DNA from: Acidobacteria bacterium 28-9
GTDB taxonomy: Bacteria; Acidobacteriota; Blastocatellia; Pyrinomonadales; Pyrinomonadaceae
Direction: 5' to 3'
Assembly (NCBI GenBank): GCA_002050355.1
Contig: MWYY01000072.1
Span: 1 to 64,000, forward strand
Length of the DNA: 64,000 nt
Both the position numbers and the translations under genes were made by a program. This document shows positions 1 through 64,000 of the stretch, one piece after another (position 1 is the stretch's first letter; the number at the start of each line of letters is the position of its first letter). The notes below the pieces were generated by a model. That model was given only the letters and a program-made list of their open reading frames with translations. It had not been told where the DNA came from and made no database searches.

Positions 1-46
1 AGCAAGCAGTTTCGCGCTCGCCTCCAATGACTTGCTGGGCTTTGCC

Positions 47-613
47 TTAGCCAGATTGCTTTTGTGCATTTCTGATTATTTCATAAGCATTTCTGGCTTG
101 TGGTATTTGTTCAAACCTTGGCACAGCTTCAATTCTGGCTTTTCTAAGGCGAAAGAAGCCGCCTTTATTCCAGTCCGTGAAAAGACTTGCTTCTCCAAAA
201 GTAATTGTGCCGCTTCCATTAACTTTTTCCTCCAGCGTTACATCCGGCAGCGTCCGAAGACTAAGCGATTTTATTTTGCGATTGAATAAGCCCGAAACGA
301 TTATTACGCGCTCGTTGGTTACTCCGTAAAATATTTTACTCCGTTGCCACGCATCTACGAAAAAGCGTCCAACTATCAGATACAAACCAACAAAAACAAA
401 CGGAATGCCCCAAAGTATAAAGAAAAACGGCGCATCCTTTTTTATAACCATCGTTTCCCAAAAGATTGCAAAGCCACCCCACATCAGACTAAATGGAACC
501 GCGTAAATGTCTGATGCGCGAAGAAAAAAGCCTTGACGCGGTTTGCCAAACCACCACAGCCGCTCGTTTGGTGAAAGGTGCGACTCAATAATTTGTTTTT
601 CTTCGTTCCACAT
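47..613 (-). CDS. Bacterial PH-domain membrane protein
   Basis: 188 residues. Two hydrophobic segments lie at about residues 38-55 and 63-82, followed by a soluble domain that opens with YGVTNERVIIVSGLF (residues 96-110). This is the usual beginning of a bacterial pleckstrin-homology (bPH/YdbS-like) domain after a membrane hairpin. Proteins of this layout are membrane anchored with a small cytoplasmic beta-barrel; their ligand is generally unknown. The ATG at 613 has no clear Shine-Dalgarno. It is a lone minus-strand gene. The family assignment rests on the hairpin plus the T-N-E-R-hydrophobic pattern; no function can be read from the neighbours. Confidence 0.7.
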   Translation of the reverse strand: MWNEEKQIIESHLSPNERLWWFGKPRQGFFLRASDIYAVPFSLMWGGFAIFWETMVIKKDAPFFFILWGIPFVFVGLYLIVGRFFVDAWQRSKIFYGVTNERVIIVSGLFNRKIKSLSLRTLPDVTLEEKVNGSGTITFGEASLFTDWNKGGFFRLRKARIEAVPRFEQIPQARNAYEIIRNAQKQSG

Positions 614-784
614 TCTAAAGCAAAAATAAAAAATGCGAGCGTGAGTATTGTCTTAAATTCGGGACACAGTCGCAATCTACACCCGACTTGCACACAACTT
701 ACAGACCGCTATCCTACCGTCCGCAAGACTTGTTCTATTGCGCCCTTGGATACATTAACTCCTATACGGGGAAAACAATCAGCC

Positions 785-1186
785 TTAAGGTTTATAAATC
801 ATTTTTATGAGTAATGCGGTGATGACACCTGTCAGAATTGTCGGCAAAGACAAAACGACAAAAATAATTCTCGACTCACTAAAAAAATATCCGTACTGGC
901 TAAAGTTTTCTGCGGTGGAGTAAATATAAATCGCTACTACAATTAATGTCCCCAAAAAACCTACAACTCCGCCACCTATTGCGCCTAAATCACCAATCCC
1001 GACCGCCAAACCAATAATCGCGCCGATGAAAGCGCCAATCATGCCGACGACAAAACCATAACCTAATATTTCAATGAGCTTTTGACCATCATAAATCGTC
1101 AGCACAAAAAATATTAAAAAACTGAGAATGGCACAAACGACTGCGCCGATTAAACCGCTCAGAAGAATTCTCCCAATTATTTGCAT
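785..1186 (-). CDS. Small polytopic membrane protein, family not recognised
   Basis: 133 residues, almost entirely hydrophobic, with about four transmembrane segments and a Gly-rich central part (GIGDLGAIGGGVVGFLG). A good ribosome site (AGGAG, 7 bases before the ATG at 1186) supports the start. There are no charged active-site motifs. It lies downstream of the repeat protein at 1332-2042, with a hairpin and T-run between them, so it is probably a separate transcription unit. I do not recognise the family. Confidence 0.6.
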   Translation of the reverse strand: MQIIGRILLSGLIGAVVCAILSFLIFFVLTIYDGQKLIEILGYGFVVGMIGAFIGAIIGLAVGIGDLGAIGGGVVGFLGTLIVVAIYIYSTAENFSQYGYFFSESRIIFVVLSLPTILTGVITALLIKMIYKP

Positions 1187-1250
1187 TTGAAACTCCTACA
1201 AAATAAATACGAAGCCATCGAACACAATATGACGCCTTCTATTAGCTTAA

Positions 1251-1290
1251 AAATAAAAAAGAGATTACAACATTCCTGTTGCAATCTCTC
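1251..1290 (-). terminator. Rho-independent terminator after the repeat protein
   Basis: A 12-base stem (1261-1272 with 1277-1288, one mismatch) around a TTCC loop. Read on the minus strand it is followed by TTTTTTATTTTT. It lies about 40 bases past the stop of the 1332-2042 gene. Confidence 0.75.
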
Positions 1291-1331
1291 AGGGTTTGTT
1301 GACGTAACCAATCCTCTTGTTTTTGGTTAAA

Positions 1332-2042
1332 TTACAAACGCGGTTTGACCGCTACCGCCCATTCACGACGTTTTGAGTCATACCACATTTTCGCCCAATC
1401 GCCCTGTCGCAACGACGCTTTGTAAATTCCTTCGGCGCTTCCTTTGGTCGGAAAATAAATAATGCTTGCGCCGTTCGGAAGGTTGCCGCCGTCAGCCGAC
1501 GTAGTTGTCGTTACTGTTTTCGTCCGTATCGTAGTTGTGGCGGATGATAATCCATTGCTTACATCAACCGCCCATTTACGGCGCGAATTGTCATAATACA
1601 TACGAGCGGATTTGCCGCGTCTTTGTTCCGCATTGAGCTTCCCTTCCGCATTGGATTTGTATCCGTAATAAAAGGTCGTGATACCGGTGCGCTTTTGATT
1701 ATCAGCTACGGTTGGCGAATTTGTGGTATTCACGGTCGTGCCGCTGTTACCGCCGCTTGTTAAACCGTTACTCACATCAACCGCCCATTGCCTACGCGCG
1801 TTGTCGTAATACATTCGTGCATATTTACCGCGTCTTTTTTCAGCATTGACTTTTCCGGCAGCATTGGATTTATATCCGTAATAATAAGTCGTGATGCCGG
1901 TTTGAGCTTGTTGCCTTGCAACATCAGACTGAGCTTGCGCGGACATCGTGAAGCCTGCGCAGAACGCGATAGCTAAACCTAGAGTTAATAATAATTTTGA
2001 AGCGTTATTTTTCTTGATTTTGTTTAAGTTATTAATTTTCAT
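1332..2042 (-). CDS. Secreted protein with three copies of a ~46-residue repeat
   Basis: 236 residues. A signal peptide ends near AQAQ (residue 38). Repeats 1 and 2 (residues 49-94 and 119-165) are nearly identical: each begins GITTYYYGYKSNA, passes RRGK.ARMYYD and ends WAVDVSNGL. Repeat 3 (192-236) is divergent but keeps the spaced pattern G.A..IYF..KG.AEG and AKMWYD..RREWAV. Thr/Asn/Ser-rich linkers join the repeats. The unit is Tyr-, Arg- and Lys-rich and could be a surface or cell-wall binding module. The start is supported by AGGAG before the ATG. The protein is exported and repetitive; I do not recognise the repeat family. Confidence 0.75.
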   Translation of the reverse strand: MKINNLNKIKKNNASKLLLTLGLAIAFCAGFTMSAQAQSDVARQQAQTGITTYYYGYKSNAAGKVNAEKRRGKYARMYYDNARRQWAVDVSNGLTSGGNSGTTVNTTNSPTVADNQKRTGITTFYYGYKSNAEGKLNAEQRRGKSARMYYDNSRRKWAVDVSNGLSSATTTIRTKTVTTTTSADGGNLPNGASIIYFPTKGSAEGIYKASLRQGDWAKMWYDSKRREWAVAVKPRL

Positions 2043-2607
2043 AAAGTTCTCCTAATATAATTATTTAAAATTATGCTCACCGTTTTGCGGTGCCAATGCT
2101 GTTTTTTAACAGCGACTAATTTATAATTAAACCAAAATTTGATGGTTCTTATGCCTATCTTGGCGATGCATTTTATATATCAAAATATTTTGTATGTCAA
2201 GCACATAAATATAAAATTTCGTTATGCATAGCTTGGCATCACACATTTTCCAGGACACATTTGAAAACGGGTTTTTGCGCAACAATGTTACAAAAATTTT
2301 AGAAAAGTTAATTTGTATTTGAATTTTTGGCGATTGCAGCAATGAAATTAAATTTCTGCCTCTCGTCTAATGACTTATTCGCCGGCAGGCTACAAGAAAA
2401 TTGAGACTATCTCCAAAACTTATGCGATAACGGCGAAACAATTGCTTACCCCATGTCTACACTGATGTGATAAAACGTTCTCGCATCGTCTTATCTTATC
2501 AAGACGATAGCCGCCGAATTCTGCATTATATGGAATTAATCTCTATTTGATCTCCGGCATAAAAATCTTTGCATCTGAAAACCGACGTAATTGTGCGGAC
2601 AATAAAA
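2043..2607. other. 565-bp AT-rich intergenic region
   Basis: No credible gene; the one ORF of about 70 codons has no protein character. The leader of the repeat-protein gene carries a small hairpin, CACCG-CAAAA-CGGTG, at about 2077-2091 and an A-run hairpin next to it. The rest, up to the end of hypD, shows nothing I can name. Confidence 0.5.
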
Positions 2608-3705
2608 TTAAGCGGAAGCTGTAAAACGTCCATAATTGTAATAAGCCGCGCACGCGCCTTCGCTCGAAACCATCGTCGCGCCGAGCGGAAATCGCGGCGT
2701 GCATTCTTTACCGAACGCCGGGCATTGATGCGGTTTGAGCAAGCCTTGCAAAACTTCTCCGCTGTGGCACAAGGTTGATTCGACGGTTTTTATATCTCGC
2801 ACATCGAATTTATATTCCGCGTCGAAATCTCGGTATTTTTCGGAGAGCGACCAGCCGCTCTGCGGAATTACGCCGATGCCGCGCCAGGCTCTATCCGTTG
2901 TCACGAAAACGTCTGCGAGCATCGCCTGGGCTGATTTATTGCCGTCAAAATTGACGACTCTCTGATAAGCGTTTTCGACTTCCGCTCGTCCGTTTTCAAG
3001 CTGCACGACGGCGTGGCGAACGCCTTCTAAAACGTCGAGCGGCTCGAATCCGGTAACGACAATCGGAACTTTATATTTCTCCGCAAGCGGCGGATACGCG
3101 GCGTAGCCGGTTATCGAGCAAACGTGACCGGCGGCTAAGAACGCTTGAACGCGATTGACGGGCGATTCCATAATGGCTTGAATTGCAGGCGGCACGAGAA
3201 CGTGCGAAACGAGGATTGAGAAATTTTTGACGTTTTGCTGTTTGGCTTGAAAAACCGTCATCGCATTGGCGGGCGCGGTGGTTTCAAAACCGACACCGAA
3301 AAAAACAACCTGCTTTTCGGGATTGTCCACGGCGATTTTCAGGGCATCGAGCGGCGAATAAACCGTTCGCACATCGCCGCCTTCGCTTTTGATACGAAAC
3401 AAATCTTTTTCGCTGCCGGGAACGCGCAGCATATCGCCGAACGAGCAGAAAATCACATTCGGTTCGGCGGCAATCGCCAACGCTCTATCAATCAATTCCA
3501 GAGGCGTGACGCAGACCGGACAGCCCGGACCGTGAATCAGTTCGATTTCCTCGGGCAAAAGCTGGTCAATGCCGTGCCGGATGATCGAATGCGTCTGCCC
3601 GCCGCAGACTTCCATAATCGCCCAGTTTCGCGTCGTCGCGGCGCGGATTTCCGACAAGATATTGTTTGCCAGTTCCGGGTCGCGGAATTCTTGCAGATAT
3701 TTCAT
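2608..3705 (-). CDS. hypD: Hydrogenase maturation protein HypD
   Basis: 365 residues, the normal HypD length. HypD is the iron-sulfur scaffold on which, with HypC, the Fe(CN)2CO group of [NiFe]-hydrogenase is assembled. Visible signatures: CGGQTHSI (Cys34), GPGCPVC (Cys62 and Cys65), [29 protein letters not shown], and a C-terminal cluster-binding stretch with [16 protein letters not shown] and SEGACAAY. It follows hypC by 20 bases and has AAGGAG before its ATG. No hydrogenase structural genes follow it in the window. Sure of identity. Confidence 0.97.
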
Positions 3706-3725
3706 TGCTCGCTCCTTTTATAAAT

Positions 3726-3992
3726 TCATTGCACGGTTTCGACTTCGCTCAGCCCAAGTTCTTCTTCCAAAAAACCCATATTGCGAAACACTTCGAGCGT
3801 TTCGAGAGCCGATTTTTCATCCAGCTTTTCGATGGCGAAACCGACGTGGACAATCGCGTATTCGCCGATTTGAATGTCCGGGATATACGCCAGACAGATG
3901 TTTTTGGTGATTCCGTCGAAATCCATTTTGCCCATCTGTATTCCGTTTGTTTCAAATTTATCAACGACTTTTCCGGGAACGGCTAAACACAT
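3726..3992 (-). CDS. hypC: Hydrogenase assembly chaperone HypC
   Basis: 88 residues when started at the ATG at 3992, which gives the required N-terminus MCLAVPGKVV. The Cys at position 2, exposed after Met removal, binds the iron precursor and the hydrogenase large subunit. A longer reading frame extends upstream to 4154, but that start would bury the essential cysteine, and GGAG lies 8 bases before 3992. The gene sits between hypF and hypD on the same strand and is almost certainly co-transcribed with them. Confidence 0.96.
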   Translation of the reverse strand: MCLAVPGKVVDKFETNGIQMGKMDFDGITKNICLAYIPDIQIGEYAIVHVGFAIEKLDEKSALETLEVFRNMGFLEEELGLSEVETVQ

Positions 3993-4128
3993 AAAACTTT
4001 CTCCGCCAAAATTTATAAAACCGAAATTTATATTTATATTACATTCTTTTGCGCGAAAACGGGTAAGAATTTTGAAAAGCGGCGAAGACAAAGGATTTGA
4101 CAGATAAAACAACTGTCGAATGTAAACT

Positions 4129-6438
4129 TTATTTAAGAAGGCTGTAACCCGCAATCATCGCTTGTCCGAGTGCCAAACCGCCGTCGTTCGGCGGAACTTT
4201 TGTGTGCGTCAAAACCTCAAAATCGTGTTCTCGCAAACCCTTTAGACTTGCTTTCAAAAGCGCGACATTTTGAAAACAACCGCCGCTTAAAGCGACTTTA
4301 TTTAATTTCTCGCGCTGCCGAAACAGTAAAGCCAGTCGCACAATCAGATTCGCCGTCGCGTTATTGAATTTCGCGGAAATCACGCTAATCGGAATTGCGT
4401 CAAGAACATCCAAAGCAACCCATCGAATAAGCGGCGCGGCATCAATTTCAATCGTTTCGCCATCGATGACGGTAAATTCGTATGAATCTGTCACATTGTC
4501 ATCCAAAACCGCTTCAAATTCAATCGCGGCTTGCGCTTCGTATGTTACCGTCTGCCGCGCTCCGGCGATTGAAGCCACCGCGTCGAAAAGTCTGCCGAAA
4601 CTGCTCGTCGGAATCGTATTGAATTTATTTTCAAATTGCTTAAGCAAAATCTTGCGCTCGATTTCCGGGCAAGCGGCAACGCACGGCAATTTTTCATTCC
4701 ACGCGACTCCGGCTTGCCAGAGATGCGCGAGCGCGACGCGATACGGGTTTTTTATTGATGTATCGCCGCCCGCGAGCGGAACGTATCGCAAATGCGCGAC
4801 GCGCTCAAAACCCTGATAATCAGCCAGTAAAACTTCCCCGCCCCAAATCGCGCCGTCCGTGCCGTAGCCTGTGCCGTCAAACGCAAAACCGATGACTTTT
4901 TCATTTTGTAATTTATTTTCAGCCATCACGGACGCAAGATGCGCGTGATGATGCTGAACTCTGAAAAATTTCGCATCTTTGGCGGCTATTTTCGCCAGGT
5001 TTTTGCTCGCCCAATTTGTTGATAAATAATTCGGATGCAAATCGCCAACGACCGCTTCCGGCTCAATGCGAAAAAGCCCCCGCATCTGTCCGACTGATTT
5101 TTCCATTGCAAGAAGCGTTTCCAGATTTTCCATATCGCCGATGTGCTGCGACATAAAAGCGAATTCGTCTTTTGCCAAACAAAACGTCGCTTTGAGTTCG
5201 CCGCCGACCGCCAAAACCGGCGGCAGCTTAAACGGCAGTTCGACGGGAAACGGCGCGTAACCGCGCGAACGACGAATCGGCAATTCCTCGTTTTCAAAAA
5301 CTCTAACGACCGAATCATCACACGGCACGTAAATCCCGCGGTCGTGAAGCAAAAACGAGTCGGCTAAGTTTGGCAGTTTTTCTAATGCTTCGGCATTTTC
5401 CGTCACAATCGGCTCGCTCGAAAAATTGCCCGAAGTCATTACCAAAACGTCTGTATTTTCATCAAACAGCAAATAATGAAGCGGTGAATACGGGAGCATC
5501 ACGCCCAAAAATTGATTGTTCGGCGCGATGAGTTGGCTTAATTTGTTTGTTTTTTTCTTGAGCAGTAAAATCGGGCGTTCTTTGCTCGTTAAAATCGCTT
5601 TCTCAGCTTTGTTGATTTCAACCAAATTTCCGGCTGTTTTCAAATCTTTGCACATCACGGCGAAAGGTTTTTCGCCTCTGCCTTTGCGCGTCCGCAGAGT
5701 TTGCACTGCCGAATTGTTCTTCGCGTCGCAAACCAGATGAAAACCGCCGATGCCTTTGATTGCGACTATTTCACCATTTGCCAAAGCATTTTGTGTCGCC
5801 AAAATCGCCGCCTTACTGTCAATCATTTCATCGTTTTTGCCGACAAACCAAATTTTCGGACCGCACTCGGCGCAGGCGTTCGGCTGAGCGTGAAAGCGGC
5901 GGCTCAAAGGATTATCGTATTCGCTTTGGCACAATTCGCACATTTTAAAGACGCTCATCGTCGTCTTCGGGCGGTCGTATGGAATGTCTCTGGTAATGGT
6001 GAAACGAGGTCCGCAATTTGTGCAGTTGATAAACGGATAGCGAAAGCGGCGGTCGTTTTTATCAAATAATTCGCGCAGACAATCTTTGCAAACGGAAACA
6101 TCGGGCGAGACAAGCGTGTTTTCGCTTGCGCGATTTTCGCTTTCGGCAATATAAAAATCGGTGGAGAATTGCGCGGCGATTTCTCTGCTGTCAATCCGCG
6201 TAATGTGGGCGAGCGGCGGAAGATTTGAGCTTAGATAAATTTGGAAATCGCTTAAAGCGGCGGCTTCGCCTTCGACTTCAACGAATACGCCGCCGCTTTC
6301 GTTTCCGACAAAACCTTTCAAATCAAATTTTTTCGCCGCCGCATAAACAAACGGGCGAAAACCTACACCCTGCACCGCGCCGCGAATTTCCAGACGCAGC
6401 CTTTTCGAAATCTCTTTTTTATTCGGTTCGTTCGACAT
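4129..6438 (-). CDS. hypF: Carbamoyltransferase HypF
   Basis: 769 residues, full length. Order of domains: acylphosphatase-like (about 13-100, RGAVQGVGFRPFVY), two zinc-finger pairs (CKDC/CTNC and CELC/CAEC, about 115-195), a YrdC-like ATP-binding domain (about 205-390, with GEIVAIKGIGGFHL) and a Kae1-like C-terminal domain (HHHAHLASVMAEN and FDGTGYGTDG). HypF makes the carbamoyl-adenylate that, with HypE, becomes the cyanide ligands. hypE, hypA and hypB are not in this window. The gene starts 34 bases after the histidine kinase gene and heads the hypF-hypC-hypD set. Confidence 0.97.
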   Translation of the reverse strand: MSNEPNKKEISKRLRLEIRGAVQGVGFRPFVYAAAKKFDLKGFVGNESGGVFVEVEGEAAALSDFQIYLSSNLPPLAHITRIDSREIAAQFSTDFYIAESENRASENTLVSPDVSVCKDCLRELFDKNDRRFRYPFINCTNCGPRFTITRDIPYDRPKTTMSVFKMCELCQSEYDNPLSRRFHAQPNACAECGPKIWFVGKNDEMIDSKAAILATQNALANGEIVAIKGIGGFHLVCDAKNNSAVQTLRTRKGRGEKPFAVMCKDLKTAGNLVEINKAEKAILTSKERPILLLKKKTNKLSQLIAPNNQFLGVMLPYSPLHYLLFDENTDVLVMTSGNFSSEPIVTENAEALEKLPNLADSFLLHDRGIYVPCDDSVVRVFENEELPIRRSRGYAPFPVELPFKLPPVLAVGGELKATFCLAKDEFAFMSQHIGDMENLETLLAMEKSVGQMRGLFRIEPEAVVGDLHPNYLSTNWASKNLAKIAAKDAKFFRVQHHHAHLASVMAENKLQNEKVIGFAFDGTGYGTDGAIWGGEVLLADYQGFERVAHLRYVPLAGGDTSIKNPYRVALAHLWQAGVAWNEKLPCVAACPEIERKILLKQFENKFNTIPTSSFGRLFDAVASIAGARQTVTYEAQAAIEFEAVLDDNVTDSYEFTVIDGETIEIDAAPLIRWVALDVLDAIPISVISAKFNNATANLIVRLALLFRQREKLNKVALSGGCFQNVALLKASLKGLREHDFEVLTHTKVPPNDGGLALGQAMIAGYSLLK

Positions 6439-6471
6439 AAACGTCGTTGTGAAAAAACAAGAAAATGACTG

Positions 6472-7551
6472 TTAGTTTTCCCGACTTTGAGCGAGCGGAA
6501 TTTTAATTGTAAAAACCGCGCCGTTTTCAATATTCTCGACTGTCAGACTACCGCTGTGCTGCCCGACAATTTTATGCGCGACCGAAAGCCCAAGCCCCGA
6601 ACCTTTATCTTTGGTCGTAAAAAACGGGTCAAAGATTTTCGCTTTTATCGCTTCGTCAACCCCGCCGCCGGTGTCTTCGGTTTCAATGTGCAGTTGGTCG
6701 TCTTTCTGAAAAGTCCGAAAAATGAGCTTGCCGCCGTCGGGCATTGCCTGAAGCGAATTTATTGCCAGGTTCAGCAGAACTTGTTTGATTTGTTCCGCGT
6801 CGAGAGAAACCTTCGGGAGAGACTCGGCTAAATTTTCGATGATTTTGACATTCTGAGCGTCGGCTTGATTTTCAATTAAGATTTTTACATTGTGGATGAT
6901 TTCGTTGACGATTACCGGACTCTTTTGCGGCTCTTTGGCGCGGGCAAAATGAAAGAATTCCTGCACAAGTTTATCGATTCGTTCGACTTCCGTTTTAGCG
7001 ATGCGGGCAAATTCGCGGCGCGGGCTATCTATCGCTAATTCGTCTTCGAGAATCTCGACCGCACCCTTAATTGCGCCGAGCGGATTTCGGATTTCGTGAA
7101 CTACGCCCGATGCGATTTCCGCTAAGGAGGAAAGTCTTTCGGCTTGCAGCAGCTGCCCGACGGTTTGCCTGAGTTCGGCGTAAGCGGTTTGCAGTTCAGC
7201 GTTGATACGTTCCGCCCGCCGACTCTCGCGGCGTTTCTGGTCGCCGAGCCAGCCCGTCACCGCGCCGATAGCAAAAAATAATGCGATTTCGGCATATTGA
7301 TTAAGGGCATAATCATAATTCTGGTGCTGCCAATGCAGAGCGATGTGCGGCAAGTAAGTCAAACTTGCCGCGAGAGCCGCGCCGATTCCGCCGCGCCAGC
7401 CAAACCGGAGCGATGCCAGAATTACCGGAATATAATAAAGCCGCTGATAAATTTGGTGCAGGATTAAACTGTCAACCGGCGTGAGAAAATGTAGCGCGGA
7501 GATGAGTAATATAACCGCGCCGATAACCAATGTCGGTAGAAATCGTTTCAT
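6472..7551 (-). CDS. Membrane sensor histidine kinase, NtrB/ZraS type
   Basis: 359 residues from the ATG at 7551; a TTG lies one codon upstream. The N-terminal 105 residues form several membrane helices with no large periplasmic domain, so the signal is probably sensed within the membrane. A coiled segment follows, then HisKA with GVVHEIRNPLG (phospho-acceptor about His152) and an HATPase domain with NLAINSLQAM (N box), DTGGGVDE, FDPFFTTK and GSGLGLS. It is separated from the NtrC-type regulator by the TonB receptor gene, all on one strand, so the two are the likely partners. hypF follows directly, suggesting that the system controls, or is co-transcribed with, hydrogenase maturation. Confidence 0.9.
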   Translation of the reverse strand: MKRFLPTLVIGAVILLISALHFLTPVDSLILHQIYQRLYYIPVILASLRFGWRGGIGAALAASLTYLPHIALHWQHQNYDYALNQYAEIALFFAIGAVTGWLGDQKRRESRRAERINAELQTAYAELRQTVGQLLQAERLSSLAEIASGVVHEIRNPLGAIKGAVEILEDELAIDSPRREFARIAKTEVERIDKLVQEFFHFARAKEPQKSPVIVNEIIHNVKILIENQADAQNVKIIENLAESLPKVSLDAEQIKQVLLNLAINSLQAMPDGGKLIFRTFQKDDQLHIETEDTGGGVDEAIKAKIFDPFFTTKDKGSGLGLSVAHKIVGQHSGSLTVENIENGAVFTIKIPLAQSREN

Positions 7552-7721
7552 CAAACGACATTATAGTCTAATTTACTAATACTTAGTTGCGGCTTTACAA
7601 TTTTCTGATGCTCAAAAGCAGACTACGAAATTCCATATTTTGATAAAGTTTCCATAATCGCAGCCACTTTTAACGGCGTTAATTTGAACCGCCCTACATT
7701 AAAGAAATTCGCTTTTACTCG

Positions 7722-10163
7722 TTAAAAATTTAACTTCACGCCGCCCTGCACGAGACGCGGGCTGCTCGGCAAAATGCCGCGCGAGCGGTCGACGATAAAT
7801 GTCCGGTCGAAAATGTTTTTCATTGTCACGAAAAACGTCGCGCGCCATTTTTCGACTTTGTAATTTGCCGTCGCGTTCCAAAAAGTCTGAGCCTGAATTG
7901 CGCCGAGCTGGGCATTTGCCGAAGGATTGACGGCGTTCAAATCGTCGCCGAACTGTCGTCCGATGAAGACGTTTTCGACAAAAGCATCAACGCCGATTGG
8001 GTGCGAATAGCCGACGCTCGAAGTCAACTGGGTTTTCGGAGTATAGGGTAAACGATTTCCGGTGATCGAACAGCGAGTAGAAATTATAAGCCGTTCCGCC
8101 GGACAAAGCGGCTGCAAAACGGATGCGCTTGTAATTGAACTGAATCTTTCGCCGCGAAATTCCGCTATGGGAAGAAAAGTGTATGCCGCGCGGAAATAAA
8201 AGTTATGCGGCGAGCGGAAAATCGTTCCCGAATCAACTTGTCCGGTGAATTCAAATCCTTGCTGTAAAGTTTCGCCGCCGTTGGTGAACGCCGTGCCGCC
8301 CGCAATCGAAGCGGCGACGATTTGATTTTCATAATCGTTGCGGAAAAACGCGCTTGAAATTTCAACTCCGCGAAGGGGACGCGTGCGAACGCCGATTTCG
8401 TAATTCCAGCTCAGCTCCGAATTTAAATCAACCACGCCGCCCGCATTGGTTACGACATCTTCAACGCGCGGCGGCGCAAAACCGCGATGCGCGCCCGCGA
8501 AAATCGTCGTGTTTTTCAAGCCCGAATAAGCCACTCCAAAACCCGGAATTATTTCCGTCACGGTTGTGTTTCCGGTAACGCCCGCGCCGTTATTGGCGAG
8601 CCTGTTAGTGCGCTGGTATTCGATACGTTCGACGCGCACGCCCGGAGTGAACGCGAAATTTCCCCAGATGAAACGGTGCTGCACAAAACCCGAATAGGCG
8701 AGCGATTGACGTTCGTTATTTTCGGCAATAAGCCCATCGCGCGATGTCGGCAAATCGCCGTTTTTCTGAATACGATCCTGGTCTTCGCGGTGAACGCGGA
8801 AACCGATATTCAGTTCGTTTTTGACCGCGCCGAGATTGAAATTTGCGTTTAGGCGCGGTTCGATTCCAATCGTCAAATAATCCCGCAGCCGTCCTTGATT
8901 GCCGCAAGTCGTGTTCAAATCCTGAATTCCAAAACAATCCGCGTCTCCGCCGCTCAACGTCCGCAGACGGTTCGGGCGCTCGTTTGAGTTTGAAGATTGC
9001 CGCCACCAATCGCGCGAAAAATAATTCGAGTAAAAGTTTGTCGTTAAATTAACGTTTGAAGTTAAAACCGCAGTGTGCTGAAGCGAAAAACCGTAGCGTC
9101 TGCCGTAAAAGAAGTCGTTTTTAAAAATATTGCCGCGCGCATTTTGGGCAAACTCCGCTTCGGTCGCTCCCGTATAAGTTAGATTCGAGTCTTCCCGGTA
9201 AAATGAAAATTTCGCCGTCAGAATATTGCGGTCGCCCGCCGCGTAAGTCGCTTTATTAGAAAAATCATAGAGTTTGAAATTAGTGTTTTCGCGCGACCCG
9301 TTTCCCTGTTTATGCGTGAAATTCGACAGCACACCGAATTTTCCGAATGTCCCGCCAAATCCCGCGCTGCCGTTGAAAAAACTGCGGTTACCGCCTTCGA
9401 GTTTTAAATTAAAATTCGGCTTTTGCGGCGGATTAGGCGTGATGTAATTAATGACACCGGCGATAGTTTGCGGTCCGTAGACAATTTGCCCGGATCCTTT
9501 TAAAACTTCAATTGATTCGTAGCGTTCGACGGGCGGATGATAATACGAAGCGTTGTCGCCGTAAGGCGCGTAACTCAGAGGTAAACCGTCTTCGAGCAGC
9601 AAAACCTTGGTCGAGCGTGTCGGATTCGTGCCGCGAATGCCGATGTTCGGGCGCAGCCCGAAACCTTCTTCGTCGCGGACGTTCACACCGGAGATTTTCC
9701 GCAGAGCTTCCGAGAAATTAAACACGCGGGCGTTCTCTAGAGTTTGCCGATCAACTCTTTCAATCGAACCGGGAACATCACTTAGACTTTCGGGTGTTCC
9801 GGCTAAATAATTCGATGTGACGGAAACCTGCTCGGCGATTTGTTCGGGTTGGAGCGTCAAATTTACAACGCCTTCGCCGAAAATTTGTATTTCTCTTTTT
9901 ACCATCCCAAAATTTCCGGCAGATGCCGTAATTTGATAATTTCCTTTGGGCAGTTTGTCAAAGATGAATTCGCCGCCCTGATCGGTCGTTGTTTCCCGCA
10001 CGAATCGAACGTTCTGATTCGACAATCGGACGATTGCTCCGACAATCAGGTCGGCGTTTGCGTCACTGATTTTCCCGCTAATTTTATGATTGGATTGGGC
10101 TGAAGCAATTGGAACGCAAAAAAAAATTAATGCAAAAAAAAATATAATCTGACTAAGTTTCAT
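7722..10163 (-). CDS. FecA-type TonB-dependent outer-membrane receptor
   Basis: 813 residues. Signal peptide to about residue 22, then a carboxypeptidase-regulatory-like beta domain (about 26-110, KISGKISDANADLIVGAIV). The plug domain (about 125-245) carries VPGSIERVDRQTLENAR, RGTNPTRSTKVLLLEDG and YGPQTIAGVINYITP, followed by a 22-strand-type barrel ending in LVQGGVKLNF with a terminal Phe. The RGTNPTRSTK segment resembles FecA, the ferric dicitrate receptor, so a metal chelate is the likely substrate. Its position between the two-component genes and near hyp genes and DUF4198 proteins makes nickel or iron uptake plausible; the substrate is inference. Confidence 0.9.
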   Translation of the reverse strand: MKLSQIIFFFALIFFCVPIASAQSNHKISGKISDANADLIVGAIVRLSNQNVRFVRETTTDQGGEFIFDKLPKGNYQITASAGNFGMVKREIQIFGEGVVNLTLQPEQIAEQVSVTSNYLAGTPESLSDVPGSIERVDRQTLENARVFNFSEALRKISGVNVRDEEGFGLRPNIGIRGTNPTRSTKVLLLEDGLPLSYAPYGDNASYYHPPVERYESIEVLKGSGQIVYGPQTIAGVINYITPNPPQKPNFNLKLEGGNRSFFNGSAGFGGTFGKFGVLSNFTHKQGNGSRENTNFKLYDFSNKATYAAGDRNILTAKFSFYREDSNLTYTGATEAEFAQNARGNIFKNDFFYGRRYGFSLQHTAVLTSNVNLTTNFYSNYFSRDWWRQSSNSNERPNRLRTLSGGDADCFGIQDLNTTCGNQGRLRDYLTIGIEPRLNANFNLGAVKNELNIGFRVHREDQDRIQKNGDLPTSRDGLIAENNERQSLAYSGFVQHRFIWGNFAFTPGVRVERIEYQRTNRLANNGAGVTGNTTVTEIIPGFGVAYSGLKNTTIFAGAHRGFAPPRVEDVVTNAGGVVDLNSELSWNYEIGVRTRPLRGVEISSAFFRNDYENQIVAASIAGGTAFTNGGETLQQGFEFTGQVDSGTIFRSPHNFYFRAAYTFLPIAEFRGERFSSITSASVLQPLCPAERLIISTRCSITGNRLPYTPKTQLTSSVGYSHPIGVDAFVENVFIGRQFGDDLNAVNPSANAQLGAIQAQTFWNATANYKVEKWRATFFVTMKNIFDRTFIVDRSRGILPSSPRLVQGGVKLNF

Positions 10164-10337
10164 AGATTAAATCTACCTTAAAAGAATGTGTGAAATTGAA
10201 ATTCGTTTTCAACAACAAATAATGATTTTAATAATAATTGACTGTTTTGAAAATCGCAAACGGCAATTTAAATAAAGTGATATTTGTGCGTGTTTAATCG
10301 AAACAACTTTCTTGAGAGTCGGCGTGGATGTGAGTTT

Positions 10338-11723
10338 TTAAGATTCTTTATCGGCGTCCAAGCCGTGTTTTTCCATCCGGTAAATTAGGGCGCTGCGCGT
10401 GATACTCAAATATCGCGCCGTCTGCGATTGATTGCCGTTGTGCATCTCTAAAGCGTAACGGATGATTTCGCGCTCTATCTCGTCGAGCGAGATGTTTTCG
10501 GCGGGCAGTTCAAATTTAACGTTGCCGAATATTTGCAGCGGTTTGCTGATATACTCCGGCACGTCCGCCATAGCTAGGCTTTTTTCATCCGACAGCACGA
10601 CCATTCTCTCGATTAAATTTTCCAGTTCGCGGACATTGCCCGGAAACAAATAATTCGATAAAACATTAACGACTTCGCGCGTCATTTTTAAGTTTTCAAA
10701 GCCGTGTTTCTCTTTGGCGCGGCGAAAAAAATGATTGATGAGCAGCGGAATGTCTTCGCGGCGCGCGCGAAGCGGCGGCAAATTGATGGGAACGACCGCG
10801 AGACGAAAATATAAATCTTCGCGGAAAGCACCGCGCTCGACCATTTTTTCCAAATTTTGATTGGTCGCGGCAATGATGCGAACGTCAATTTTGCGCGGCG
10901 AGCTTTCACCGATTCTGACGATTTCCTGCTCTTGAAGGACGCGCAGCAGTTTCGGCTGCAACGCAAGCGGCATCTGGCTGATTTCATCGAGAAGAAGCGT
11001 GCCGCCGCCCGCGTCTTCAAACTTTCCTTTGGTATCGTGACTTGCGCCCGTAAAAGAGCCGCGTTTAAAACCGAAAAGTTCGGCTTCGATTAAACTTTCG
11101 GGAATCGCGGCGCAGTTTATCGGAATGAAGGGATTGTCTTTGCGTTTTCCCGAAAAGTGAATGCCCTTAGCGATGAGTTCTTTGCCCGTGCCACTCTCGC
11201 CGGTGATAAGAACGGTCGCGTCCGAGCGGGAAACACGCCCGACGAGATTTAATACCGTTCGCATCGCGGGCGAATCGCCGATAATATTGTCGAGGCGAAA
11301 TTCCTTATCAACCAGTTCGCGCAGCTGCCGGTTTTCATTTCTCGTTTCGCTGAAATTTAATGCCCGTTCGAGCGTCAGCAAAATTTCGTCGCGGTTAAAA
11401 GGTTTATTGATGTAATCGAACGCGCCGGCTTTCATCGCCGTTACCGCCGTTTCGACTTCGCCGAAAGCCGTGATAACGATGACGGGAATTTCCGCATTTG
11501 CGGTTTTGATTTTTTCGAGCAGTTCCAAGCCCGACAGTTTCGGCATCCGCAAATCGGTGATGACGCAATCAAAATCGTTGTTCAAAAAAATCTCTAAAGC
11601 TGCCGCGCCGTCTTGTGCCGTCGATACAAGGTAGCCCGCTTCGGTCAACTGAAACTCCAGCACGCGGCGCAGATTTTCGTCATCGTCGGCAAGCAGAATT
11701 GTTTTACTCGAATTATTTTTCAC
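10338..11723 (-). CDS. NtrC-family sigma-54 response regulator
   Basis: 461 residues. Receiver domain 8-120 with the acidic pair at residues 13-15 and phospho-acceptor Asp57 (ITDLRMP). AAA+ domain about 145-380 with Walker A GESGTGKE, the sigma-54 contact loop as GSFTGA (Ser in place of the common Ala) and Walker B GGGTLLLDE. C-terminal Fis-type helix-turn-helix, NQSQTARYLSITRSAL. The start is GTG at 11723, overlapping the stop of the upstream gene (GTGA), so translation is coupled. It should activate sigma-54 promoters in response to the kinase at 6472-7551. Confidence 0.95.
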   Translation of the reverse strand: MKNNSSKTILLADDDENLRRVLEFQLTEAGYLVSTAQDGAAALEIFLNNDFDCVITDLRMPKLSGLELLEKIKTANAEIPVIVITAFGEVETAVTAMKAGAFDYINKPFNRDEILLTLERALNFSETRNENRQLRELVDKEFRLDNIIGDSPAMRTVLNLVGRVSRSDATVLITGESGTGKELIAKGIHFSGKRKDNPFIPINCAAIPESLIEAELFGFKRGSFTGASHDTKGKFEDAGGGTLLLDEISQMPLALQPKLLRVLQEQEIVRIGESSPRKIDVRIIAATNQNLEKMVERGAFREDLYFRLAVVPINLPPLRARREDIPLLINHFFRRAKEKHGFENLKMTREVVNVLSNYLFPGNVRELENLIERMVVLSDEKSLAMADVPEYISKPLQIFGNVKFELPAENISLDEIEREIIRYALEMHNGNQSQTARYLSITRSALIYRMEKHGLDADKES

Positions 11724-12247
11724 GATTTAGCGACCACTTTCCGTTCGGCGAGCCACGATTCGATTGAGTTTAAGGTTTCGATTGCCCGCGCCGTGTCGCC
11801 CGCCTGCACGAGACGGCTGAATTCGAGATATTTTTTGGCGAGGTCGTCAATCAATCCGGCATCCGTTGAGATTTCCGCCGCGAGTCGTCCGGCGGTTTCG
11901 TCAAGCCGCACCGCATTTCGATTTTGCAACTGTCCGGCTGAAACTAAAAGCCTTATGGCGGGCGCGTCGAGTTGGCGTTGAAATGCGATAACGGCTTGCT
12001 CCAAAGCGCGAAGCTGGCGTTCGCGCCAGTTTGTCCGCCACAGAAAAACGCCGAAAGCGACGGCAATCACCAGGTAAAAAACGCGGAAAATCAAAGCGGT
12101 CGGATGCGGAGCAAAAATTTCCGCCCAAAGACTTCCCGCGTGAACATCCGCGCCGAGTTCCGTGTGCATCACGGCATCAACGAGCCACGCGAGCGCGCCC
12201 AAGCCGATGCCGAACCAAATCTCTTTGTAACACTTAAAAAATTTCAT
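11720..12247 (-). CDS. Two-helix membrane protein coupled to the response regulator
   Basis: 175 residues: membrane helices at about 10-27 and 50-70, then an alpha-helical soluble tail (75-170) with heptad-like character and no recognisable enzyme motif. The stop overlaps the GTG start of the NtrC-type regulator. Such coupling suggests a role as accessory sensor or signal-transfer part of the two-component system, but no family is recognised and this is inference. Confidence 0.65.
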   Translation of the reverse strand: MKFFKCYKEIWFGIGLGALAWLVDAVMHTELGADVHAGSLWAEIFAPHPTALIFRVFYLVIAVAFGVFLWRTNWRERQLRALEQAVIAFQRQLDAPAIRLLVSAGQLQNRNAVRLDETAGRLAAEISTDAGLIDDLAKKYLEFSRLVQAGDTARAIETLNSIESWLAERKVVAKS

Positions 12248-12313
12248 ACTTCTTATTTTTCAAACTGAAAACATCTGGTAAATTGTTTCCGCGAGATTAT
12301 TCCGCTCATCCCT

Positions 12314-13123
12314 CTATTTTAACTCGAAAGTAAGCGTCGCCCATTTCGATTCGTAGTTTATTTTCGGGTCTGTGAGGTGCGTCATATGGATAAATCGGAC
12401 ATACCATTTGCCCGACGAATTTAATTTGAATTTAGCAATGCCTTTTTTATCGGTGCGAACATTCGCTTCCGCGACGATTTTTCCCGCGCTCTCGCGCCCT
12501 GACATCACGTATTGACCCGCGAGCGGCTTGCCGTCTTTCAAACACAAAATCTCAATCGTGTCGCCCGCTTTCAACTTATACGGATTCTGCTGCGGCACGA
12601 GTTCGACTTGATAGCCGAGAACGGTTTTGTAATTTTCCGTTTGCGTTTCCCCAGCCTGAAAAATCGTTTTAACGTGCTTGGAATAACGCTCGCGCACTTT
12701 TTTATCGAGTTCTTTTTTCTTTTTTCTTTCCGCCAGAGTGTCGGGAATCCCGTCGTGTTGGAGATACTCGTTAAAATCTTTCCCTTCTAAATCAATCTCG
12801 CGCGTCATCGTCGAAAGACCGACGACGTAAGTTCCGCTTTCTTTCGGCTCAAAACTCAAGAATGAAGTCGTCTCGTTTTTCGTTAAATCGGTTTCCGCCA
12901 GATTCGCGCGCTCGCCCTTCGGAGATACGAAACTCACGTCTTTTAAGCGTGCAAAAGTAACCGCGCCCTCGCTCTCCAAAAAAGAGCCGTTCAAAATGCT
13001 AATCGAAACTTTCGAGTTCACCGCGACGAAAAAGTTGTCGAGTTTCAAAAACAAATCGTGGGCGAAAGTCGGAACTGCTAACAATGCGCCCAGCAATAAA
13101 AAGCCGGTAATTTTTTTCTTCAT
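12314..13123 (-). CDS. DUF4198 periplasmic protein, copy 1
   Basis: 269 residues with a signal peptide ending just before HDLFLK, so the mature protein would begin at or near a histidine. The rest is beta-rich with KAGDTIEILCLKDGKPLAG and ends in YESKWATLTFELK. DUF4198 proteins occur with nickel or cobalt uptake genes in several groups, and the family was once named NikM-like. It is roughly 60 percent identical by eye to the next gene, so this is a tandem duplication. AAGGAG precedes the ATG. Metal handling is inferred from family and neighbours (TonB receptor, hyp genes). Confidence 0.8.
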   Translation of the reverse strand: MKKKITGFLLLGALLAVPTFAHDLFLKLDNFFVAVNSKVSISILNGSFLESEGAVTFARLKDVSFVSPKGERANLAETDLTKNETTSFLSFEPKESGTYVVGLSTMTREIDLEGKDFNEYLQHDGIPDTLAERKKKKELDKKVRERYSKHVKTIFQAGETQTENYKTVLGYQVELVPQQNPYKLKAGDTIEILCLKDGKPLAGQYVMSGRESAGKIVAEANVRTDKKGIAKFKLNSSGKWYVRFIHMTHLTDPKINYESKWATLTFELK

Positions 13124-13143
13124 CGAATTCTCCTTGTTTATCT

Positions 13144-13953
13144 TTATTTTATTTCAAACGTCAATGTCGCCCATTTCGATTCATAGTTTAATTTCGGGTC
13201 GTCAATTTTAACCATATTGATAAATTTCGCATACCACTTGCCCGCGCCGTCGAGTTTGATTTTGATAATGCCTTTCGCGTCGCTGCGGATGCTTTTTTCA
13301 AAAGCTAATTTGCCGCCCGATTCGCGTCCGGTCAACACCGTTTGTCCGACGAGCGGTTTGCCGTCCTTCAAACATAAAATTTCAATCGTGCTTCCCTTTT
13401 TTAATTTATAGGGATTAGCTTGCGGAACTAATTCGACCGCGTAACCGAGAACGGTTTTATAGCTGTCAGTTTGTTTGTCGCCCGCCTGAAAAATCGTTTT
13501 GACATACTTGGAATAACGGTAACGAGCATCTTTTTCAAGCTCCTTATCGCGTTTCCGATTTTCCAAAACGCCGGGAATTCCCTCGGCAACGAGATATTCA
13601 TTAAACTCTTTTGCCGCGAGTCCGTTTTCGCGCCACATCGTCGAAAGCCCAACCACGTAATTTCCGGCTTCCGCCGGCACGAGATTCAAAAAAGCGGTCG
13701 TTTCGTTTTTGGTAAAATCAGCTTCCTTCGGATTAGCGCGAGTCCCCGACGGCGCAACGACGCTTACGTCTGTCAGGCGCGCGAACGAAACCGCGCCTTC
13801 GCTCGATTGAAACGTGCCGTTAAAGACGCTAATCGAAACTTTTCCGTTCACTTTAGCGAAAAAGTTATCGGGCTTCAAAAACAAATCGTGCGCGCGCGCG
13901 GGCAAAGTCAGAACCGCGCAAATTAAAAAGACTGAAATAATTTTTTTCTTCAT
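13144..13953 (-). CDS. DUF4198 periplasmic protein, copy 2
   Basis: 269 residues, the same length as its paralogue 20 bases downstream. Signal peptide, then AHDLFLKPDNFFAKVN, NPYKLKKGSTIEILCLKDG and the shared ending YESKWATLTFEIK. The single cysteine in EILCLKDGKPL is conserved in both copies. A good AGGAG lies before the ATG. It was probably produced by tandem gene duplication, and the two copies may have different metal or complex preferences. It lies in the same transcription direction and close spacing as the methyltransferase upstream. Confidence 0.8.
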   Translation of the reverse strand: MKKKIISVFLICAVLTLPARAHDLFLKPDNFFAKVNGKVSISVFNGTFQSSEGAVSFARLTDVSVVAPSGTRANPKEADFTKNETTAFLNLVPAEAGNYVVGLSTMWRENGLAAKEFNEYLVAEGIPGVLENRKRDKELEKDARYRYSKYVKTIFQAGDKQTDSYKTVLGYAVELVPQANPYKLKKGSTIEILCLKDGKPLVGQTVLTGRESGGKLAFEKSIRSDAKGIIKIKLDGAGKWYAKFINMVKIDDPKLNYESKWATLTFEIK

Positions 13954-13967
13954 TTGATTCTCCTATT

Positions 13968-14618
13968 TTACGGCTTGCGCGATTTGTGCAAGCGAATCGT
14001 GCCGAATAAAGTGTTGTAATAACTTGTTTCTTCAATCTGCTCAAAACCCGCATCCGCGATTAACTTCGGCAAAAGCCCGTCAAAGTTGTCGGCGGTCGTT
14101 TCAAAACCGTCGAGTAATTGAATAAAACGCGACAAAAATTTCATCGCCGAATTTGCGGGCAATCCCCAATCGGCGACGTGCAGTTCGCCGCCCGGTTTAA
14201 GAATTCGTTTGACTTCCCGTAAAGTTTCGAGCTTTTTCTCCCGCGTCAAATGATGAAAAAACAAACTCGACACTGCGCGGTCGAAAGACTCGTCCGCGTA
14301 AGGCAAATCAAACGACATCGCTTCATCAAACCTAATTTCAAAGTTTCCTTTCCGCGCTTTTTCTTTTGCCAACTCTAGTATTTTCGGGTCGCCGTCAACA
14401 CCGATTATTTCCGCTTTCGGTACACTTCTTTTGAGCAAAATCGTCAGCGTTCCCGTTCCGCAGGCTACATCCAAAACGCGATGATTTGTTTTAACTTTTG
14501 TCTGTTCAACCAAAGCCTTTTTAAATTGTTTCTCGCGCGTCGTCAATCCGACAACCGTATCGTAAAACGGAGTCAGAACGTCGTAGCTTAGGGCGGGAAT
14601 GTAATTGTCATTTTTCAT
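13968..14618 (-). CDS. Class I SAM-dependent methyltransferase
   Basis: 216 residues. Motif I is VLDVACGTGTLTILL (about residues 48-62), followed by IGVDGDPKIL (acidic end of beta 2) and GGELHVADWGLP (motif III region): an UbiE/Methyltransf_11-type fold. Substrate unknown. It stands first in the run that continues through the DUF4198 pair, 15 bases before the next gene. No strong ribosome site is visible. Confidence 0.85.
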   Translation of the reverse strand: MKNDNYIPALSYDVLTPFYDTVVGLTTREKQFKKALVEQTKVKTNHRVLDVACGTGTLTILLKRSVPKAEIIGVDGDPKILELAKEKARKGNFEIRFDEAMSFDLPYADESFDRAVSSLFFHHLTREKKLETLREVKRILKPGGELHVADWGLPANSAMKFLSRFIQLLDGFETTADNFDGLLPKLIADAGFEQIEETSYYNTLFGTIRLHKSRKP

Positions 14619-14931
14619 TACGTTTCAAACTTCTTTGAAAAGCCTTTGAATCTCTTTACAGCCTCAATAATGTGTTTCAAATCTATTAAATTCAAGCAAT
14701 GCGTGTGCCTCTTTGAAATGCCGGTATTTAGCTGGTAAAAGGTTTGATTGTTTGCCGAAAGCGTGTCTTTACAGACAAGACTGTTTGTTTATAGACACAC
14801 ATAAACTAAACGAAGAAGCCTCTCAAACAGCCCGCTAAAAAGGCTGGTGAGAGGCAAAAATCTGAGTCGGTTCGTAATGCCGTCGGGTAACTTATATTTA
14901 ATTGCGAAATGAAACAATCGCCGTTTATTCG
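14619..14931. other. Intergenic region with two hairpins
   Basis: About 310 bases without a gene. It contains a hairpin at 14818-14855 (GCCTCTC paired with GAGAGGC, inner CAGCC with GGCTG), the best terminator candidate for the minus-strand genes ending near 14932. A second inverted repeat around GTGTCT/AGACAC lies at about 14763-14798. I see no promoter that I would defend. Confidence 0.5.
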
Positions 14932-15045
14932 CTAATTCGGCTCGATAATCAATTTCCCGCGCAGCATATTCATTTCGCAGGCGAATGTGAATTTTCCCGT
15001 CTCGTCCGGCGTAAATTCAATCTTCGTGGTTTTGAAAAATTTCAT
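14932..15045 (-). pseudogene. Remnant of a cupredoxin, C-terminal third only
   Basis: A 37-codon frame whose product ends FACEMNMLRGKLIIEPN. It matches the end of the intact cupredoxin at 17267-17647 (FVCGMNMLRGKLIVEPN) over its whole length, including the FKTT..EFTPD stretch. The N-terminal two thirds, with the first copper ligands, are missing, and the conserved Gly of CGM is Glu. Most likely the 3' end of an ancient duplicate left after a deletion. It could be translated from its own ATG but could not form a cupredoxin fold. Confidence 0.75.
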
Positions 15046-15075
15046 TCATATCTTTTTTGTTTTCGACGCAAATCG

Positions 15076-15501
15076 CTACTGAAAAAATTGACTGAAGATA
15101 AATCCGGCGAATAAAACCGAAAAGCCCGCAATCTCGAAAAATATCAACAGATACATTCCGTATGTCGTGCTAAAGTTTCTCTCCCTAAACTGGTTGTCGG
15201 TTTTGCCGATGGCGGCGAGCCGAATGTAGGTCGCTACGGCGATGGCGAAAAACAAAATCGGCGCGAGCAGTGCCGTCAATGTAATCGCTGTGGAAAACGG
15301 GCTGAGCTGCGCGAGTTTCCACAAAACCAGACACGCGAAAGAATAAAGCAGTGAGGCTTTATGAGCGACATCAACGTAAACCGGCGCGGTGTGTTCGACG
15401 CTATTGAGCATCGAGCGGTATTTCCAAACGCCGGTCAACAGCCCGCTCATAAAAAACAAACCCGAAGAGAGAATCGCAATTTTTTCAGGAAAACTCAGCA
15501 T
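15076..15501 (-). CDS. Four-helix membrane protein, unknown
   Basis: 141 residues with four predicted membrane helices (about 8-26, 45-66, 72-92, 115-138) and conserved-looking polar positions in the first loop (WKYRSMLNS, HTAPVYVDVAHKASL). It starts 3 bases after the hydrolase gene stops, so the two are one operon. The helix-loop arrangement with His near membrane ends is compatible with a heme or metal site, but I do not recognise the family. Confidence 0.65.
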   Translation of the reverse strand: MLSFPEKIAILSSGLFFMSGLLTGVWKYRSMLNSVEHTAPVYVDVAHKASLLYSFACLVLWKLAQLSPFSTAITLTALLAPILFFAIAVATYIRLAAIGKTDNQFRERNFSTTYGMYLLIFFEIAGFSVLFAGFIFSQFFQ

Positions 15502-15504
15502 AAT

Positions 15505-16401
15505 TTATTTTGGAAAATGTTTTTGTAGCCAGCCGTTTAACGCCGCGTCAAACTCCGCTTTTTTTTCGACAAACGGCAAATGTCCCGTGTTCTTAAACAC
15601 AACCTGTTCGGCGTTTGGCAATAATGTCGTCAATTCAAGACTGTGCGCGAGCGGAATAATCGGGTCTTTTTCGCCGATCAGCAAAAGCGTCGGCGCGTTG
15701 ATTGATTTGATTTCGTTCATAATATCGAGCAGCGGAATCTGATGAAACAAGTAATACATCGCCCGATTTGTATGTTGTTTGATATGCGGGTAAATCGCGT
15801 TGAGCGTCGCTTCAAACATTTCGGAGCGATAAAGCGCGTCTTTGTCGGTAACGTATTCGCCCGCCGCCCGCCGATAAATCCAACGCGAAGATTTCATCAA
15901 AAGAATTTGCGCGTGAAAGAGCAATTTTTCAAGAAAATTGCCGCGGGCGAGTTTTTGCAGATTGCCTTCCAAACCAGTCCATTCGCCGATACCGAAACCG
16001 CCGATGCTGATGACACCGGCTACTTTTTCGGGATTTTTCGCAGCGTAATTCAAAGCCATAAATCCGCCGGTCGAATGCCCGGCAATAATCGCCTTTTCTC
16101 CGTTGGCGGTCATTTCCCGCAGCACCGCGTCCAAAGCGTCATAAAAAAAACGGTCGTTGATTTGTTCGAGTTTTAAGTTGGCAGCCAACTTAGAAGGAAA
16201 ATGTCCCGGCAGACTTACCGAAAACCAGGGGTGATTGTTCCGCACGTATTCGGTGATGCCCTTTTCCCAAAAATTAACCGAAGCGGTAATGCCGTGTATA
16301 AAAAATATCGGCACGTTTTTCAAGTTTTGGTCAAAGGCTTTGACGGCAATCGTGCCTTTCAAATAATCAATCAACCGGATTTCGTTTGAATTTTCGCTCA
16401 T
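15505..16401 (-). CDS. Alpha/beta hydrolase
   Basis: 298 residues. Oxyanion region FFIHGITAS (33-41), nucleophile elbow GHSTGG (Ser110), acid in IGEKDPIIP (about 243) and catalytic His in NTGHLPFVE (about 276): a complete esterase/peptidase-type triad. A cap region with YRRAAGEYVTDKDALY lies between. Substrate unknown. It lies 15 bases after the AraC gene and directly before the membrane protein, so the three are probably co-transcribed. Confidence 0.88.
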   Translation of the reverse strand: MSENSNEIRLIDYLKGTIAVKAFDQNLKNVPIFFIHGITASVNFWEKGITEYVRNNHPWFSVSLPGHFPSKLAANLKLEQINDRFFYDALDAVLREMTANGEKAIIAGHSTGGFMALNYAAKNPEKVAGVISIGGFGIGEWTGLEGNLQKLARGNFLEKLLFHAQILLMKSSRWIYRRAAGEYVTDKDALYRSEMFEATLNAIYPHIKQHTNRAMYYLFHQIPLLDIMNEIKSINAPTLLLIGEKDPIIPLAHSLELTTLLPNAEQVVFKNTGHLPFVEKKAEFDAALNGWLQKHFPK

Positions 16402-16416
16402 CTTTAGAGGAAAATA

Positions 16417-17193
16417 TCATTCTTCGCAAAACCTGACTTGAACAAACCTGCTATTTTGAAAAATTTCCGACGGTGTTAGACCGAACATTTGTCTGAAGGT
16501 GCGCGTCAAATGCGCCGAGTCCGCAAAGCTCGCGGCGTGCGCGACCGTAGTGAGCGAATCGCCGCCGCCGAGCATCCGAACGGCGTGTCTTAGTCTCATC
16601 CACAATAAATAGCGGCGCACGGGCAAACCGACTTCGGCGCGAAACAGATGAGCAAAACGGCTCGGCGAAAGGGCTACTTCCCTGGCGACCGTATCGGCGG
16701 AAATAAGATTGTCGGGAGCGTTTCTTAAAATCTCTAAGGCTCGTTCGATACGCGGGTCAAAAGCGGATTTGGCTTTTTTAGTTTGAAGTAAAGTTTGAAG
16801 CAAATTGTCGGTCAGAGTAAAGGCTTCTTGACAAGAAAAAGTAGATTCCCAACCCTTTCGTAAATCCGGCAGAAAAGATTCGATGTCGCCCGACTCGATT
16901 CTGAGCCGGCTTTTCGCGGCAATTTTTTTCACCAGTTCGCGGGCGGTTCGACTTTCCGGGTCGAGGTATAAATTAACGAGCAAGCCGGTCGAATCTCCAA
17001 AGTAATGCCGGACGTTTGCCCCGATTAACGCCGCGCTCATTACATCCCACTTTTTGCTTTGCCCGCAACGCAGGCGAAACTCTTTATCTAACCCGATTGA
17101 AAGCTGTAGGGCGTAATGAGAGTGCGGCGCGGCATTCACGGGAACACCAAAAATCAATGCCCGATTGTGCCACAGGTAAATTACGCTTCTCAT
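16417..17193 (-). CDS. AraC-family transcriptional regulator
   Basis: 258 residues. The C-terminal double helix-turn-helix occupies about 155-255 (LISADTVAREVALSPSRFAH and FADSAHLTRTFRQMFGLTPS). The N-terminal part (1-140) is a cupin-like sensor fold with HYALQLSIGL. It heads the run AraC, hydrolase, membrane protein, so local control of that run is likely. The effector cannot be inferred. It sits within the copper region but has no visible metal-binding cluster. Confidence 0.88.
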   Translation of the reverse strand: MRSVIYLWHNRALIFGVPVNAAPHSHYALQLSIGLDKEFRLRCGQSKKWDVMSAALIGANVRHYFGDSTGLLVNLYLDPESRTARELVKKIAAKSRLRIESGDIESFLPDLRKGWESTFSCQEAFTLTDNLLQTLLQTKKAKSAFDPRIERALEILRNAPDNLISADTVAREVALSPSRFAHLFRAEVGLPVRRYLLWMRLRHAVRMLGGGDSLTTVAHAASFADSAHLTRTFRQMFGLTPSEIFQNSRFVQVRFCEE

Positions 17194-17266
17194 TTTTTAA
17201 CATTCCGCCCGCCGAATTCTGTTTATCATTCCGGTTCATCAAAAGCCTCCGCTTTCTTATTCGCCA

Positions 17267-17647
17267 TTAGTTCGGCTCGACAATCAGTTTACCGCGCAGC
17301 ATATTCATTCCGCAGACGAAGTTAAATTCTCCCGCTTTGTCGGGCGTAAATTCAAGCGGCGTGGTTTTGAAAGCGGGCAAATCACGCGCGATGCCGAAGT
17401 CGCCGAAGACGACCGTTTCGCTGCACGAAGCGGTTTCGTCGCGGAAAAAATTCAGACGCACCGGCTGGTTTTCCTTGACGACAATCACGTCCGGTGAGTA
17501 ACCGCCCTTGACCGTGACGTTGATTTCCTGCACGCCGCCTTCGCTGACGGTTGCCGCGACTTTTTCGCGCTCGCCGAAGAAATACCAGAGCGTCAAGGCG
17601 ATTAAACCGATGCCGCCGATGGTGACTAAAATTTCCGTCGTGTCCAT
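17267..17647 (-). CDS. Membrane-anchored cupredoxin
   Basis: 126 residues. An N-terminal helix (about 5-24) anchors the protein, followed by a cupredoxin-like domain with NVTVKGGYSPDVIVVK, RLNFFRDETASCSETVVF and the ending FVCGMNMLRGKLIV. Cys and Met of the C-G-M-N-M motif plus the upstream Cys are likely metal ligands. The same module occurs at 30858-31211, at the end of the 31270-32541 protein and in the remnant at 14932. It follows the TlpA-like and CopA genes on the same strand, so periplasmic copper binding or delivery is expected. Confidence 0.85.
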   Translation of the reverse strand: MDTTEILVTIGGIGLIALTLWYFFGEREKVAATVSEGGVQEINVTVKGGYSPDVIVVKENQPVRLNFFRDETASCSETVVFGDFGIARDLPAFKTTPLEFTPDKAGEFNFVCGMNMLRGKLIVEPN

Positions 17648-17707
17648 AAATTTATTTACCTGCCTAAAATTTGAAAAAGTTTTTGCCGGTTAAAACCGGC
17701 TCGTTCG

Positions 17708-18309
17708 TTATTCGTTAAGCAAAATTTCCGCGTCCGATTTGAGCGTTGATTCAATCACTATTCCCGTATATTTTTTGGCGAGTCGCCCGTTTTTGTCGTA
17801 AAGAAAAGTCGTCGGCAACGACATCGCGGCACCGGCGGATAGATTCGGGTCGCGCCCGGGCAGCAGAATCGGATATTCAATCCGGTATTTATTGACGAAG
17901 GGCGATACGTCTTCGAGATTTTCGTCCATCGTTACGCCGACCGTTTCCACGCCGCGTGATTTGTATTCATTGGCAAAACTAACCAAACCCGGCATCTCGG
18001 CGCGGCACGGCGGACACCACGTCGCCCAGTAATTGATTACCACGACTTTTCCTTTCTGCGCTTGAAAATTCCACTCGTCGCCGCCGTCAATATTTTGAAC
18101 CGTGAAGTTTGTCGCCGGTTTTCTCTCCGCAACGCTTGCCATACCGAATTGCCACCACGATTCGGGCGCAATGAAAAACAACATCGCCGCGACGATTGCC
18201 GAAAAGCCGAGCCAGCTTAAAATCCTCTGGCGAACGGTTTGCTTTTTTTCGCCTTCCGAATTATTTTCAGCGACTTCTTCCCGCGTTTTCTCGTTTTTTG
18301 TTTCTGCGT

Positions 18310-18313
<4 letters not shown>
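17708..18313 (-). CDS. TlpA/ResA-like thioredoxin
   Basis: 201 residues: cytoplasmic N-terminus (1-32), one membrane helix (about 36-52), then a periplasmic thioredoxin fold with [15 protein letters not shown] (Cys100 and Cys103). The cis-Pro loop is [10 protein letters not shown]. Such proteins keep cysteines of copper proteins or cytochromes reduced. It overlaps copA by the ATGA of the two genes, so they are translationally coupled, pointing to redox service for copper proteins. Confidence 0.9.
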
Positions 18314-21072
<2,759 letters not shown>

Positions 21073-21189
21073 AACTTTCCCTTCCTTAAATAGTCTGCGG
21101 CTTGTTGTGCCGCCCGCCTGCTTTTAAGTTTCGGAAAACTTACAGATAAAATTAGCGTTTCACTGACAAATCATTTTAGCTTCGCCTTT

Positions 21190-21420
21190 TTACTGAACAG
21201 AATAACCGGCGCGGTCTAAAGCCGCGATAATCGAGTCGCGCGATGCCGCTTCGGAATGCTCGACCTTGACGGTTTTCGTCGCCACGTCAACGTCCACCTG
21301 CTCGACTCCCGCCAAATTTCCCAAAGCATTTTTTATCGAACTCGCGCATCCGCCGCACACAATATCGGGCGCGATTACCGTCGTCGTTTTGTTTGTCATA
21401 TTATTTGTTGTTTCGTTCAT
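21190..21420 (-). CDS. copZ: CopZ-like copper chaperone
   Basis: 76 residues from the ATG at 21420, preceded by AAGGAG 10 bases upstream; a longer frame to 21450 lacks support. A single HMA domain with IVCGGCASSIK (metal-binding CxxC), VEQVDVDVATKTVKVEH and a C-terminal GYSV: the classic copper chaperone fold. It precedes copA on the same strand and lies behind a MerR-type promoter, so it should deliver Cu(I) to the ATPase. Confidence 0.93.
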   Translation of the reverse strand: MNETTNNMTNKTTTVIAPDIVCGGCASSIKNALGNLAGVEQVDVDVATKTVKVEHSEAASRDSIIAALDRAGYSVQ

Positions 21421-21615
21421 TGCCTTTTTACTCCTTGTTAAACTAATCATTCGACCGTCTCCGCCACAGCCGCACGCTCGTTTTTGTTATTCCTTTATCC
21501 GGCGCAATAGTTCTGTTTGCCGGTAAAGTATTTAACCCTTCCCATGTATGGTATTTCATTTGATTCATAATGTTACTACCTTTTTTCTAACTTCTTTTTC
21601 TGAAGAACTAAAAAA

Positions 21616-21647
21616 AGTATAAACACCGTAGTCAAGTAAAGAGTCAA
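21616..21647 (-). promoter_or_regulatory. MerR-type promoter and operator of copZ-copA
   Basis: On the minus strand: -35 TTGACT (21642-21647), a 20-bp spacer and -10 TATACT (21616-21621). The overlong spacer is the hallmark of promoters activated by DNA distortion by MerR-family proteins. The spacer contains TACGGTGTTTA. The same arrangement, with a closely similar spacer, recurs at 22487-22518. Confidence 0.8.
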
Positions 21648-21688
21648 GCGTTATTTTCAAAAAATTTCAAATAAAAATTTCAAATGCT

Positions 21689-22201
21689 TCAACCGACTTT
21701 TTTGCGTCTGCTTTTCGGCGCGACTCGCGGTGCGGGCGGCGGAGTATTTTCCAGTTCCGACGCTTCAATCAGCCCGCAGATATGTCCGGGCGCGCGTCCG
21801 ACTTTATCCCATTCTTCGAGCGTCTGCGCCAGTTCTTTTCGATAACGCCGCATTTCCCGCATCCGCTCGTCGAGTTCCGTCAAACGGCGACGAACAATCT
21901 CGCGCACATCGTCGCACGGACTAGCGCCATTTGAAGCGTCCTTGATAATTCGCCCGATTTCATCGAGGGAAAAACCGAGCGTCTGCGCCTTTTTGATAAA
22001 ACTGAGCCGCTCCAGCACGCCTTCGTCGTAAAGCCGATAACCGCTCATCGAACGATGCGGTTTTCCCAACAGCCCGCTTCGCTCGTAAAACCTGAGAGCT
22101 TCGATTCCGATGCCCGACAACTGCGACACTTCGCCGATTTTCAAACTCGAATGCTTCGCAACCGTTTGTTCCGAATAATTTTGTCTTATCGCTGCTCTCA
22201 T
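21689..22201 (-). CDS. MerR-family metal-responsive regulator
   Basis: 170 residues. Winged helix-turn-helix (20-90: LKIGEVSQLSGI, LRFYERSGLL, GYRLYDE), then a dimerisation coiled coil (100-135) and a C-terminal tail ending in a basic stretch. Candidate metal ligands are Cys96 (GASPCDDV) and Cys142 (GHICGLIE). It lies between two promoters with 20-bp spacers (21616-21647 and 22487-22518) that share an operator-like core, so it very probably controls copZ-copA and the Cys-rich gene. Spacing of the cysteines is unlike textbook CueR, so the sensed ion is inferred from context as copper. Confidence 0.88.
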   Translation of the reverse strand: MRAAIRQNYSEQTVAKHSSLKIGEVSQLSGIGIEALRFYERSGLLGKPHRSMSGYRLYDEGVLERLSFIKKAQTLGFSLDEIGRIIKDASNGASPCDDVREIVRRRLTELDERMREMRRYRKELAQTLEEWDKVGRAPGHICGLIEASELENTPPPAPRVAPKSRRKKVG

Positions 22202-22236
22202 TGTTTTCCAATAAAACTATAACTTTTTTGACTTTG

Positions 22237-22272
22237 GTGATAACCGATGCCTTTTACAGTATCGGTTATCAC
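22237..22272. repeat. Perfect 12-bp inverted repeat
   Basis: GTGATAACCGAT (22237-22248) is matched by its exact reverse complement at 22261-22272 around a 12-base loop. It lies between the stop of the Cys-rich gene (22285) and the start of merR (22201). It may be a weak terminator of the small gene or an operator for merR; there is no long T-run on the minus strand. Confidence 0.7.
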
Positions 22273-22284
22273 TTTTGCTGACGT

Positions 22285-22434
22285 TTAGTCAGACACTTTT
22301 TCCATTGTGTGTCCGCAACAGCAGCGTGGCTGTTCCTGCCCTTTGCAAGTCGCCGGCGCGCCTTTTGTAACCGTGATTTCACAGCCGCAGTTTGCGTCCG
22401 GGCAGCGATAAATTTCGCCTTTTTGTAGTGCCAT
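22285..22434 (-). CDS. 49-residue Cys-rich metallothionein-like protein
   Basis: Short gene with a strong ribosome site (AGGAGG, 9 bases before the ATG at 22434). The product begins MALQKGEIYRCP and contains CPDANCGCE, ATCKG and RCCCGH, seven cysteines in all (residues 11, 16, 18, 30, 38, 39, 40). The pattern is that of a small cytosolic metal sponge or metallothionein-like Cys cluster. It is preceded by a MerR-type promoter nearly identical to that of copZ-copA, so induction by copper through the neighbouring MerR is likely. I cannot assign it to a named metallothionein class. Confidence 0.85.
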   Translation of the reverse strand: MALQKGEIYRCPDANCGCEITVTKGAPATCKGQEQPRCCCGHTMEKVSD

Positions 22435-22486
22435 TTGTTATTTTCCTCCTTTTAGATTCGCAACTCGATTTTGAGCTGCAATTATA

Positions 22487-22518
22487 AGGATAAACCCTGT
22501 AGTCATATATAGAGTCAA
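22487..22518 (-). promoter_or_regulatory. MerR-type promoter of the Cys-rich gene
   Basis: Minus strand: -35 TTGACT (22513-22518), 20-bp spacer, -10 TATCCT (22487-22492). The spacer holds TGACTACAGGGTTTA, matching TGACTACGGTGTTTA in the copZ promoter (two differences in 15). The shared core defines a two-member regulon. Confidence 0.78.
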
Positions 22519-22658
22519 GTGTAAATCCAATAATTTTCAAACTCAACCCGAAAAAGTAAATTACGGGGAGCAGATTTTCGGGAAATTATCGAACAATTTT
22601 CAGACGTGATACTTCACCCGAAAATTAGAGCTGGCAGAAACGCGGCGGCAAAAATTTA

Positions 22659-22715
22659 AAAATAGAAAGGCGGGCATCAATCAAAATTATTGATTGATGC
22701 CCGCCTTTCTATTTT
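22659..22715. terminator. Perfect 25-bp hairpin, bidirectional terminator
   Basis: Left arm 22659-22683, 7-base loop, right arm 22691-22715, perfectly complementary, with A-run and T-run at the ends of both arms. It lies downstream of the 22777-23142 gene on the minus strand and can terminate in both directions. A 25-bp perfect stem is longer than most terminators. Confidence 0.75.
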
Positions 22716-22776
22716 CTACTGATAAAGAGTAACGGTTATAAACTACCGTCATCTTCAAACTATTTAATCACCTCAA

Positions 22777-23142
22777 TTAATGGTCGTGATCGTCGTCGTT
22801 GTTTCGGCGACGATTGTTGTAATACGGGTCATAATTGTTGTTGCGCTCGCTGCGCTGATGACGCTTTACCTGCCGACGTTCCTGTTTCTGATGCTGACGT
22901 ATTTCACGGCTGTTGCCGTAATATTCGCGCTCGTGCTTTTGATGATGTTTAAGTTCGCGCTTTTCGTCTTTGCGATGATGTTTGTCGCCGCGTTGGTTTT
23001 GGTTGTAATATCTGTCGTCTTGTTGATTGTAATACGGGTCATAGCTTTGGGCGTTTGCCGTCGCGCTCATTCCGAGCAGCAAAAACGCGCCGAAAATTCC
23101 CGCCATCGCAATGTGTTTCAAAGATTTAATTTTCAAATTCAT
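22777..23142 (-). CDS. Exported His/Arg/Tyr-rich protein
   Basis: 121 residues. Signal peptide with cleavage near ANAQ (residue 32). The mature part is extremely hydrophilic: YDPYYN motifs at both ends, runs of Lys, His, Arg and Gln in the middle (KHHRKDEKRELKHHQKHERE) and a C-terminal NDDDHDH. There is no folded-domain signature. AAGGAG precedes the ATG. The His and Asp clusters could bind metal, in keeping with the neighbourhood, but this is inference; it could also be a low-complexity envelope protein. Confidence 0.7.
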   Translation of the reverse strand: MNLKIKSLKHIAMAGIFGAFLLLGMSATANAQSYDPYYNQQDDRYYNQNQRGDKHHRKDEKRELKHHQKHEREYYGNSREIRQHQKQERRQVKRHQRSERNNNYDPYYNNRRRNNDDDHDH

Positions 23143-23643
23143 AACTAAACTCCTTTGTATTTTTTTGTCTCAAACAAAGACAATCATTTTGAAGTAAATT
23201 TTTCCGGCGAAAACCCCGCGTTTGCTCAATCATAATGACGGATTAAACCGTTTCACGCCGCCTTCTGAAATACAATAGTGGCAAGGGCTATGCCAAACCC
23301 GACTCAGGTTGAAGTCCGCTTTCTGAGTGCTTTTAAAAAGTGAAAAACGGATATAGGATACCAAATCGCGTATTGGTATCCTATATCCGTAAATTTAAGA
23401 CAACGGTTTATTATTCGGTAATTTATGCCAAATTCGGTGAAAACAAATTCATTCCCAAAGTTACCGCGCCGACAAAAGCAAAAGCGTTAAAGTCAAAATA
23501 ATTCTTCTCGTCGTTTGATACTTTTATTATTCGTAGAAATTTAGTAAATTGATTTTTTTATTCATACTGTCGGCTTATGGTTTTAATTTATTGAAAGCAC
23601 GGAAAACTTGCGATGAGCTTTTGGCGCTCGCTCATCAACCGAT
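23143..23643. other. 500-bp intergenic region with a perfect hairpin
   Basis: No gene that I can support. It contains a perfect 18-bp inverted repeat at 23347-23364 and 23373-23390 with an 8-base loop, possibly the terminator of the CBS-protein gene or a transcript end for both sides. The remainder is AT-rich without recognisable elements. Confidence 0.55.
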
Positions 23644-24027
23644 TTACGCCTTACCAATGTGGTGCAGACTGACCGTGCCGCAGCAACTGCCCGCTTTGTT
23701 GACGACCGGCAAACTTGTCGTTTTATGTTTTTCCATTTTCCGCCGCGCTTCTTCCAGAGATTCATCCGCGCCGCAGCAGGCGGAAGCGGGGCGCATAATT
23801 TCCGAAACCGAAACCTCCGAAGCCAGCCGGTCATCAGCCGCCACGCCGCAGCAGACATCGCGCTCGGTAACGACACCGACCAGATTTAGTTTTTGTTTAT
23901 TTTCGACTACTGGCGCGCAGCCGCAGCCGGAATCTCGCATCGCTTTGGCAGCATGCGCCGCCGTGTCCTGCGGCGTGCAGCACAAAGACACTTCGATTGG
24001 TTTCATCACATCACTACAACAACTCAT
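23644..24027 (-). CDS. CBS-pair protein with twelve cysteines
   Basis: 127 residues forming two CBS motifs: MKPIEVSLCCTP..., GVVTERDV and VSEIMRPASACCGADESLEEA..., LPVV. Twelve cysteines occur at 3, 4, 16, 17, 35, 37, 59, 60, 84, 85, 115 and 116, that is five CC pairs plus one CGC placed at loop or strand ends where ordinary CBS proteins have other residues. CBS pairs normally bind adenine nucleotides; here the cysteines suggest thiolate metal binding or sensing. AAGGAG precedes the ATG. It lies at the end of a run of metal genes. The fold is clear, the role is inferred. Confidence 0.85.
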   Translation of the reverse strand: MSCCSDVMKPIEVSLCCTPQDTAAHAAKAMRDSGCGCAPVVENKQKLNLVGVVTERDVCCGVAADDRLASEVSVSEIMRPASACCGADESLEEARRKMEKHKTTSLPVVNKAGSCCGTVSLHHIGKA

Positions 24028-24177
24028 TTTCTTTTTCTCCTTCTGTCTTTGAAATAAAAATTTGAAACCCGATTATTGCGTCCGGTTTTTAATTTCCCTT
24101 GTTCGTAGAATTTGAAAAAGCGGCTCGAAGTTTGGGATTTTTTTAAAATCTGAATTTCAAACCGCTTCGATTTTGTT

Positions 24178-24579
24178 TTACATTGCCATCGAAGTTGATG
24201 AACCTGAAGACATCTGCCGACAACTTTGCGCGCACTTGCGGCAAGCGTCCGCGCAACGCTGCATAAAGTCCGCGCCGTCCGCCATTGATTCGCATTCCGT
24301 AGTGCAAGCGTCGCAAATGTCGGCGCACACGCCGCAAACCTGCGGATGGAAACTCGACATTCTAATCATAAAATCCGCGCTCGTCATACAAATCTGAACG
24401 CATCTCGTCGCGCTCGGCGAAGCCGTCGTCTTGCAGGATTTATTCGCGCAGGCGCGGCGCGAACTCGTCGACGAAATCAGCGCGCATCTCAAGCGTTTGT
24501 CCTGACGCTTGAAATCTAGTTTTTCGGCGACGGCTGCGGCGTGGGCGAAGGCGCGCGGCGCGGCGCGCTCGAATGCCAA
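24178..24579 (-). CDS. Four-helix Csp-like copper-storage protein, N-terminus uncertain
   Basis: The C-terminal 80 residues match the Cys-rich four-helix copper-binding family (DUF326/Csp): RCVQICMTSADFM, VCGVCADICDACTTECE and RCADACRKCAQSCRQM place Cys at the helix positions that load Cu(I). The frame opens at 24579, but this overlaps the 3' end of the 24516-25040 gene, and its first 35 residues are Arg/Ala-rich without family character. Helix 1 looks atypical, so the true start is unclear or the 5' end is damaged. There is no good ribosome site at any candidate start. Role: intracellular Cu(I) buffering. Confidence 0.7.
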   Translation of the reverse strand: MAFERAAPRAFAHAAAVAEKLDFKRQDKRLRCALISSTSSRRACANKSCKTTASPSATRCVQICMTSADFMIRMSSFHPQVCGVCADICDACTTECESMADGADFMQRCADACRKCAQSCRQMSSGSSTSMAM

Positions 24580-25040
24580 TGCACGATTTGCCAGCGTCCG
24601 CCGCGTTTCTCCAAAACGGCAGTGCCGAGTCCGCCGCTGTCAATATGCCGCGCCCCGATGTCGGCGGAAAGCGTGTATTTGAACGTCGCCAATGCTAAGT
24701 TCCCCGAAGTTTTTACCTTTAAATCGGAAAAGGCGTATTTGGTATTCTTAAATTCCTTCAGTTCCGGCGCGAGATGATTATTGCGGTAATCCGTCCAGCC
24801 GTAATTGGCGTGTCCGCTTTCAAAAACCGTCACGTCTTCGCTGTTTGCCCAGATTTTATCGAGTGCCGCCAAATCGCCTTTTTCAACCGCCGCCGCTTCG
24901 CGCGTCAAAACATCCGTCACCGCTTTTACTTCGTCGGTCTGCGCGGAAACGCTCGCGTAAAAATTAAAACCGACGATTGCCGCGATTGCCAAAACCAGCG
25001 CGGAAACTGAAAACGCCCGTAAATTTATCTTTTTTTGCAT
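24516..25040 (-). CDS. Exported SnoaL/DUF4440-like protein
   Basis: 174 residues: signal peptide (to about residue 34, SVSAQTD), then a cone-shaped NTF2/SnoaL-like fold: VTDVLTREAAAVEKGDLAALDKIWA, VTVFESGHANYGW and GRWQIVHWHSSAP, the usual ending of DUF4440 proteins, followed by a Pro-rich tail. AGGAG lies before the ATG. The function of the family is diverse and mostly unassigned. It is placed between the RND operon and the Csp-like gene, so a role in metal stress is possible but not shown. Confidence 0.82.
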   Translation of the reverse strand: MQKKINLRAFSVSALVLAIAAIVGFNFYASVSAQTDEVKAVTDVLTREAAAVEKGDLAALDKIWANSEDVTVFESGHANYGWTDYRNNHLAPELKEFKNTKYAFSDLKVKTSGNLALATFKYTLSADIGARHIDSGGLGTAVLEKRGGRWQIVHWHSSAPRRAPSPTPQPSPKN

Positions 25041-25108
25041 TATTATTTTTCTCCTGTTTACTCAAAATCAAATTTATAAATAAAAAACCAAATCGCTAAA
25101 CGGATTTT

Positions 25109-25339
25109 TTAATCGTCGTTCTGAAATTCCGTAACTGTCGGCGCGTATCGAAACGTATCTCGATTCTCGAAAATGCCGGCGCAGAGCGTAATCGGAATCC
25201 AGCCCCATTTCATTACCTTCATTTCCGGTGCGCGGGTGAACAAATCTTACGCGACGAAAGCGACGGAAACGGCGGTCGGCGCAAACCAAATCCAGAGCGC
25301 GATGTCAATCGAATTTAAGTTTGAAGAAGCCGTTTCCAT
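25109..25339 (-). pseudogene. Broken DUF4396 membrane-protein gene
   Basis: Reading from the ATG at 25339 gives METASSNLNSIDIALWIWF and then an in-frame TAA at codon 31 (25247-25249). The same frame continues with DLFTRAPEMKVMKWGWIPIT, which is the DUF4396 core (normally FVAYDLF...TPEMKVMKWGW). After that, the family sequence is lost and the frame ends at 25109. So there is a nonsense codon (a Tyr codon position) plus a 3' deletion. DUF4396 proteins are membrane proteins that often accompany copper or RND genes. Confidence 0.75.
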
Positions 25340-25353
25340 TTGTTTTTTCTTTC

Positions 25354-27792
25354 TTAATCGATAACCGAGCGGGGCGTTTTTTCGGAAAACGGCGGCACGT
25401 CCGCATCTGCCGGTTTTTCAATTTCATCGGCAGCCCATTCGCCCTCGTCTCCGCTCGCGCCTCTTTCACGCTCGGCGATTATTTTCTCCGCGCTCGGTCT
25501 GCCGAATTTGTAGAAAACGGCGGGCGTGACGATTTGGTCAAGTAAAGTCGAAGTCAAAATTCCGCCGATAACGACGACGGCGAGCGGCTGCAAAATTTCT
25601 TTGCCGGGTTCGCCCGACGCGATTGCCAGCGGAATCAAGGAGAGTCCCGCCGTCAGCGCAGTCATCAAAACCGGCACTAATCTTTCCAAAGAACCGCGAA
25701 TGACCATCGCTTGGGTAAAATCTTCGCCTTCCTCGCGGATTAAATGCTGGTAATGCGAAATCATCATAATCCCGTTGCGCGACGTGATGCCGACAAGCGA
25801 GATAAAGCCGACGAGCGTGGCGATTGAAAACACGCCGCCCGTTAAAAGCAGCGCGATAATCGCTCCGATGAGCGCGAGCGGGATGTTGATCATCACTTGC
25901 AGCGCGAGCCGCCAATCGCCCATCGCTTTTATCAGCAGAAAAAAGATGGCGACGAGCGAGAACGCCGTTAGAATCGAAAGCGTTCTGGTCGAACGCTGCT
26001 GCGCCTCGAACTGCCCGCCGAATTCGACAAAATATCCTTCCGGCAGTTGCACCTGAGCGGCGACGCGCTCGCGCATATCGCCGACCACCGAGCCTAAATC
26101 GCGCCCGGCGACGTTCGACTGGACGACGATGCGGCGTTTCGTGTTTTCCCTGAGAACCTGATTCGGACCCGGCAAGTTTTCGATTGTCGCCACGGCGGAC
26201 ACGGGAATCTGCGTTCCCTGCGGCGTGTCAACCGTTACGTTTCTGAGAGCGTCGAGATTGTTTCTGGCGGCATCGGCAAAACGGACGACGACATCAAAAC
26301 GCCGCTGACCTTCGACGGCTTCCGACACGGTGCGCCCGTTTAACGCCGTCTCTAATGTTTCGGTGATTTCTCCGGCGTTCAAACCATATTGCGCCGCCCG
26401 CGCACGGTCAACATTAAAGCGGACTTGCGGAATAAGAACCTGTTTTTCAATCGCCACGTCGGTCGCGCCTTCGACACCGGCGACGACATTGCGGATTTCT
26501 TCGGCTTTCGAGCGAAGAGTCGCCAAATCGTCGCCGAAAAGTTTAATGGCGATTTGCGCCCGCACGCCCGATTGAAGATGATCAATGCGGTGTGAGATCG
26601 GCTGCCCGACATTGCTCGTGACACCCGGAATGACGGCGAGTTTATCGCGGATGTCGTGCAAAATTTCTTCGCGCTCGCGCTCGCTGTCTTTTTTGAGGTC
26701 AACGTCAATTTCCGTGTAGTGAACGCCTTCGGCGTGTTCGTCGAGTTCGGCGCGTCCGGTTCGGCGTCCCGTCGTCACTACTTCGGGAATTTCCAGAAGG
26801 AGTTTTTCGGCGATTTGTCCGATGCGATTCGACTCAGCCAAACTCGTTCCGGGCTGCGCCTGCACGTTGACGGTCAGCGTGCCTTCGTTAAATTCGGGCA
26901 GAAACGCCGTGCCGACAAAAAACAAAGTCGAAGCGGCGATTAAAAACAACGCGCCCGCCGCAACCATCACCGTCTTCGGATGCGGCAAAGTGAAATGCAG
27001 CAGTTTTTCGTCCCATTTTTTCAAAAAGCGAACAATGAATCCTTCTTTCTCGTCGTGCATCGCCTTCATTTTCGGCAGCAGATACGAAGCTAAAACCGGC
27101 GTAACCGTCAGACTCACGAACAGCGAAGCGACGAGCGCGGTGATATAAGCCAAACCGAGTGGCGCGAGAAGCTGCCCTTCGACTCCGGTCAAGGCAAACA
27201 GCGGAATAAAAACGAGCGCGACGATAATCGTGGCGAAGACGATTGACGAGCGGATTTCTAAAGATGCGTGATAAATAACTTCTAAACTTGGGCGCGGATT
27301 TTCAACCTGCCGGTTTTCGCGCAGGCGGCGAAAGACGTTTTCCACGTCAACAATCGCGTCGTCAACAAGTTCGCCGATAGCGACCGCCAGACCGCCCAAA
27401 GTCATCGTGTTGATTGAAATGCCGAAGGCTTGAAATATCAAAAACGTCACGACGAACGACAGCGGAATCGCCGTCAAGGTAATAAACGTCGTGCGAAAAT
27501 TCAGGAGAAATAAAAACAAAACGATGACGACTAAAATCGCGCCGTCGCGTAGGGCTTCGATGACGTTATCAATCGAGGTTTCGATAAAATTCGCCTGCCG
27601 GAAAAGATTGGCGTTGATTTCGACATCTTCGGGAAAATTGGTTTGCAGTTCCTTTAATGCTTCATCAATTTTGGTCGTCAGTTCGAGCGTCGAAGTGCCG
27701 GGCTGTTTTTGAATGGACATTATCACGGCGGGCGTTCCGTTACTTCCCGCGTCGCCGCGTTTGATACGCGCGCCGAACTCGACATTCGCCAC
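25354..27792 (-). CDS. HME-RND metal efflux pump, C-terminal part of a split gene
   Basis: 812 residues carrying most of the inner-membrane pump: AVAIGELVDDAIVDVENVF (helix 4 proton-relay Asp), HRIDHLQSGVRAQIAIKLFG in the porter domain and GFISLVGITSRNGIMMISHYQ. The N-terminal 260 residues belong to the frame at 27815-29263; the split is caused by a 691-bp tandem duplication. Removing one copy restores a 1072-residue pump, the normal length. The three methionines that carry Cu(I)/Ag(I) in E. coli CusA are here Asn, Tyr and His, so the substrate may be Zn, Co, Cd or another ion. It is the last gene of the long RND operon. Confidence 0.85.
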   Translation of the reverse strand: MANVEFGARIKRGDAGSNGTPAVIMSIQKQPGTSTLELTTKIDEALKELQTNFPEDVEINANLFRQANFIETSIDNVIEALRDGAILVVIVLFLFLLNFRTTFITLTAIPLSFVVTFLIFQAFGISINTMTLGGLAVAIGELVDDAIVDVENVFRRLRENRQVENPRPSLEVIYHASLEIRSSIVFATIIVALVFIPLFALTGVEGQLLAPLGLAYITALVASLFVSLTVTPVLASYLLPKMKAMHDEKEGFIVRFLKKWDEKLLHFTLPHPKTVMVAAGALFLIAASTLFFVGTAFLPEFNEGTLTVNVQAQPGTSLAESNRIGQIAEKLLLEIPEVVTTGRRTGRAELDEHAEGVHYTEIDVDLKKDSEREREEILHDIRDKLAVIPGVTSNVGQPISHRIDHLQSGVRAQIAIKLFGDDLATLRSKAEEIRNVVAGVEGATDVAIEKQVLIPQVRFNVDRARAAQYGLNAGEITETLETALNGRTVSEAVEGQRRFDVVVRFADAARNNLDALRNVTVDTPQGTQIPVSAVATIENLPGPNQVLRENTKRRIVVQSNVAGRDLGSVVGDMRERVAAQVQLPEGYFVEFGGQFEAQQRSTRTLSILTAFSLVAIFFLLIKAMGDWRLALQVMINIPLALIGAIIALLLTGGVFSIATLVGFISLVGITSRNGIMMISHYQHLIREEGEDFTQAMVIRGSLERLVPVLMTALTAGLSLIPLAIASGEPGKEILQPLAVVVIGGILTSTLLDQIVTPAVFYKFGRPSAEKIIAERERGASGDEGEWAADEIEKPADADVPPFSEKTPRSVID

Positions 27793-28615
27793 GTCGCCGA
27801 CTTTGATTGCCGTGTTATTGCGATACGCGACGACGGTTTGTTTGAGTTCTTCGACCGTGTAAAACCGTCCGAGATTTCTGACCAGATATTCCTGCGATTG
27901 TGCATCTATGAAACCGCCCGTCGACGAAGACGATTGACGAGCGGATTTCTAAAGATGCGTGATAAATAACTTCTAAACTTGGGCGCGGATTTTCAACCTG
28001 CCGGTTTTCGCGCAGGCGGCGAAAGACGTTTTCCACGTCAACAATCGCGTCGTCAACAAGTTCGCCGATAGCGACCGCCAGACCGCCCAAAGTCATCGTG
28101 TTGATTGAAATGCCGAAGGCTTGAAATATCAAAAACGTCACGACGAACGACAGCGGAATCGCCGTCAAGGTAATAAACGTCGTGCGAAAATTCAGGAGAA
28201 ATAAAAACAAAACGATGACGACTAAAATCGCGCCGTCGCGTAGGGCTTCGATGACGTTATCAATCGAGGTTTCGATAAAATTCGCCTGCCGGAAAAGATT
28301 GGCGTTGATTTCGACATCTTCGGGAAAATTGGTTTGCAGTTCCTTTAATGCTTCATCAATTTTGGTCGTCAGTTCGAGCGTCGAAGTGCCGGGCTGTTTT
28401 TGAATGGACATTATCACGGCGGGCGTTCCGTTACTTCCCGCGTCGCCGCGTTTGATACGCGCGCCGAACTCGACATTCGCCACGTCGCCGACTTTGATTG
28501 CCGTGTTATTGCGATACGCGACGACGGTTTGTTTGAGTTCTTCGACCGTGTAAAACCGTCCGAGATTTCTGACCAGATATTCCTGCGATTGTGCATCTAT
28601 GAAACCGCCCGTCGA
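27234..28615. repeat. Perfect 691-bp tandem duplication inside the pump gene
   Basis: Copy 1 is 27234-27924 and copy 2 is 27925-28615, head to tail. All stretches compared are identical, including the reverse-strand frames. 691 is not a multiple of three, so the duplication shifts the frame and splits the pump into two reading frames. Only a very short sequence (around CGA) is shared at the junction. It is either a very recent natural duplication or an assembly error. Confidence 0.95.
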
Positions 28616-29263
28616 GTTGGTATTCGATTTTTCGAGCGCGGCGACGACTTGCTCAACCGTCACGCCATATTGCTTTAACTTTTCGGGCGTAACGAGAACC
28701 TGATACTGCTTGACACCGCCGCCGATGTTGATGACCTGAGCGATGCCCGGAATCGTCAAAAGGCGCGGGCGAATCGTCCAATCAGCCAGCGTTCGCACAT
28801 CGAGCGGGTCGGTCTTGCCGGTTTTCGAACGCACGGAAACAAGCAGGATTTCGCCCATAATCGAAGAAATCGGCGCGATAAACGGCGCGGTTCCGGGCGG
28901 AAGCTGTTCACCGGCTTGGGCGAGTTTTTCCGTGACGAGCTGGCGGTTGCGATAAACTTCGCTGCCCCAATCAAACTCGACATAGACGATTGAAAGTCCG
29001 ATGCCGCTCTGCGAGCGGACGCGCTCGACACCTGGCAAGCCGTTCATCGCCGTTTCAATCGGAAACGACACGAGCGTTTCGACTTCTTCCGGCGCGAGAC
29101 CCTCGGCTTCGGTCATAATCGTCACGGTCGGTTTATTGAGGTCGGGCAAAACGTCAACCGGCAGGTTATACGCGACATAACCGCCCCACGCAAGCAAGAG
29201 CGCGGCAATCGCCACGACAATCAGCCGGTTTTGCAGTGACCATTTAATAATTGCATTTAACAT
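27815..29263 (-). CDS. HME-RND metal efflux pump, N-terminal part of a split gene
   Basis: 482 residues beginning MLNAIIKWSLQNRLIVVAIA, the standard first helix, with LPVDVLPDLNKPTVTIMTEA and GLPGVERVRSQSGIGLSIVY. It is correct RND sequence to about residue 450, then runs past the duplication junction into a wrong frame (VDGRFHRCTIAG...) and stops at 27815. The fragment alone cannot make a pump. It would be joined with 25354-27792 if one copy of the 691-bp repeat were absent. It follows the DUF305 gene in the same operon. Confidence 0.88.
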   Translation of the reverse strand: MLNAIIKWSLQNRLIVVAIAALLLAWGGYVAYNLPVDVLPDLNKPTVTIMTEAEGLAPEEVETLVSFPIETAMNGLPGVERVRSQSGIGLSIVYVEFDWGSEVYRNRQLVTEKLAQAGEQLPPGTAPFIAPISSIMGEILLVSVRSKTGKTDPLDVRTLADWTIRPRLLTIPGIAQVINIGGGVKQYQVLVTPEKLKQYGVTVEQVVAALEKSNTNSTGGFIDAQSQEYLVRNLGRFYTVEELKQTVVAYRNNTAIKVGDVANVEFGARIKRGDAGSNGTPAVIMSIQKQPGTSTLELTTKIDEALKELQTNFPEDVEINANLFRQANFIETSIDNVIEALRDGAILVVIVLFLFLLNFRTTFITLTAIPLSFVVTFLIFQAFGISINTMTLGGLAVAIGELVDDAIVDVENVFRRLRENRQVENPRPSLEVIYHASLEIRSSIVFVDGRFHRCTIAGISGQKSRTVLHGRRTQTNRRRVSQ

Positions 29264-29363
29264 TTCTACTTCTTCTTTTTACTAAAACTAATACTTGCGG
29301 AACTCAGTCGGAAAAGCGCAATTCCCGCCAAACGGAGTGATGAAAAGTTTGAATCTTTCAGAC

Positions 29364-29972
29364 TTACGAGCGTTTTTTACTTGTTTTGACAGCTTTCGTT
29401 TTTCCGCCGACTTTTTTCATCATCGCCGCCATTTCGCCGATTTCCTTATTTTGTTTGGCGATGGTTTCACGCGAGAACTTTTTCAGTTCAGCCGAATCGC
29501 CTTTAGTAATTTGCGTGTTCGACATCTCAATCGCCATTTTGTGATGCCGGGTCAAAGTATCCAGAAACAGATGGTCAAACGCTTTGCCGCCGGCGGCTTC
29601 GAGTTTTTTCATATCCGCTTCCGCCATTTTTTTCATCTCGCCCACCGACATACGTTTGTTTTTGAGGTTTATTCCGTCGGCTTCCTCTTCGCCCGGATAT
29701 AATTGCTCGCGCCTTGCTTGCAGTTCGGCAATATCCTTTTCCTGGTCGGCGATGACACGCCCGGCGAATTCTTTGACTTCAACCGTTTCCGCTTTGGTTT
29801 CAGCCAGCCGCGCCATTTCGATTCCGTCGCGGTGGTGCGTAATCATCAGGTCAATGTATTCCAAATCAACATCGCTGTGCGCCAGTGCCGGTATCGTCGC
29901 GGTCAAAGCGACAAACGTCGTTAGCAGCGCGAACGCCGCCAGCGTCAAGAAACTGTGTTTTTTGTTTTTCAT
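29364..29972 (-). CDS. DUF305 exported protein
   Basis: 202 residues: signal peptide to about residue 31 (ALAHSD), then two DUF305 halves with the signature metal-binding pattern: DLMITHHRDGIEMAR (near 42-56) and FLDTLTRHHKMAIEMSN (about 136-152). HH plus nearby Met and Asp/Glu are the expected ligands. The C-terminus is Lys-rich. AAGGAT precedes the ATG. DUF305 proteins typically accompany copper or silver resistance genes; a periplasmic metal-binding role is inferred. Confidence 0.88.
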   Translation of the reverse strand: MKNKKHSFLTLAAFALLTTFVALTATIPALAHSDVDLEYIDLMITHHRDGIEMARLAETKAETVEVKEFAGRVIADQEKDIAELQARREQLYPGEEEADGINLKNKRMSVGEMKKMAEADMKKLEAAGGKAFDHLFLDTLTRHHKMAIEMSNTQITKGDSAELKKFSRETIAKQNKEIGEMAAMMKKVGGKTKAVKTSKKRS

Positions 29973-30102
29973 ACCTTTATCCTTCCCTGTCGTTCATTTT
30001 TTGTTTCGCGTCCGGCGGCAAGCTAAAATCACTCAACCGCCTGACGCGAAAATTAACCGCACGCGGCATAAACCGCTTTTTCCCTTGCCGCCGGTCAAAA
30101 AC

Positions 30103-30822
30103 TTATTTCGACCATTTCGCTTTCCAATCCGCCATCATTTTAATCTCGGCTTCCTGCGCTTTGATTATTTGATTCGCCAGAGTCTTGATTTCCGGGTGTT
30201 CGGCTTTGGTCAACGCTTCGCGTCCCATCACGGTTGCGCCTTTGTGATGAGCCGACATCATATCGAGAAACATCAGGTCAAACTCCTTGCCGCCTCCGTC
30301 TTCCATCTTTTTCATCTCGCTGCCCATCATCATTTTCATTGAATCCATCATTCCGCTCATTTCCATATTTTTGGCGGCGGGCTTTCCGACATACCATTTT
30401 TCGCGCCAGTCTTTCATCTGCGCGATTTCCTTGTTTTGGTCGGTAATGATTTTTTTCGCAAACGCTTTCAACTCGGCATTCTGCGATTTTGTTTCAACCA
30501 TTTCCGCCATTTCAATCGCGCTCTGGTGATGCGCCGACATCGTATCCAAAAACTGTAAATCATACGGCGCGGACGCGGCATTCGGGTCGCTTTTCATCTG
30601 GCTCATCATTTCCGACATTCCGTGATTCGGGTCCGCCGTATTCTTCGGCATCGAATTGGCGGTAGTCGCCATATTCATATTTGTCATCCGGTTGGCGTTT
30701 GCCGCATTTGTCGCCACCGTCGTGTTCGTATTGCCGGTTGTCTGGCAAGCTCCGGCGAAAACCGCCAGAGCTAGACCGAAAACCGCCAGTGCAAAAAACT
30801 TAGGCGTTTTAGCGTAATTCAT
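30103..30822 (-). CDS. DUF305 lipoprotein
   Basis: 239 residues with a lipoprotein signal (FAGACQTTGN, lipobox Cys about 26) and an Asn/Thr/Met-rich linker. Two DUF305 motifs: FLDTMSAHHQSAIEMAE and FLDMMSAHHKGATVMG. It is very rich in methionine (MMDSMKMMMGSEMKKM), fitting Cu(I) or Ag(I) binding. AGGAGG precedes the ATG. A paralogue of the next gene in the operon, probably anchored in a membrane facing the periplasm. Confidence 0.88.
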   Translation of the reverse strand: MNYAKTPKFFALAVFGLALAVFAGACQTTGNTNTTVATNAANANRMTNMNMATTANSMPKNTADPNHGMSEMMSQMKSDPNAASAPYDLQFLDTMSAHHQSAIEMAEMVETKSQNAELKAFAKKIITDQNKEIAQMKDWREKWYVGKPAAKNMEMSGMMDSMKMMMGSEMKKMEDGGGKEFDLMFLDMMSAHHKGATVMGREALTKAEHPEIKTLANQIIKAQEAEIKMMADWKAKWSK

Positions 30823-30857
30823 ACTTTCCTCCTGTTTTGTTGAAAATTTAATTTTTG

Positions 30858-31211
30858 TTATTCGGCAATTATCGTCCCTTTCATCATATTCATACCGCAG
30901 CTAAAATTAATCTCACCGGCTTTTGTCGGCGTAATCTTGACGGTGACGTTCTTTTTGAGCGGCAGCTTTTTGCGGATATTCAGCGACGGAAACACGACTT
31001 CTTTGCCGCAGCCTTCGTTATCGGCGCGGTAGAAAACCAGAGTCAGCTTATGACCTTTTTCGACGTTGATAGTCGCGGGGCTGAAGCCGTTTTTGGTGAC
31101 TCTGACTTTAACGGTTTTCGGATGCGCGGCAACATCGGCGACGTTGACGCTTAAACTAATCATTACAGCCATCAAACCGACTGCCAGCATTTTCATCATT
31201 TTGTTTTTCAT
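30858..31211 (-). CDS. Secreted cupredoxin
   Basis: 117 residues. Signal peptide (to about residue 32, VAAHPK), then a cupredoxin-like domain: VRVTKNGFSPATINVEKGHK, FYRADNEGCGKEVVFPSLN and the ending FSCGMNMMKGTIIAE. The domain matches 17267-17647 and the C-terminus of the next gene. The conserved Cys pair and Met of CGMNMMKG are the probable ligands. Spacing of 35-60 bases to both neighbours indicates operon membership. Confidence 0.88.
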   Translation of the reverse strand: MKNKMMKMLAVGLMAVMISLSVNVADVAAHPKTVKVRVTKNGFSPATINVEKGHKLTLVFYRADNEGCGKEVVFPSLNIRKKLPLKKNVTVKITPTKAGEINFSCGMNMMKGTIIAE

Positions 31212-31269
31212 TTTGTTTTTTTCCTTATTTTTCCTTATTCTTCTTAATTTTTACTTTGTGTTATTCGCT

Positions 31270-32541
31270 TTAATTAACGATGACTTTGCCTTTCAGCATA
31301 TTCATCCCGCAGGCAAAACCGAGTTCGCCCGCTTCGGTCGGCGTAAATTCAACCAGCACGGTTTCGCCGACGGGAAGTTTTTTCGTGATGTTTAGTTTAG
31401 AGAAAATGACTTCACCGCCGCAGTTGTTCGCATCCTGACGGAAAAATGCGAGTTTGACGGGCTTGCCTTTCTCGACTTTAATTTCCGAAGGTTCGTAGCC
31501 GCTGCCGCTGACCGTAACTTTAATTGCGTCCGACGGCACGGATTGATTGCTCGCCGTTTTCGACTGTTCGCCTTCCGGCACACGCACGACGAACGGCACG
31601 CTGATAACTTTGCCGCCGCGCTGAAACTGCGCCCAGAGTTTGTAAAGTCCTGCTCGCGGAAACGCGGTGTGCGCCGCAACTTCCGACGCGCTCGGTTTTG
31701 TCGTCGTGCCTTCCATCGTCGCGTGGTCGTGTCCGCCGTCCGCGTGATTATCGGCTGGATTATCGCCCATTTTCATCGAATCCATTGATTCGCCTTTCGC
31801 CATCGGGTGCGCGTGGACGAAATCCTTCATATCCTCGCTGATGATGACAAAGTGCGCGAGTTCGCCCAGATAATTTTGCAAATCCGTCGCGGGTTTATTG
31901 GTCTTCGCGTCGAAAGCCTGAAAATCGAGCGTCAATTCCTGTCCGGCTTTTATTTCCGCGCTCGGTTTCATCACGACGCGCAAACCTTCGACGGTCTTTT
32001 CGAGCTTCTCGTCAACGACGAGCGCGACTTTGGCGCGTTCCGTTCCGCCGACTTTGACCGCAATCTGCTCGACGACCTGGGCGGCATCTTTCGGCGTAAA
32101 ATCGGCATACAATTTATAATCGCCGCCGTTCAGAAAAGTGTGCGAAACGCGGTATGAGCCGTCCGCCGATTGTTCCGGGTGAACGTGATAAAACTCCGCC
32201 AAATCGTTTGACACGACGAGCAGGTGCATCGGTTTTTCGTGGACGATTGGCAAATCTTTGACGATTGCGCCGTTTTTATCCTTGACGGTAAAAGAAAGCA
32301 CAGCGGGCGTTCCGGCGGTAATTTCAGCCGGTTCGCTTTTAAAATCAACTTTGAAAGCCCGCGCCGCGTCGGTTGTTACATTTGCATTATTTGCCGCTGC
32401 GCTGTTTGTTGCAACAGCCGCATTCGAGTTGTTTTCATTTCCCGTCTGCGCCGTATTGCCGCATCCTGCAAACCACATTGCGCTCAAAAAAAGCGCGATA
32501 ATTCCAGGTAAAATAAATAACTTTTTCATATTATTTCTCAT
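31270..32541 (-). CDS. Lipoprotein fusing YtkA-like domains to a cupredoxin
   Basis: 423 residues. Lipobox WFAGCGNT (Cys about 26), Asn-rich linker, then two beta-sandwich units: residues about 60-165 (KPMHLLVVSNDLAEFYHVHPE) and about 170-320 (LAHFVIISEDMKDFVHAHPM, followed by a His/Met/Asp-rich loop with GHDHATMEG). The C-terminal 90 residues form a cupredoxin-like domain ending FACGMNMLKGKVIVN. HxH-type motifs and Met clusters suggest several metal sites in one periplasmic protein. It immediately precedes the cupredoxin gene and follows the RND adaptor. Confidence 0.85.
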   Translation of the reverse strand: MRNNMKKLFILPGIIALFLSAMWFAGCGNTAQTGNENNSNAAVATNSAAANNANVTTDAARAFKVDFKSEPAEITAGTPAVLSFTVKDKNGAIVKDLPIVHEKPMHLLVVSNDLAEFYHVHPEQSADGSYRVSHTFLNGGDYKLYADFTPKDAAQVVEQIAVKVGGTERAKVALVVDEKLEKTVEGLRVVMKPSAEIKAGQELTLDFQAFDAKTNKPATDLQNYLGELAHFVIISEDMKDFVHAHPMAKGESMDSMKMGDNPADNHADGGHDHATMEGTTTKPSASEVAAHTAFPRAGLYKLWAQFQRGGKVISVPFVVRVPEGEQSKTASNQSVPSDAIKVTVSGSGYEPSEIKVEKGKPVKLAFFRQDANNCGGEVIFSKLNITKKLPVGETVLVEFTPTEAGELGFACGMNMLKGKVIVN

Positions 32542-32557
32542 TGTTGTTTCTTAAATT

Positions 32558-34603
32558 TTATGCTCCGGGCTGTGTTGCGCGGAGTTGATAAATTCCTTCC
32601 GTAACAACTCTATCGTTTTCTTTTAAGCCCGATTTGACTTCATAAAAGTCCGCGCCTTCCGCGCCCAAGGCGACGGGGCGTTTTTCAAAACTCTCGCCGC
32701 CCGTGAAAACGAACACGAAGGTTTGTCCCTGTTCGGTGACGACCGCCGTTTTCGGGACGGCTAAAACCTGCGCGTTGCCGCTCGTGTCAATCGTCATCTC
32801 GACGAAATTGCCGTCGCGCAGTCGCTGAAGCGGATTGACGACTTCATAAATTACCGGCACGGTGCGTGTTTGCTCATTTACGGTTTGCCCGATGGAAACT
32901 AATCTGCCGTCGCCGTCCGCCGTGCCGATGGTATAAACTTCGCCCGACAAAGCTGCCGACGTAAAACTAGCTCTGGTTGATTCGCGCACGACGGGCAAAT
33001 CTTTTTCAAAAACCTGCGCTTCAATCAAAACCGTTGACAGATTAACGATTGAAAGCAATTCAGTCCCGCTTTCAACTTGCTGCCCGCTGGTCGCTTTGAT
33101 TTCGCTGACCGTTCCCGTGACCGGCGCGGTCAAAGGAAACGAGCGCGTCGGCTGATTGACACGCGGCGCGCGGAAGATGTTTTGTCCGGCGTTCGCCGCT
33201 CTGATTTGGTCGCCTAAAAGTTTGACCTGCTGGTCTGCCGAAGCGACTTCCTGCTCGGCGACGCGCACGGCGGTTAACGCTTCTTCAACGCGCTTTTTGG
33301 GAACTGCTCCGACTTCTACCAAATTTTCTGACCGGCGCAATTCGCGTTGCGCCTGAGCCAAACGAGTTTTGGCTTGACTGGCGGCGGCGCGTTGCTGTGC
33401 CTGCTGTCCCTGAAGCGCGAGAGCCGTGTTTCTAAGTTCCAACTTCCGGGCTTCGATTTCCCTTTGTTGGGCTTCGACTTCCAATCTTTGCGATTCGAGT
33501 TCGGTCTGTCCCGAAACATCTAAAATCTGCTCAACCGAACCAATTTGCTCGCCGCGACTGACCGCCGACCCTAAACTCAAGCCTTGCCGCAAAACAATTC
33601 GTCCGGCGACCGGCGGAACGACGACGGCTTTTGCGTCAGGACGAGCCCGCACTACACCCGTCGTTTTCAGCCCGCTCGTGATTTGTTTAATTGAAACCGG
33701 CGCGGTTTTGATGCCGAATAAAATCTGCGATTCTTTCGGGACAATCAAAGAGGTTTGCAAAGCGTTTGCCGGCGCGGTTTCGTTTTCCATTGCCGCGCCG
33801 CTTGTGCCGAGAGCAGGCATCGCGGCAAGGCTTCGGGTTTGGCGCGGCGGCGAAAAATATGCGAGCGCGGCAGTTCCCAAAGCAAACATCAAAAGCGCGG
33901 CGACTGCCACGGGTGCCATTTTTCCGGCTCTTTGTTTCCGATTTTCCTCGCTTCCCCGCGTCTTCAACACAAACATCCCAATCGCTCCGAGCGCGAGCAG
34001 ACTCAAAATTCCGAGTCCGAGCCAAAACGTCCAATTAATCGGAGCTTTAGTCACGCTGATTGGAAAATCCGTCGAAAAACTACGATTGTCGGCGGTTGTC
34101 ACGGCAAAGGCGATTTTAAAGTTTCCGGCGTTCGTGAAAGTGTAAGAGCCGCGGTAAAATCCGCCTTCAAACTTTAACGGCAGATTACCCGCCACCGATT
34201 GTCCGTCGGCAGTCGTCACGTTTGCGACAACAGCCGCGTCCTCAATCGGCGCAGGCTCGCCGCCGCCGAAGCCGCCTTCCACTTTTTCCGCCGCCCGCAC
34301 AGCGAACTGCGTAGTTTCGCCCGTTCGCGGGTCTGACGGAACCCGTTCAAAGACGAGATTAAAATTGCCCGCGTCAGTCTGGACGTTGCGTTCGGCGCGG
34401 GCGATTGTAATCGCGCTTTTTCCCGTTTGCGCCGCCGTTTGCGTTTTTTTGTCAGCCGAATGGTCTTCGCCTTCGTGCGCGGAAACAGTTGGCAGTTGGC
34501 AGAAGCAGTAAGCGGCAAAAACGAGCAGAAGCAGACTGCCGACTGCCACTGCCGACTGCCGACTGAAACTTAAACCTTGAACTTTGAACCTTGAACTTTT
34601 CAT
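32558..34603 (-). CDS. RND efflux periplasmic adaptor with an N-terminal extension
   Basis: 681 residues, about 250 longer than usual adaptors. After the signal peptide comes HEGEDHSADK and a YtkA-like beta domain (about 65-190: GNFNLVFERVPSDPRTGE, FYRGSYTFTNAGNFKIAF), then a membrane helix (about 195-215) and a second hydrophobic segment (about 230-250). The canonical adaptor follows (about 290-680): lipoyl halves, a long coiled coil rich in Gln/Ala/Arg, and a beta-barrel (GTVSEIKATSGQQVESG, VTEGIYQLRA). Its start overlaps the previous stop by one base (TAATG). The signal-peptide code is partly made of 7-bp repeats (34486-34600). It should link the pump to TolC. Confidence 0.88.
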   Translation of the reverse strand: MKSSRFKVQGLSFSRQSAVAVGSLLLLVFAAYCFCQLPTVSAHEGEDHSADKKTQTAAQTGKSAITIARAERNVQTDAGNFNLVFERVPSDPRTGETTQFAVRAAEKVEGGFGGGEPAPIEDAAVVANVTTADGQSVAGNLPLKFEGGFYRGSYTFTNAGNFKIAFAVTTADNRSFSTDFPISVTKAPINWTFWLGLGILSLLALGAIGMFVLKTRGSEENRKQRAGKMAPVAVAALLMFALGTAALAYFSPPRQTRSLAAMPALGTSGAAMENETAPANALQTSLIVPKESQILFGIKTAPVSIKQITSGLKTTGVVRARPDAKAVVVPPVAGRIVLRQGLSLGSAVSRGEQIGSVEQILDVSGQTELESQRLEVEAQQREIEARKLELRNTALALQGQQAQQRAAASQAKTRLAQAQRELRRSENLVEVGAVPKKRVEEALTAVRVAEQEVASADQQVKLLGDQIRAANAGQNIFRAPRVNQPTRSFPLTAPVTGTVSEIKATSGQQVESGTELLSIVNLSTVLIEAQVFEKDLPVVRESTRASFTSAALSGEVYTIGTADGDGRLVSIGQTVNEQTRTVPVIYEVVNPLQRLRDGNFVEMTIDTSGNAQVLAVPKTAVVTEQGQTFVFVFTGGESFEKRPVALGAEGADFYEVKSGLKENDRVVTEGIYQLRATQPGA
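34486..34600. repeat. Seven-bp periodic repeat forming part of a signal-peptide code
   Basis: On the plus strand, ACTGCCG units (34534-34564, one shortened) are followed by AACCTTG/AACTTTG units (34573-34597); further AGTTGGC-like units lie at 34487-34500. The block overlaps codons 2-38 of the RND adaptor. Similar 7-bp periodic blocks elsewhere in the window are intergenic. Confidence 0.7.
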
Positions 34604-35220
34604 TAGTGTGAGTGTGCCGCTCCGTAAAGTGTCTGCATTGCCAACATATCCGCGCCGATTGCCGCAATCATCGCTTCCGCCATCGAAGCGTCCGCGCCGT
34701 TCGGTTTAATTTTTTCGTCGAAAGTTACTACGTCGTCGTGACCTTTACCATTAAACTGCGTGAGAAAAGCGGCGGGAACGCCCTCGGCGCGAACTTCCTT
34801 GATAAAGGGTGAACCGTTTTTGTTTTCATAAACGACGACGACATCACGACCTCCCGCTTTAACAATGGTCGCCGCGCCGATTTGTTTTCGCGCTCCGCCG
34901 GCGGTCGAAAAAGCTAAATAAGAATGATGGTCGGTGTCTGTCATTTTCCCGCCCGAATTATTCTCGATTTCGGTAATTTGTTCTTTGGTCAAATCTTTAT
35001 GCTGCGTGGTAAAACTCTGCGCGTCGGGGAACGCGGCTTTGATTGCCGCCGGTGTTTCATCGGCTTTTTTCGGCGCGCTGCTGTTGGCGACGGTGGTCGT
35101 ATTCGCGCTCGTTGTATTAGTCGTTGTATTAGTCGTTGTTGTAGTTCCGCCGGAACACGCCGCCGCCAAACCGAATGCCGCGCTTAAACCGACGATTGTC
35201 AAAAATTTTAGTTTGTTCAT
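34603..35220 (-). CDS. Lipoprotein with an FMN-binding-like domain
   Basis: 205 residues: lipobox (AAACSGG, Cys about 22), Thr/Asn-rich linker, then a domain of about 140 residues with FPDAQSFTTQHKDLT, YLAFSTAGGARKQIGAA, VVVVYENKNGSPFIKEV and VTFDEKIKPNGADASMAEAM, resembling FMN-binding-type domains. It ends in AAHSH, a possible metal-binding tail. The stop overlaps the adaptor start, so translation is coupled. A periplasmic electron-transfer or metal-reduction role is possible; assignment is by pattern only. Confidence 0.6.
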   Translation of the reverse strand: MNKLKFLTIVGLSAAFGLAAACSGGTTTTTNTTTNTTSANTTTVANSSAPKKADETPAAIKAAFPDAQSFTTQHKDLTKEQITEIENNSGGKMTDTDHHSYLAFSTAGGARKQIGAATIVKAGGRDVVVVYENKNGSPFIKEVRAEGVPAAFLTQFNGKGHDDVVTFDEKIKPNGADASMAEAMIAAIGADMLAMQTLYGAAHSH

Positions 35221-35239
35221 TTTCTCTTTTCCTCTTGTT

Positions 35240-36781
35240 TTAATTTGATTTTTGTTTGTCCGCTATTTCAACCGGATTCTTTCTGATGGGAATCGGTTGA
35301 AGCGATTTTAAAAACTTTTCCTTATCAATTTGCTGCGGAACGATTCGTTCGTCCGGCAAAACCGAAACTCCGCCCGGCGAAAAACCCGTTGCCGGAAGCG
35401 TCGAGCCGAGAGCCGTTTCGAGCTCGGTCAGCGCGTTGTAATAATCGCGCAGAGATTGATTGTAGCCGGTCACGTTTTCGGTCAGGCGGCGTTGTTCATT
35501 GACGACTTCAAAAACGGAAAATTCGCCCAATCCGTAAGCCGAGCGGACGGTTTGCAGATTCGCTTCCGAGCGCGGCAGAATTTGCGTCGAATACAAAACG
35601 AGCGATTCGGCTGCCGCGCGGTATTTGCGATAGGCGACGGCGACATCGCGTTTAATAGTTGATTCCAAAAATTCTCTCGTGCGCGTCGCCTGCAATCGCT
35701 CGCCGGTCGCCGATGCGATTTCGCCTTGATTGCGGTTGAAAATCGGAATATCAACCGACACGCCGAACGTCAATTCGTTATCTTTGTCGAGCGCGAAGCC
35801 GCCGCCTGCCGTCGGGGGCAAATCAACAATGCCTTTGCTGCGCGAAAAACGAACCGAAGCGGCGACGTTCGGAACAGCTTGCGCCCGCGCCAGATTGATT
35901 CGCGCCGCGCCGAGCTGCTCGCCGATTAGTGCCGCCTGCAAATCAGCTCGCTCGCGCAATGCGATGTCCGTTAGTTCCGTCAAACCCAAATCGAGACGAG
36001 GCGGTCGGTCGGCTTGCGGCGCAAGGCGCAAAGATTCGGTAACGTCCGCTCCTGTCAAAGTTCTCAAATTCAAAAGCTGCGTTTCAAGTTCGCTTCTGGC
36101 TTGAATCGCCTGCACTTTCAAGCGGTCGCTTTCGACGCGCACTAAATTGACATCGAGCGGCGCGACATCGCCTTCTTTCAAACGCGCTTCGGTCACGCGA
36201 ACGATTTCTTCATCGGCGGCAATGAGTTTTTCTAAAATATCGAGTTGGCGAGCGGCGGCAATCGCATTCGTATAGCTTTGACGAATTTCGGCGGCAAGCT
36301 GTCTTTCCAGTCTGACGACTTCGGCGCGTATCTGACTGAGTTCGAGTTCGGCGACCGCGACGCGCTTTGACCTTTTTCCGCCGAGTTCAAAAACCTGCGA
36401 CACGCCGACCGATAAATCTGATTCCGCCTCGCCGCCTAAAAAACGCGGACTGCCGTATTCGGCATCGAGCGTCGGATTAGGTCGAAGTCTTGCTTGTCTG
36501 ACGCGCCCTTCAGCAATCGCCAGACGCTGCCGCGCCGCGAGTAAATCCGCGCGCCGGCTTCCGCCGAGTTCGACGAGTCTTTCAACCGTCAAGCCGTCCT
36601 GCCCGACGAATTGCGCCGAACTCAATTTCACCGACGTTTGCGTCGGCGCGAGAACGGGCTGATCCTGCGAAAAAGCGGAGGCAATGAAAACAAACATCAC
36701 CGCCGCCGTCGCAAAAATACGGGAGAAAACTCCCGACTGAAAAAAACTGCCCTGATTCGATTTCTTGGTTGTCAAAAACAT
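35240..36781 (-). CDS. TolC-family outer-membrane channel
   Basis: 513 residues from the ATG at 36781, chosen because it avoids overlap with the previous gene and puts the signal peptide (to about SAFSQDQ) at the N-terminus. Two repeats of the outer-membrane efflux protein domain with long helices: LAARQRLAIAEGRVRQARLRPNPTLDAE and ANLQTVRSAYGLGEFSVFEVVNEQRR. It would form the outer-membrane duct for the RND pump encoded downstream; substrate follows the pump. Confidence 0.92.
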   Translation of the reverse strand: MFLTTKKSNQGSFFQSGVFSRIFATAAVMFVFIASAFSQDQPVLAPTQTSVKLSSAQFVGQDGLTVERLVELGGSRRADLLAARQRLAIAEGRVRQARLRPNPTLDAEYGSPRFLGGEAESDLSVGVSQVFELGGKRSKRVAVAELELSQIRAEVVRLERQLAAEIRQSYTNAIAAARQLDILEKLIAADEEIVRVTEARLKEGDVAPLDVNLVRVESDRLKVQAIQARSELETQLLNLRTLTGADVTESLRLAPQADRPPRLDLGLTELTDIALRERADLQAALIGEQLGAARINLARAQAVPNVAASVRFSRSKGIVDLPPTAGGGFALDKDNELTFGVSVDIPIFNRNQGEIASATGERLQATRTREFLESTIKRDVAVAYRKYRAAAESLVLYSTQILPRSEANLQTVRSAYGLGEFSVFEVVNEQRRLTENVTGYNQSLRDYYNALTELETALGSTLPATGFSPGGVSVLPDERIVPQQIDKEKFLKSLQPIPIRKNPVEIADKQKSN

Positions 36782-36798
36782 TCTGAATTTTCTCTCAC

Positions 36799-37437
36799 TC
36801 AAGCGGAAACGGTTTCTTCCCCGATTTGTTTTTCGTCCGCCATTCGCCACACGAAGTAAAACAAAATCCCGAACAATCCCAAGACAACCGCGCCGACCAG
36901 ATAAAGCAAAGCCGTATTCAGCCAGGACGCGCCGCCTTCCGCCGTTTCCGTCGAATGATGCGCGACTTCAACGCCGGAAAATGTCGCCGTATCCGTTTCA
37001 TTGCCGGATTTTAAGTTCGCGCGGACATTATAATTTCCTTCGGTCAGCGCGGGGATTTTTAGATTGTAGCTTCCGGCGGCGGTTTTTTCGGCGGCAATTT
37101 GCGTCACCGAGCCGCTTGCAGATTCGATTTCGATGGTCGGAACGGCTTCGTCAACCGCTTCGTTGGTGGCAAATTTAGTAACGAACAAACGGGCGGAAGC
37201 CGCCGTATCCGGTTCGAGCGCGGAATGTTTCAGTGTTATCTCAAAATCGCCGAGCCGAACGGTGCGCGAAACGGTTCCTGCCGCGGTCACGGCGGTTTTC
37301 GGCTTTTCGTCGCCGTGGTCTTCGCCGCCGTGAGCAAAAACTTGAGTTATATTTGCCGAAAACAACAGCGCGAACATCGCCAAAAGAGCGGCTGCCGAAC
37401 TTCGCGGCTTAATTATGCCGGTATTAATTACTTTCAT
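36799..37437 (-). CDS. Membrane-anchored YtkA-like protein, first gene of the RND operon
   Basis: 212 residues: signal peptide (to VFAHGGEDHGD), then a beta-sandwich (about 50-165) resembling the extension of the RND adaptor (LKHSALEPDTAASARLFV, GSYNLKIPALTEGNYNVRA), a His pair (VAHHSTE) and a C-terminal membrane helix (about 175-200). The start is supported by AAGGAG. The HGGEDHGD stretch after the signal peptide is a probable metal-binding patch, repeated as HEGEDH in the adaptor. It heads the operon that runs down to 25354. Confidence 0.75.
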   Translation of the reverse strand: MKVINTGIIKPRSSAAALLAMFALLFSANITQVFAHGGEDHGDEKPKTAVTAAGTVSRTVRLGDFEITLKHSALEPDTAASARLFVTKFATNEAVDEAVPTIEIESASGSVTQIAAEKTAAGSYNLKIPALTEGNYNVRANLKSGNETDTATFSGVEVAHHSTETAEGGASWLNTALLYLVGAVVLGLFGILFYFVWRMADEKQIGEETVSA

Positions 37438-37861
37438 AAAAATTATCTCCTTAAATCTTTCTCGAAAAATAGATTTGACGGATTGTTCCTGTAATTTTTC
37501 TCCTAAAACCTACTGCAAAGCCCGTGCCGTAACCCGACCCTTTTCAAAGAATTACTTAATGCCGAAAAACATTAGGCTTTCCGCCGATTTCTGGAAAACT
37601 CACGAGCATTTAACCGGCATCGTCTTGCCTATTAGCAAACATAGTTGTCTGATAACGAACAGTCGTTTCGAGAATCCCGTTTAACCGGGTGATTTAGGCG
37701 GCTGTAATTTGTCGGTGGGAAATAAGAACCTGAAATCCTGTTAATACGCGCCATAAACAATCGTCGAAAAAGAACCGAGTTTTTGGGGCGGTAAGAATTA
37801 TTGTGTGATTCCAAATTTAAAGAAAATAAGGGAAATTACACGGATGACATTAAGAAAATAG
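37438..37861. other. Intergenic region between the two RND systems
   Basis: About 420 bases upstream of the minus-strand RND operon. No 20-bp-spacer MerR promoter is visible here, unlike at copZ, and no promoter that I would defend. Short open frames in both directions have no protein character. Confidence 0.45.
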
Positions 37862-37996
37862 AATTTCGATGATTTGTTTTGGGATTATCAGAATCCTGAA
37901 GACTTGCCCGATGAGAACGGATTATTAAAACAATTGACGAAAGCTCTGCTTGATGCGAGCGACGGACGCGGAATTGACACACAAATCAGACTTTAA
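37862..37996 (+). mobile_element. Remnant of an IS256-family transposase N-terminus
   Basis: A frame opening after a TAG (no start codon) reads ...NPEDLPDENGLLKQLTKALLDASD and stops at TAA 37994-37996. The segment from NPEDL to KALL resembles the conserved N-terminal part of IS256/mutator-type transposases (GKNGLLKQLTKALLERAL). Everything downstream of it is missing, and no terminal inverted repeats were found. A short decayed fragment. Confidence 0.5.
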
Positions 37997-38108
37997 TGCC
38001 AATTCGGAATCGGAGTTTGGCGATGAATCAAATAGTGATACTTTTTGAGGGTAGAATGCTGATTGCGGGACTGACAGAAAACTCAATTACACAAAATATT
38101 TGACACTA

Positions 38109-38354
38109 TCAATCTTTAGGACGAAGGACAATTTCATCTTCACACACGCGGATTGTTTCTTCCGGGATTTTTATGGGATTCTGGCGTGTAACCCGGTAAA
38201 TTTTCTCCGTTTCAAGACCGACTGCCACGAACTCTTCACACTTTGGTTGGGTCGGCACATTATTTTCAAACAAGGTAATCCGGGCAAAGCTAAAAATCAC
38301 ACCGACAATGAAAGTTAATAATGCCGTCATCAATTTTTTAGGAAAACTCCTCAT
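38109..38354 (-). CDS. Small exported or anchored protein
   Basis: 81 residues from the ATG at 38354. N-terminal hydrophobic segment (about 8-26) after a basic start, then a soluble part with two cysteines (QPKCEEF and IRVCEDEIV). It follows merR by 23 bases on the same strand, so it is probably co-transcribed with it. No recognised family. Confidence 0.55.
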   Translation of the reverse strand: MRSFPKKLMTALLTFIVGVIFSFARITLFENNVPTQPKCEEFVAVGLETEKIYRVTRQNPIKIPEETIRVCEDEIVLRPKD

Positions 38355-38377
38355 ATTCAACTGGCGTGACCGGCAAT

Positions 38378-38788
38378 CTATTTAACTCTTTGCAAACTAA
38401 TTTTTTTCAGACATTGACATTCGCCAGCCGAGCCGTTGCCCTTACAGGTAGCAGTTAACTGCGTCAATGCTTTTTTCATGGAATTTAATGTTTTTATCTT
38501 CGTTTCAATATCAGCTACTTTTGCCTGCGCCAGTTTTCGCACATCCGCACCCGTCGAATGCGGATTAACCTGCAAGGCGAGAAGTTCTTTGATTTCTTTG
38601 AGCGAAAATCCTAATTCCTGAGCCTGTTTAATAAACCGAATCCGCTCGACCGATTCCGCAGGGAAGGCGCGGTAGCCTGACTCTAAACGCGGCGGCTTCG
38701 GCAGAAGTCCCTGTCGCTCGTAATACCGTATGGTTTGCGAATTCACTTCGCTGCGCTTCGCCAATTCGCCGACTGTTAATCGTTCCAT
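38378..38788 (-). CDS. MerR-family metal regulator between two RND operons
   Basis: 136 residues from the ATG at 38788 (AAGGAT before it); the longer frame to 38866 would include its own promoter. Winged helix: MERLTVGELAKRSEVNSQTI, RYYERQGLLPKP, SGYRAFP. Dimer helix 85-110. C-terminal Cys cluster CKGNGSAGECQC (Cys115, Cys124, Cys126). The N-terminal effector Cys that related Hg/Pb/Cd-type MerR proteins carry before ADV is absent (NPHSTGADV has His77). Sensing thus relies on the C-terminal trio, perhaps with His77. It probably controls the adjacent efflux operons and itself. Confidence 0.9.
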   Translation of the reverse strand: MERLTVGELAKRSEVNSQTIRYYERQGLLPKPPRLESGYRAFPAESVERIRFIKQAQELGFSLKEIKELLALQVNPHSTGADVRKLAQAKVADIETKIKTLNSMKKALTQLTATCKGNGSAGECQCLKKISLQRVK

Positions 38789-38811
38789 TAGATTTATCCT
38801 TCCATTTACTA

Positions 38812-38842
38812 CTGTAAACCTTATACCTAAATATAAGGTCAA
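38812..38842 (-). promoter_or_regulatory. MerR-type autoregulatory promoter
   Basis: Minus strand: -35 TTGACC (38837-38842), 19-bp spacer, -10 TTACAG (38812-38817). The spacer carries the dyad ACCTTAT...ATAAGGT (38818-38839). Placed just upstream of the merR start at 38788; the dyad is typical of a MerR operator and would allow self-control. Confidence 0.8.
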
Positions 38843-39026
38843 GTATGAAACTACAATTGCCGGCAAATCCGGTCAGTATGCCGACTTTTTCAGCTGTCAA
38901 GCGGAAACGGAAGAAGTTTTCCGTCAATTAATCCATACCAGCCGCCGATCTAATACGCGAATGGTTAAAGTTTTTGGGAATTGCCGTCAGTTGACAAAAG
39001 AAGACCTGGAACAAAAACATTATGAA

Positions 39027-39067
39027 ATGGAATAAACTTGACAATGTTTTGACTTATTCCATATAGT
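39027..39067 (+). promoter_or_regulatory. Promoter with a 9-bp dyad before the second RND operon
   Basis: Plus strand: -35 TTGACA (39038-39043), 18-bp spacer, -10 TATAGT (39062-39067). A perfect dyad, ATGGAATAA (39027-39035) and TTATTCCAT (39054-39062), flanks the -35 and abuts the -10, a likely operator. The start point would fall only a few bases before the ATG at 39078, so the first message may be nearly leaderless. Confidence 0.65.
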
Positions 39068-39077
39068 GAAGTTGAAG

Positions 39078-39467
39078 ATGAAGAAATGGCTGACATCGCT
39101 TTTCCTGCTTTTCGCGCTCGCCTCCGGCGTGCTGGCGGGAACGCCTGTTTTTTCGGGCAACGCGGAAAACGGTATGTCGGCAATGGCGTGCTGTAAAAAG
39201 AAACCGAAAGATTGCGATGCTAAAAGCGTCAGCGCGGCACAACTTTGCTGCGCGATAAATTGCGGCAATCCTGCGCCAACTTCGCCAGGCGCGTCATTTA
39301 ACTTTTCGCCTTTAGCGGTCATTATCAGCGATTCGATTCTCAAACAAATCGCATCCTTGCTCGGACAACAAAAACCGGCTTTAAATGTTTCCTTTTCGTT
39401 TGAGCGCGTAACTTTCTCGCAAAAATTCCAACCCAAATATATTCAGCATCATTCGTTTTTAATTTAG
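39078..39467 (+). CDS. Exported Cys-containing protein, first gene of the second RND operon
   Basis: 129 residues from the ATG at 39078 (an upstream in-frame GTG at 39066 lies inside the -10 box). Signal peptide to about VLAGTP, then MACCKKKPKDCDA and AQLCCAINCGNPAP, six cysteines in a 35-residue stretch, then a less featured tail ending QPKYIQHHSFLI. The cysteine pattern suggests a periplasmic metal-binding or disulfide-bonded protein. Family not recognised. It leads the YtkA-like, pump, TolC and adaptor genes. Confidence 0.65.
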   Translation: MKKWLTSLFLLFALASGVLAGTPVFSGNAENGMSAMACCKKKPKDCDAKSVSAAQLCCAINCGNPAPTSPGASFNFSPLAVIISDSILKQIASLLGQQKPALNVSFSFERVTFSQKFQPKYIQHHSFLI

Positions 39468-39608
39468 TTTCAAGGGCGTAGTGTGCCTTGTCGCAGGCGA
39501 AGTGCGTCTGCGCGGGGCTTTTTGTTTGCGCGTCTTGGTGTGTCTTTTTTAGGGCATCCGTGACGGAAAATTCTATTTCAATTCGTTTCAATTTAAGGAG
39601 ATTTCAAA

Positions 39609-40064
39609 ATGAAAAAAATTATTCTATTTGTTGGTTTCGCATCACTTTTCACGTTAATTCTTTTGGCTGCGGCTTGCAGTTCAGGCACTCAGCCGACCGC
39701 GTCTAATCCGGTTCCGGGGAAAGTCATTAAAGCAGCGCCGATTGGCAACAATCTGATGGTGACGCTCTCAAACGACACGGGCAAACTTAAAAACGGCGAA
39801 CAGGAAATCTTTCTCTCTTTTACCGATGCTTCGGGCAAAGCGGTTGATGTCGGTATGGTCAGTGCCGCCGCGCTTAATTTTCAAATGCCCGCGATGGGAA
39901 GTATGGCGCAGATGAATGATGCGGCGATTTTTACGACGACATCCGTGCCGGGCGTTTACAAGGGCAAAGTCAGAATCGAGATGCCCGGCGAGTGGCAGGC
40001 GCAAATCAGTTATGAAGGCTCTGCCGGAAACGGCAAAACTTCGATTCCCGTGACTGCTTACTAG
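39609..40064 (+). CDS. YtkA-like lipoprotein
   Basis: 151 residues: lipobox LAAACSSG (Cys about 22), then a YtkA/FixH-like beta-sandwich: [34 protein letters not shown] and [21 protein letters not shown]. The Met-rich [10 protein letters not shown] stretch is at the position where CusF-like or YtkA-like proteins may hold Cu(I). AAGGAG lies before the ATG, and the pump follows after 8 bases. Confidence 0.85.
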
Positions 40065-40072
40065 ATAAAAAT

Positions 40073-43000
40073 ATGATTAACCGGCTTATCGAATGGTCGC
40101 TCAAAAATCGCGGTATCGTCATCGCTTTTTACGTTGCGCTGGCGGCGGCGGGCTATTGGGCTTTGACGCGCACGCCGATTGACGCGATTCCAGACTTGTC
40201 CGACAACCAGGTCATCGTTTTCACCGATTGGGCTGGACGTTCTCCCCAGGAAGTCGAAGACCAGGTAACTTATCCGCTCGTAACAAACTTGCAGGGTTTG
40301 CCGGGGGTGCGTGTCGTGCGGGCGAGTTCTGCGTTCAGCTTTTCGATGATTAACATCATTTTTGAAGACAATATAGATTTGTATTGGGCGCGAACCCGCG
40401 TTCTCGAACGGCTTAATCTCGTCTCAAAACAATTGCCCGAAGGCGTTGTGCCGACGCTCGGACCCGATGCGACCGGAGTCGGGCAGGTTTTCTGGTATAC
40501 GCTCGAATCTGACACGATGAATTTGCGCGATTTGCGCTCCCTGCAGGATTGGTTTGTCCGCTATCAATTAAATTCCGTTCCGGGCGTGGCGGAAGTCGCC
40601 TCGGTCGGCGGATACGTGCAGCAATATCAGGTTGATGTTGACCCGAACAAACTGCGCGGGCTTAATATTCCGCTGTCAACCGTCGTCGAAGCCGTGCAGC
40701 GTTCAAACAACAACGTCGGCGGAAACGTCGTCGAGCAAGCCGGACAATGGGCGGTCGTGCGCGGCATCGGGTTAATTGAATCGGCGGCGGATGTCGAAAA
40801 CGTCGTTATCGGCTCAAATAACGGAACGCCGATTTATGTCAAAAACGTCGCCGAAGTAAAACTCGGTAACGCTTTTCGCACCGGCGCGTTAGATAAAAAC
40901 GGCAAGGAAGCCGTCGGCGGCGTGGTCATCGCGCGCTACGGCGTGAACACGCTCGAAGTCATCGAAGCGGTCAAGAAAAAAATCGAAGAATTAAAGGCTG
41001 GTTTGCCCGAAGGCGTTTCAGTTGTTCCTTTTTACGACCGCACGCAGCTTATCAATCGCGCAACTTCCACCTTAAAAACGGCTCTGATTGAAGAACTGAT
41101 TCTGGTCACGCTCGCGCACATCATTTTTCTGGCGCATTTTCGCTCGATTCTGATTGTCACGATTCCCTTGCCGCTCGCCGTGCTTGTCTCTTTTCTGTTT
41201 ATGTATTTTATGGGCATCAGTTCAAATCTGATGTCGCTCGCCGGAATCGCCATCGCCATCGGCGTGCTGGTGGACGCGGGAATTGTCGTCACCGAAAACG
41301 CTTTTCGCTATATCGAGCAGCATGACATCAACCTGAAAGACAAACCCGCCGTCTGGCGGGCGGTTCTCGAATCTACCAAACTCGTCGGGCGACCGACATT
41401 CTTTTCGATGGCGATTATCATTCTCGCCTTCGTTCCGGTTTTCGCGCTCATCGGGCAGGAAGGAAAACTGTTTCATCCGCTCGCTTTTACAAAGACTTTT
41501 GCGATGGTCGCCGCGACGATTATTGCCATCAGTCTGGTTCCCGTGCTTTGCACTTTTTTGCTCGGCGGAAAAATTCACTCCGAACAATCAAATCCGGTGA
41601 TGCGTTTTCTGCACCGGCTTTACCAACCCGCTCTCGGTTTCGCTCTCGCGCATCGCGTCTTAACGGTCGCCGCCGCGCTCGTCCTTTTTCTCGGCGCGGT
41701 TTTTCTGGCAACCGGCATCGGCAACGAGTTTATGCCGCCTCTGAACGAAGGCGACGTGATGTTTATGCCCGTGACCGACCCGGCGATTTCGATTGACGAA
41801 GCCCGCAAGATTATGAGCAGGCAGGACGAAATCCTTAAAAATGTTCCCGAAGTCGCCTGGGCGGTCGGAAAAGCCGGACGCGCCGAAACTTCGACCGACC
41901 CGGCGCCGGTGAATATGAACGAAACAATCGTTCACTTGAAGCCACAGGAAGAATGGCGGTCGGGAATGACGCGGGAAAAATTGATTGCCGAGATGGACGC
42001 GGCTGTGAAAATGCCCGGGGTGACGAACATCTGGACGCAGCCGATTATCAACCGTATCGAGATGCTTTCGACCGGAATTCGCTCGGAAGTCGGAATCAAG
42101 ATTTTCGGCAACGATTTGAAAACTCTGGAAACGGTTTCGCGGCAAATCGCGGATGTCGTCAAAATCGTTCCCGGCGCGGCGGACGTTTATCCCGAACAAA
42201 TCAGCGGCGCGCCGTATATTGACATTAAGATAAATCGTCAGGCGGCGGCGCGATACGGGATTGACACGCGGATGATTGAAGACGCAATCGAAAAAGGCAT
42301 CGGGGAGACGAATTTATCGGTGACGATTGAAGGGCGCAGACGTTTCCCGATTCGTGTCCGCTACGCGCCGGAGTTTCGCGCGAGCGCCGAAGCCATCGGG
42401 CAAATTCCGATTATGGCAGCGAACGGCAACACCGTTCCGCTCGCTCAATTAGCCGACGTTCGCAAGGTTGAAGGTCCGACGATGATTTCGAGCGAGAACG
42501 GACTTCTGCGCGGCACGGTTCTATTAAATGTCCGCGGGCGCGATGTCGGCTCGTTCGTCGAGGAAGCGCGGGCGGCAATCACCAAACAAGTGCCGTTGCC
42601 CGCCGGATATTACATCAATTGGAGCGGTCAATACGAAAACCAGCAGCGCGCCCGCGCCCGTCTGCTGATCGTTATTCCGATTGTTTTGCTGGTAATTTTC
42701 GGCTTGCTTTATCTGACTTATCACTCCGTGCTGGAAGCCGCGCACGTTCTTCTCGCCGTGCCGTTCGCCTTGACGGGCGGCGTGTATCTGGTTTGGTTTT
42801 TGGGCTACAACTTTTCGGTCGCCGTCTGGGTCGGCTTTATCGCGCTCTTTGGAACAGCCGTTCAAACCGGCGTGGTGATGGTGATTTATCTGAACGAAGC
42901 GGTTGAGAAAAAACGCCACGAGCTTGGCGGACGCTTGACGCGCAAAGCATTGATGGAAGCCGTCAAGGAAGGAGCGTTGCTGCGTCTCAGACCGAAAGTG

Positions 43001-43309
43001 ATGACTGTTTCGACGGTCGTGGCGGGACTACTGCCGATTATGTGGAGTTCGAGCGCGGGTTCGGAAGTGATGAAACCGCTTGCCACGCCCGTTCTCGGCG
43101 GAATGGTTTCGAGCCTGCTGCACGTTTTGATTGTAACGCCGGTGATTTTTTACTGGATTCACGAGCGCGAGTTAAGAAAAGAAGAAAAAGCGGCAGTTTC
43201 GTCTGCGCGAGAAGCGGAAGATTTTGATAAAGGCGAGTTTGAAAACGGCGAACCGGACGCGCCCGTAGAAACCGGAAAACGTAATGAGAAGGAGATTACC
43301 CGCATTTAA
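40073..43309 (+). CDS. cusA: Cu(I)/Ag(I) HME-RND efflux pump, CusA type
   Basis: 1078 residues, complete. The first helix [20 protein letters not shown], proton-relay helix [20 protein letters not shown], and porter segments align with CusA. The three methionines of the CusA metal path are all present at the equivalent sites: Met565 (EGDVMFMPV), Met615 (DPAPVNM) and Met664 ([12 protein letters not shown]), spaced 50 and 49 residues apart as in E. coli CusA (573, 623, 672). That strongly supports Cu(I)/Ag(I) as substrate. The C-terminal tail is acidic. It is followed by TolC and adaptor genes. Confidence 0.95.
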
Positions 43310-43354
43310 AAAGAACCGACGGCAGCGCGGGCGTGCCGGTTCAGCAATAACAAA

Positions 43355-44719
43355 ATGTTTTTCAAATTTACCAAAAAAATTTCGCGGCGGTTGCTGTGCG
43401 CCGGTTTACTGCTGGCGGCGCAGATGCCCGCCTTAGCTCAAACGCAGCCGACCACTTTGCCGGATGAGCCGGCGACTTTATCGCGCTATCTCGACCAAAC
43501 AGGCGGGATGACGGCGGATGAAGCCGTCGCTTTCGCGCTCTTGAATAACGGCGAGATGGCGGCTGCGCGAAAAGAAATCGAAGCGGCGCGCGCCCTTGTC
43601 AAACAAGCTCGGTTAAGACCGAATCCAAGCGTGGAGTTCAGTCGTCAGGAGCAAATCGGAGGCTCCGACAATGACACGATGATCGCGGGAAGTTTGCCGC
43701 TCGAACTCGGCGGGCGGCGAAAAACGCGCGTCAATGTCGCCGAAGCCGAATTGTCCGTGCGCGAAAAAGAAGTTGCCAACCGCGAGCGACTGCTGGCGGC
43801 GGAAGTTCGCGCCAAATTCGGCGAAGCACTGGCAAACACGCTCAAACTGAAACTGGTGGAAGATCTGCTCGAAACAGCCGTCGGCGGATTCCGACTCGTG
43901 CAGGCTCGCGTGGGCGAGGGCAAAACCGCGCCGCTCGAAGAAAATATGACGCTTGTCGAAGTCAATCGCCTGCGCTCGACGCGCGAAACCGAAGCGGGCA
44001 AAACCGAAATCTCATTTTTAGAACTTCGCAATCTGCTCGGAATGAAACCGGAAGAACCGCTGCGGCTGCGCGGCGATTTTCGGGACTTGCTCGCGCCTTT
44101 ACCGCCGCTCGCCGAAGCGACTCAACAGGCTTTGCAGACGCGCCCCGACTTGCTCGCGGTGCAGGCGATGGAAACTCTCGCCGCAGCGCAAATCGAACAG
44201 GCGCGAGCCGCTGGGCGTATTGACGCAAGCGTTTCGGCAGGTTATGGACGAAACAATTTCAGCTTTCCCGTCAATGGCATTACCAACGCGGGGCAACTAA
44301 GACCTGTGCAGGATGTTTTTCATTCTTTCAAATTCGGCGTTACCTTCGAGCTTCCCGTCCGCAACCGCAATCAAGGCGCGATTGAAGCCGCCGCCGCCAA
44401 TTTATCCGCCGCCGGGACGCGTCGCCAATTTGCCGAACTGACGATTCGCCGCAAAGTCGCCGCCGCTTTCGCCCGCTACCAAAGCGCGGCTCGCGCCAAT
44501 GAGATTTTCCGCGTCGGCGTGCGCGACCAAGCCAATGCCAACTTGCAGGTCGTGCGGCAAACATACGAACTCGGAGCGCGAAATTTAATTGATTACCTGA
44601 TTGAGCAACGCCGCTTTATCGAGCTTGAAAACGAATTTATTGACGCGCAACTGGCGGTTTACACGGCGCGGGTGGAAATTTTGCGGGCGACGAACGCGCC
44701 GGAGTTGATAAAGAAATGA
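43355..44719 (+). CDS. TolC-family outer-membrane channel (CusC-like)
   Basis: 454 residues with a signal peptide (to about ALAQTQP). Two outer-membrane efflux domains with long helices: ALLNNGEMAAARKEIEAARALVKQARLRPNPSVEF and ANLQVVRQTYELGARNLIDYLIEQRR. Its stop overlaps the start of the adaptor gene (ATGA), so the two are translated together. It forms the outer-membrane exit of the Cus-type pump at 40073-43309. Confidence 0.93.
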   Translation: MFFKFTKKISRRLLCAGLLLAAQMPALAQTQPTTLPDEPATLSRYLDQTGGMTADEAVAFALLNNGEMAAARKEIEAARALVKQARLRPNPSVEFSRQEQIGGSDNDTMIAGSLPLELGGRRKTRVNVAEAELSVREKEVANRERLLAAEVRAKFGEALANTLKLKLVEDLLETAVGGFRLVQARVGEGKTAPLEENMTLVEVNRLRSTRETEAGKTEISFLELRNLLGMKPEEPLRLRGDFRDLLAPLPPLAEATQQALQTRPDLLAVQAMETLAAAQIEQARAAGRIDASVSAGYGRNNFSFPVNGITNAGQLRPVQDVFHSFKFGVTFELPVRNRNQGAIEAAAANLSAAGTRRQFAELTIRRKVAAAFARYQSAARANEIFRVGVRDQANANLQVVRQTYELGARNLIDYLIEQRRFIELENEFIDAQLAVYTARVEILRATNAPELIKK

Positions 44720-46281
44720 CGGAAGAAAATAAAAAAAAAATAACGGAAGACGAAAGCGAAAGCGAGAAACTCGAAGGGGTTAAAAAAGCCGAAGCTGCTT
44801 CGACCGAAAATCGAAATTCGAGCCGCAAGCCGATGTATATCGCTCTGGCGGTTATCGGAGTCGTAGTAGCGGGGGTGTTTGTTTTTTGGCTTTTTCATGG
44901 TAGTAAAGAGAGCGGTCAGCCGGTGCCTGCGCCGCGCGCAATTTCATTTGACAGTAATGAACAATCTTCTCCGACGACTGAAGAACAAACCGTGACGATT
45001 GCTCCCGAACAAGTCGAACGCAGCGGAATCAAGATCGAATCGGTCGGCGAAGCCTTGTCGCAGGAAGCCGCGCAGACGAGCGCAACCGGCGTTGTGCAGG
45101 CGAACGCTTACAGCGAGACACCTGTGATTTCACAAATCGGCGGCGTGGTTCGCAGCGTGACGGCGCGGCTTGGCGAGAACGTCAGCCGTGGGCAAACAAT
45201 CGCCGTCGTTTCGAGCGACGAACTCGCGGCGGCGCAATCACGCTTTCTTGCCCTTCAAACCGAAGTGAACACAGCGCGGCAAAGTTACGAACGCGCCGCG
45301 CGCCTTTTGAAAATCAATCCGGTCAGTCGCGGAGAGTTAGATCAGGCGCAGGCAAAATTAAAAACCGCCGAAGCCGAACTCGACGAAATGCAAAGACGTT
45401 ATAAACGTGCCGTCAAGCTCGTCGAAATCGGGGCGGTAAGCCGCGAAGAATTCGATCAGGAGCGCACGAAATTAAAAACCGCCGAAGCCGAATTAGAGAA
45501 CGCGCGCCGGCAGTACAAGCGCGCGACGGAAGTCGCCCGTATTGCTCCGGTCAGCAACGCGGAATTCGAGCAAGCCGCCGTCAAACTCAGAACCGGCGAA
45601 TCCGACCTTGCCGCCGCTCGCCAAAGGTTGATCGTGCTTGGTTTATCGCCCGGGCGAGTTGATGCGCTCCGCTCTCCGTCGCAGATTACTTCTGAGCTTG
45701 CCATAACCTCGCCCGTTTCCGGCACCATCACGGCTCGCTCGGTCAATCAAAATGAGGTCGTCGAAGCCAATAAAGAATTGATGAAGGTCACGAATCTATC
45801 AAGCGTTTGGGTTATCGCGCAAGTTTATGAAAAAGACTTGGGACGGATTCGCGCAGGAAGCGGTGCTTCAGTCACAACCGACGCATATCCGGGACGGCTC
45901 TTTCGCGGGCAGATAACCTACATTGCCCCGGAAATTAACCAAGACACGCGAACAGCGCAGGCGCGCGTCGAACTTGAAAACCCGGGACAGATTTTGAAAA
46001 TTGGAATGTATGTCAACGTCGCTTTCGGCGCGACTGGAACGGCGGAAATGACCGCGCCCGTCGTTCCGGCTGCAGCCGTACAGAGTATTAATAACCGGCA
46101 AATGGTTTTCGTCGTAACCGATAAACCGAATGTGTTCATATTAAAACCAGTGCGCTTGGGGACAGAAAATGGCGGGCGATATGTTGTGCTGGAAGGTTTG
46201 AACGTCGGCGACAAAATCGTCACGGAAGGAAGTTTTCTGCTTCGCGCCGAATGGCTCAAGCAGCATCCTGGCGGGCAATAA
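44716..46281 (+). CDS. RND periplasmic adaptor (CusB-like)
   Basis: 521 residues. A charged cytoplasmic start with one membrane helix (about 40-57) in place of a cleaved signal, then barrel and lipoyl halves (GGVVRSVTARLGENVSRGQ, SPVSGTITARSVNQNEVVE) around a long coiled coil in which a KLKTAEAEL unit is repeated at least twice with ARRQYKRA-type segments. Membrane-proximal domain GDKIVTEGSFLLRAEW. It joins the pump and the TolC channel. Confidence 0.93.
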   Translation: MTEENKKKITEDESESEKLEGVKKAEAASTENRNSSRKPMYIALAVIGVVVAGVFVFWLFHGSKESGQPVPAPRAISFDSNEQSSPTTEEQTVTIAPEQVERSGIKIESVGEALSQEAAQTSATGVVQANAYSETPVISQIGGVVRSVTARLGENVSRGQTIAVVSSDELAAAQSRFLALQTEVNTARQSYERAARLLKINPVSRGELDQAQAKLKTAEAELDEMQRRYKRAVKLVEIGAVSREEFDQERTKLKTAEAELENARRQYKRATEVARIAPVSNAEFEQAAVKLRTGESDLAAARQRLIVLGLSPGRVDALRSPSQITSELAITSPVSGTITARSVNQNEVVEANKELMKVTNLSSVWVIAQVYEKDLGRIRAGSGASVTTDAYPGRLFRGQITYIAPEINQDTRTAQARVELENPGQILKIGMYVNVAFGATGTAEMTAPVVPAAAVQSINNRQMVFVVTDKPNVFILKPVRLGTENGGRYVVLEGLNVGDKIVTEGSFLLRAEWLKQHPGGQ

Positions 46282-46645
46282 ATTTAGGAAATGAATGAGA
46301 AAACATTTGCGCGGGCGGTTAGTCGGAAAATTTCAGTCCAATGGTGTAAATGGCTAGGCGAAAAGTTTTTTCGGCTTTGAGATTTCTAAGCAAAAGTTAC
46401 GCGAATAATATATCTATTTCGAGAAGTTTTATCTAAGCTGCCCGCTCCCCGCGGGCGGACAAAGGGCGAGGGGGTGAGGACCTCGCCCGAAACGGGCGGC
46501 GGTGTGGCAGACGCCGCCTTAAATTTTAAGCCTCAATTTGATTATTAATAGATTTAAAAACTCGCGCAAATTGATACATCAATTGTGATAAGTTATTTTA
46601 GATCTCAAGTAATTTTAAATTTTAAAAACAGGACAATTATTAATT
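46282..46645. other. Intergenic region with a GC-rich block
   Basis: About 360 bases. A GC-rich island at roughly 46438-46520 (repeated GGGCG, CCCGC, GCCGCC) can fold into nested hairpins and probably ends the cus operon transcript. The final 100 bases are AT-rich and lead into the HU gene. No coding frame. Confidence 0.5.
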
Positions 46646-46750
46646 ATGGCAACCAAGAAAAACGATTCAGCAAAAACAACGGGCGGCGCAGCTAAAAAAG
46701 CAGCAACAGCAGGCAACAAGACATCTACCGGCGGTAAAGAAAATCATTGA
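46646..46750 (+). CDS. Lys/Ala-rich N-terminal extension of HU, separate frame
   Basis: ATG at 46646, product MATKKNDSAKTTGGAAKKA followed by more Ala/Thr/Gly/Lys, ending at TGA 46748-46750. This composition is that of the basic tails attached to HU proteins in several phyla. It ends exactly where the HU frame starts (TTGA overlap), one base out of frame. Most likely the two were one protein, or a leader coupled to HU. Confidence 0.55.
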   Translation: MATKKNDSAKTTGGAAKKAATAGNKTSTGGKENH

Positions 46751-47013
46751 CCGAGCTGGTCAGCGCACTCGCTGAAACAACCGGCATTACGAAAGCGAAA
46801 GCAAAAGAAGTGTTAGACGCTCACGCGGAGCTTCTAATTTCCGAACTTAAAGAAAACGGCAACGTTCAACTTGCCGGAATCGGAAAACTTAAACTCGGGC
46901 AGCGGGCTGAACGTCAAGGACGCAATCCTTCAACCGGCGAAGCGATTACCATTAAGGCAAGCAAAACGGTTAAATTCTCAGGCGGGAAGCGTTTCAAAGA
47001 TAGCTTTCAATAA
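46747..47013 (+). CDS. HU-family DNA-binding protein
   Basis: 88 residues from the TTG at 46747. The complete HU fold is present: TELVSALAETTGITKAKAKEVLDA, IGKLKLGQRAERQGRNPSTGE (the Pro-tipped DNA-inserting arm region), ITIKASKTVKFSGGKRFKDSFQ. The upstream frame is closed by a TAA at 46735-46737, so the TTG overlapping the preceding TGA is the only nearby start. A one-base change would fuse it to the Lys/Ala-rich tail at 46646. A nucleoid protein. Confidence 0.88.
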   Translation: MTELVSALAETTGITKAKAKEVLDAHAELLISELKENGNVQLAGIGKLKLGQRAERQGRNPSTGEAITIKASKTVKFSGGKRFKDSFQ

Positions 47014-47048
47014 ATAAATCAGTTTCAATTCGGATTCAAGGAAAAAGA

Positions 47049-47076
47049 AAAAGTCGGCGATTAATCGCCGACTTTT
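47049..47076 (+). terminator. Terminator of the HU gene
   Basis: AAAAGTCGGCGA (47049-47060) and its reverse complement (47065-47076) around TTAA, ending in TTTT and then an AT-rich stretch. It lies 36 bases past the HU stop. Confidence 0.85.
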
Positions 47077-47093
47077 CATTATTTTATATAAAA

Positions 47094-47512
47094 ACCTGCG
47101 CGCGAACGCTGGACGTGATGGGCGAATGGTGGACGCTGACGCTACTGTTTTTGCGTGATGTTTTTTACGGAATACACCGCTTCGACCGACTTTTGACGGA
47201 ATTGGGAATCTCGCGCAACGTGCTGACCGACCGCCTGAGAACCCTTGTCGAAAGCGGAATTCTGAAGAAAAAAATGTATCAGGAAAAGCCGGAGCGATAC
47301 GAATATCACCTGACCGAAAGCGGGTGCGAACTGTTGCCGATTTTGGCTCTGCTGATGAATTGGGAAATCGCTGGCTCCTGACTGAATTCGGAGACAAACC
47401 GCAATTAGTTCACGATTCCTGTGGTCAAACCACCTCGCTGCTGCTCGTATGTAATCACTGTCGCAAAGAAATCACGCCGCACAACGCGCACCTGCACAAG
47501 TTGGAAAATTAA
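47094..47512 (+). pseudogene. Broken HxlR-family regulator
   Basis: Reads CARTLDVMGEWWTLTLLFLRD, FYGIHRFDRLLTELGISRNV, LTDRLRTLVESGIL and RYEYHLTESG up to LALLMNW. The family continues in another frame with NRWLLTEFGDKPQLVHDSCG and a C-terminal VCNHCRKEI. Loss of one G in the run at about 47360 explains the shift (TGGGAAAT where TGGGGAAAT is needed). The N-terminus before CARTL is missing and replaced by the terminator region of HU. So it is truncated and frameshifted. Confidence 0.8.
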
Positions 47513-47621
47513 TTGCAGGCTTGCAGGCGGCAACTAAAACTTTCTTTTCGATAATTACGCGAAGCGACAGAACGATTGGGTTGACGTGGGGCGAAACCGC
47601 CGCCACGCAACGTTAGGGTAA

Positions 47622-47888
47622 AAAGACAACGCCGAAACCGGAAATGAATTTGAAGCTGAAAATTCTATAACCATCAAAGCCGTCGCCGAAAATCTCGGCA
47701 TCAAAACTCCTGAAACTTTATCTAACCGGCTGGTTAAACTCCGACCGATGTTAAGCGGATTAGACGAGCCGGAGGCAAAGCCACGAAAGATTTTTCTGTA
47801 TATAAAAGACGGCGTGCTTGGAGAATTAAATAAAGGAAACGACTTCGCTCGGCAGAATCCGGTAAAAGAGGAAATACATCGAAAATAA
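47622..47888 (+). pseudogene. Unidentified 3' gene remnant
   Basis: An 88-codon frame after a TAA without a start codon. It reads ...ENSITIKAVAENLGIKTPET, SNRLVKLRPMLSGLDEPEAK, PRKIFLYIKDGVLGELNKGN and stops at 47886-47888. Even base composition and continuous amphipathic sequence suggest real former coding sequence, perhaps the tail of a mobile-element or DNA-binding protein. No family recognised. Confidence 0.45.
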
Positions 47889-47943
47889 ACTATTTTTGTT
47901 TTTTTTCGATGTTTCCAATATTCAACCAAATCATTTTTGTTAT

Positions 47944-47985
47944 AAAAAGACTAGCCGTCTCTAAATTGAGACAGCCGGTCTTTTT
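47944..47985. terminator. Imperfect hairpin with A- and T-runs
   Basis: AAAAAGACTAGCCGTCTC and GAGACAGCCGGTCTTTTT pair with two mismatches around a 6-base loop. The runs on both sides make a bidirectional terminator plausible. It separates the gene remnant from the recombinase fragment. Confidence 0.65.
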
Positions 47986-48113
47986 GATTTTCAGGCTCCC
48001 TAAAACTCCGCCCGCCGCCGCTAAAGCAATTCCATCTGTGAAGGAAAAAAAAATGTCAATCAATAACAAAATCCTATCGGACAAAATCACCGAGATAGTA
48101 GATTTGCTGACTC

Positions 48114-48776
48114 GTGAAAATCTTTTCTCTTGCGATAGACGACGAGATTATCGAAACCAATCCGTGTTCGAGAGTTAAACGGTTCCGGTTAAATAACGAG
48201 CGCGTTCGTTATTTAACGCACGCGGAAGAAGCCAGATTATTAAACGAATTGGCGGATTACCCGCTGCTGAAAAATATCGTAACGATGGCAATCTACACGG
48301 GATTCCGGCGCGGCGCGATTTTTCGGCTGAAATGGTCGGAAGTGGATTTCTCATTGCGAGTCGTCCGCACGCTTGATAAAAACGGGAAGCCGAAAGTCGT
48401 TCCGATGGCAAACAAGCTGTTTGAAATCCTCAAGAGCTTGCCGAAGGAAAATGAATTCGTTTTTCCGAGTCCGAAAACCGACTTACCGCTAACGGATGTC
48501 AAAAAGGGCTTTAAAATCGCGCGTGAAAACGCAGGGATAAAAAACTTTCGTTTTCACGATTTGCGGCACACGACGGCAACACGATTGGCGGAAAATGGAG
48601 TTGATGCTTTTACGATTGCCGAGATTTTGGGACACAGCGATTTGCGAATGACAAAGCGCTACACGCATTCGACGAGTAAATCGAAACGAAAGGCAATCGA
48701 CGGCTTGGAGGCGGCGAGCGAAAATTGTCCCAAATTTGTCCCAAATGAAAATAGGCAAGCTGATGGATTTGCCTAA
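48114..48776 (+). CDS. Tyrosine recombinase, N-terminally truncated
   Basis: 220 residues from a GTG; typical integrases have about 350-400. All catalytic residues are visible: Arg65 (TGFRRG), a Lys in the DKNGKPK beta-hairpin, His147 and Arg150 (HDLRH), His173 (LGHSD) and Tyr182 (RYTH). The N-terminal arm-binding and core-binding domains are missing: the frame enters at the family position FSLAIDDEIIETNPC, preceded by sequence of a different frame (MSINNKILSDKITEIVDL). The gene ends 15 bases before the 3' end of a tRNA-Ala gene, the usual place for an integrase. Confidence 0.85.
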   Translation: MKIFSLAIDDEIIETNPCSRVKRFRLNNERVRYLTHAEEARLLNELADYPLLKNIVTMAIYTGFRRGAIFRLKWSEVDFSLRVVRTLDKNGKPKVVPMANKLFEILKSLPKENEFVFPSPKTDLPLTDVKKGFKIARENAGIKNFRFHDLRHTTATRLAENGVDAFTIAEILGHSDLRMTKRYTHSTSKSKRKAIDGLEAASENCPKFVPNENRQADGFA

Positions 48777-48790
48777 GTTGTTGAAAACAT

Positions 48791-48867
48791 TGGTGGAGTA
48801 GAGGAGGGTCGAACTCCTGACCTCTGCATTGCGAACGCAGCGCTCTGCCAAACTGAGCTACTACCCC
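48791..48867 (-). tRNA. tRNA-Ala, anticodon CGC
   Basis: Full cloverleaf on the minus strand with encoded CCA (48791-48793). Acceptor GGGGTAG pairs with CTACTCC and contains the G3:U70 wobble pair that specifies alanine. D arm GCTC/GAGC, anticodon stem CTGCG/TGCAG with loop TTCGCAA (anticodon CGC), T arm AGGAG/CTCCT with TTCGACC. The 3' end faces the recombinase gene, so it is the probable attachment site. Confidence 0.97.
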
Positions 48868-49005
48868 ACGCGCGAGTGGCGAATTCGATAATAAAAATCT
48901 GGGGCAAAAGTGTCAAGTCAAATTTAATTTCAAGTCCTGAGTCTTAGATTTACCGTCAATTTTTCAATCCATCTTAAGACACTAAAATTTGGAACTTGAT
49001 ACTTT

Positions 49006-49260
49006 TTATTGCACCGTTCCCGGCAGCAGCGAGCCTTTCGGGTCGTAGGCGAATGCATATCCGCTCTCGATTTTTCCGATTATACCGTGAAATTGAATGT
49101 CGTCCTTGTCTAAAACGACGACGACATCGCCGGCGCTATAACGCGCATCGTCAATCGGGAATTTTATCATCGTGGCATTGCCGTTTTCCTGATTAACGGT
49201 TTCGTAATCAAAATTGTCGGCGTTAAAACTGATTGTTTGACAAAAACTTACTTCTGACAT
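49006..49260 (-). CDS. Small uncharacterised protein
   Basis: 84 residues: MSEVSFCQTISFNADNFDYE, a beta-rich middle with YSAGDVVVVLDKDDIQFHGI and the end SGYAFAYDPKGSLLPGTVQ. The G-D-V-V-V pattern resembles a small beta-barrel such as those found in Hfq-like or OB-type folds, but I do not recognise a family. GAGGAG (9 bases before the ATG) supports the start. Confidence 0.6.
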   Translation of the reverse strand: MSEVSFCQTISFNADNFDYETVNQENGNATMIKFPIDDARYSAGDVVVVLDKDDIQFHGIIGKIESGYAFAYDPKGSLLPGTVQ

Positions 49261-49395
49261 TTTTTCTCCTCGGATTTAGCTATGCACAAACTTGGACGGA
49301 ATGTTGAAAAGTGAAAAGGCAGAAAAGTTATTCGGCATTACTCAAAATTTTTCGCATTTTTGCTTTTTCATTGGGTGTTTGTTAGCGGCTTAATC

Positions 49396-50598
49396 TTACC
49401 TTTTTAGAAGTGCAAAGTCCAAAGTCACCGCATCGTGGTCTGAGAGCGGCAAACTTTCAGCGTCGAATAGATTACCGATTGTTTGCGGTTTTCCCCGAAC
49501 CTCAATTCCTTTTCCCGCAAACCAATCGAGACGCGCCGAGACTCGTCCGCCGACTTGTTTTGCAGCCCAAAAGATAAACGGAAAACACCAGCGCGGCACC
49601 CAGTCGCTCAGATTTGTGTTGTAGGCGGCGTTTTCCATATCGTAATGCAGAGTTCCGACGCCGATTTCGTTTAAGTTTTTGTAATCGAAACCGCGTCGCT
49701 CGATTTCATTGAACAAACCCTTTTCAAAATAACGGTCTGGATGCGGGTAATGATTTCTGACGACTGATTTGACTCCCATCAGAACGCGACGAAAATAACC
49801 GGCAATCGCGCGATTTGCGCTTTGCGCATTGTAAGTCGTCGTGTTCCAATCGCCGCCGATGACAGTCGGAAGGTTAGGCAAGGTTTCCAGATGGTCAAGC
49901 ACAATTTTCATTTGACGGTGCCGGTGCGCGCGCGACGAATGCGCGTCGAGATGAACGGTTACGGCGCGAAAATCACCAGCCGCCGGATGTGCGATGTCGG
50001 CAATCAAAGCGCGAAGATATCCGAGCCGTTTTTCCTTGCCGAGCATTTTGTCCTTACCGTTCGGAAGCGCAACTGCTTGGGCGTTTTTTATCGGAAAGCG
50101 CGAAAATATCGCCAAACCGTGAAGTGATTTCGTATTCTCGTCCGCGACCTGCGATTCAACGCCACTTCCCTTTTGCAAAGCGATATAAACCGGCGCAAAA
50201 GCGTAATTTAAGTTTAATTCTTTCGCCAAATCCCGCGCGACAAAACGATTTCCACTGCGCGCCATTCCGTAATCGAGTTCGGTCAAAAGCAGCAAATCTC
50301 TCTGCTTTAATTGCTCGTGATTTTTGAACGCTTCAATAATTCCGTCAAAACGATTTCCGCGTTCGACATTCCACGCCAGAGCGCGAATCGTTTCTGATTT
50401 CTCAAAAACTTCTGGCGCAAAATCTTCCTGCACGACCGCGTTTAAAATTCTTTCGACTTGCGATTTGATTTTTTGATAAACGACGGATTTTTTGAGCTCT
50501 GCACTTGATTTAAATTTGAGAAGTTCGGGGAAATATTTTTCTAAATCGTGGTCTAAAATCGCGGGTGAATTTGTTCGTAAAGAAGTCTCGGCATTCAT
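49396..50598 (-). CDS. Endonuclease/exonuclease/phosphatase-family protein
   Basis: 400 residues from the ATG at 50598; an in-frame TTG at 50622 is less likely. The DNase I-like fold is marked by LAWNVERGNRFDGI (metal-binding Asn and Glu), LLLTELDYGMARSG, VTVHLDAHSSRAHR, VIGGDWNTTTYNAQ (Asp and Asn of the active site) and LPLSDHDAVTLDF (catalytic Asp-His). An N-terminal extension of about 60 residues is predicted helical. Substrate (nucleic acid, phospholipid or sugar phosphate) cannot be decided. Confidence 0.88.
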   Translation of the reverse strand: MNAETSLRTNSPAILDHDLEKYFPELLKFKSSAELKKSVVYQKIKSQVERILNAVVQEDFAPEVFEKSETIRALAWNVERGNRFDGIIEAFKNHEQLKQRDLLLLTELDYGMARSGNRFVARDLAKELNLNYAFAPVYIALQKGSGVESQVADENTKSLHGLAIFSRFPIKNAQAVALPNGKDKMLGKEKRLGYLRALIADIAHPAAGDFRAVTVHLDAHSSRAHRHRQMKIVLDHLETLPNLPTVIGGDWNTTTYNAQSANRAIAGYFRRVLMGVKSVVRNHYPHPDRYFEKGLFNEIERRGFDYKNLNEIGVGTLHYDMENAAYNTNLSDWVPRWCFPFIFWAAKQVGGRVSARLDWFAGKGIEVRGKPQTIGNLFDAESLPLSDHDAVTLDFALLKR

Positions 50599-50725
50599 AA
50601 AAGACGTAAGTTTAAAGGACAAGTGGTTAAAAAGAAAACGGTGCGAAAAAAGTTCGTCGAGAAAGCTCTCATTAAAAAATTTATTTTGACGATTTTTATT
50701 GATATTTTAACGCATTTTTTGTCAT

Positions 50726-50989
50726 TTAAGTATTGCGATTTTTAAAAATTTTCACCATAAAAACCAGCATACAAATTAAAAATGCTAAGGCGAGAAATGC
50801 GGCAACCGCCAAAAGTATAAGCATCAGGAAAGCCGAAACCATATCGCCTTCGCCCGATGTATTTGCCGACGGCGGCGTATTGACGGCAGAATTATAAAGA
50901 TACCGGACTAAAAACAAAAACCATCCTGCCAGCAAAAGTTCAACGATTGCGGCAACGAGCCATCTTTTCTCACTCTTTCCTATTTTCAC
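50726..50989 (-). CDS. Two-helix membrane protein, unknown
   Basis: 87 residues with membrane helices at about 9-29 and 50-80, joined by a loop NSAVNTPPSANTSGEGD. Basic ends on both sides. No family recognised. It lies downstream of the ATP-grasp gene, about 30 bases away. Confidence 0.5.
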   Translation of the reverse strand: MKIGKSEKRWLVAAIVELLLAGWFLFLVRYLYNSAVNTPPSANTSGEGDMVSAFLMLILLAVAAFLALAFLICMLVFMVKIFKNRNT

Positions 50990-51019
50990 AAATTTTCACA
51001 AACTTTCACAAAATAAATT

Positions 51020-52231
51020 TCAGTCGTCGTATCTCTCTTTAGTCGGCGCGACGGCGAGAAAATCGCGCGTAATTTTCTCGGTATAAACCTTGAGTAATTC
51101 TTCGATTCTCTCGTATTTTTGCGAATGAAAAATTAGCCCGACGTGCTTAGGTTTCGAGACGCGACGGACGATTTCTGCATCGGTGTAATGTGATGTGTCG
51201 GGCTTGTCTTCATTTGCTAAACAGAGCGCGATTCCGGCGTAATCGCAGCGTATTTTCGGCGGCTTGTATGGATTCGCTTTGTCCGAGATTTCCAGCTTCG
51301 CCCATTCGCGCCAGAGATTAAAACCGCTCGCCTGTTCCAAAACATCGGCGATATACGCGCCGCCGACGCGCGCCGCAACTTCCAATAAATAAAATTTTCC
51401 CGTCTCGGCGCATTGCAAAAATTCGACATGCGCCACTCCGCGCTCGTATTCAAAGCCTTTTAGAAGCTGCTTATTTAACTTTTCCAATTCTCTGCGTTCT
51501 TTCGATTTGTGCGGCAAAACAAAAGTCGTAAAGACGCCGCCGGCGTGGGAAACTTTCATCGGCGTCGTACCGTAGCGGCTTACGCCCGAAGCGACGACTT
51601 TGCCGCCTTCGACAACCGAATCAACGTGAAAAACTGCGCCTTCGACAAATCGTTCAATCAAAAACTGCGACGGATGGTCGCGCCAGGTGTGCCGCGCGTC
51701 GAGTTCGATTAAGGTTTGCCAAATCTCTTCTTTCGTCCGACATTTGCGAATGCCGAAAGCGTTGACTTCCGTGCGCGGTTTGATAATCCAGGGCGCGGGA
51801 ACACAGTCTAAAAATTCGTTTATCTCGTCGGGGCGAAACGCGCCGGTAAATTCGGGACACGGCACGCCTAATTTCGCAGCCATATTCCGCATTCGCAATT
51901 TGTCCCGAAAGCGGAGCGCGAAAGAATTTCCGATGCCTTCGATTTGAAGATGCTCGCGCGCTTTTGCCGCCGTCAAAACGTCGAATTCGTCAATGCCGAC
52001 GACGCGGTTGATTTTCCTTGTTCCGGTAATGTTCGTTACGGCGCGCGCGTAATCTTCTGTTTTGGCGTCGTTTTTAACGGTTCTCACTTCACTCAAACTC
52101 GTCCAAGACCAATGCGAATCGAGCAATTTTTCGCGCGTTATGAGCGTTACGCGCCAACCGGCATCGTAACATTCCTCGAAAAAATCATTTCCTTTGTGTT
52201 CGCTGGCGATGCAAACAATGTGTTTTTTCAT
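51020..52231 (-). CDS. ATP-grasp family ligase
   Basis: 403 residues from the ATG at 52231 (MKKHIVCIASEHKGND). Pre-ATP-grasp Rossmann-like part (1-90), then the ATP-grasp fold: APWIIKPRTEVNAFGIRKC (nucleotide-binding Lys), FLIERFVEGAVFHVDSVVEG, HVEFLQCAETGKFYLLEVAARVGGAY (metal-binding Glu/Asn-type motif). Such enzymes join a carboxylate to an amine or thiol at the cost of ATP. The start at 52231 has AAGGA too close to be ideal, but it gives the normal N-terminus. Substrate unknown. Confidence 0.88.
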   Translation of the reverse strand: MKKHIVCIASEHKGNDFFEECYDAGWRVTLITREKLLDSHWSWTSLSEVRTVKNDAKTEDYARAVTNITGTRKINRVVGIDEFDVLTAAKAREHLQIEGIGNSFALRFRDKLRMRNMAAKLGVPCPEFTGAFRPDEINEFLDCVPAPWIIKPRTEVNAFGIRKCRTKEEIWQTLIELDARHTWRDHPSQFLIERFVEGAVFHVDSVVEGGKVVASGVSRYGTTPMKVSHAGGVFTTFVLPHKSKERRELEKLNKQLLKGFEYERGVAHVEFLQCAETGKFYLLEVAARVGGAYIADVLEQASGFNLWREWAKLEISDKANPYKPPKIRCDYAGIALCLANEDKPDTSHYTDAEIVRRVSKPKHVGLIFHSQKYERIEELLKVYTEKITRDFLAVAPTKERYDD

Positions 52232-52362
52232 ATCCTTATTTTGTTTTGTTCGAAAAAGAATGGCACAATTTAACGGTAAAAACAACGAAACTTGTTTGTT
52301 TCGGAATTAACAAAAGACGAGTAAACTTGCCAATCAGATGATTTGGAAATTGGAGTAATAAA

Positions 52363-53061
52363 ATGGGCGAAATAAATTTGGCGGAATTAGTCAGTCAACT
52401 GATAATTTTTATGGTCGTTCTTCTGCTGGCGATTTCGGCACACGAAGCCGCGCACGCCTGGATGTCGCACAAATACGGCGACGACACGGCGTTTATGCTC
52501 GGGCGTGTAACCTTAAATCCGGTCGCGCATACCGACCCGATTGGAACGCTTCTGATACCGATTGTCAGTTTCATTTTCGGCGCAATCGGCGGCGCTTTGG
52601 GCGCGATTCCGCTTATCGGCTGGGGCAAACCGACGCCGGTCAACCCGCGCAAATGGACGAATTTCAAAACCGCCAACGTAATGGTTTCCATCGCCGGAAT
52701 CCTGGCAAATCTTTTTATCGCCGTCGTCAGTTTTCTGATTTTCAAAACGTTAATCGAGTTCGGCGTCTTCGCAAGCGAAACTTTTCGAGATGGCATCGGC
52801 AAGCCGATTATAACTTTGTTTATGAATTTGATTTTTCTGAACGTTTCTCTGGCAATTTTTAATTTACTGCCGTTTCCGCCGCTCGACGGCAGCAAGGTTC
52901 TGGCGACGTTTCTTCCCGAAAGCGCTCAACCGGCGCTGGCTTTTCTTGAGCAATACGGATTTTTGATTTTGATGGCGCTGCTTTATATGGGCGTTATCAG
53001 CGTTGTGATGCGCCCGGTTTTTCAATTTGTAAATTATCTTCTTGTAACTCCCTGGTTATAG
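52363..53061 (+). CDS. Site-2 protease family (M50) membrane protease
   Basis: 232 residues, several membrane helices. Zinc-binding HEAAH at 27-31 in helix 1 and the third ligand in FPPLDGSKVL. The compact form without PDZ domains is typical of the SpoIVFB/YwhC-like family next to trpS in many bacteria. The trpS start is 4 bases past the stop, so an operon is likely. Confidence 0.92.
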   Translation: MGEINLAELVSQLIIFMVVLLLAISAHEAAHAWMSHKYGDDTAFMLGRVTLNPVAHTDPIGTLLIPIVSFIFGAIGGALGAIPLIGWGKPTPVNPRKWTNFKTANVMVSIAGILANLFIAVVSFLIFKTLIEFGVFASETFRDGIGKPIITLFMNLIFLNVSLAIFNLLPFPPLDGSKVLATFLPESAQPALAFLEQYGFLILMALLYMGVISVVMRPVFQFVNYLLVTPWL

Positions 53062-53065
53062 TTTT

Positions 53066-54052
53066 ATGAAAAAACGCATTTTCAGCGGCGCGCAGCCAAC
53101 CGGAAATCTGCACATCGGAAACTACTTAGGCGCACTAAAAAATTGGGTTGCGCTGCAAAACGAATATGAGAGTTTTTTCTGCATCGTCAATCTGCACGCC
53201 GTAACCGTAGCGCAAGAGCCGAAAGTTTTGCGGCAAAAGACTTTAGATTTAGCGCGTATTTACCTGGCTTCGGGCATTGACCCGCAAATCTCAACCGTTT
53301 ATGTTCAATCCGACGTTTCAGAACACAGCGAACTTGCCTGGATTTTAAATTGCGTGGCGCGTATCGGCGAGCTTGAACGAATGACGCAATTCAAAGATAA
53401 ATCTCGCGTTCGCGGTGAAAACGTTTCCGCCGGATTGCTCGTCTATCCGACTCTGATGGCATCCGACATATTGCTTTACAAAACCGATTTGGTTCCCGTC
53501 GGACACGACCAGAAGCAGCATCTTGAAATAACACGTGACTTGGCGACACGCTTTAACCGCGATTACGGCGAGACGTTCAAAATCCCTGATGCATTTATTT
53601 CGCCGACGGGCGCGAAAATTTTATCGCTCGCCGACGCAGCGAAAAAAATGTCGAAATCAGACGAAAACTTAAATGGCTCGATATTTTTATTGGATGATGC
53701 CGACATTATACAGAAAAAAATAAAACGCGCCGTAACCGATTCGGGAACCAACATAAAATTTGATGAATCACGTCCGGCAATCAATAATTTGTTGACGATT
53801 TACCAATTGCTTACCGGCAAAACTGCCGAAGAATGCGAAGCGAATTTCGCGGGTAAAGGCTACGGAAATTTGAAATCGGAACTCGCCGAAACGGTCGTCG
53901 AATTCTTAAGACCGTTTCAAGAGCGCGTCAAACAAATTGACGACGGAGAACTGGAAAAAATCTTGAAAACCGGCGCGGAAAAAGCACGCTCGATTGCGCG
54001 GGAAACTTTAAAAACCGTTTATGAGCGAATGGGAATCGTCGGCGCGCGATGA
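53066..54052 (+). CDS. trpS: Tryptophanyl-tRNA synthetase
   Basis: 328 residues, the usual length. Class I signatures: PTGNLHIGNYLGA (HIGH-type) and KMSKSDEN (KMSKS), plus VGHDQKQHLEITRDLATRFN. It charges tRNA-Trp. The stop codon overlaps the ATG of the hicA-like remnant (ATGA), an arrangement inherited from a coupled gene. Confidence 0.97.
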   Translation: MKKRIFSGAQPTGNLHIGNYLGALKNWVALQNEYESFFCIVNLHAVTVAQEPKVLRQKTLDLARIYLASGIDPQISTVYVQSDVSEHSELAWILNCVARIGELERMTQFKDKSRVRGENVSAGLLVYPTLMASDILLYKTDLVPVGHDQKQHLEITRDLATRFNRDYGETFKIPDAFISPTGAKILSLADAAKKMSKSDENLNGSIFLLDDADIIQKKIKRAVTDSGTNIKFDESRPAINNLLTIYQLLTGKTAEECEANFAGKGYGNLKSELAETVVEFLRPFQERVKQIDDGELEKILKTGAEKARSIARETLKTVYERMGIVGAR

Positions 54053-54236
54053 AAATTAAAGATATTGTTAAAATCATTGAAAAAGACGGCTGGATTTTGA
54101 ATAGGACGCGCGGCGCAGTCATCGTCTGTATAAACATTCGACAAAGCGCGGAACGGTTACGATTGCCGGACACGGCGGCGACGAACTTCACCCGAAAACC
54201 GAACGTAGTATTTTAATTCAAGCAGGATTAAAATAG
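54049..54236 (+). pseudogene. Frameshifted HicA-like toxin
   Basis: From ATG 54049 the product begins MKIKDIVKIIEKDGWILNRTRG, a HicA start. Family sequence then continues in another frame: SHRLYKHSTKRGTVTIAGHG and ELHPKTERSILIQAGLK, ending at TAG 54234-54236. Two extra bases after CGCGGC account for the shift. The original frame runs to a TAA within the gene. The mRNA-cleaving toxin is thus inactive unless the frame is corrected. Confidence 0.8.
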
Positions 54237-54246
54237 TTTGGAGATT

Positions 54247-54335
54247 ATGAAAAAGGCAGCAAAATATTTAGTCGTAATCGAAAAGGGCGCAAACAATTAC
54301 TCAACATCGAAATCCCCGAATCCGTTTTAGCTTAA
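54247..54335 (+). pseudogene. Internally deleted HicB-like antitoxin
   Basis: ATG 54247 gives MKKAAKYLVVIEKGANNYS, the HicB start, and soon stops at TAG 54328-54330. A C-terminal piece, NIEIPESVLA, follows in another frame up to TAA 54333-54335. The large central part of HicB, normally about 40-80 residues, is missing. Together with the broken hicA this is a decayed toxin-antitoxin pair. Confidence 0.65.
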
Positions 54336-54340
54336 AAATT

Positions 54341-54703
54341 ATGTCAGACAAAATTATCGTTTATGAAAAGCCCACTTGAACGACCTGTCGCAATTTGGCG
54401 CAGTTGTTTCGTGAAAACAACATAGAACATGAAAGAATAAATTATTTCGCCGAAGAATTGACCGAAGAAAAACTCCGCCGTCTATTGAAAAAACTCGAAC
54501 TCACGCCATTTGAAATTCTGCGAAAGAAGGAAACGATTGTTCAAGAATTGAATTTGTCTAAAGAGACCGAGCCGGACGAAATTATAAAATTTATTGTCGA
54601 GCATCCGAGTTTGCTGCAACGTCCGATTGTAGAACTCGGCGATAAAGCCGTTATTGCCAGACCGATTGAAAAAGCGATGGATTTGATAAATTCGGGAGAA
54701 TAA
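54341..54703 (+). CDS. ArsC/Spx-like protein with in-frame TGA at the CxxC position
   Basis: ATG 54341 gives MSDKIIVYEKPT, then TGA (54377-54379, codon 13), then TTCRNLAQLFRENNIEHERI and an intact ArsC/Spx-like thioredoxin fold to 54703 (LTPFEILRKKE, LLQRPIVELGDKAVIARP). In this family the active site is CxxC; TGA sits exactly at the first cysteine, giving UTTC if read as selenocysteine. The downstream 108 codons are undamaged. A hairpin right after the TGA (54379-54384 with 54403-54408, inner stems and a 6-base loop) is compatible with, but not a textbook, bacterial SECIS. Alternatives: one nonsense mutation in a recent pseudogene, or start at an internal codon losing the active site. Confidence 0.75.
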
Positions 54704-54711
54704 TACTTAAG

Positions 54712-55044
54712 ATGTCAGAAATTGCAAAGACTCCAAAGCCGCCGTATTACTCGGTAATTTTCACTTCAATCCGAGTCGAAGGCGAAGAAAACAGCTACAA
54801 CGAAATGGCGCAGCGAATGGCTGAACTCTCCGCGCAGCAAAAAGGTTTTCTCGGAATGGAACACGCCCGCAGCGAAGGTTTGGGAATCACAATTTGCTAC
54901 TGGGAAACTCTGGAAGCGATTGCCGACTGGCGCGAAAACGTCGAACACAAAATCGCGCAAATTAAAGGTTACGAAACGTTTTACAAAACATTTGCGACAA
55001 GAATTTGCCGCGTTGAAAGAGATAATGTTTTTGAACGAGAGTAA
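54712..55044 (+). CDS. ABM-domain (antibiotic biosynthesis monooxygenase-like) protein
   Basis: 110 residues. Ferredoxin-like alpha+beta fold with YYSVIFTSIRVEGEENSYNE, QKGFLGMEHARSE and ITICYWETLEAIADWRENVEH, typical of the YgiN/ABM superfamily, whose members act on quinones, heme or aromatic substrates. It starts 8 bases after the ArsC-like gene and may be co-transcribed with it and scpA. The substrate is unknown. Confidence 0.85.
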   Translation: MSEIAKTPKPPYYSVIFTSIRVEGEENSYNEMAQRMAELSAQQKGFLGMEHARSEGLGITICYWETLEAIADWRENVEHKIAQIKGYETFYKTFATRICRVERDNVFERE

Positions 55045-55071
55045 TTTTTTACAAACAGCAGTTTGCTGAAT

Positions 55072-55845
55072 ATGGAACAGTCGACCGAACAATTGACATT
55101 TGATTTCTTCACCGAAAAGCCGCACATTGTCGCGACTTCTTCGACGGATGAAATCAACCTCGAACTCGGCGCATTTGCCGGACCGCTCGACCTTCTTCTT
55201 TTTTTAATCAAACAGGAACAGGCGAATATTTTCGATATTCCGATTGCGCGCATTGCGAACGAATATTTGAAATACATTCGATTGATGAAAAGTCTAGACA
55301 TTGCTCTGGCAGGCGATTTGCTTGTTATGGCGGCGACTTTGATTGAAATAAAATCGAAAATGCTTCTGCCGCGCGAGATTTCTGATGAGACGGAAGAAGG
55401 TATTGAAGACCCGCGCCGGGAACTTGTTGACCGTCTGCTCGAATACGAACGATTTAAATCGGCGGCGCAGATGCTCTACACTCGCTCGACTATCGAGCAG
55501 GCGGTTTTCCCGCGCGGGCAAATCGAAACGGACGAAAACAACACGGAAGTAAACGTCTCGGTTTTCGATTTGCTCAATGTTTTCCAAAAAATCATCGCAC
55601 GCCAAACCGAAGAAATTCAGATAGAAATCCAGCGCGAGGAGATGTCTCTATCGGAAATGATAAAAAACCTGAAACGGCGTATCCTACAAACTAAACAGTT
55701 AAATTTGCTTGAATTTTTTCGGGAAATGCAAAGTAAAACCGAACTCGTTCTGGCATTTATCGCTGTTCTGGAAATCGTCCGCACCGAAAGCGTAAAACTG
55801 CTGCAAGATAAAACCTTCGGTGTAATTATTTTAAGTAAAGTTTAA
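55072..55845 (+). CDS. scpA: Segregation and condensation protein A
   Basis: 257 residues from the ATG at 55072. The kleisin signature FAGPLDLLLFLIKQEQANIF and IPIARIANEYLKYI are followed by MAATLIEIKSKMLLPRE. ScpA bridges the SMC heads together with ScpB to organise the chromosome. scpB follows after about 85 bases that include a short 7-bp periodic repeat. Confidence 0.94.
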   Translation: MEQSTEQLTFDFFTEKPHIVATSSTDEINLELGAFAGPLDLLLFLIKQEQANIFDIPIARIANEYLKYIRLMKSLDIALAGDLLVMAATLIEIKSKMLLPREISDETEEGIEDPRRELVDRLLEYERFKSAAQMLYTRSTIEQAVFPRGQIETDENNTEVNVSVFDLLNVFQKIIARQTEEIQIEIQREEMSLSEMIKNLKRRILQTKQLNLLEFFREMQSKTELVLAFIAVLEIVRTESVKLLQDKTFGVIILSKV

Positions 55846-55856
55846 CCGCAGAGAAC

Positions 55857-55880
55857 TAATAAATGATGAATGGTGAATGA
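55857..55880 (+). repeat. Seven-bp periodic repeat before scpB
   Basis: AATAAATGATGAATGGTGAATGA-like sequence with AATGATG and AATGGTG units, directly upstream of the discarded ATG at 55877. The same unit type flanks the four-helix-bundle gene. Confidence 0.5.
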
Positions 55881-55930
55881 AAAACAAATTCCGCATTTAT
55901 CATTCTGAAAGTCTCTGTGGCGAAAAATTT

Positions 55931-56488
55931 ATGGATTCAGAAATTGAGGAAAAAAAAGCGCGAAGCATTGCCGAACTCGTTTCAATAATCGAAGCCTTGA
56001 TTTTCGTTGCCGACGAGCCTTTAAGCATCAAAATCTTGGCTGACGTATTAGAAGAAGAAAAGGAAATTATTCAATCTGCAATCGAAGAATTGTCAAAAGA
56101 ATATGAAGAGCGCGATGGCGGTTTGCAGTTGCGGGAAATCGCCGGCGGCTGGCAAATCTCTACGCGCACCAAGTTTCACGCGGAAATTCGCGCGTTTCTA
56201 AAAACTCGCCCATCGGCAAAACTGTCGCTCGCCGCGCTGGAAACACTCGCCGTTATCGCATACAAACAACCGGCAACCGTGCCGGAAATTTTAGAAATTC
56301 GCGGCGTCCAATCGGCTTCGGCAATCAAAACTCTGCTCGACAAACGCCTGATTGTAGCCCGCGGCAGAAAGGAAACCGTCGGGCGACCGATGCAATACGG
56401 CACGTCGAAAGATTTTCTGATACAGTTTGGTCTAAAGGATTTGTCGGAGTTACCGTCAATCGAAGATTTCGAGGACCTTGTTCATTGA
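55931..56488 (+). CDS. scpB: Segregation and condensation protein B
   Basis: 185 residues from the ATG at 55931; an upstream in-frame ATG at 55877 would add residues without family character. Winged-helix repeats: IIEALIFVADEPLSIKILAD, KLSLAALETLAVIAYKQPAT (the ScpB hallmark) and VGRPMQYGTSKDFLIQFGL. It acts as a dimer with ScpA. The stop is followed 2 bases later by the left arm of a 27-bp inverted repeat. Confidence 0.94.
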   Translation: MDSEIEEKKARSIAELVSIIEALIFVADEPLSIKILADVLEEEKEIIQSAIEELSKEYEERDGGLQLREIAGGWQISTRTKFHAEIRAFLKTRPSAKLSLAALETLAVIAYKQPATVPEILEIRGVQSASAIKTLLDKRLIVARGRKETVGRPMQYGTSKDFLIQFGLKDLSELPSIEDFEDLVH

Positions 56489-56489
56489 A

Positions 56490-56960
56490 CATTTAACATT
56501 CAACATTTATCATTTACCGAAGTCTTAAAATCAAGATATAACTTATATGCATTTAGTGTTCAATGATAAATGATAAATGATAAATGAAAAAGGATAATGT
56601 TACTTATGAAAAAGCGTATAAATTTGCAATTCGGATAGTAAAGGCGTTTCAGTACTTGCGAGAAAATAAGAAAGAGTTTGTATTATCAAAACAGATGCTC
56701 AGAAGCGGAACTTCCATCGGCGCAAACATTGCCGAAGCAAACGGAGCAATCTCCGAAGCGGATTTTTCGAGTAAAATCAGCCTCGCTTATAAGGAATGTT
56801 TAGAAACAAAATACTGGCTCTCACTTCTTAAAGATACTGATTATATAAATGAACGAACTTTTGAAAGTATCTATATGGATGCCGATGAACTCGCAAAAAT
56901 TTTATTCTCGATTCTGAAAACAACCAGAATTGATAAATGATAAATGTTGAATGTTAAATG
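56490..56960 (+). mobile_element. Inverted-repeat-bounded cassette holding a four-helix-bundle gene
   Basis: A perfect 27-bp inverted repeat: left arm 56490-56516, right arm 56934-56960, composed of AT-rich 7-bp periodic units (AATGATA, AATGTTG). The arms touch the scpB stop on one side and supply the ATG of rluB (56958) on the other. A further run of AATGATA units lies at about 56552-56584. The block looks inserted as a unit between scpB and rluB. Confidence 0.75.
56584..56940 (+). CDS. Four-helix-bundle protein (23S rRNA-intervening-sequence type)
   Basis: 118 residues. The family pattern is YEKAYKFAIRIVKAFQYLRE, QMLRSGTSIGANIAEANGAI, FSSKISLAYKECLETKYWLSLL and ELAKILFSILKTTR. These small proteins were first seen inside inserted segments of 23S rRNA genes and occur widely in intergenic spots; their role is unknown. 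Here it is enclosed by 27-bp inverted repeats between scpB and rluB, with the ATG within a 7-bp periodic repeat. Confidence 0.93.
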   Translation: MKKDNVTYEKAYKFAIRIVKAFQYLRENKKEFVLSKQMLRSGTSIGANIAEANGAISEADFSSKISLAYKECLETKYWLSLLKDTDYINERTFESIYMDADELAKILFSILKTTRIDK

Positions 56961-57794
56961 AAAGAACGCCTGCAAAAACTTATCGCGCAAGCCGGAATCG
57001 CCTCGCGGCGCAAAGCCGAAGAACTAATCGCGGACGGAGCGGTTACCGTCAACGGTGAAGTCATAACCGAACCCGGAACTAAAGCTAACCCGGAAACCGA
57101 CCACATCAAAGTCGGCGGAAAATTAATCAATAAAAAGCTCGAAAGGCGCGCGAATGTTTATATTTTGCTGAACAAACCGAAAGGCTATCTGTCGAGCGCA
57201 GCCGACCCGGAAGGCAGAAAACTGGTTACGGATTTGGTCAAAGGTTTCGGCAAAGTTCATCCGGTCGGAAGATTGGATTTCAACACCGAAGGCTTGATTA
57301 TTTTGACCAACGACGGTGAATTTACAAATTTTGTCGCTTCGTCAAAAGCCGTTCCGAAAGTTTATGAAGTCAAAACAAAAGGCTTGCCGACCGAAGTCGC
57401 GCTCAATAAACTGCGGCGCGGAACGCTTCTTCCCGACGGCTTCAAAACTGCGCCCGCCGAAATCAGAAACTTAAAACCGACCGAAAACAACGGCTGGTAT
57501 GAAGTTACGCTTTTTGAAGGACACAACCAGCAAATCAGAAAAATGTTCGACGCCGTTGGTCATTCGGTTGTAAAACTGCGCCGCATTTCAATCGGACACA
57601 TCAAAGACGACAGAATTCCCGTCGGCGCGTATCGCCTTCTCGATGAAGACGAAGTGAATTTTTTCCGAACCCCGACGCAAAAAACTCTAAAAAAATTCAC
57701 GCCGCAAGATGAATCGGTTCAACCCAAACTCAAAACTCATTCACGAAGTGTGAAACCGAAAAAAATTCAATCAGGAAAATTTAAGAAACGCTGA
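56958..57794 (+). CDS. rluB: Pseudouridine synthase RluB-type
   Basis: 278 residues. S4 RNA-binding domain (1-60: RLQKLIAQAGIASRRKAEEL), then the catalytic domain with GRLDFNTEGLIILTNDGEF (catalytic Asp), KVYEVKTKGLP and EGHNQQIRKMFDAVGHSVVKLRR. The C-terminus is Lys-rich. It converts a uridine in large-subunit rRNA. The ATG comes from the right arm of the inverted repeat, so the leader of this gene has been replaced by the cassette. Confidence 0.93.
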   Translation: MKERLQKLIAQAGIASRRKAEELIADGAVTVNGEVITEPGTKANPETDHIKVGGKLINKKLERRANVYILLNKPKGYLSSAADPEGRKLVTDLVKGFGKVHPVGRLDFNTEGLIILTNDGEFTNFVASSKAVPKVYEVKTKGLPTEVALNKLRRGTLLPDGFKTAPAEIRNLKPTENNGWYEVTLFEGHNQQIRKMFDAVGHSVVKLRRISIGHIKDDRIPVGAYRLLDEDEVNFFRTPTQKTLKKFTPQDESVQPKLKTHSRSVKPKKIQSGKFKKR

Positions 57795-57837
57795 TTTTTG
57801 TGGGGAAAATTTTAAGTTAATTGACATTGCGCTTCGA

Positions 57838-58275
57838 TTACCTCAAAGCGCGATGCTCGACCATCAAACACAAATCCTGCACAACCCGAATTCCTTCTTT
57901 GGCAAGAGTTTCGGCAACCGCATCGTTGCGAATGCCTGATTGAAACCAAACTGCTCGCGGCTTTTTCGCCAGAATGTCTTCGACGTGCGGCGGAATATCG
58001 TTCGGGCGACGGAAAACATTCAGCAAATCAATCTCGCCCGGAATGTCCGCTAATTTTCGATAAACTTTTTGTCCTAAAATTTCTGTCGCCTCCGGGTAGT
58101 AAACCGGCACGGGAACGATTTCAAATCCGGCGTTTGCCATATATTGCGGCACGTAAAAGGCGGGCTGAGAAGATTGCGCTTCAGTCTTGATGCCGAGAAC
58201 GGCGATGCGTTTTGTGTTTTTTAATAAATCACGAATCTCTTCGTACGTCTCAATGATGTTTTTTTTCCAATCCAT
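57838..58275 (-). CDS. CoA-binding-domain protein (YccU-like)
   Basis: 145 residues from the ATG at 58275 (MDWKKNIIETYEE). A Rossmann-like CoA-binding domain: RIAVLGIKTEAQSSQPAFYV, GFEIVPVPVYYPEATEILG, LLNVFRRPNDIPPHV, AVWFQSGIRNDAVAETLAKE, RVVQDLCLMVEHRAL with the conserved Cys near the end. The function of this small family is poorly known. Confidence 0.9.
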   Translation of the reverse strand: MDWKKNIIETYEEIRDLLKNTKRIAVLGIKTEAQSSQPAFYVPQYMANAGFEIVPVPVYYPEATEILGQKVYRKLADIPGEIDLLNVFRRPNDIPPHVEDILAKKPRAVWFQSGIRNDAVAETLAKEGIRVVQDLCLMVEHRALR

Positions 58276-58312
58276 AGTTTTTAACGGTAAACAGTAAATG
58301 AAAGAAAACAAA

Positions 58313-58717
58313 TCATTTGTTGAAATTTAGCTTTTCACTTTCTGTTTCCTTCCTCCTTTTTGTAAACCAAAATACCAGCACGATTAAAGCAATTTGCATC
58401 GGTAATCTAAGATAGAGCGCAGCCGGACTGAATTCGGTGAAAAGCCGCGTGTTCATCGCCATATAGATATTGGCAGGAAAGACCGCAACTAAAAGCGCAA
58501 TCAAACCCCAAGCAGCAATCCGCGAAAATTTCGGTATCAAAAGCATTACGCCTAAAATAATTTCAAAAACTCCGCTCAGGTAAATTAGAAAAACGGGCGC
58601 GGGCAAAACCGGCGGCATAATCTTTAAATAAAACTGCGTGTTGATAAAATGATTGATTCCCGCAAGCACAAATCCGATTGCCAAAATCCATTTCAAAAAC
58701 ATTTTAATCGTCCGCAT
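58313..58717 (-). CDS. DoxX-family membrane protein
   Basis: 134 residues, four membrane helices. The DoxX-like pattern is present: FVLAGINHFINTQFYLKIMPP, YLSGVFEIILGVMLLIPKFSR and WGLIALLVAVFPANIYMAM. Some relatives take part in thiosulfate or quinone chemistry; here the role is unknown. It lies about 37 bases upstream of the CoA-binding gene on the same strand. Confidence 0.88.
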   Translation of the reverse strand: MRTIKMFLKWILAIGFVLAGINHFINTQFYLKIMPPVLPAPVFLIYLSGVFEIILGVMLLIPKFSRIAAWGLIALLVAVFPANIYMAMNTRLFTEFSPAALYLRLPMQIALIVLVFWFTKRRKETESEKLNFNK

Positions 58718-58782
58718 CGGAGATTATTTTATGCTAATTTTTTGATACAATCGAATAAACTTTTTATATATATTAACTATTT

Positions 58783-59925
58783 ATGAATTTTGAACTTACC
58801 GAAGAACAACAGCAAATAAAGATGAGCGTGCGCGAATTTGCCGAAAGCGAGATTCGTCCGTTTGTGATGGAATGGGACGAGACGCAGCATTTTCCAGTCG
58901 AACTGCGTCCGAAACTCGCCGAACTCGGACTTCTCGGCGTGATTTTCCCCGAAGAATACGGCGGCGCGGGGATGGGTTATGTCGAATACGCGACGATTAT
59001 CGAGGAAATTGCGCGCGTTGACGGCTCGGTCGGTTTAAGCGTTGCCGCACATAATTCTCTTTGCTCAAACCATATTTATATGTTTGGTTCGGAAGAGCAA
59101 AAACAAAAATATCTTGTGCCGCTCGCGCAGGGCGAATCCTTCGGCGCTTGGGGTTTGACCGAAGCGCAGGCAGGTTCGGATGCGTCGGGAACGCGCACGA
59201 ACGCGATTCGCTCGAACGGCGGCTGGAAAGTAAACGGTTCAAAAAACTTTATCACTCACGCTATTTCCTGCAATACGCTTGTCGCCGTCGCGGTTACTGA
59301 CAAATCCAAAAGCAGCAAAGGAATTTCGGCGTTTATTTTCGACAAATCAATGGAAGGTTTTCGCTCGGACAAAAAGGAAAACAAACTTGGAATGCGCGCT
59401 TCCGAAACTGCTTCGGTCGTGTTTGAAGAGTGTTACGTGCCGGAAGAAAATCTTTTGGGAAACGAAGGCGAAGGCTTTTTGCAGTCAATGAAAATTTTAG
59501 ATGGCGGGCGCATTTCAATCGCCGCTCTCTCGGTCGGCATCGCGCAGGGCGCATACGAAGCTGCTGTAAAATATGCGAAAGAGCGCGTGCAGTTCGGTCA
59601 GCCAATTGCGGAGTTTCAGGCAATACAATTTAAGTTGGCAGATATGGCGACTCAAATCGAAGCCGCAAGATTATTGACGCTGCAAGCCGCTTTGATGAAG
59701 GATGCAGGCAAAAAATTGACAAAACAATCGGCGATGGCAAAACTTTACGCATCCGAAGTCGCCGTCCGCGTCTCCGAAGAATCAATTCAGATTCACGGCG
59801 GCTACGGTTACACGAAAGATTACCCTGCGGAAAAATACTGGCGCGATTCCAAACTCTGCACCATCGGCGAAGGCACAAGCGAGATTCAGCGGATGGTGAT
59901 TGCCAAACAGCTTTTGAAAGCGTAA
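58783..59925 (+). CDS. Acyl-CoA dehydrogenase
   Basis: 380 residues, the usual length. N-terminal helical domain ([20 protein letters not shown]), FAD-contacting middle ([37 protein letters not shown]) and C-terminal helical domain ([77 protein letters not shown]). It removes hydrogens from the alpha,beta carbons of an acyl-CoA and passes electrons to ETF. Resembles short-chain (butyryl-type) enzymes with the catalytic Glu in IGEGTSEIQ. Confidence 0.95.
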
Positions 59926-59951
59926 ATAAATTCCATTGTTTGAATTAAAAT

Positions 59952-59984
59952 AAGGTTGATTAAAATTTAATCAACCTTTTTATT
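59952..59984 (+). terminator. Terminator of the acyl-CoA dehydrogenase gene
   Basis: AAGGTTGATT (59952-59961) and AATCAACCTT (59969-59978) form a 10-bp stem with an AAAATTT loop, followed by TTTATT. It starts 27 bases after the stop codon. Confidence 0.9.
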
Positions 59985-60084
59985 CTTAGAAAGAGTGGTT
60001 TAGGAAAGTTTCAAAAACCAAAAAGCTACCCCTAAGTTTTAGATTTTAGTTGCGAGATATTTATGAAACAATCTTGTAAAATAA

Positions 60085-60765
60085 TCAGATAATTACTGCC
60101 GCCAGATTGTTTGCCGCGTGAAGCAGGAAACAAGCCCAAAAAGATTTTGTGCGTTTGAAAAGAAAGCCGAGCAATAAACCCAGAATAAAAATCTCCGCCA
60201 TTGCCGCGCCTTTTCCGGGAAACAGATTCGCGCCGTCGCGAGTTATCCAGCGCGGAAAATGAATGGCGACGAAAAGTAGGGCAGTGACGACATTTGCCGC
60301 CGAAAAATTAATAACCTTTTCAAATTTTTGCAGCAGAAAACCGCGAAAAGCGGCTTCTTCGATAAAAGGCGAAACGGTTATCGTTGTCAGCCAATCGGTT
60401 ATCGAAACGCTTTTAGGACTAAAGTTTTCCGCCCCGAAAAACGCGACGCGACCGACAATCAGCGAAGCGTAAAACAAACCCGCCGCCGCGCCCCATATCA
60501 AACCTTTTCGGACGTTCGTCGTCAAATGAAGAAACGGCAAAGGTTTTTCATTGGTGACAAACAACAAAAACAAAACGGTTGTTCCGGCAAAAATTAAAAC
60601 TCGCACCGCTTCGTTAAAAGCCGTTAGAAGCGGAAACGTCAAATTATTCTTTAAAGTCGGATAACAGTAAACGACATAGAACGTCCACAATCCGAAAATG
60701 ATTGTCGTAAACATCAGAGCCGTAATTAAAATACTTTTATTAAATTTACTTTCAGATTTATTCAT
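60085..60765 (-). CDS. CPBP-family intramembrane metalloprotease
   Basis: 226 residues, about six to seven membrane helices. The CPBP (Abi) motifs are EEAAFRG (Glu136, Glu137, Arg141), IHFPRW (His169) and LLHAANN (His216 and Asn220), which form the active site of Rce1-like proteases and CPBP proteins. The exact substrate is unknown. It starts 6 bases after the MFS gene stops, so the two are in one operon. Confidence 0.9.
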   Translation of the reverse strand: MNKSESKFNKSILITALMFTTIIFGLWTFYVVYCYPTLKNNLTFPLLTAFNEAVRVLIFAGTTVLFLLFVTNEKPLPFLHLTTNVRKGLIWGAAAGLFYASLIVGRVAFFGAENFSPKSVSITDWLTTITVSPFIEEAAFRGFLLQKFEKVINFSAANVVTALLFVAIHFPRWITRDGANLFPGKGAAMAEIFILGLLLGFLFKRTKSFWACFLLHAANNLAAVII

Positions 60766-60771
60766 TTCTTA

Positions 60772-62082
60772 TTAAGCATCGCTCAAAATTTCTTCGCGCG
60801 CGTGAAGATTTATATTTGCACGCCGCGTTCTTAAAAACCACAAAACGCCCGCGCTCGCCGACAAAATTCCCGAAATTACGGTCAGCGTTTGCGGGGAAAT
60901 ATAAAACATCATACCGCTCGAAAAATAGCTCGACAAACCGAAAACGGTCATTTCCGCGCCTCTGTCCAATGTTGATATTCGCCCGCGAATATAATCAGGC
61001 AGACTGCGCTGAAACATCGTTTCCTGCACGGCGTATTCCACGCCGACAATAGCACGAGAAACAAAACAGAAAATCATAAAAAGCCACAAACTCGGCATAA
61101 AACCGGCGATTGCGAACAAAACGCCGTGAACGATTAAAGTCCAGACGATAAACGGGCTGTTCAAATTTCTGCGGTCGAGATAAATCGAAACTCGATGAGC
61201 AATCATCATTCCCAGAAACAAACCGAAACCGCTCGCCGTCCACAGAAAAGCGACGGCTATATCGGGATTCCAGTTTTCTCTTTCGGCAAAAACGATTCCG
61301 CCCATCCGTTCGAAAATGACGTTTATCGCGCCGCCGCCCGTCGCCCAAATAATATTCATCAAAAGAATCGTCAAGGCGAAATGATTTTGTATCGTGTAGC
61401 GAAAACCTTCTTTTAACTCGGTTAGAAAAGACGCTCTTTTTTCTCGATTTGTCTCATAATTTGTAATCGGCAATTCGTAATTCTCCTCCTCCCGCGTCGC
61501 TTCTTCGGGAATCAGCCACACGGAAAACGCCGACGCCAGAAACGAAGCCGCGTTAATCAGAAAAGCGACTTTGTAGCCGAAAACCGCCGCCGCCCAGCCG
61601 CCGAGTGCCGAACCGATTGCCATCAGCAGAAATCGGGTCGAAAATATCAATGCCGTTCCCGCCAGTAATCCTTCTCGTCCGGTCAGATTCGGAGTCGTCG
61701 CATTTTTCGCGCCATCGAAAAACGCACCGCACGTCGAAAGCAAAGCCGTTGCCAGATATGCAATCCAGAGGTTTTCCGCATCCGAAACAAACAAAAACAT
61801 CAACGCGACAAAAACGCGCATTAAATCCGAGACAATCATCACCGTCCGCCGCGAAAATCGGTCAACAAAAGTTCCGGCAATCGGCGACAAAAACGCAAAC
61901 GGCAAGAGGCGCGCGGCAAATAAAATTCCAGCCGCCCGCGGTGAAGCGTCCGAGACGACGCGCACCAAACCCAAACCGGCAATAAAATTAAACCAGTTGC
62001 CGAGTTCGGAGATAAACTGCCCCCAAAGCAGATTTCTAAAATTGCGATTGCCGCGAATCAATTGCCAATAAGTCAGATTCAT
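60772..62082 (-). CDS. Major facilitator superfamily exporter
   Basis: 436 residues with about 12 membrane helices. The start has the typical MFS_3/EntS-like opening (NRNFRNLLWGQFISELGNWFN), then GTFVDRFSRRTVMIVSDLMR (the loop 2-3 motif) and RFLLMAIGSALGGWAAAVFGYK. This group exports siderophores, macrolides or other small molecules. Substrate not identifiable here. It is followed by the CPBP protease gene. Confidence 0.9.
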   Translation of the reverse strand: MNLTYWQLIRGNRNFRNLLWGQFISELGNWFNFIAGLGLVRVVSDASPRAAGILFAARLLPFAFLSPIAGTFVDRFSRRTVMIVSDLMRVFVALMFLFVSDAENLWIAYLATALLSTCGAFFDGAKNATTPNLTGREGLLAGTALIFSTRFLLMAIGSALGGWAAAVFGYKVAFLINAASFLASAFSVWLIPEEATREEENYELPITNYETNREKRASFLTELKEGFRYTIQNHFALTILLMNIIWATGGGAINVIFERMGGIVFAERENWNPDIAVAFLWTASGFGLFLGMMIAHRVSIYLDRRNLNSPFIVWTLIVHGVLFAIAGFMPSLWLFMIFCFVSRAIVGVEYAVQETMFQRSLPDYIRGRISTLDRGAEMTVFGLSSYFSSGMMFYISPQTLTVISGILSASAGVLWFLRTRRANINLHAREEILSDA

Positions 62083-62093
62083 AAACGGTTATC

Positions 62094-62164
62094 AGTAGTC
62101 GGTAGTCAGTTTCAGTAAAAATCAGTTTCTCTGGCTGATTACTGACAACCGACTACCGACTACT
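62094..62164. repeat. 14-bp inverted repeat with 7-bp periodic units
   Basis: AGTAGTCGGTAGTC at 62094-62107 is repeated inverted at 62151-62164. The arms consist of 7-bp units (CAGTAGT, CGGTAGT). It lies between the MFS start (62082) and the terminator at 62165-62198, in the same style as the repeats at scpB-rluB. Confidence 0.65.
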
Positions 62165-62198
62165 AAAAAAGCCGTCAGGCTCGAAAACCTAACGGCTT
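62165..62198 (-). terminator. Terminator of the enoyl-CoA hydratase gene
   Basis: AAGCCGTCAGG and CCTAACGGCTT pair around an 8-base loop (62169-62179 with 62188-62198). On the minus strand the hairpin is followed by TTTTTT. It begins 25 bases after the stop of the 62223-63017 gene. Confidence 0.88.
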
Positions 62199-62222
62199 GT
62201 GCCTAAGCGATAAAATAAATTT

Positions 62223-63017
62223 TCAAGTCCCCGTAAAATCCGGCTGGCGTTTTTCAAAAAATGCCTGCACGCCTTCACGAAAATCGTTTGATTTGCCCGA
62301 TTCGATTTGCGAGGCGTGTTCTAAATCGAGTTGCTGCGCCAGATTGTTTGAAAACGAAGCGTTGAGCATTCGCTTTATTCGTCCGATTGAAGCGGTCGGC
62401 GCGAGCGCGAGTTTTTGCGCCATTTTTGTTGCTTCTTCCATTAAATTTTCTGCCGAAACTACGCGATTTATCATTCCGATTTGCAAGGCGCGTTCCGCCG
62501 TCAAAGCGTCACCCGTCATAAACAGCTCTGCCGCGAGCTTTTCGCCGACGGCGCGCGGCAAAAAGAAACTTCCGCCGCAATCGGGCGAAAGTCCGATTTT
62601 CACAAACGCTTCGTTAAACGTCGCATCCTTCGCAGCAAAAACAATATCGCAAGCCAGAGCGAAGTTTGTTCCCGCGCCCGCGCAAACGTCCTGCACAGCC
62701 GCCACAAACGGAATCGGCGTCTCACGAATCAGTAAAATTACATCGTGCAAAGCCTTTAACGGTTCTTCTAAAAACGCTTCGATTTTGCCTGTTCTTTGCC
62801 ATAACTGCTGCATCTCACGCAAATCGCCGCCCGAACAAAATGCGCGTCCCGCACCGGTTAAAATCACGGCGCGTGCATTTTCGTCAATTGCTTTTCCAAT
62901 CGCTTCGCCTAAATCTTTTGTCAACTGTAAGGACAAAGCGTTCAGCGCCTCTGGACGATTCATAGTGATAATCGCCATCGCATCGCGCAGTTCAAATTGG
63001 ACGGTTTCAAACGTCAT
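62223..63017 (-). CDS. Enoyl-CoA hydratase/isomerase family protein
   Basis: 264 residues. The crotonase fold is marked by ALSLQLTKDLGEAI, VILTGAGRAFCSGGDLREM (oxyanion-hole loop), FVAAVQDVCAGAGTNFALAC and ATFNEAFVKIGLSPDCGGSFFLPRAVGEKLA (Glu-type catalytic region, followed by PDCGG). A paaG/crotonase-like enzyme that hydrates or isomerises an enoyl-CoA, fitting the neighbouring acyl-CoA dehydrogenase. Exact substrate unknown. Confidence 0.94.
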   Translation of the reverse strand: MTFETVQFELRDAMAIITMNRPEALNALSLQLTKDLGEAIGKAIDENARAVILTGAGRAFCSGGDLREMQQLWQRTGKIEAFLEEPLKALHDVILLIRETPIPFVAAVQDVCAGAGTNFALACDIVFAAKDATFNEAFVKIGLSPDCGGSFFLPRAVGEKLAAELFMTGDALTAERALQIGMINRVVSAENLMEEATKMAQKLALAPTASIGRIKRMLNASFSNNLAQQLDLEHASQIESGKSNDFREGVQAFFEKRQPDFTGT

Positions 63018-63039
63018 AAATTAATTTTACAGCCCGGTT

Positions 63040-63309
63040 TTATTTTTCGTCGTCTGAGTTTTCGGTTACGCTCGGCGGCTGTCGTTGAAAATCCAGATGT
63101 TGTTGTTTGTCTTCTTCGGAAAAATCAATCAAAAACTGCAAATTGCCGCAGTGAATACAGCCGTAAGACTGAATTTCGCGTCCGCCCATTGCGAACATTT
63201 TCTTGAAAGCGGACGTTTCTTCAGGAATAAAGCCGGTGCTTCCGCCGCCCGCCGTATCATAAATCGTGCCTTTTATCAGGTTTTCGCTTCCGCAGATATT
63301 ACAAATCAT
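63040..63309 (-). CDS. Small zinc-ribbon protein
   Basis: 89 residues with two Cys pairs, MICNICGSENL and YGCIHCGNLQFLIDF, forming a single zinc ribbon split by a linker with GGGSTGFIPEETS. The C-terminus is acidic and hydrophilic. Family not named with certainty; it may bind a nucleic acid or protein. It lies 22 bases upstream of the crotonase gene on the same strand. Confidence 0.75.
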   Translation of the reverse strand: MICNICGSENLIKGTIYDTAGGGSTGFIPEETSAFKKMFAMGGREIQSYGCIHCGNLQFLIDFSEEDKQQHLDFQRQPPSVTENSDDEK

Positions 63310-63333
63310 TTTTCTATCGTTTATAAAAAACAG

Positions 63334-63615
63334 CTACGCAAATCTAACTTTTGAACGATTTGCCTGATGACAATCTTTGCACAAAACCGAGCGACCGGTT
63401 TTCGGCTGAAATGGAACGTGGTCGTGTTTACCGCAGTGGTCACAGACGATTTCAAATCGCTGCGGCGCATTTGCTCCGCTTGCAGCATTCTTTGAGCTAC
63501 ACTTCGGACATCGCTGCGGCGGCGGCATATTACGCTGGTAAAAAATTTCCTGTTCCTTTTCGCTAAAAACGAAGTTTTCGCGGCACTGCACGCACGGAAT
63601 TTCCACGTCGGGCAT
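63334..63615 (-). CDS. Double zinc-ribbon protein
   Basis: 93 residues with four Cys pairs: IPCVQCREN, QRCPKCSSKN, IVCDHCGKHD and VLCKDCHQAN. These pair into two zinc ribbons; the first matches the CxxC...EKEQEFY..RGMPPPQRCPKC-type family common in many phyla, the second the CxxC-type RNA-polymerase or nucleic-acid-binding ribbon. Probable nucleic-acid or protein binding; the role is unknown. Confidence 0.85.
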   Translation of the reverse strand: MPDVEIPCVQCRENFVFSEKEQEIFYQRNMPPPQRCPKCSSKNAASGANAPQRFEIVCDHCGKHDHVPFQPKTGRSVLCKDCHQANRSKVRFA

Positions 63616-64000
63616 CGGCTTTCTCTCCTCTTTGGATTGTGCGGCAAGTTTAACAGAAAAATATTAAATGTCGCAACAATTTCAAGGAAGCAGCGGTGTC
63701 ATAATCTCCTGCGGCTAAACTATTTGTTTTTTACTTTGTTCAAAGCAATTTTCGAGTTGAATGATTTGTATGACGCGGCGGCGCAACATCTCTCAAGTCC
63801 GTTAATAGATACTTTCGTCTTTTCTTTTTGTAAGAATTGCTTCTTTATCCTTATGCAAAGGAGTTAGCAGATTTGTCGTGCTTTCTGTTACTGACATTGG
63901 CGGTAACTCTGACAATCCACCGGTAGAGAGCTCTGTTGGAAATGGTGAATTCCTGCTCCCGGATGCTATTACTTTTTCCGTCTGTTTGGGGCTAAACGTG
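63616..64000. other. Window-edge region, no secure gene
   Basis: A plus-strand frame of 76 codons (63637-63867) has no protein character. From about 63855 to the edge a plus-strand frame reads VLSVTDIGGNSDNPPVESSV, then GNGEFLLPDAITFSVCLG, behind AAAGGAG at about 63856; it could be the start of a gene running past the window (GTG candidate near 63878). It is too short to identify. Confidence 0.35.

Follow-up and report, generated by a model that had tools for sequence, protein, structure and literature searches.

Selenocysteine (Sec) has been described in arsenate reductases with a UxxS motif, from the Sargasso Sea (PMC1088965) and listed as TIGR00014 in PMC13188914, and in arsenate reductases with a UxxC motif, from GOS (PMC2398784), with NF041106 listed in PMC13188914. 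Tables in these last two papers suggest that NF041106 is probably the GOS 'arsenate reductase 2' (UxxC, cd03032). 'ArsC-like' selenoproteins are also listed for two deltaproteobacteria (PMC1794560). Here we followed up a candidate of this kind in a draft genome of the Pyrinomonadaceae, within a window of 64,000 nucleotides, which is the whole stretch of DNA that was analysed. A first-pass annotation, made from the letters of the window, had proposed a UxxC selenoprotein and had pointed to ArsC-like UxxC selenoproteins in metagenome surveys. In the mostly open-access literature that we searched, we found neither the UxxC ArsC branch described below nor anything on selenocysteine together with Pyrinomonadaceae.

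The gene opens with ATG at 54341 and continues through 12 codons (MSDKIIVYEKPT), a TGA at 54377-54379, TTCRN and an undamaged remainder to a TAA at 54701-54703. On re-reading, this frame stood as first annotated, with the TGA exactly at the catalytic Cys of the family and the '108 codons' behind it being 107 sense codons plus the stop. Translated through the TGA, the product matches Pfam ArsC (PF03960) at 53.7 bits (cut-off 24), whereas the table 11 ORF list holds only a 102-aa piece with a TTG start at 54395. Standard gene calling truncates or drops a gene of this kind, and does so here in a bacterial group known mostly from metagenomes. Comparison with the nearest two TGA genes gave dN/dS values of 0.15 and 0.17 downstream of the TGA, which points to purifying selection; over 207 pairs with pS <0.6 the median was 0.41 and the maximum 0.82, values that we attribute to saturation and base composition, so that the ratio is informative for near pairs only. 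We put the probability that this gene encodes a selenoprotein, with Sec13 in place of the catalytic Cys, at roughly 0.93, a prediction based on the Cys found in homologues at the same locus, the presence of Sec machinery and a conserved hairpin of bacterial SECIS (bSECIS) form past the TGA. The features of the locus are collected in Table 1.

Table 1. Features at and around the predicted selenoprotein gene, in window coordinates
Feature	Position	Strand	Remarks
trpS (Pfam tRNA-synt_1b), upstream neighbour	53066..54052	+	ends in TGA used as stop
arsC-family gene, predicted selenoprotein	54341..54703	+	120 residues, Sec13 included, then TAA; from frame, Pfam, homologues and fold
TGA codon, predicted selenocysteine, residue 13	54377..54379	+	TGA/Cys alternation among 97 homologous loci
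Hairpin of the first-pass annotation	54379..54408	+	not conserved; overlaps 5' arm of the 54403-54421 hairpin
Cys16 codon (TGT), second residue of UxxC	54386..54388	+	candidate resolving thiol
Predicted bacterial SECIS hairpin	54403..54421	+	stem 54403-54409 with 54415-54421, loop CGTGA 54410-54414
Small protein, weakly ABM monooxygenase-like	54712..55044	+	22.5 bits against a cut-off of 23.1; 8 bases past arsC
scpA, downstream neighbour	55072..55845	+	
scpB, downstream neighbour	55877..56488	+	

The window protein is like NF041106 in being an ArsC family member with a predicted Sec in UxxC, but it scores 23.7 bits against that model's cut-off of 85. Its highest NCBIfam score (87.5 bits) is to TIGR00014, with which it shares the arginine triad and, as predicted, the placing of Sec at the catalytic Cys; this score, however, is below the cut-off of 106.05, and the window has UxxC where the TIGR00014 form has UxxS. 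The UxxS protein L225, from another genome of the same phylum, scores 149.9 bits and so passes that cut-off. We also scanned nine more proteins from this group and its relatives (L024, L107, L112, L208-L210, L212, L215, L219), which against NF041106 scored 24.1 bits or less or were not listed. Because the window protein falls below both the TIGR00014 and the NF041106 cut-offs, as do the nine others, it appears to form a new branch of the known Sec-ArsC kind.

An AlphaFold2 model of the protein (pLDDT 88.2) had as its closest PDB matches the arsenate reductases 3rdw and 3f0i (TM 0.85-0.88; chains A 0.86-0.88). It shares its fold with R773/E. coli ArsC (1i9d; TM 0.83) and with V. cholerae 3f0i (0.88), and it shares their arginine triad as well: R61, R94 and R107 are invariant in a 26-sequence alignment (A2) and match the triad R60, R94 and R107 of R773 ArsC. 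By alignment offsets, U13 corresponds to Cys12 of R773 ArsC and Cys10 of Spx, and R60 and C12 mutants of R773 ArsC are named in PDB entry titles. Cys16 is invariant in a 36-sequence alignment (A3), and in A2 it is missing only from the UxxS protein L225. Unlike the window protein with its predicted UxxC, R773 ArsC and 3f0i have a Cys in CxxS. The best explanation of these features is that the product is an ArsC-family thioredoxin-fold reductase with a Sec nucleophile in the motif U13-T-T-C16. In such an enzyme the U13 selenolate would attack the substrate, which could be arsenate, another oxyanion or a disulfide, while R61, R94 and R107 would hold the oxyanion as in R773 ArsC. C16 would then resolve the intermediate by forming a selenenyl-sulfide, which may make glutathione/glutaredoxin dispensable, and thioredoxin or glutaredoxin could recycle the enzyme. 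By kinship, arsenate is the likeliest substrate, at about even odds, and a function as general thiol or oxyanion reductase is a possible alternative.

The protein might instead be a selenoprotein that serves as a redox-sensing transcription regulator of the Spx type, given that Spx has CxxC-R at the same place as well as the fold. The top phmmer match in the PDB was Spx 7f75 at 51.5 bits, with arsenate reductase 3f0i at 51.1, and the Cys relative L107 lies above the Spx/MgsR cut-off (76.2 vs 75.05 bits). The window protein itself, however, stays below that cut-off (TIGR01617; 59.5 vs 75.05 bits), and Spx lacks an Arg at alignment position 61, where 7f75 has Ser and the 26 aligned sequences keep the first arginine of the R773 triad. 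The model also favours the arsenate reductases of R773, Vibrio and Yersinia (TM 0.83-0.88) over Spx (0.66-0.76), although TM separates ArsC from Spx only partly, since other putative arsenate reductases or relatives gave 0.54-0.78. We therefore consider a regulator of this type unlikely and retain the reductase.

We found matches to the gene at E 1e-8 or better in 96 of 119 Pyrinomonadaceae genomes, giving 98 loci, of which 97 were readable at the Sec position. The first-pass annotation had suggested looking there for Cys or TGA, and those were the codons found: TGA at 59 loci, TGC at 25 and TGT at 13 (38 Cys loci together). It had also named TGA accompanied by other disabling mutations in close relatives as evidence against recoding, and 57 of the 59 TGA genes proved free of any further defect in the frame; the other two, both from draft genomes, have a TAG (L099) and a broken frame (L116). 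TAA or TAG codons seen in matches from some relatives were considered as stops at the Sec codon and rejected: none lay there, and those traced were terminal apart from the TAG in L099. Single-TGA matches in G019, G066 and G068 were likewise rejected as Sec codons, being the terminal stops of Cys forms. One genome (G098) holds a TGC copy and a TGA copy together (L071, L100).

The codon was next compared with the Sec machinery across 95 genomes, with the distant homologue L118 (G102) left out and G098 counted as TGA. SelA was present in all 59 TGA genomes and in 28 of the 36 Cys-only genomes (Fisher p 2.5e-4, kinship ignored). For tRNA-Sec, counted present at E 1e-9 or better, the figures were 59/59 and 26/36 (p 2.5e-5, kinship ignored), and for both together 59/59 and 25/36 (p 7.7e-6, kinship ignored). 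Every one of the 11 compared genomes that lacked SelA or tRNA-Sec (8 without SelA, 10 without tRNA-Sec) had Cys. In scoring SelA, short or weak matches were treated as absent and partial matches above 50 bits as present (among the TGA genomes, G014, G084, G094 and G099); the match in G019 was counted absent because its 24.6 bits, although above the cut-off of 22.8, came from 43 of 367 positions. SelB above 240 bits, with at most 10 candidates scored per genome, was found in 54 of 59 TGA and 24 of 36 Cys genomes, and the five TGA genomes without it are all drafts. A kinship-controlled test of SelA had 2 independent pairs, too few to decide, with 0.7 going the same way and 0.0 the opposite way. 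Several genomes had more than one tRNA-Sec match: four in G093, and two each in G036, G037, G100 and G106.

The source genome (G000), a draft that is 86.6% complete, has all four of the components whose presence had been proposed as a check (selA, selB, selC and selD): SelA at 467.7 bits, SelB at 404 bits covering positions 1-578 of 581, tRNA-Sec at 72.9 bits with anticodon tca, and SelD at two loci above the cut-off (354.1 and 351.5 bits). Both SelD loci have a single in-frame TGA in the context SCAG-TGA-VAKLAP. These two loci (L125/L126; C29:120497-121423 and C97:2281-3207) are about 86% identical across 2.2 kb, and they reflect either a duplication or a second strain within the draft genome.

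Together, the machinery in the genome, the intact TGA frames of relatives and the tracking of TGA with SelA and tRNA-Sec agree with the original proposal of Sec at the first Cys of the CxxC motif. Readthrough or reassignment of UGA, with some other amino acid such as Trp or Cys inserted, would give the same frame, and the evidence bearing on it is sequence throughout; we judge it very improbable, however, given that the tRNA-Sec (tca), SelA, SelB and SelD are at hand and that all 38 loci without TGA have Cys. General reassignment was rejected because 7 of the 15 window ORFs examined, trpS included, end in TGA; TGG is used by 14 of the 15.

The best 80 of 236 confirmed named loci, whose genomes overlap the family set, comprised 39 TGA and 41 Cys loci. 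The records of these best 80 are mostly labelled Pyrinomonadaceae, Blastocatellia, Chloracidobacterium or Acidobacteria; the 13 labelled otherwise (Nitrospira, Melainabacteria and Obscuribacter, Gemmatimonadetes, Ignavibacteriales, Thermoleophilaceae and HR37) are all Cys, and one TGA locus (L178) is labelled 'bacterium' only. L145, from a MAG labelled Aridibacter famidurans, has the TGA form. Searching the class (162 genomes) gave five genomes outside the family with matches at E 1e-12, and each of these had Cys. A sample of 396 genomes from the phylum contained 27 outside the class that matched at E 1e-14, and 20 of these were read: three had TGA in the same YxKPT-U-xxCR form as the window (L209, L210, L211), 12 (L212-L223) had TGA in UxxC of a second type, one had UxxS (L225) and four had Cys (L208, L224, L226, L227). 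The second type reads 'ICTKT-U-STCRKAVALL' and similar, and by eye many of its members have a hairpin of the GCAAGGC-GGTC-GCCTTGC kind soon past the TGA. The three scanned proteins of this type (L212, L215, L219) reached no NCBIfam cut-off.

We then asked what could direct Sec insertion at the window's UGA. The bSECIS rules in section 5 of PMC13188914 call for a loop of 3-9 nt with a G in its first two positions, a stem of 4-16 bp, a loop 16-37 nt from the UGA and an energy at or below -7.5 kcal/mol. The hairpin at 54403-54421 has this geometry, with 7 bp and a 5-nt loop (CGUGA) that has G second and U third and lies 30 nt past the UGA. In energy the bare 19-nt hairpin gave -3.7 kcal/mol, and -5.2 with three bases added on each side, against the -7.5 of the rule; longer stretches gave -7.4 and -9.0 kcal/mol only where a second small hairpin was included. 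Across the 59 TGA genes the 25-nt stretch averaged -7.83 kcal/mol. At gathering thresholds, Rfam returned a tRNA as its sole match in the window, with no SECIS, and no match on the SelA locus (L001).

Loop position 2 is G in all 59 TGA genes, and the base after it is U or G in 58. All seven pairs form in 43 of the 59, while 500 synonymous resamplings of these proteins averaged 4.8 such genes and never exceeded 10; the remaining 16 genes miss one to three pairs. Cys genes with SelA have the loop G in 16 of 29 cases and all seven pairs in 3, and those without SelA in 0/8 and 1/8, these eight not being independent since most belong to one clade. Kinship-controlled tests had 4 independent pairs each, too few to decide, with 2.3 the same way and 0.0 opposite for the loop G, and 1.8 and 0.1 for the stem. 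When the window and 39 named TGA loci were aligned without gaps, giving 38 distinct rows, 94.7% of cells were paired, compared with at most 68% for slid versions, and 0/500 shuffles matched either the paired percentage or the covariation score. On the same rows 4 pairs had changes on both sides, a number reached by 133/500 shuffles, and 'further pair types' were below the shuffles (499/500 as high). RNAalifold recovered six of the seven pairs unaided. The loop-closing pair, which joins two third codon positions, is CG in 36 genes, TA in 22 and CA in 1, and requires no fewer than 5 changes across the 57 TGA rows of the tree; the pair between residues 23 and 26 is TA in 36 (mostly Phe-Asn) and CG in 23 (mostly Leu-Ser) and needs only 1. 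These compensatory pair changes, one of them at synonymous positions on both sides, support this hairpin as the putative SECIS element, which SelB carrying Sec-tRNA-Sec would bind to decode the UGA.

The first-pass annotation had pointed to a hairpin starting at the TGA (54379-54408), but the conserved hairpin, with G at loop position 2, lies at 54403-54421. That Sec is inserted under the direction of the 54379-54408 hairpin is hardly tenable. Its fold has the lowest energy for the window RNA in isolation (-11.1 kcal/mol), yet on the 38 distinct sequences 63.4% of its cells were paired against 63.6% in shuffles, there was no covariation, and its loop lacks G in the first two positions, as had already been noticed. 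The 54403-54421 fold beats this overlapping one only after nine or more bases, counted from the TGA onward, have been omitted, as would be the case inside a ribosome. In bases 13-60 past the TGA, the minimum-energy fold contains at least 5 of the SECIS pairs in 40 of 59 TGA genes and 12 of 37 Cys genes. That the TGA is a nonsense mutation in a pseudogene, or a sequencing error, is barely conceivable: a single change does turn TGC or TGT into TGA and degenerate HicAB-like pieces, named by eye, lie directly upstream, but the same codon is TGA at 59 of 97 homologous loci with 57 frames showing no other defect, comparison with the nearest two TGA genes shows purifying selection on the frame past it, and the hairpin past it has been kept through compensatory changes. 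Since one change suffices to make TGA from TGC or TGT, the lack of TAA and TAG at this codon does not discriminate.

Sec and Cys appear to have replaced one another repeatedly at this locus. A 108-row protein tree (93 family, 15 outside; truncated or distant L099 and L116-L118 left out), built from few columns, required 19 Sec-Cys changes, 4 of them forced by well-supported branches, compared with 35.4 on average for shuffled labels. Both forms occur in the window's own genus, TGA in G014, G015 and the window and Cys in G010, G016 and G017. Within the flanks examined, a trpS homologue lies near arsC at 18 TGA and 12 Cys loci, and an scpA homologue at 29 TGA and 17 Cys loci; in another clade (two loci judged) arsC lies between gdhA-like and radA-like genes, named by eye. 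We think it fairly likely that these genes form an uncatalogued UxxC ArsC subfamily of Acidobacteriota, with many Sec/Cys exchanges at one locus and an RNA hairpin that dictates protein residues. Arg24 is found in 59/59 Sec forms, 16/29 Cys forms with SelA and 0/8 Cys forms without SelA, and on this reading Sec forms would keep it since its codon makes up the SECIS loop. Residues 23 and 26 are coupled in nearly every Sec form, Phe23 occurring with Asn26 and Leu23 with Ser26; this coupling would keep the base pair, although it is weak alone because it reflects one clade-level change. If the reading is true, the locus would be a natural experiment on how an enzyme is affected by selenium and by the cost of its RNA signal. 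The Sec/Cys series at trpS-arsC-scpAB, within a genus and even in one genome, would allow direct tests of selenocysteine retention or loss, and of the constraints that an RNA signal within the coding region places on the surrounding protein.

The small gene directly behind arsC has a homologue near arsC at 8 of 97 loci, counting that of the window. In the window, the gap between trpS and arsC (54043-54337) holds degenerate HicA-/HicB-like pieces spread over two frames, as judged by eye, and at 56584-56940, between scpB and a pseudouridine synthase gene, lies a gene of the 23S rRNA intervening sequence protein family (PF05635).
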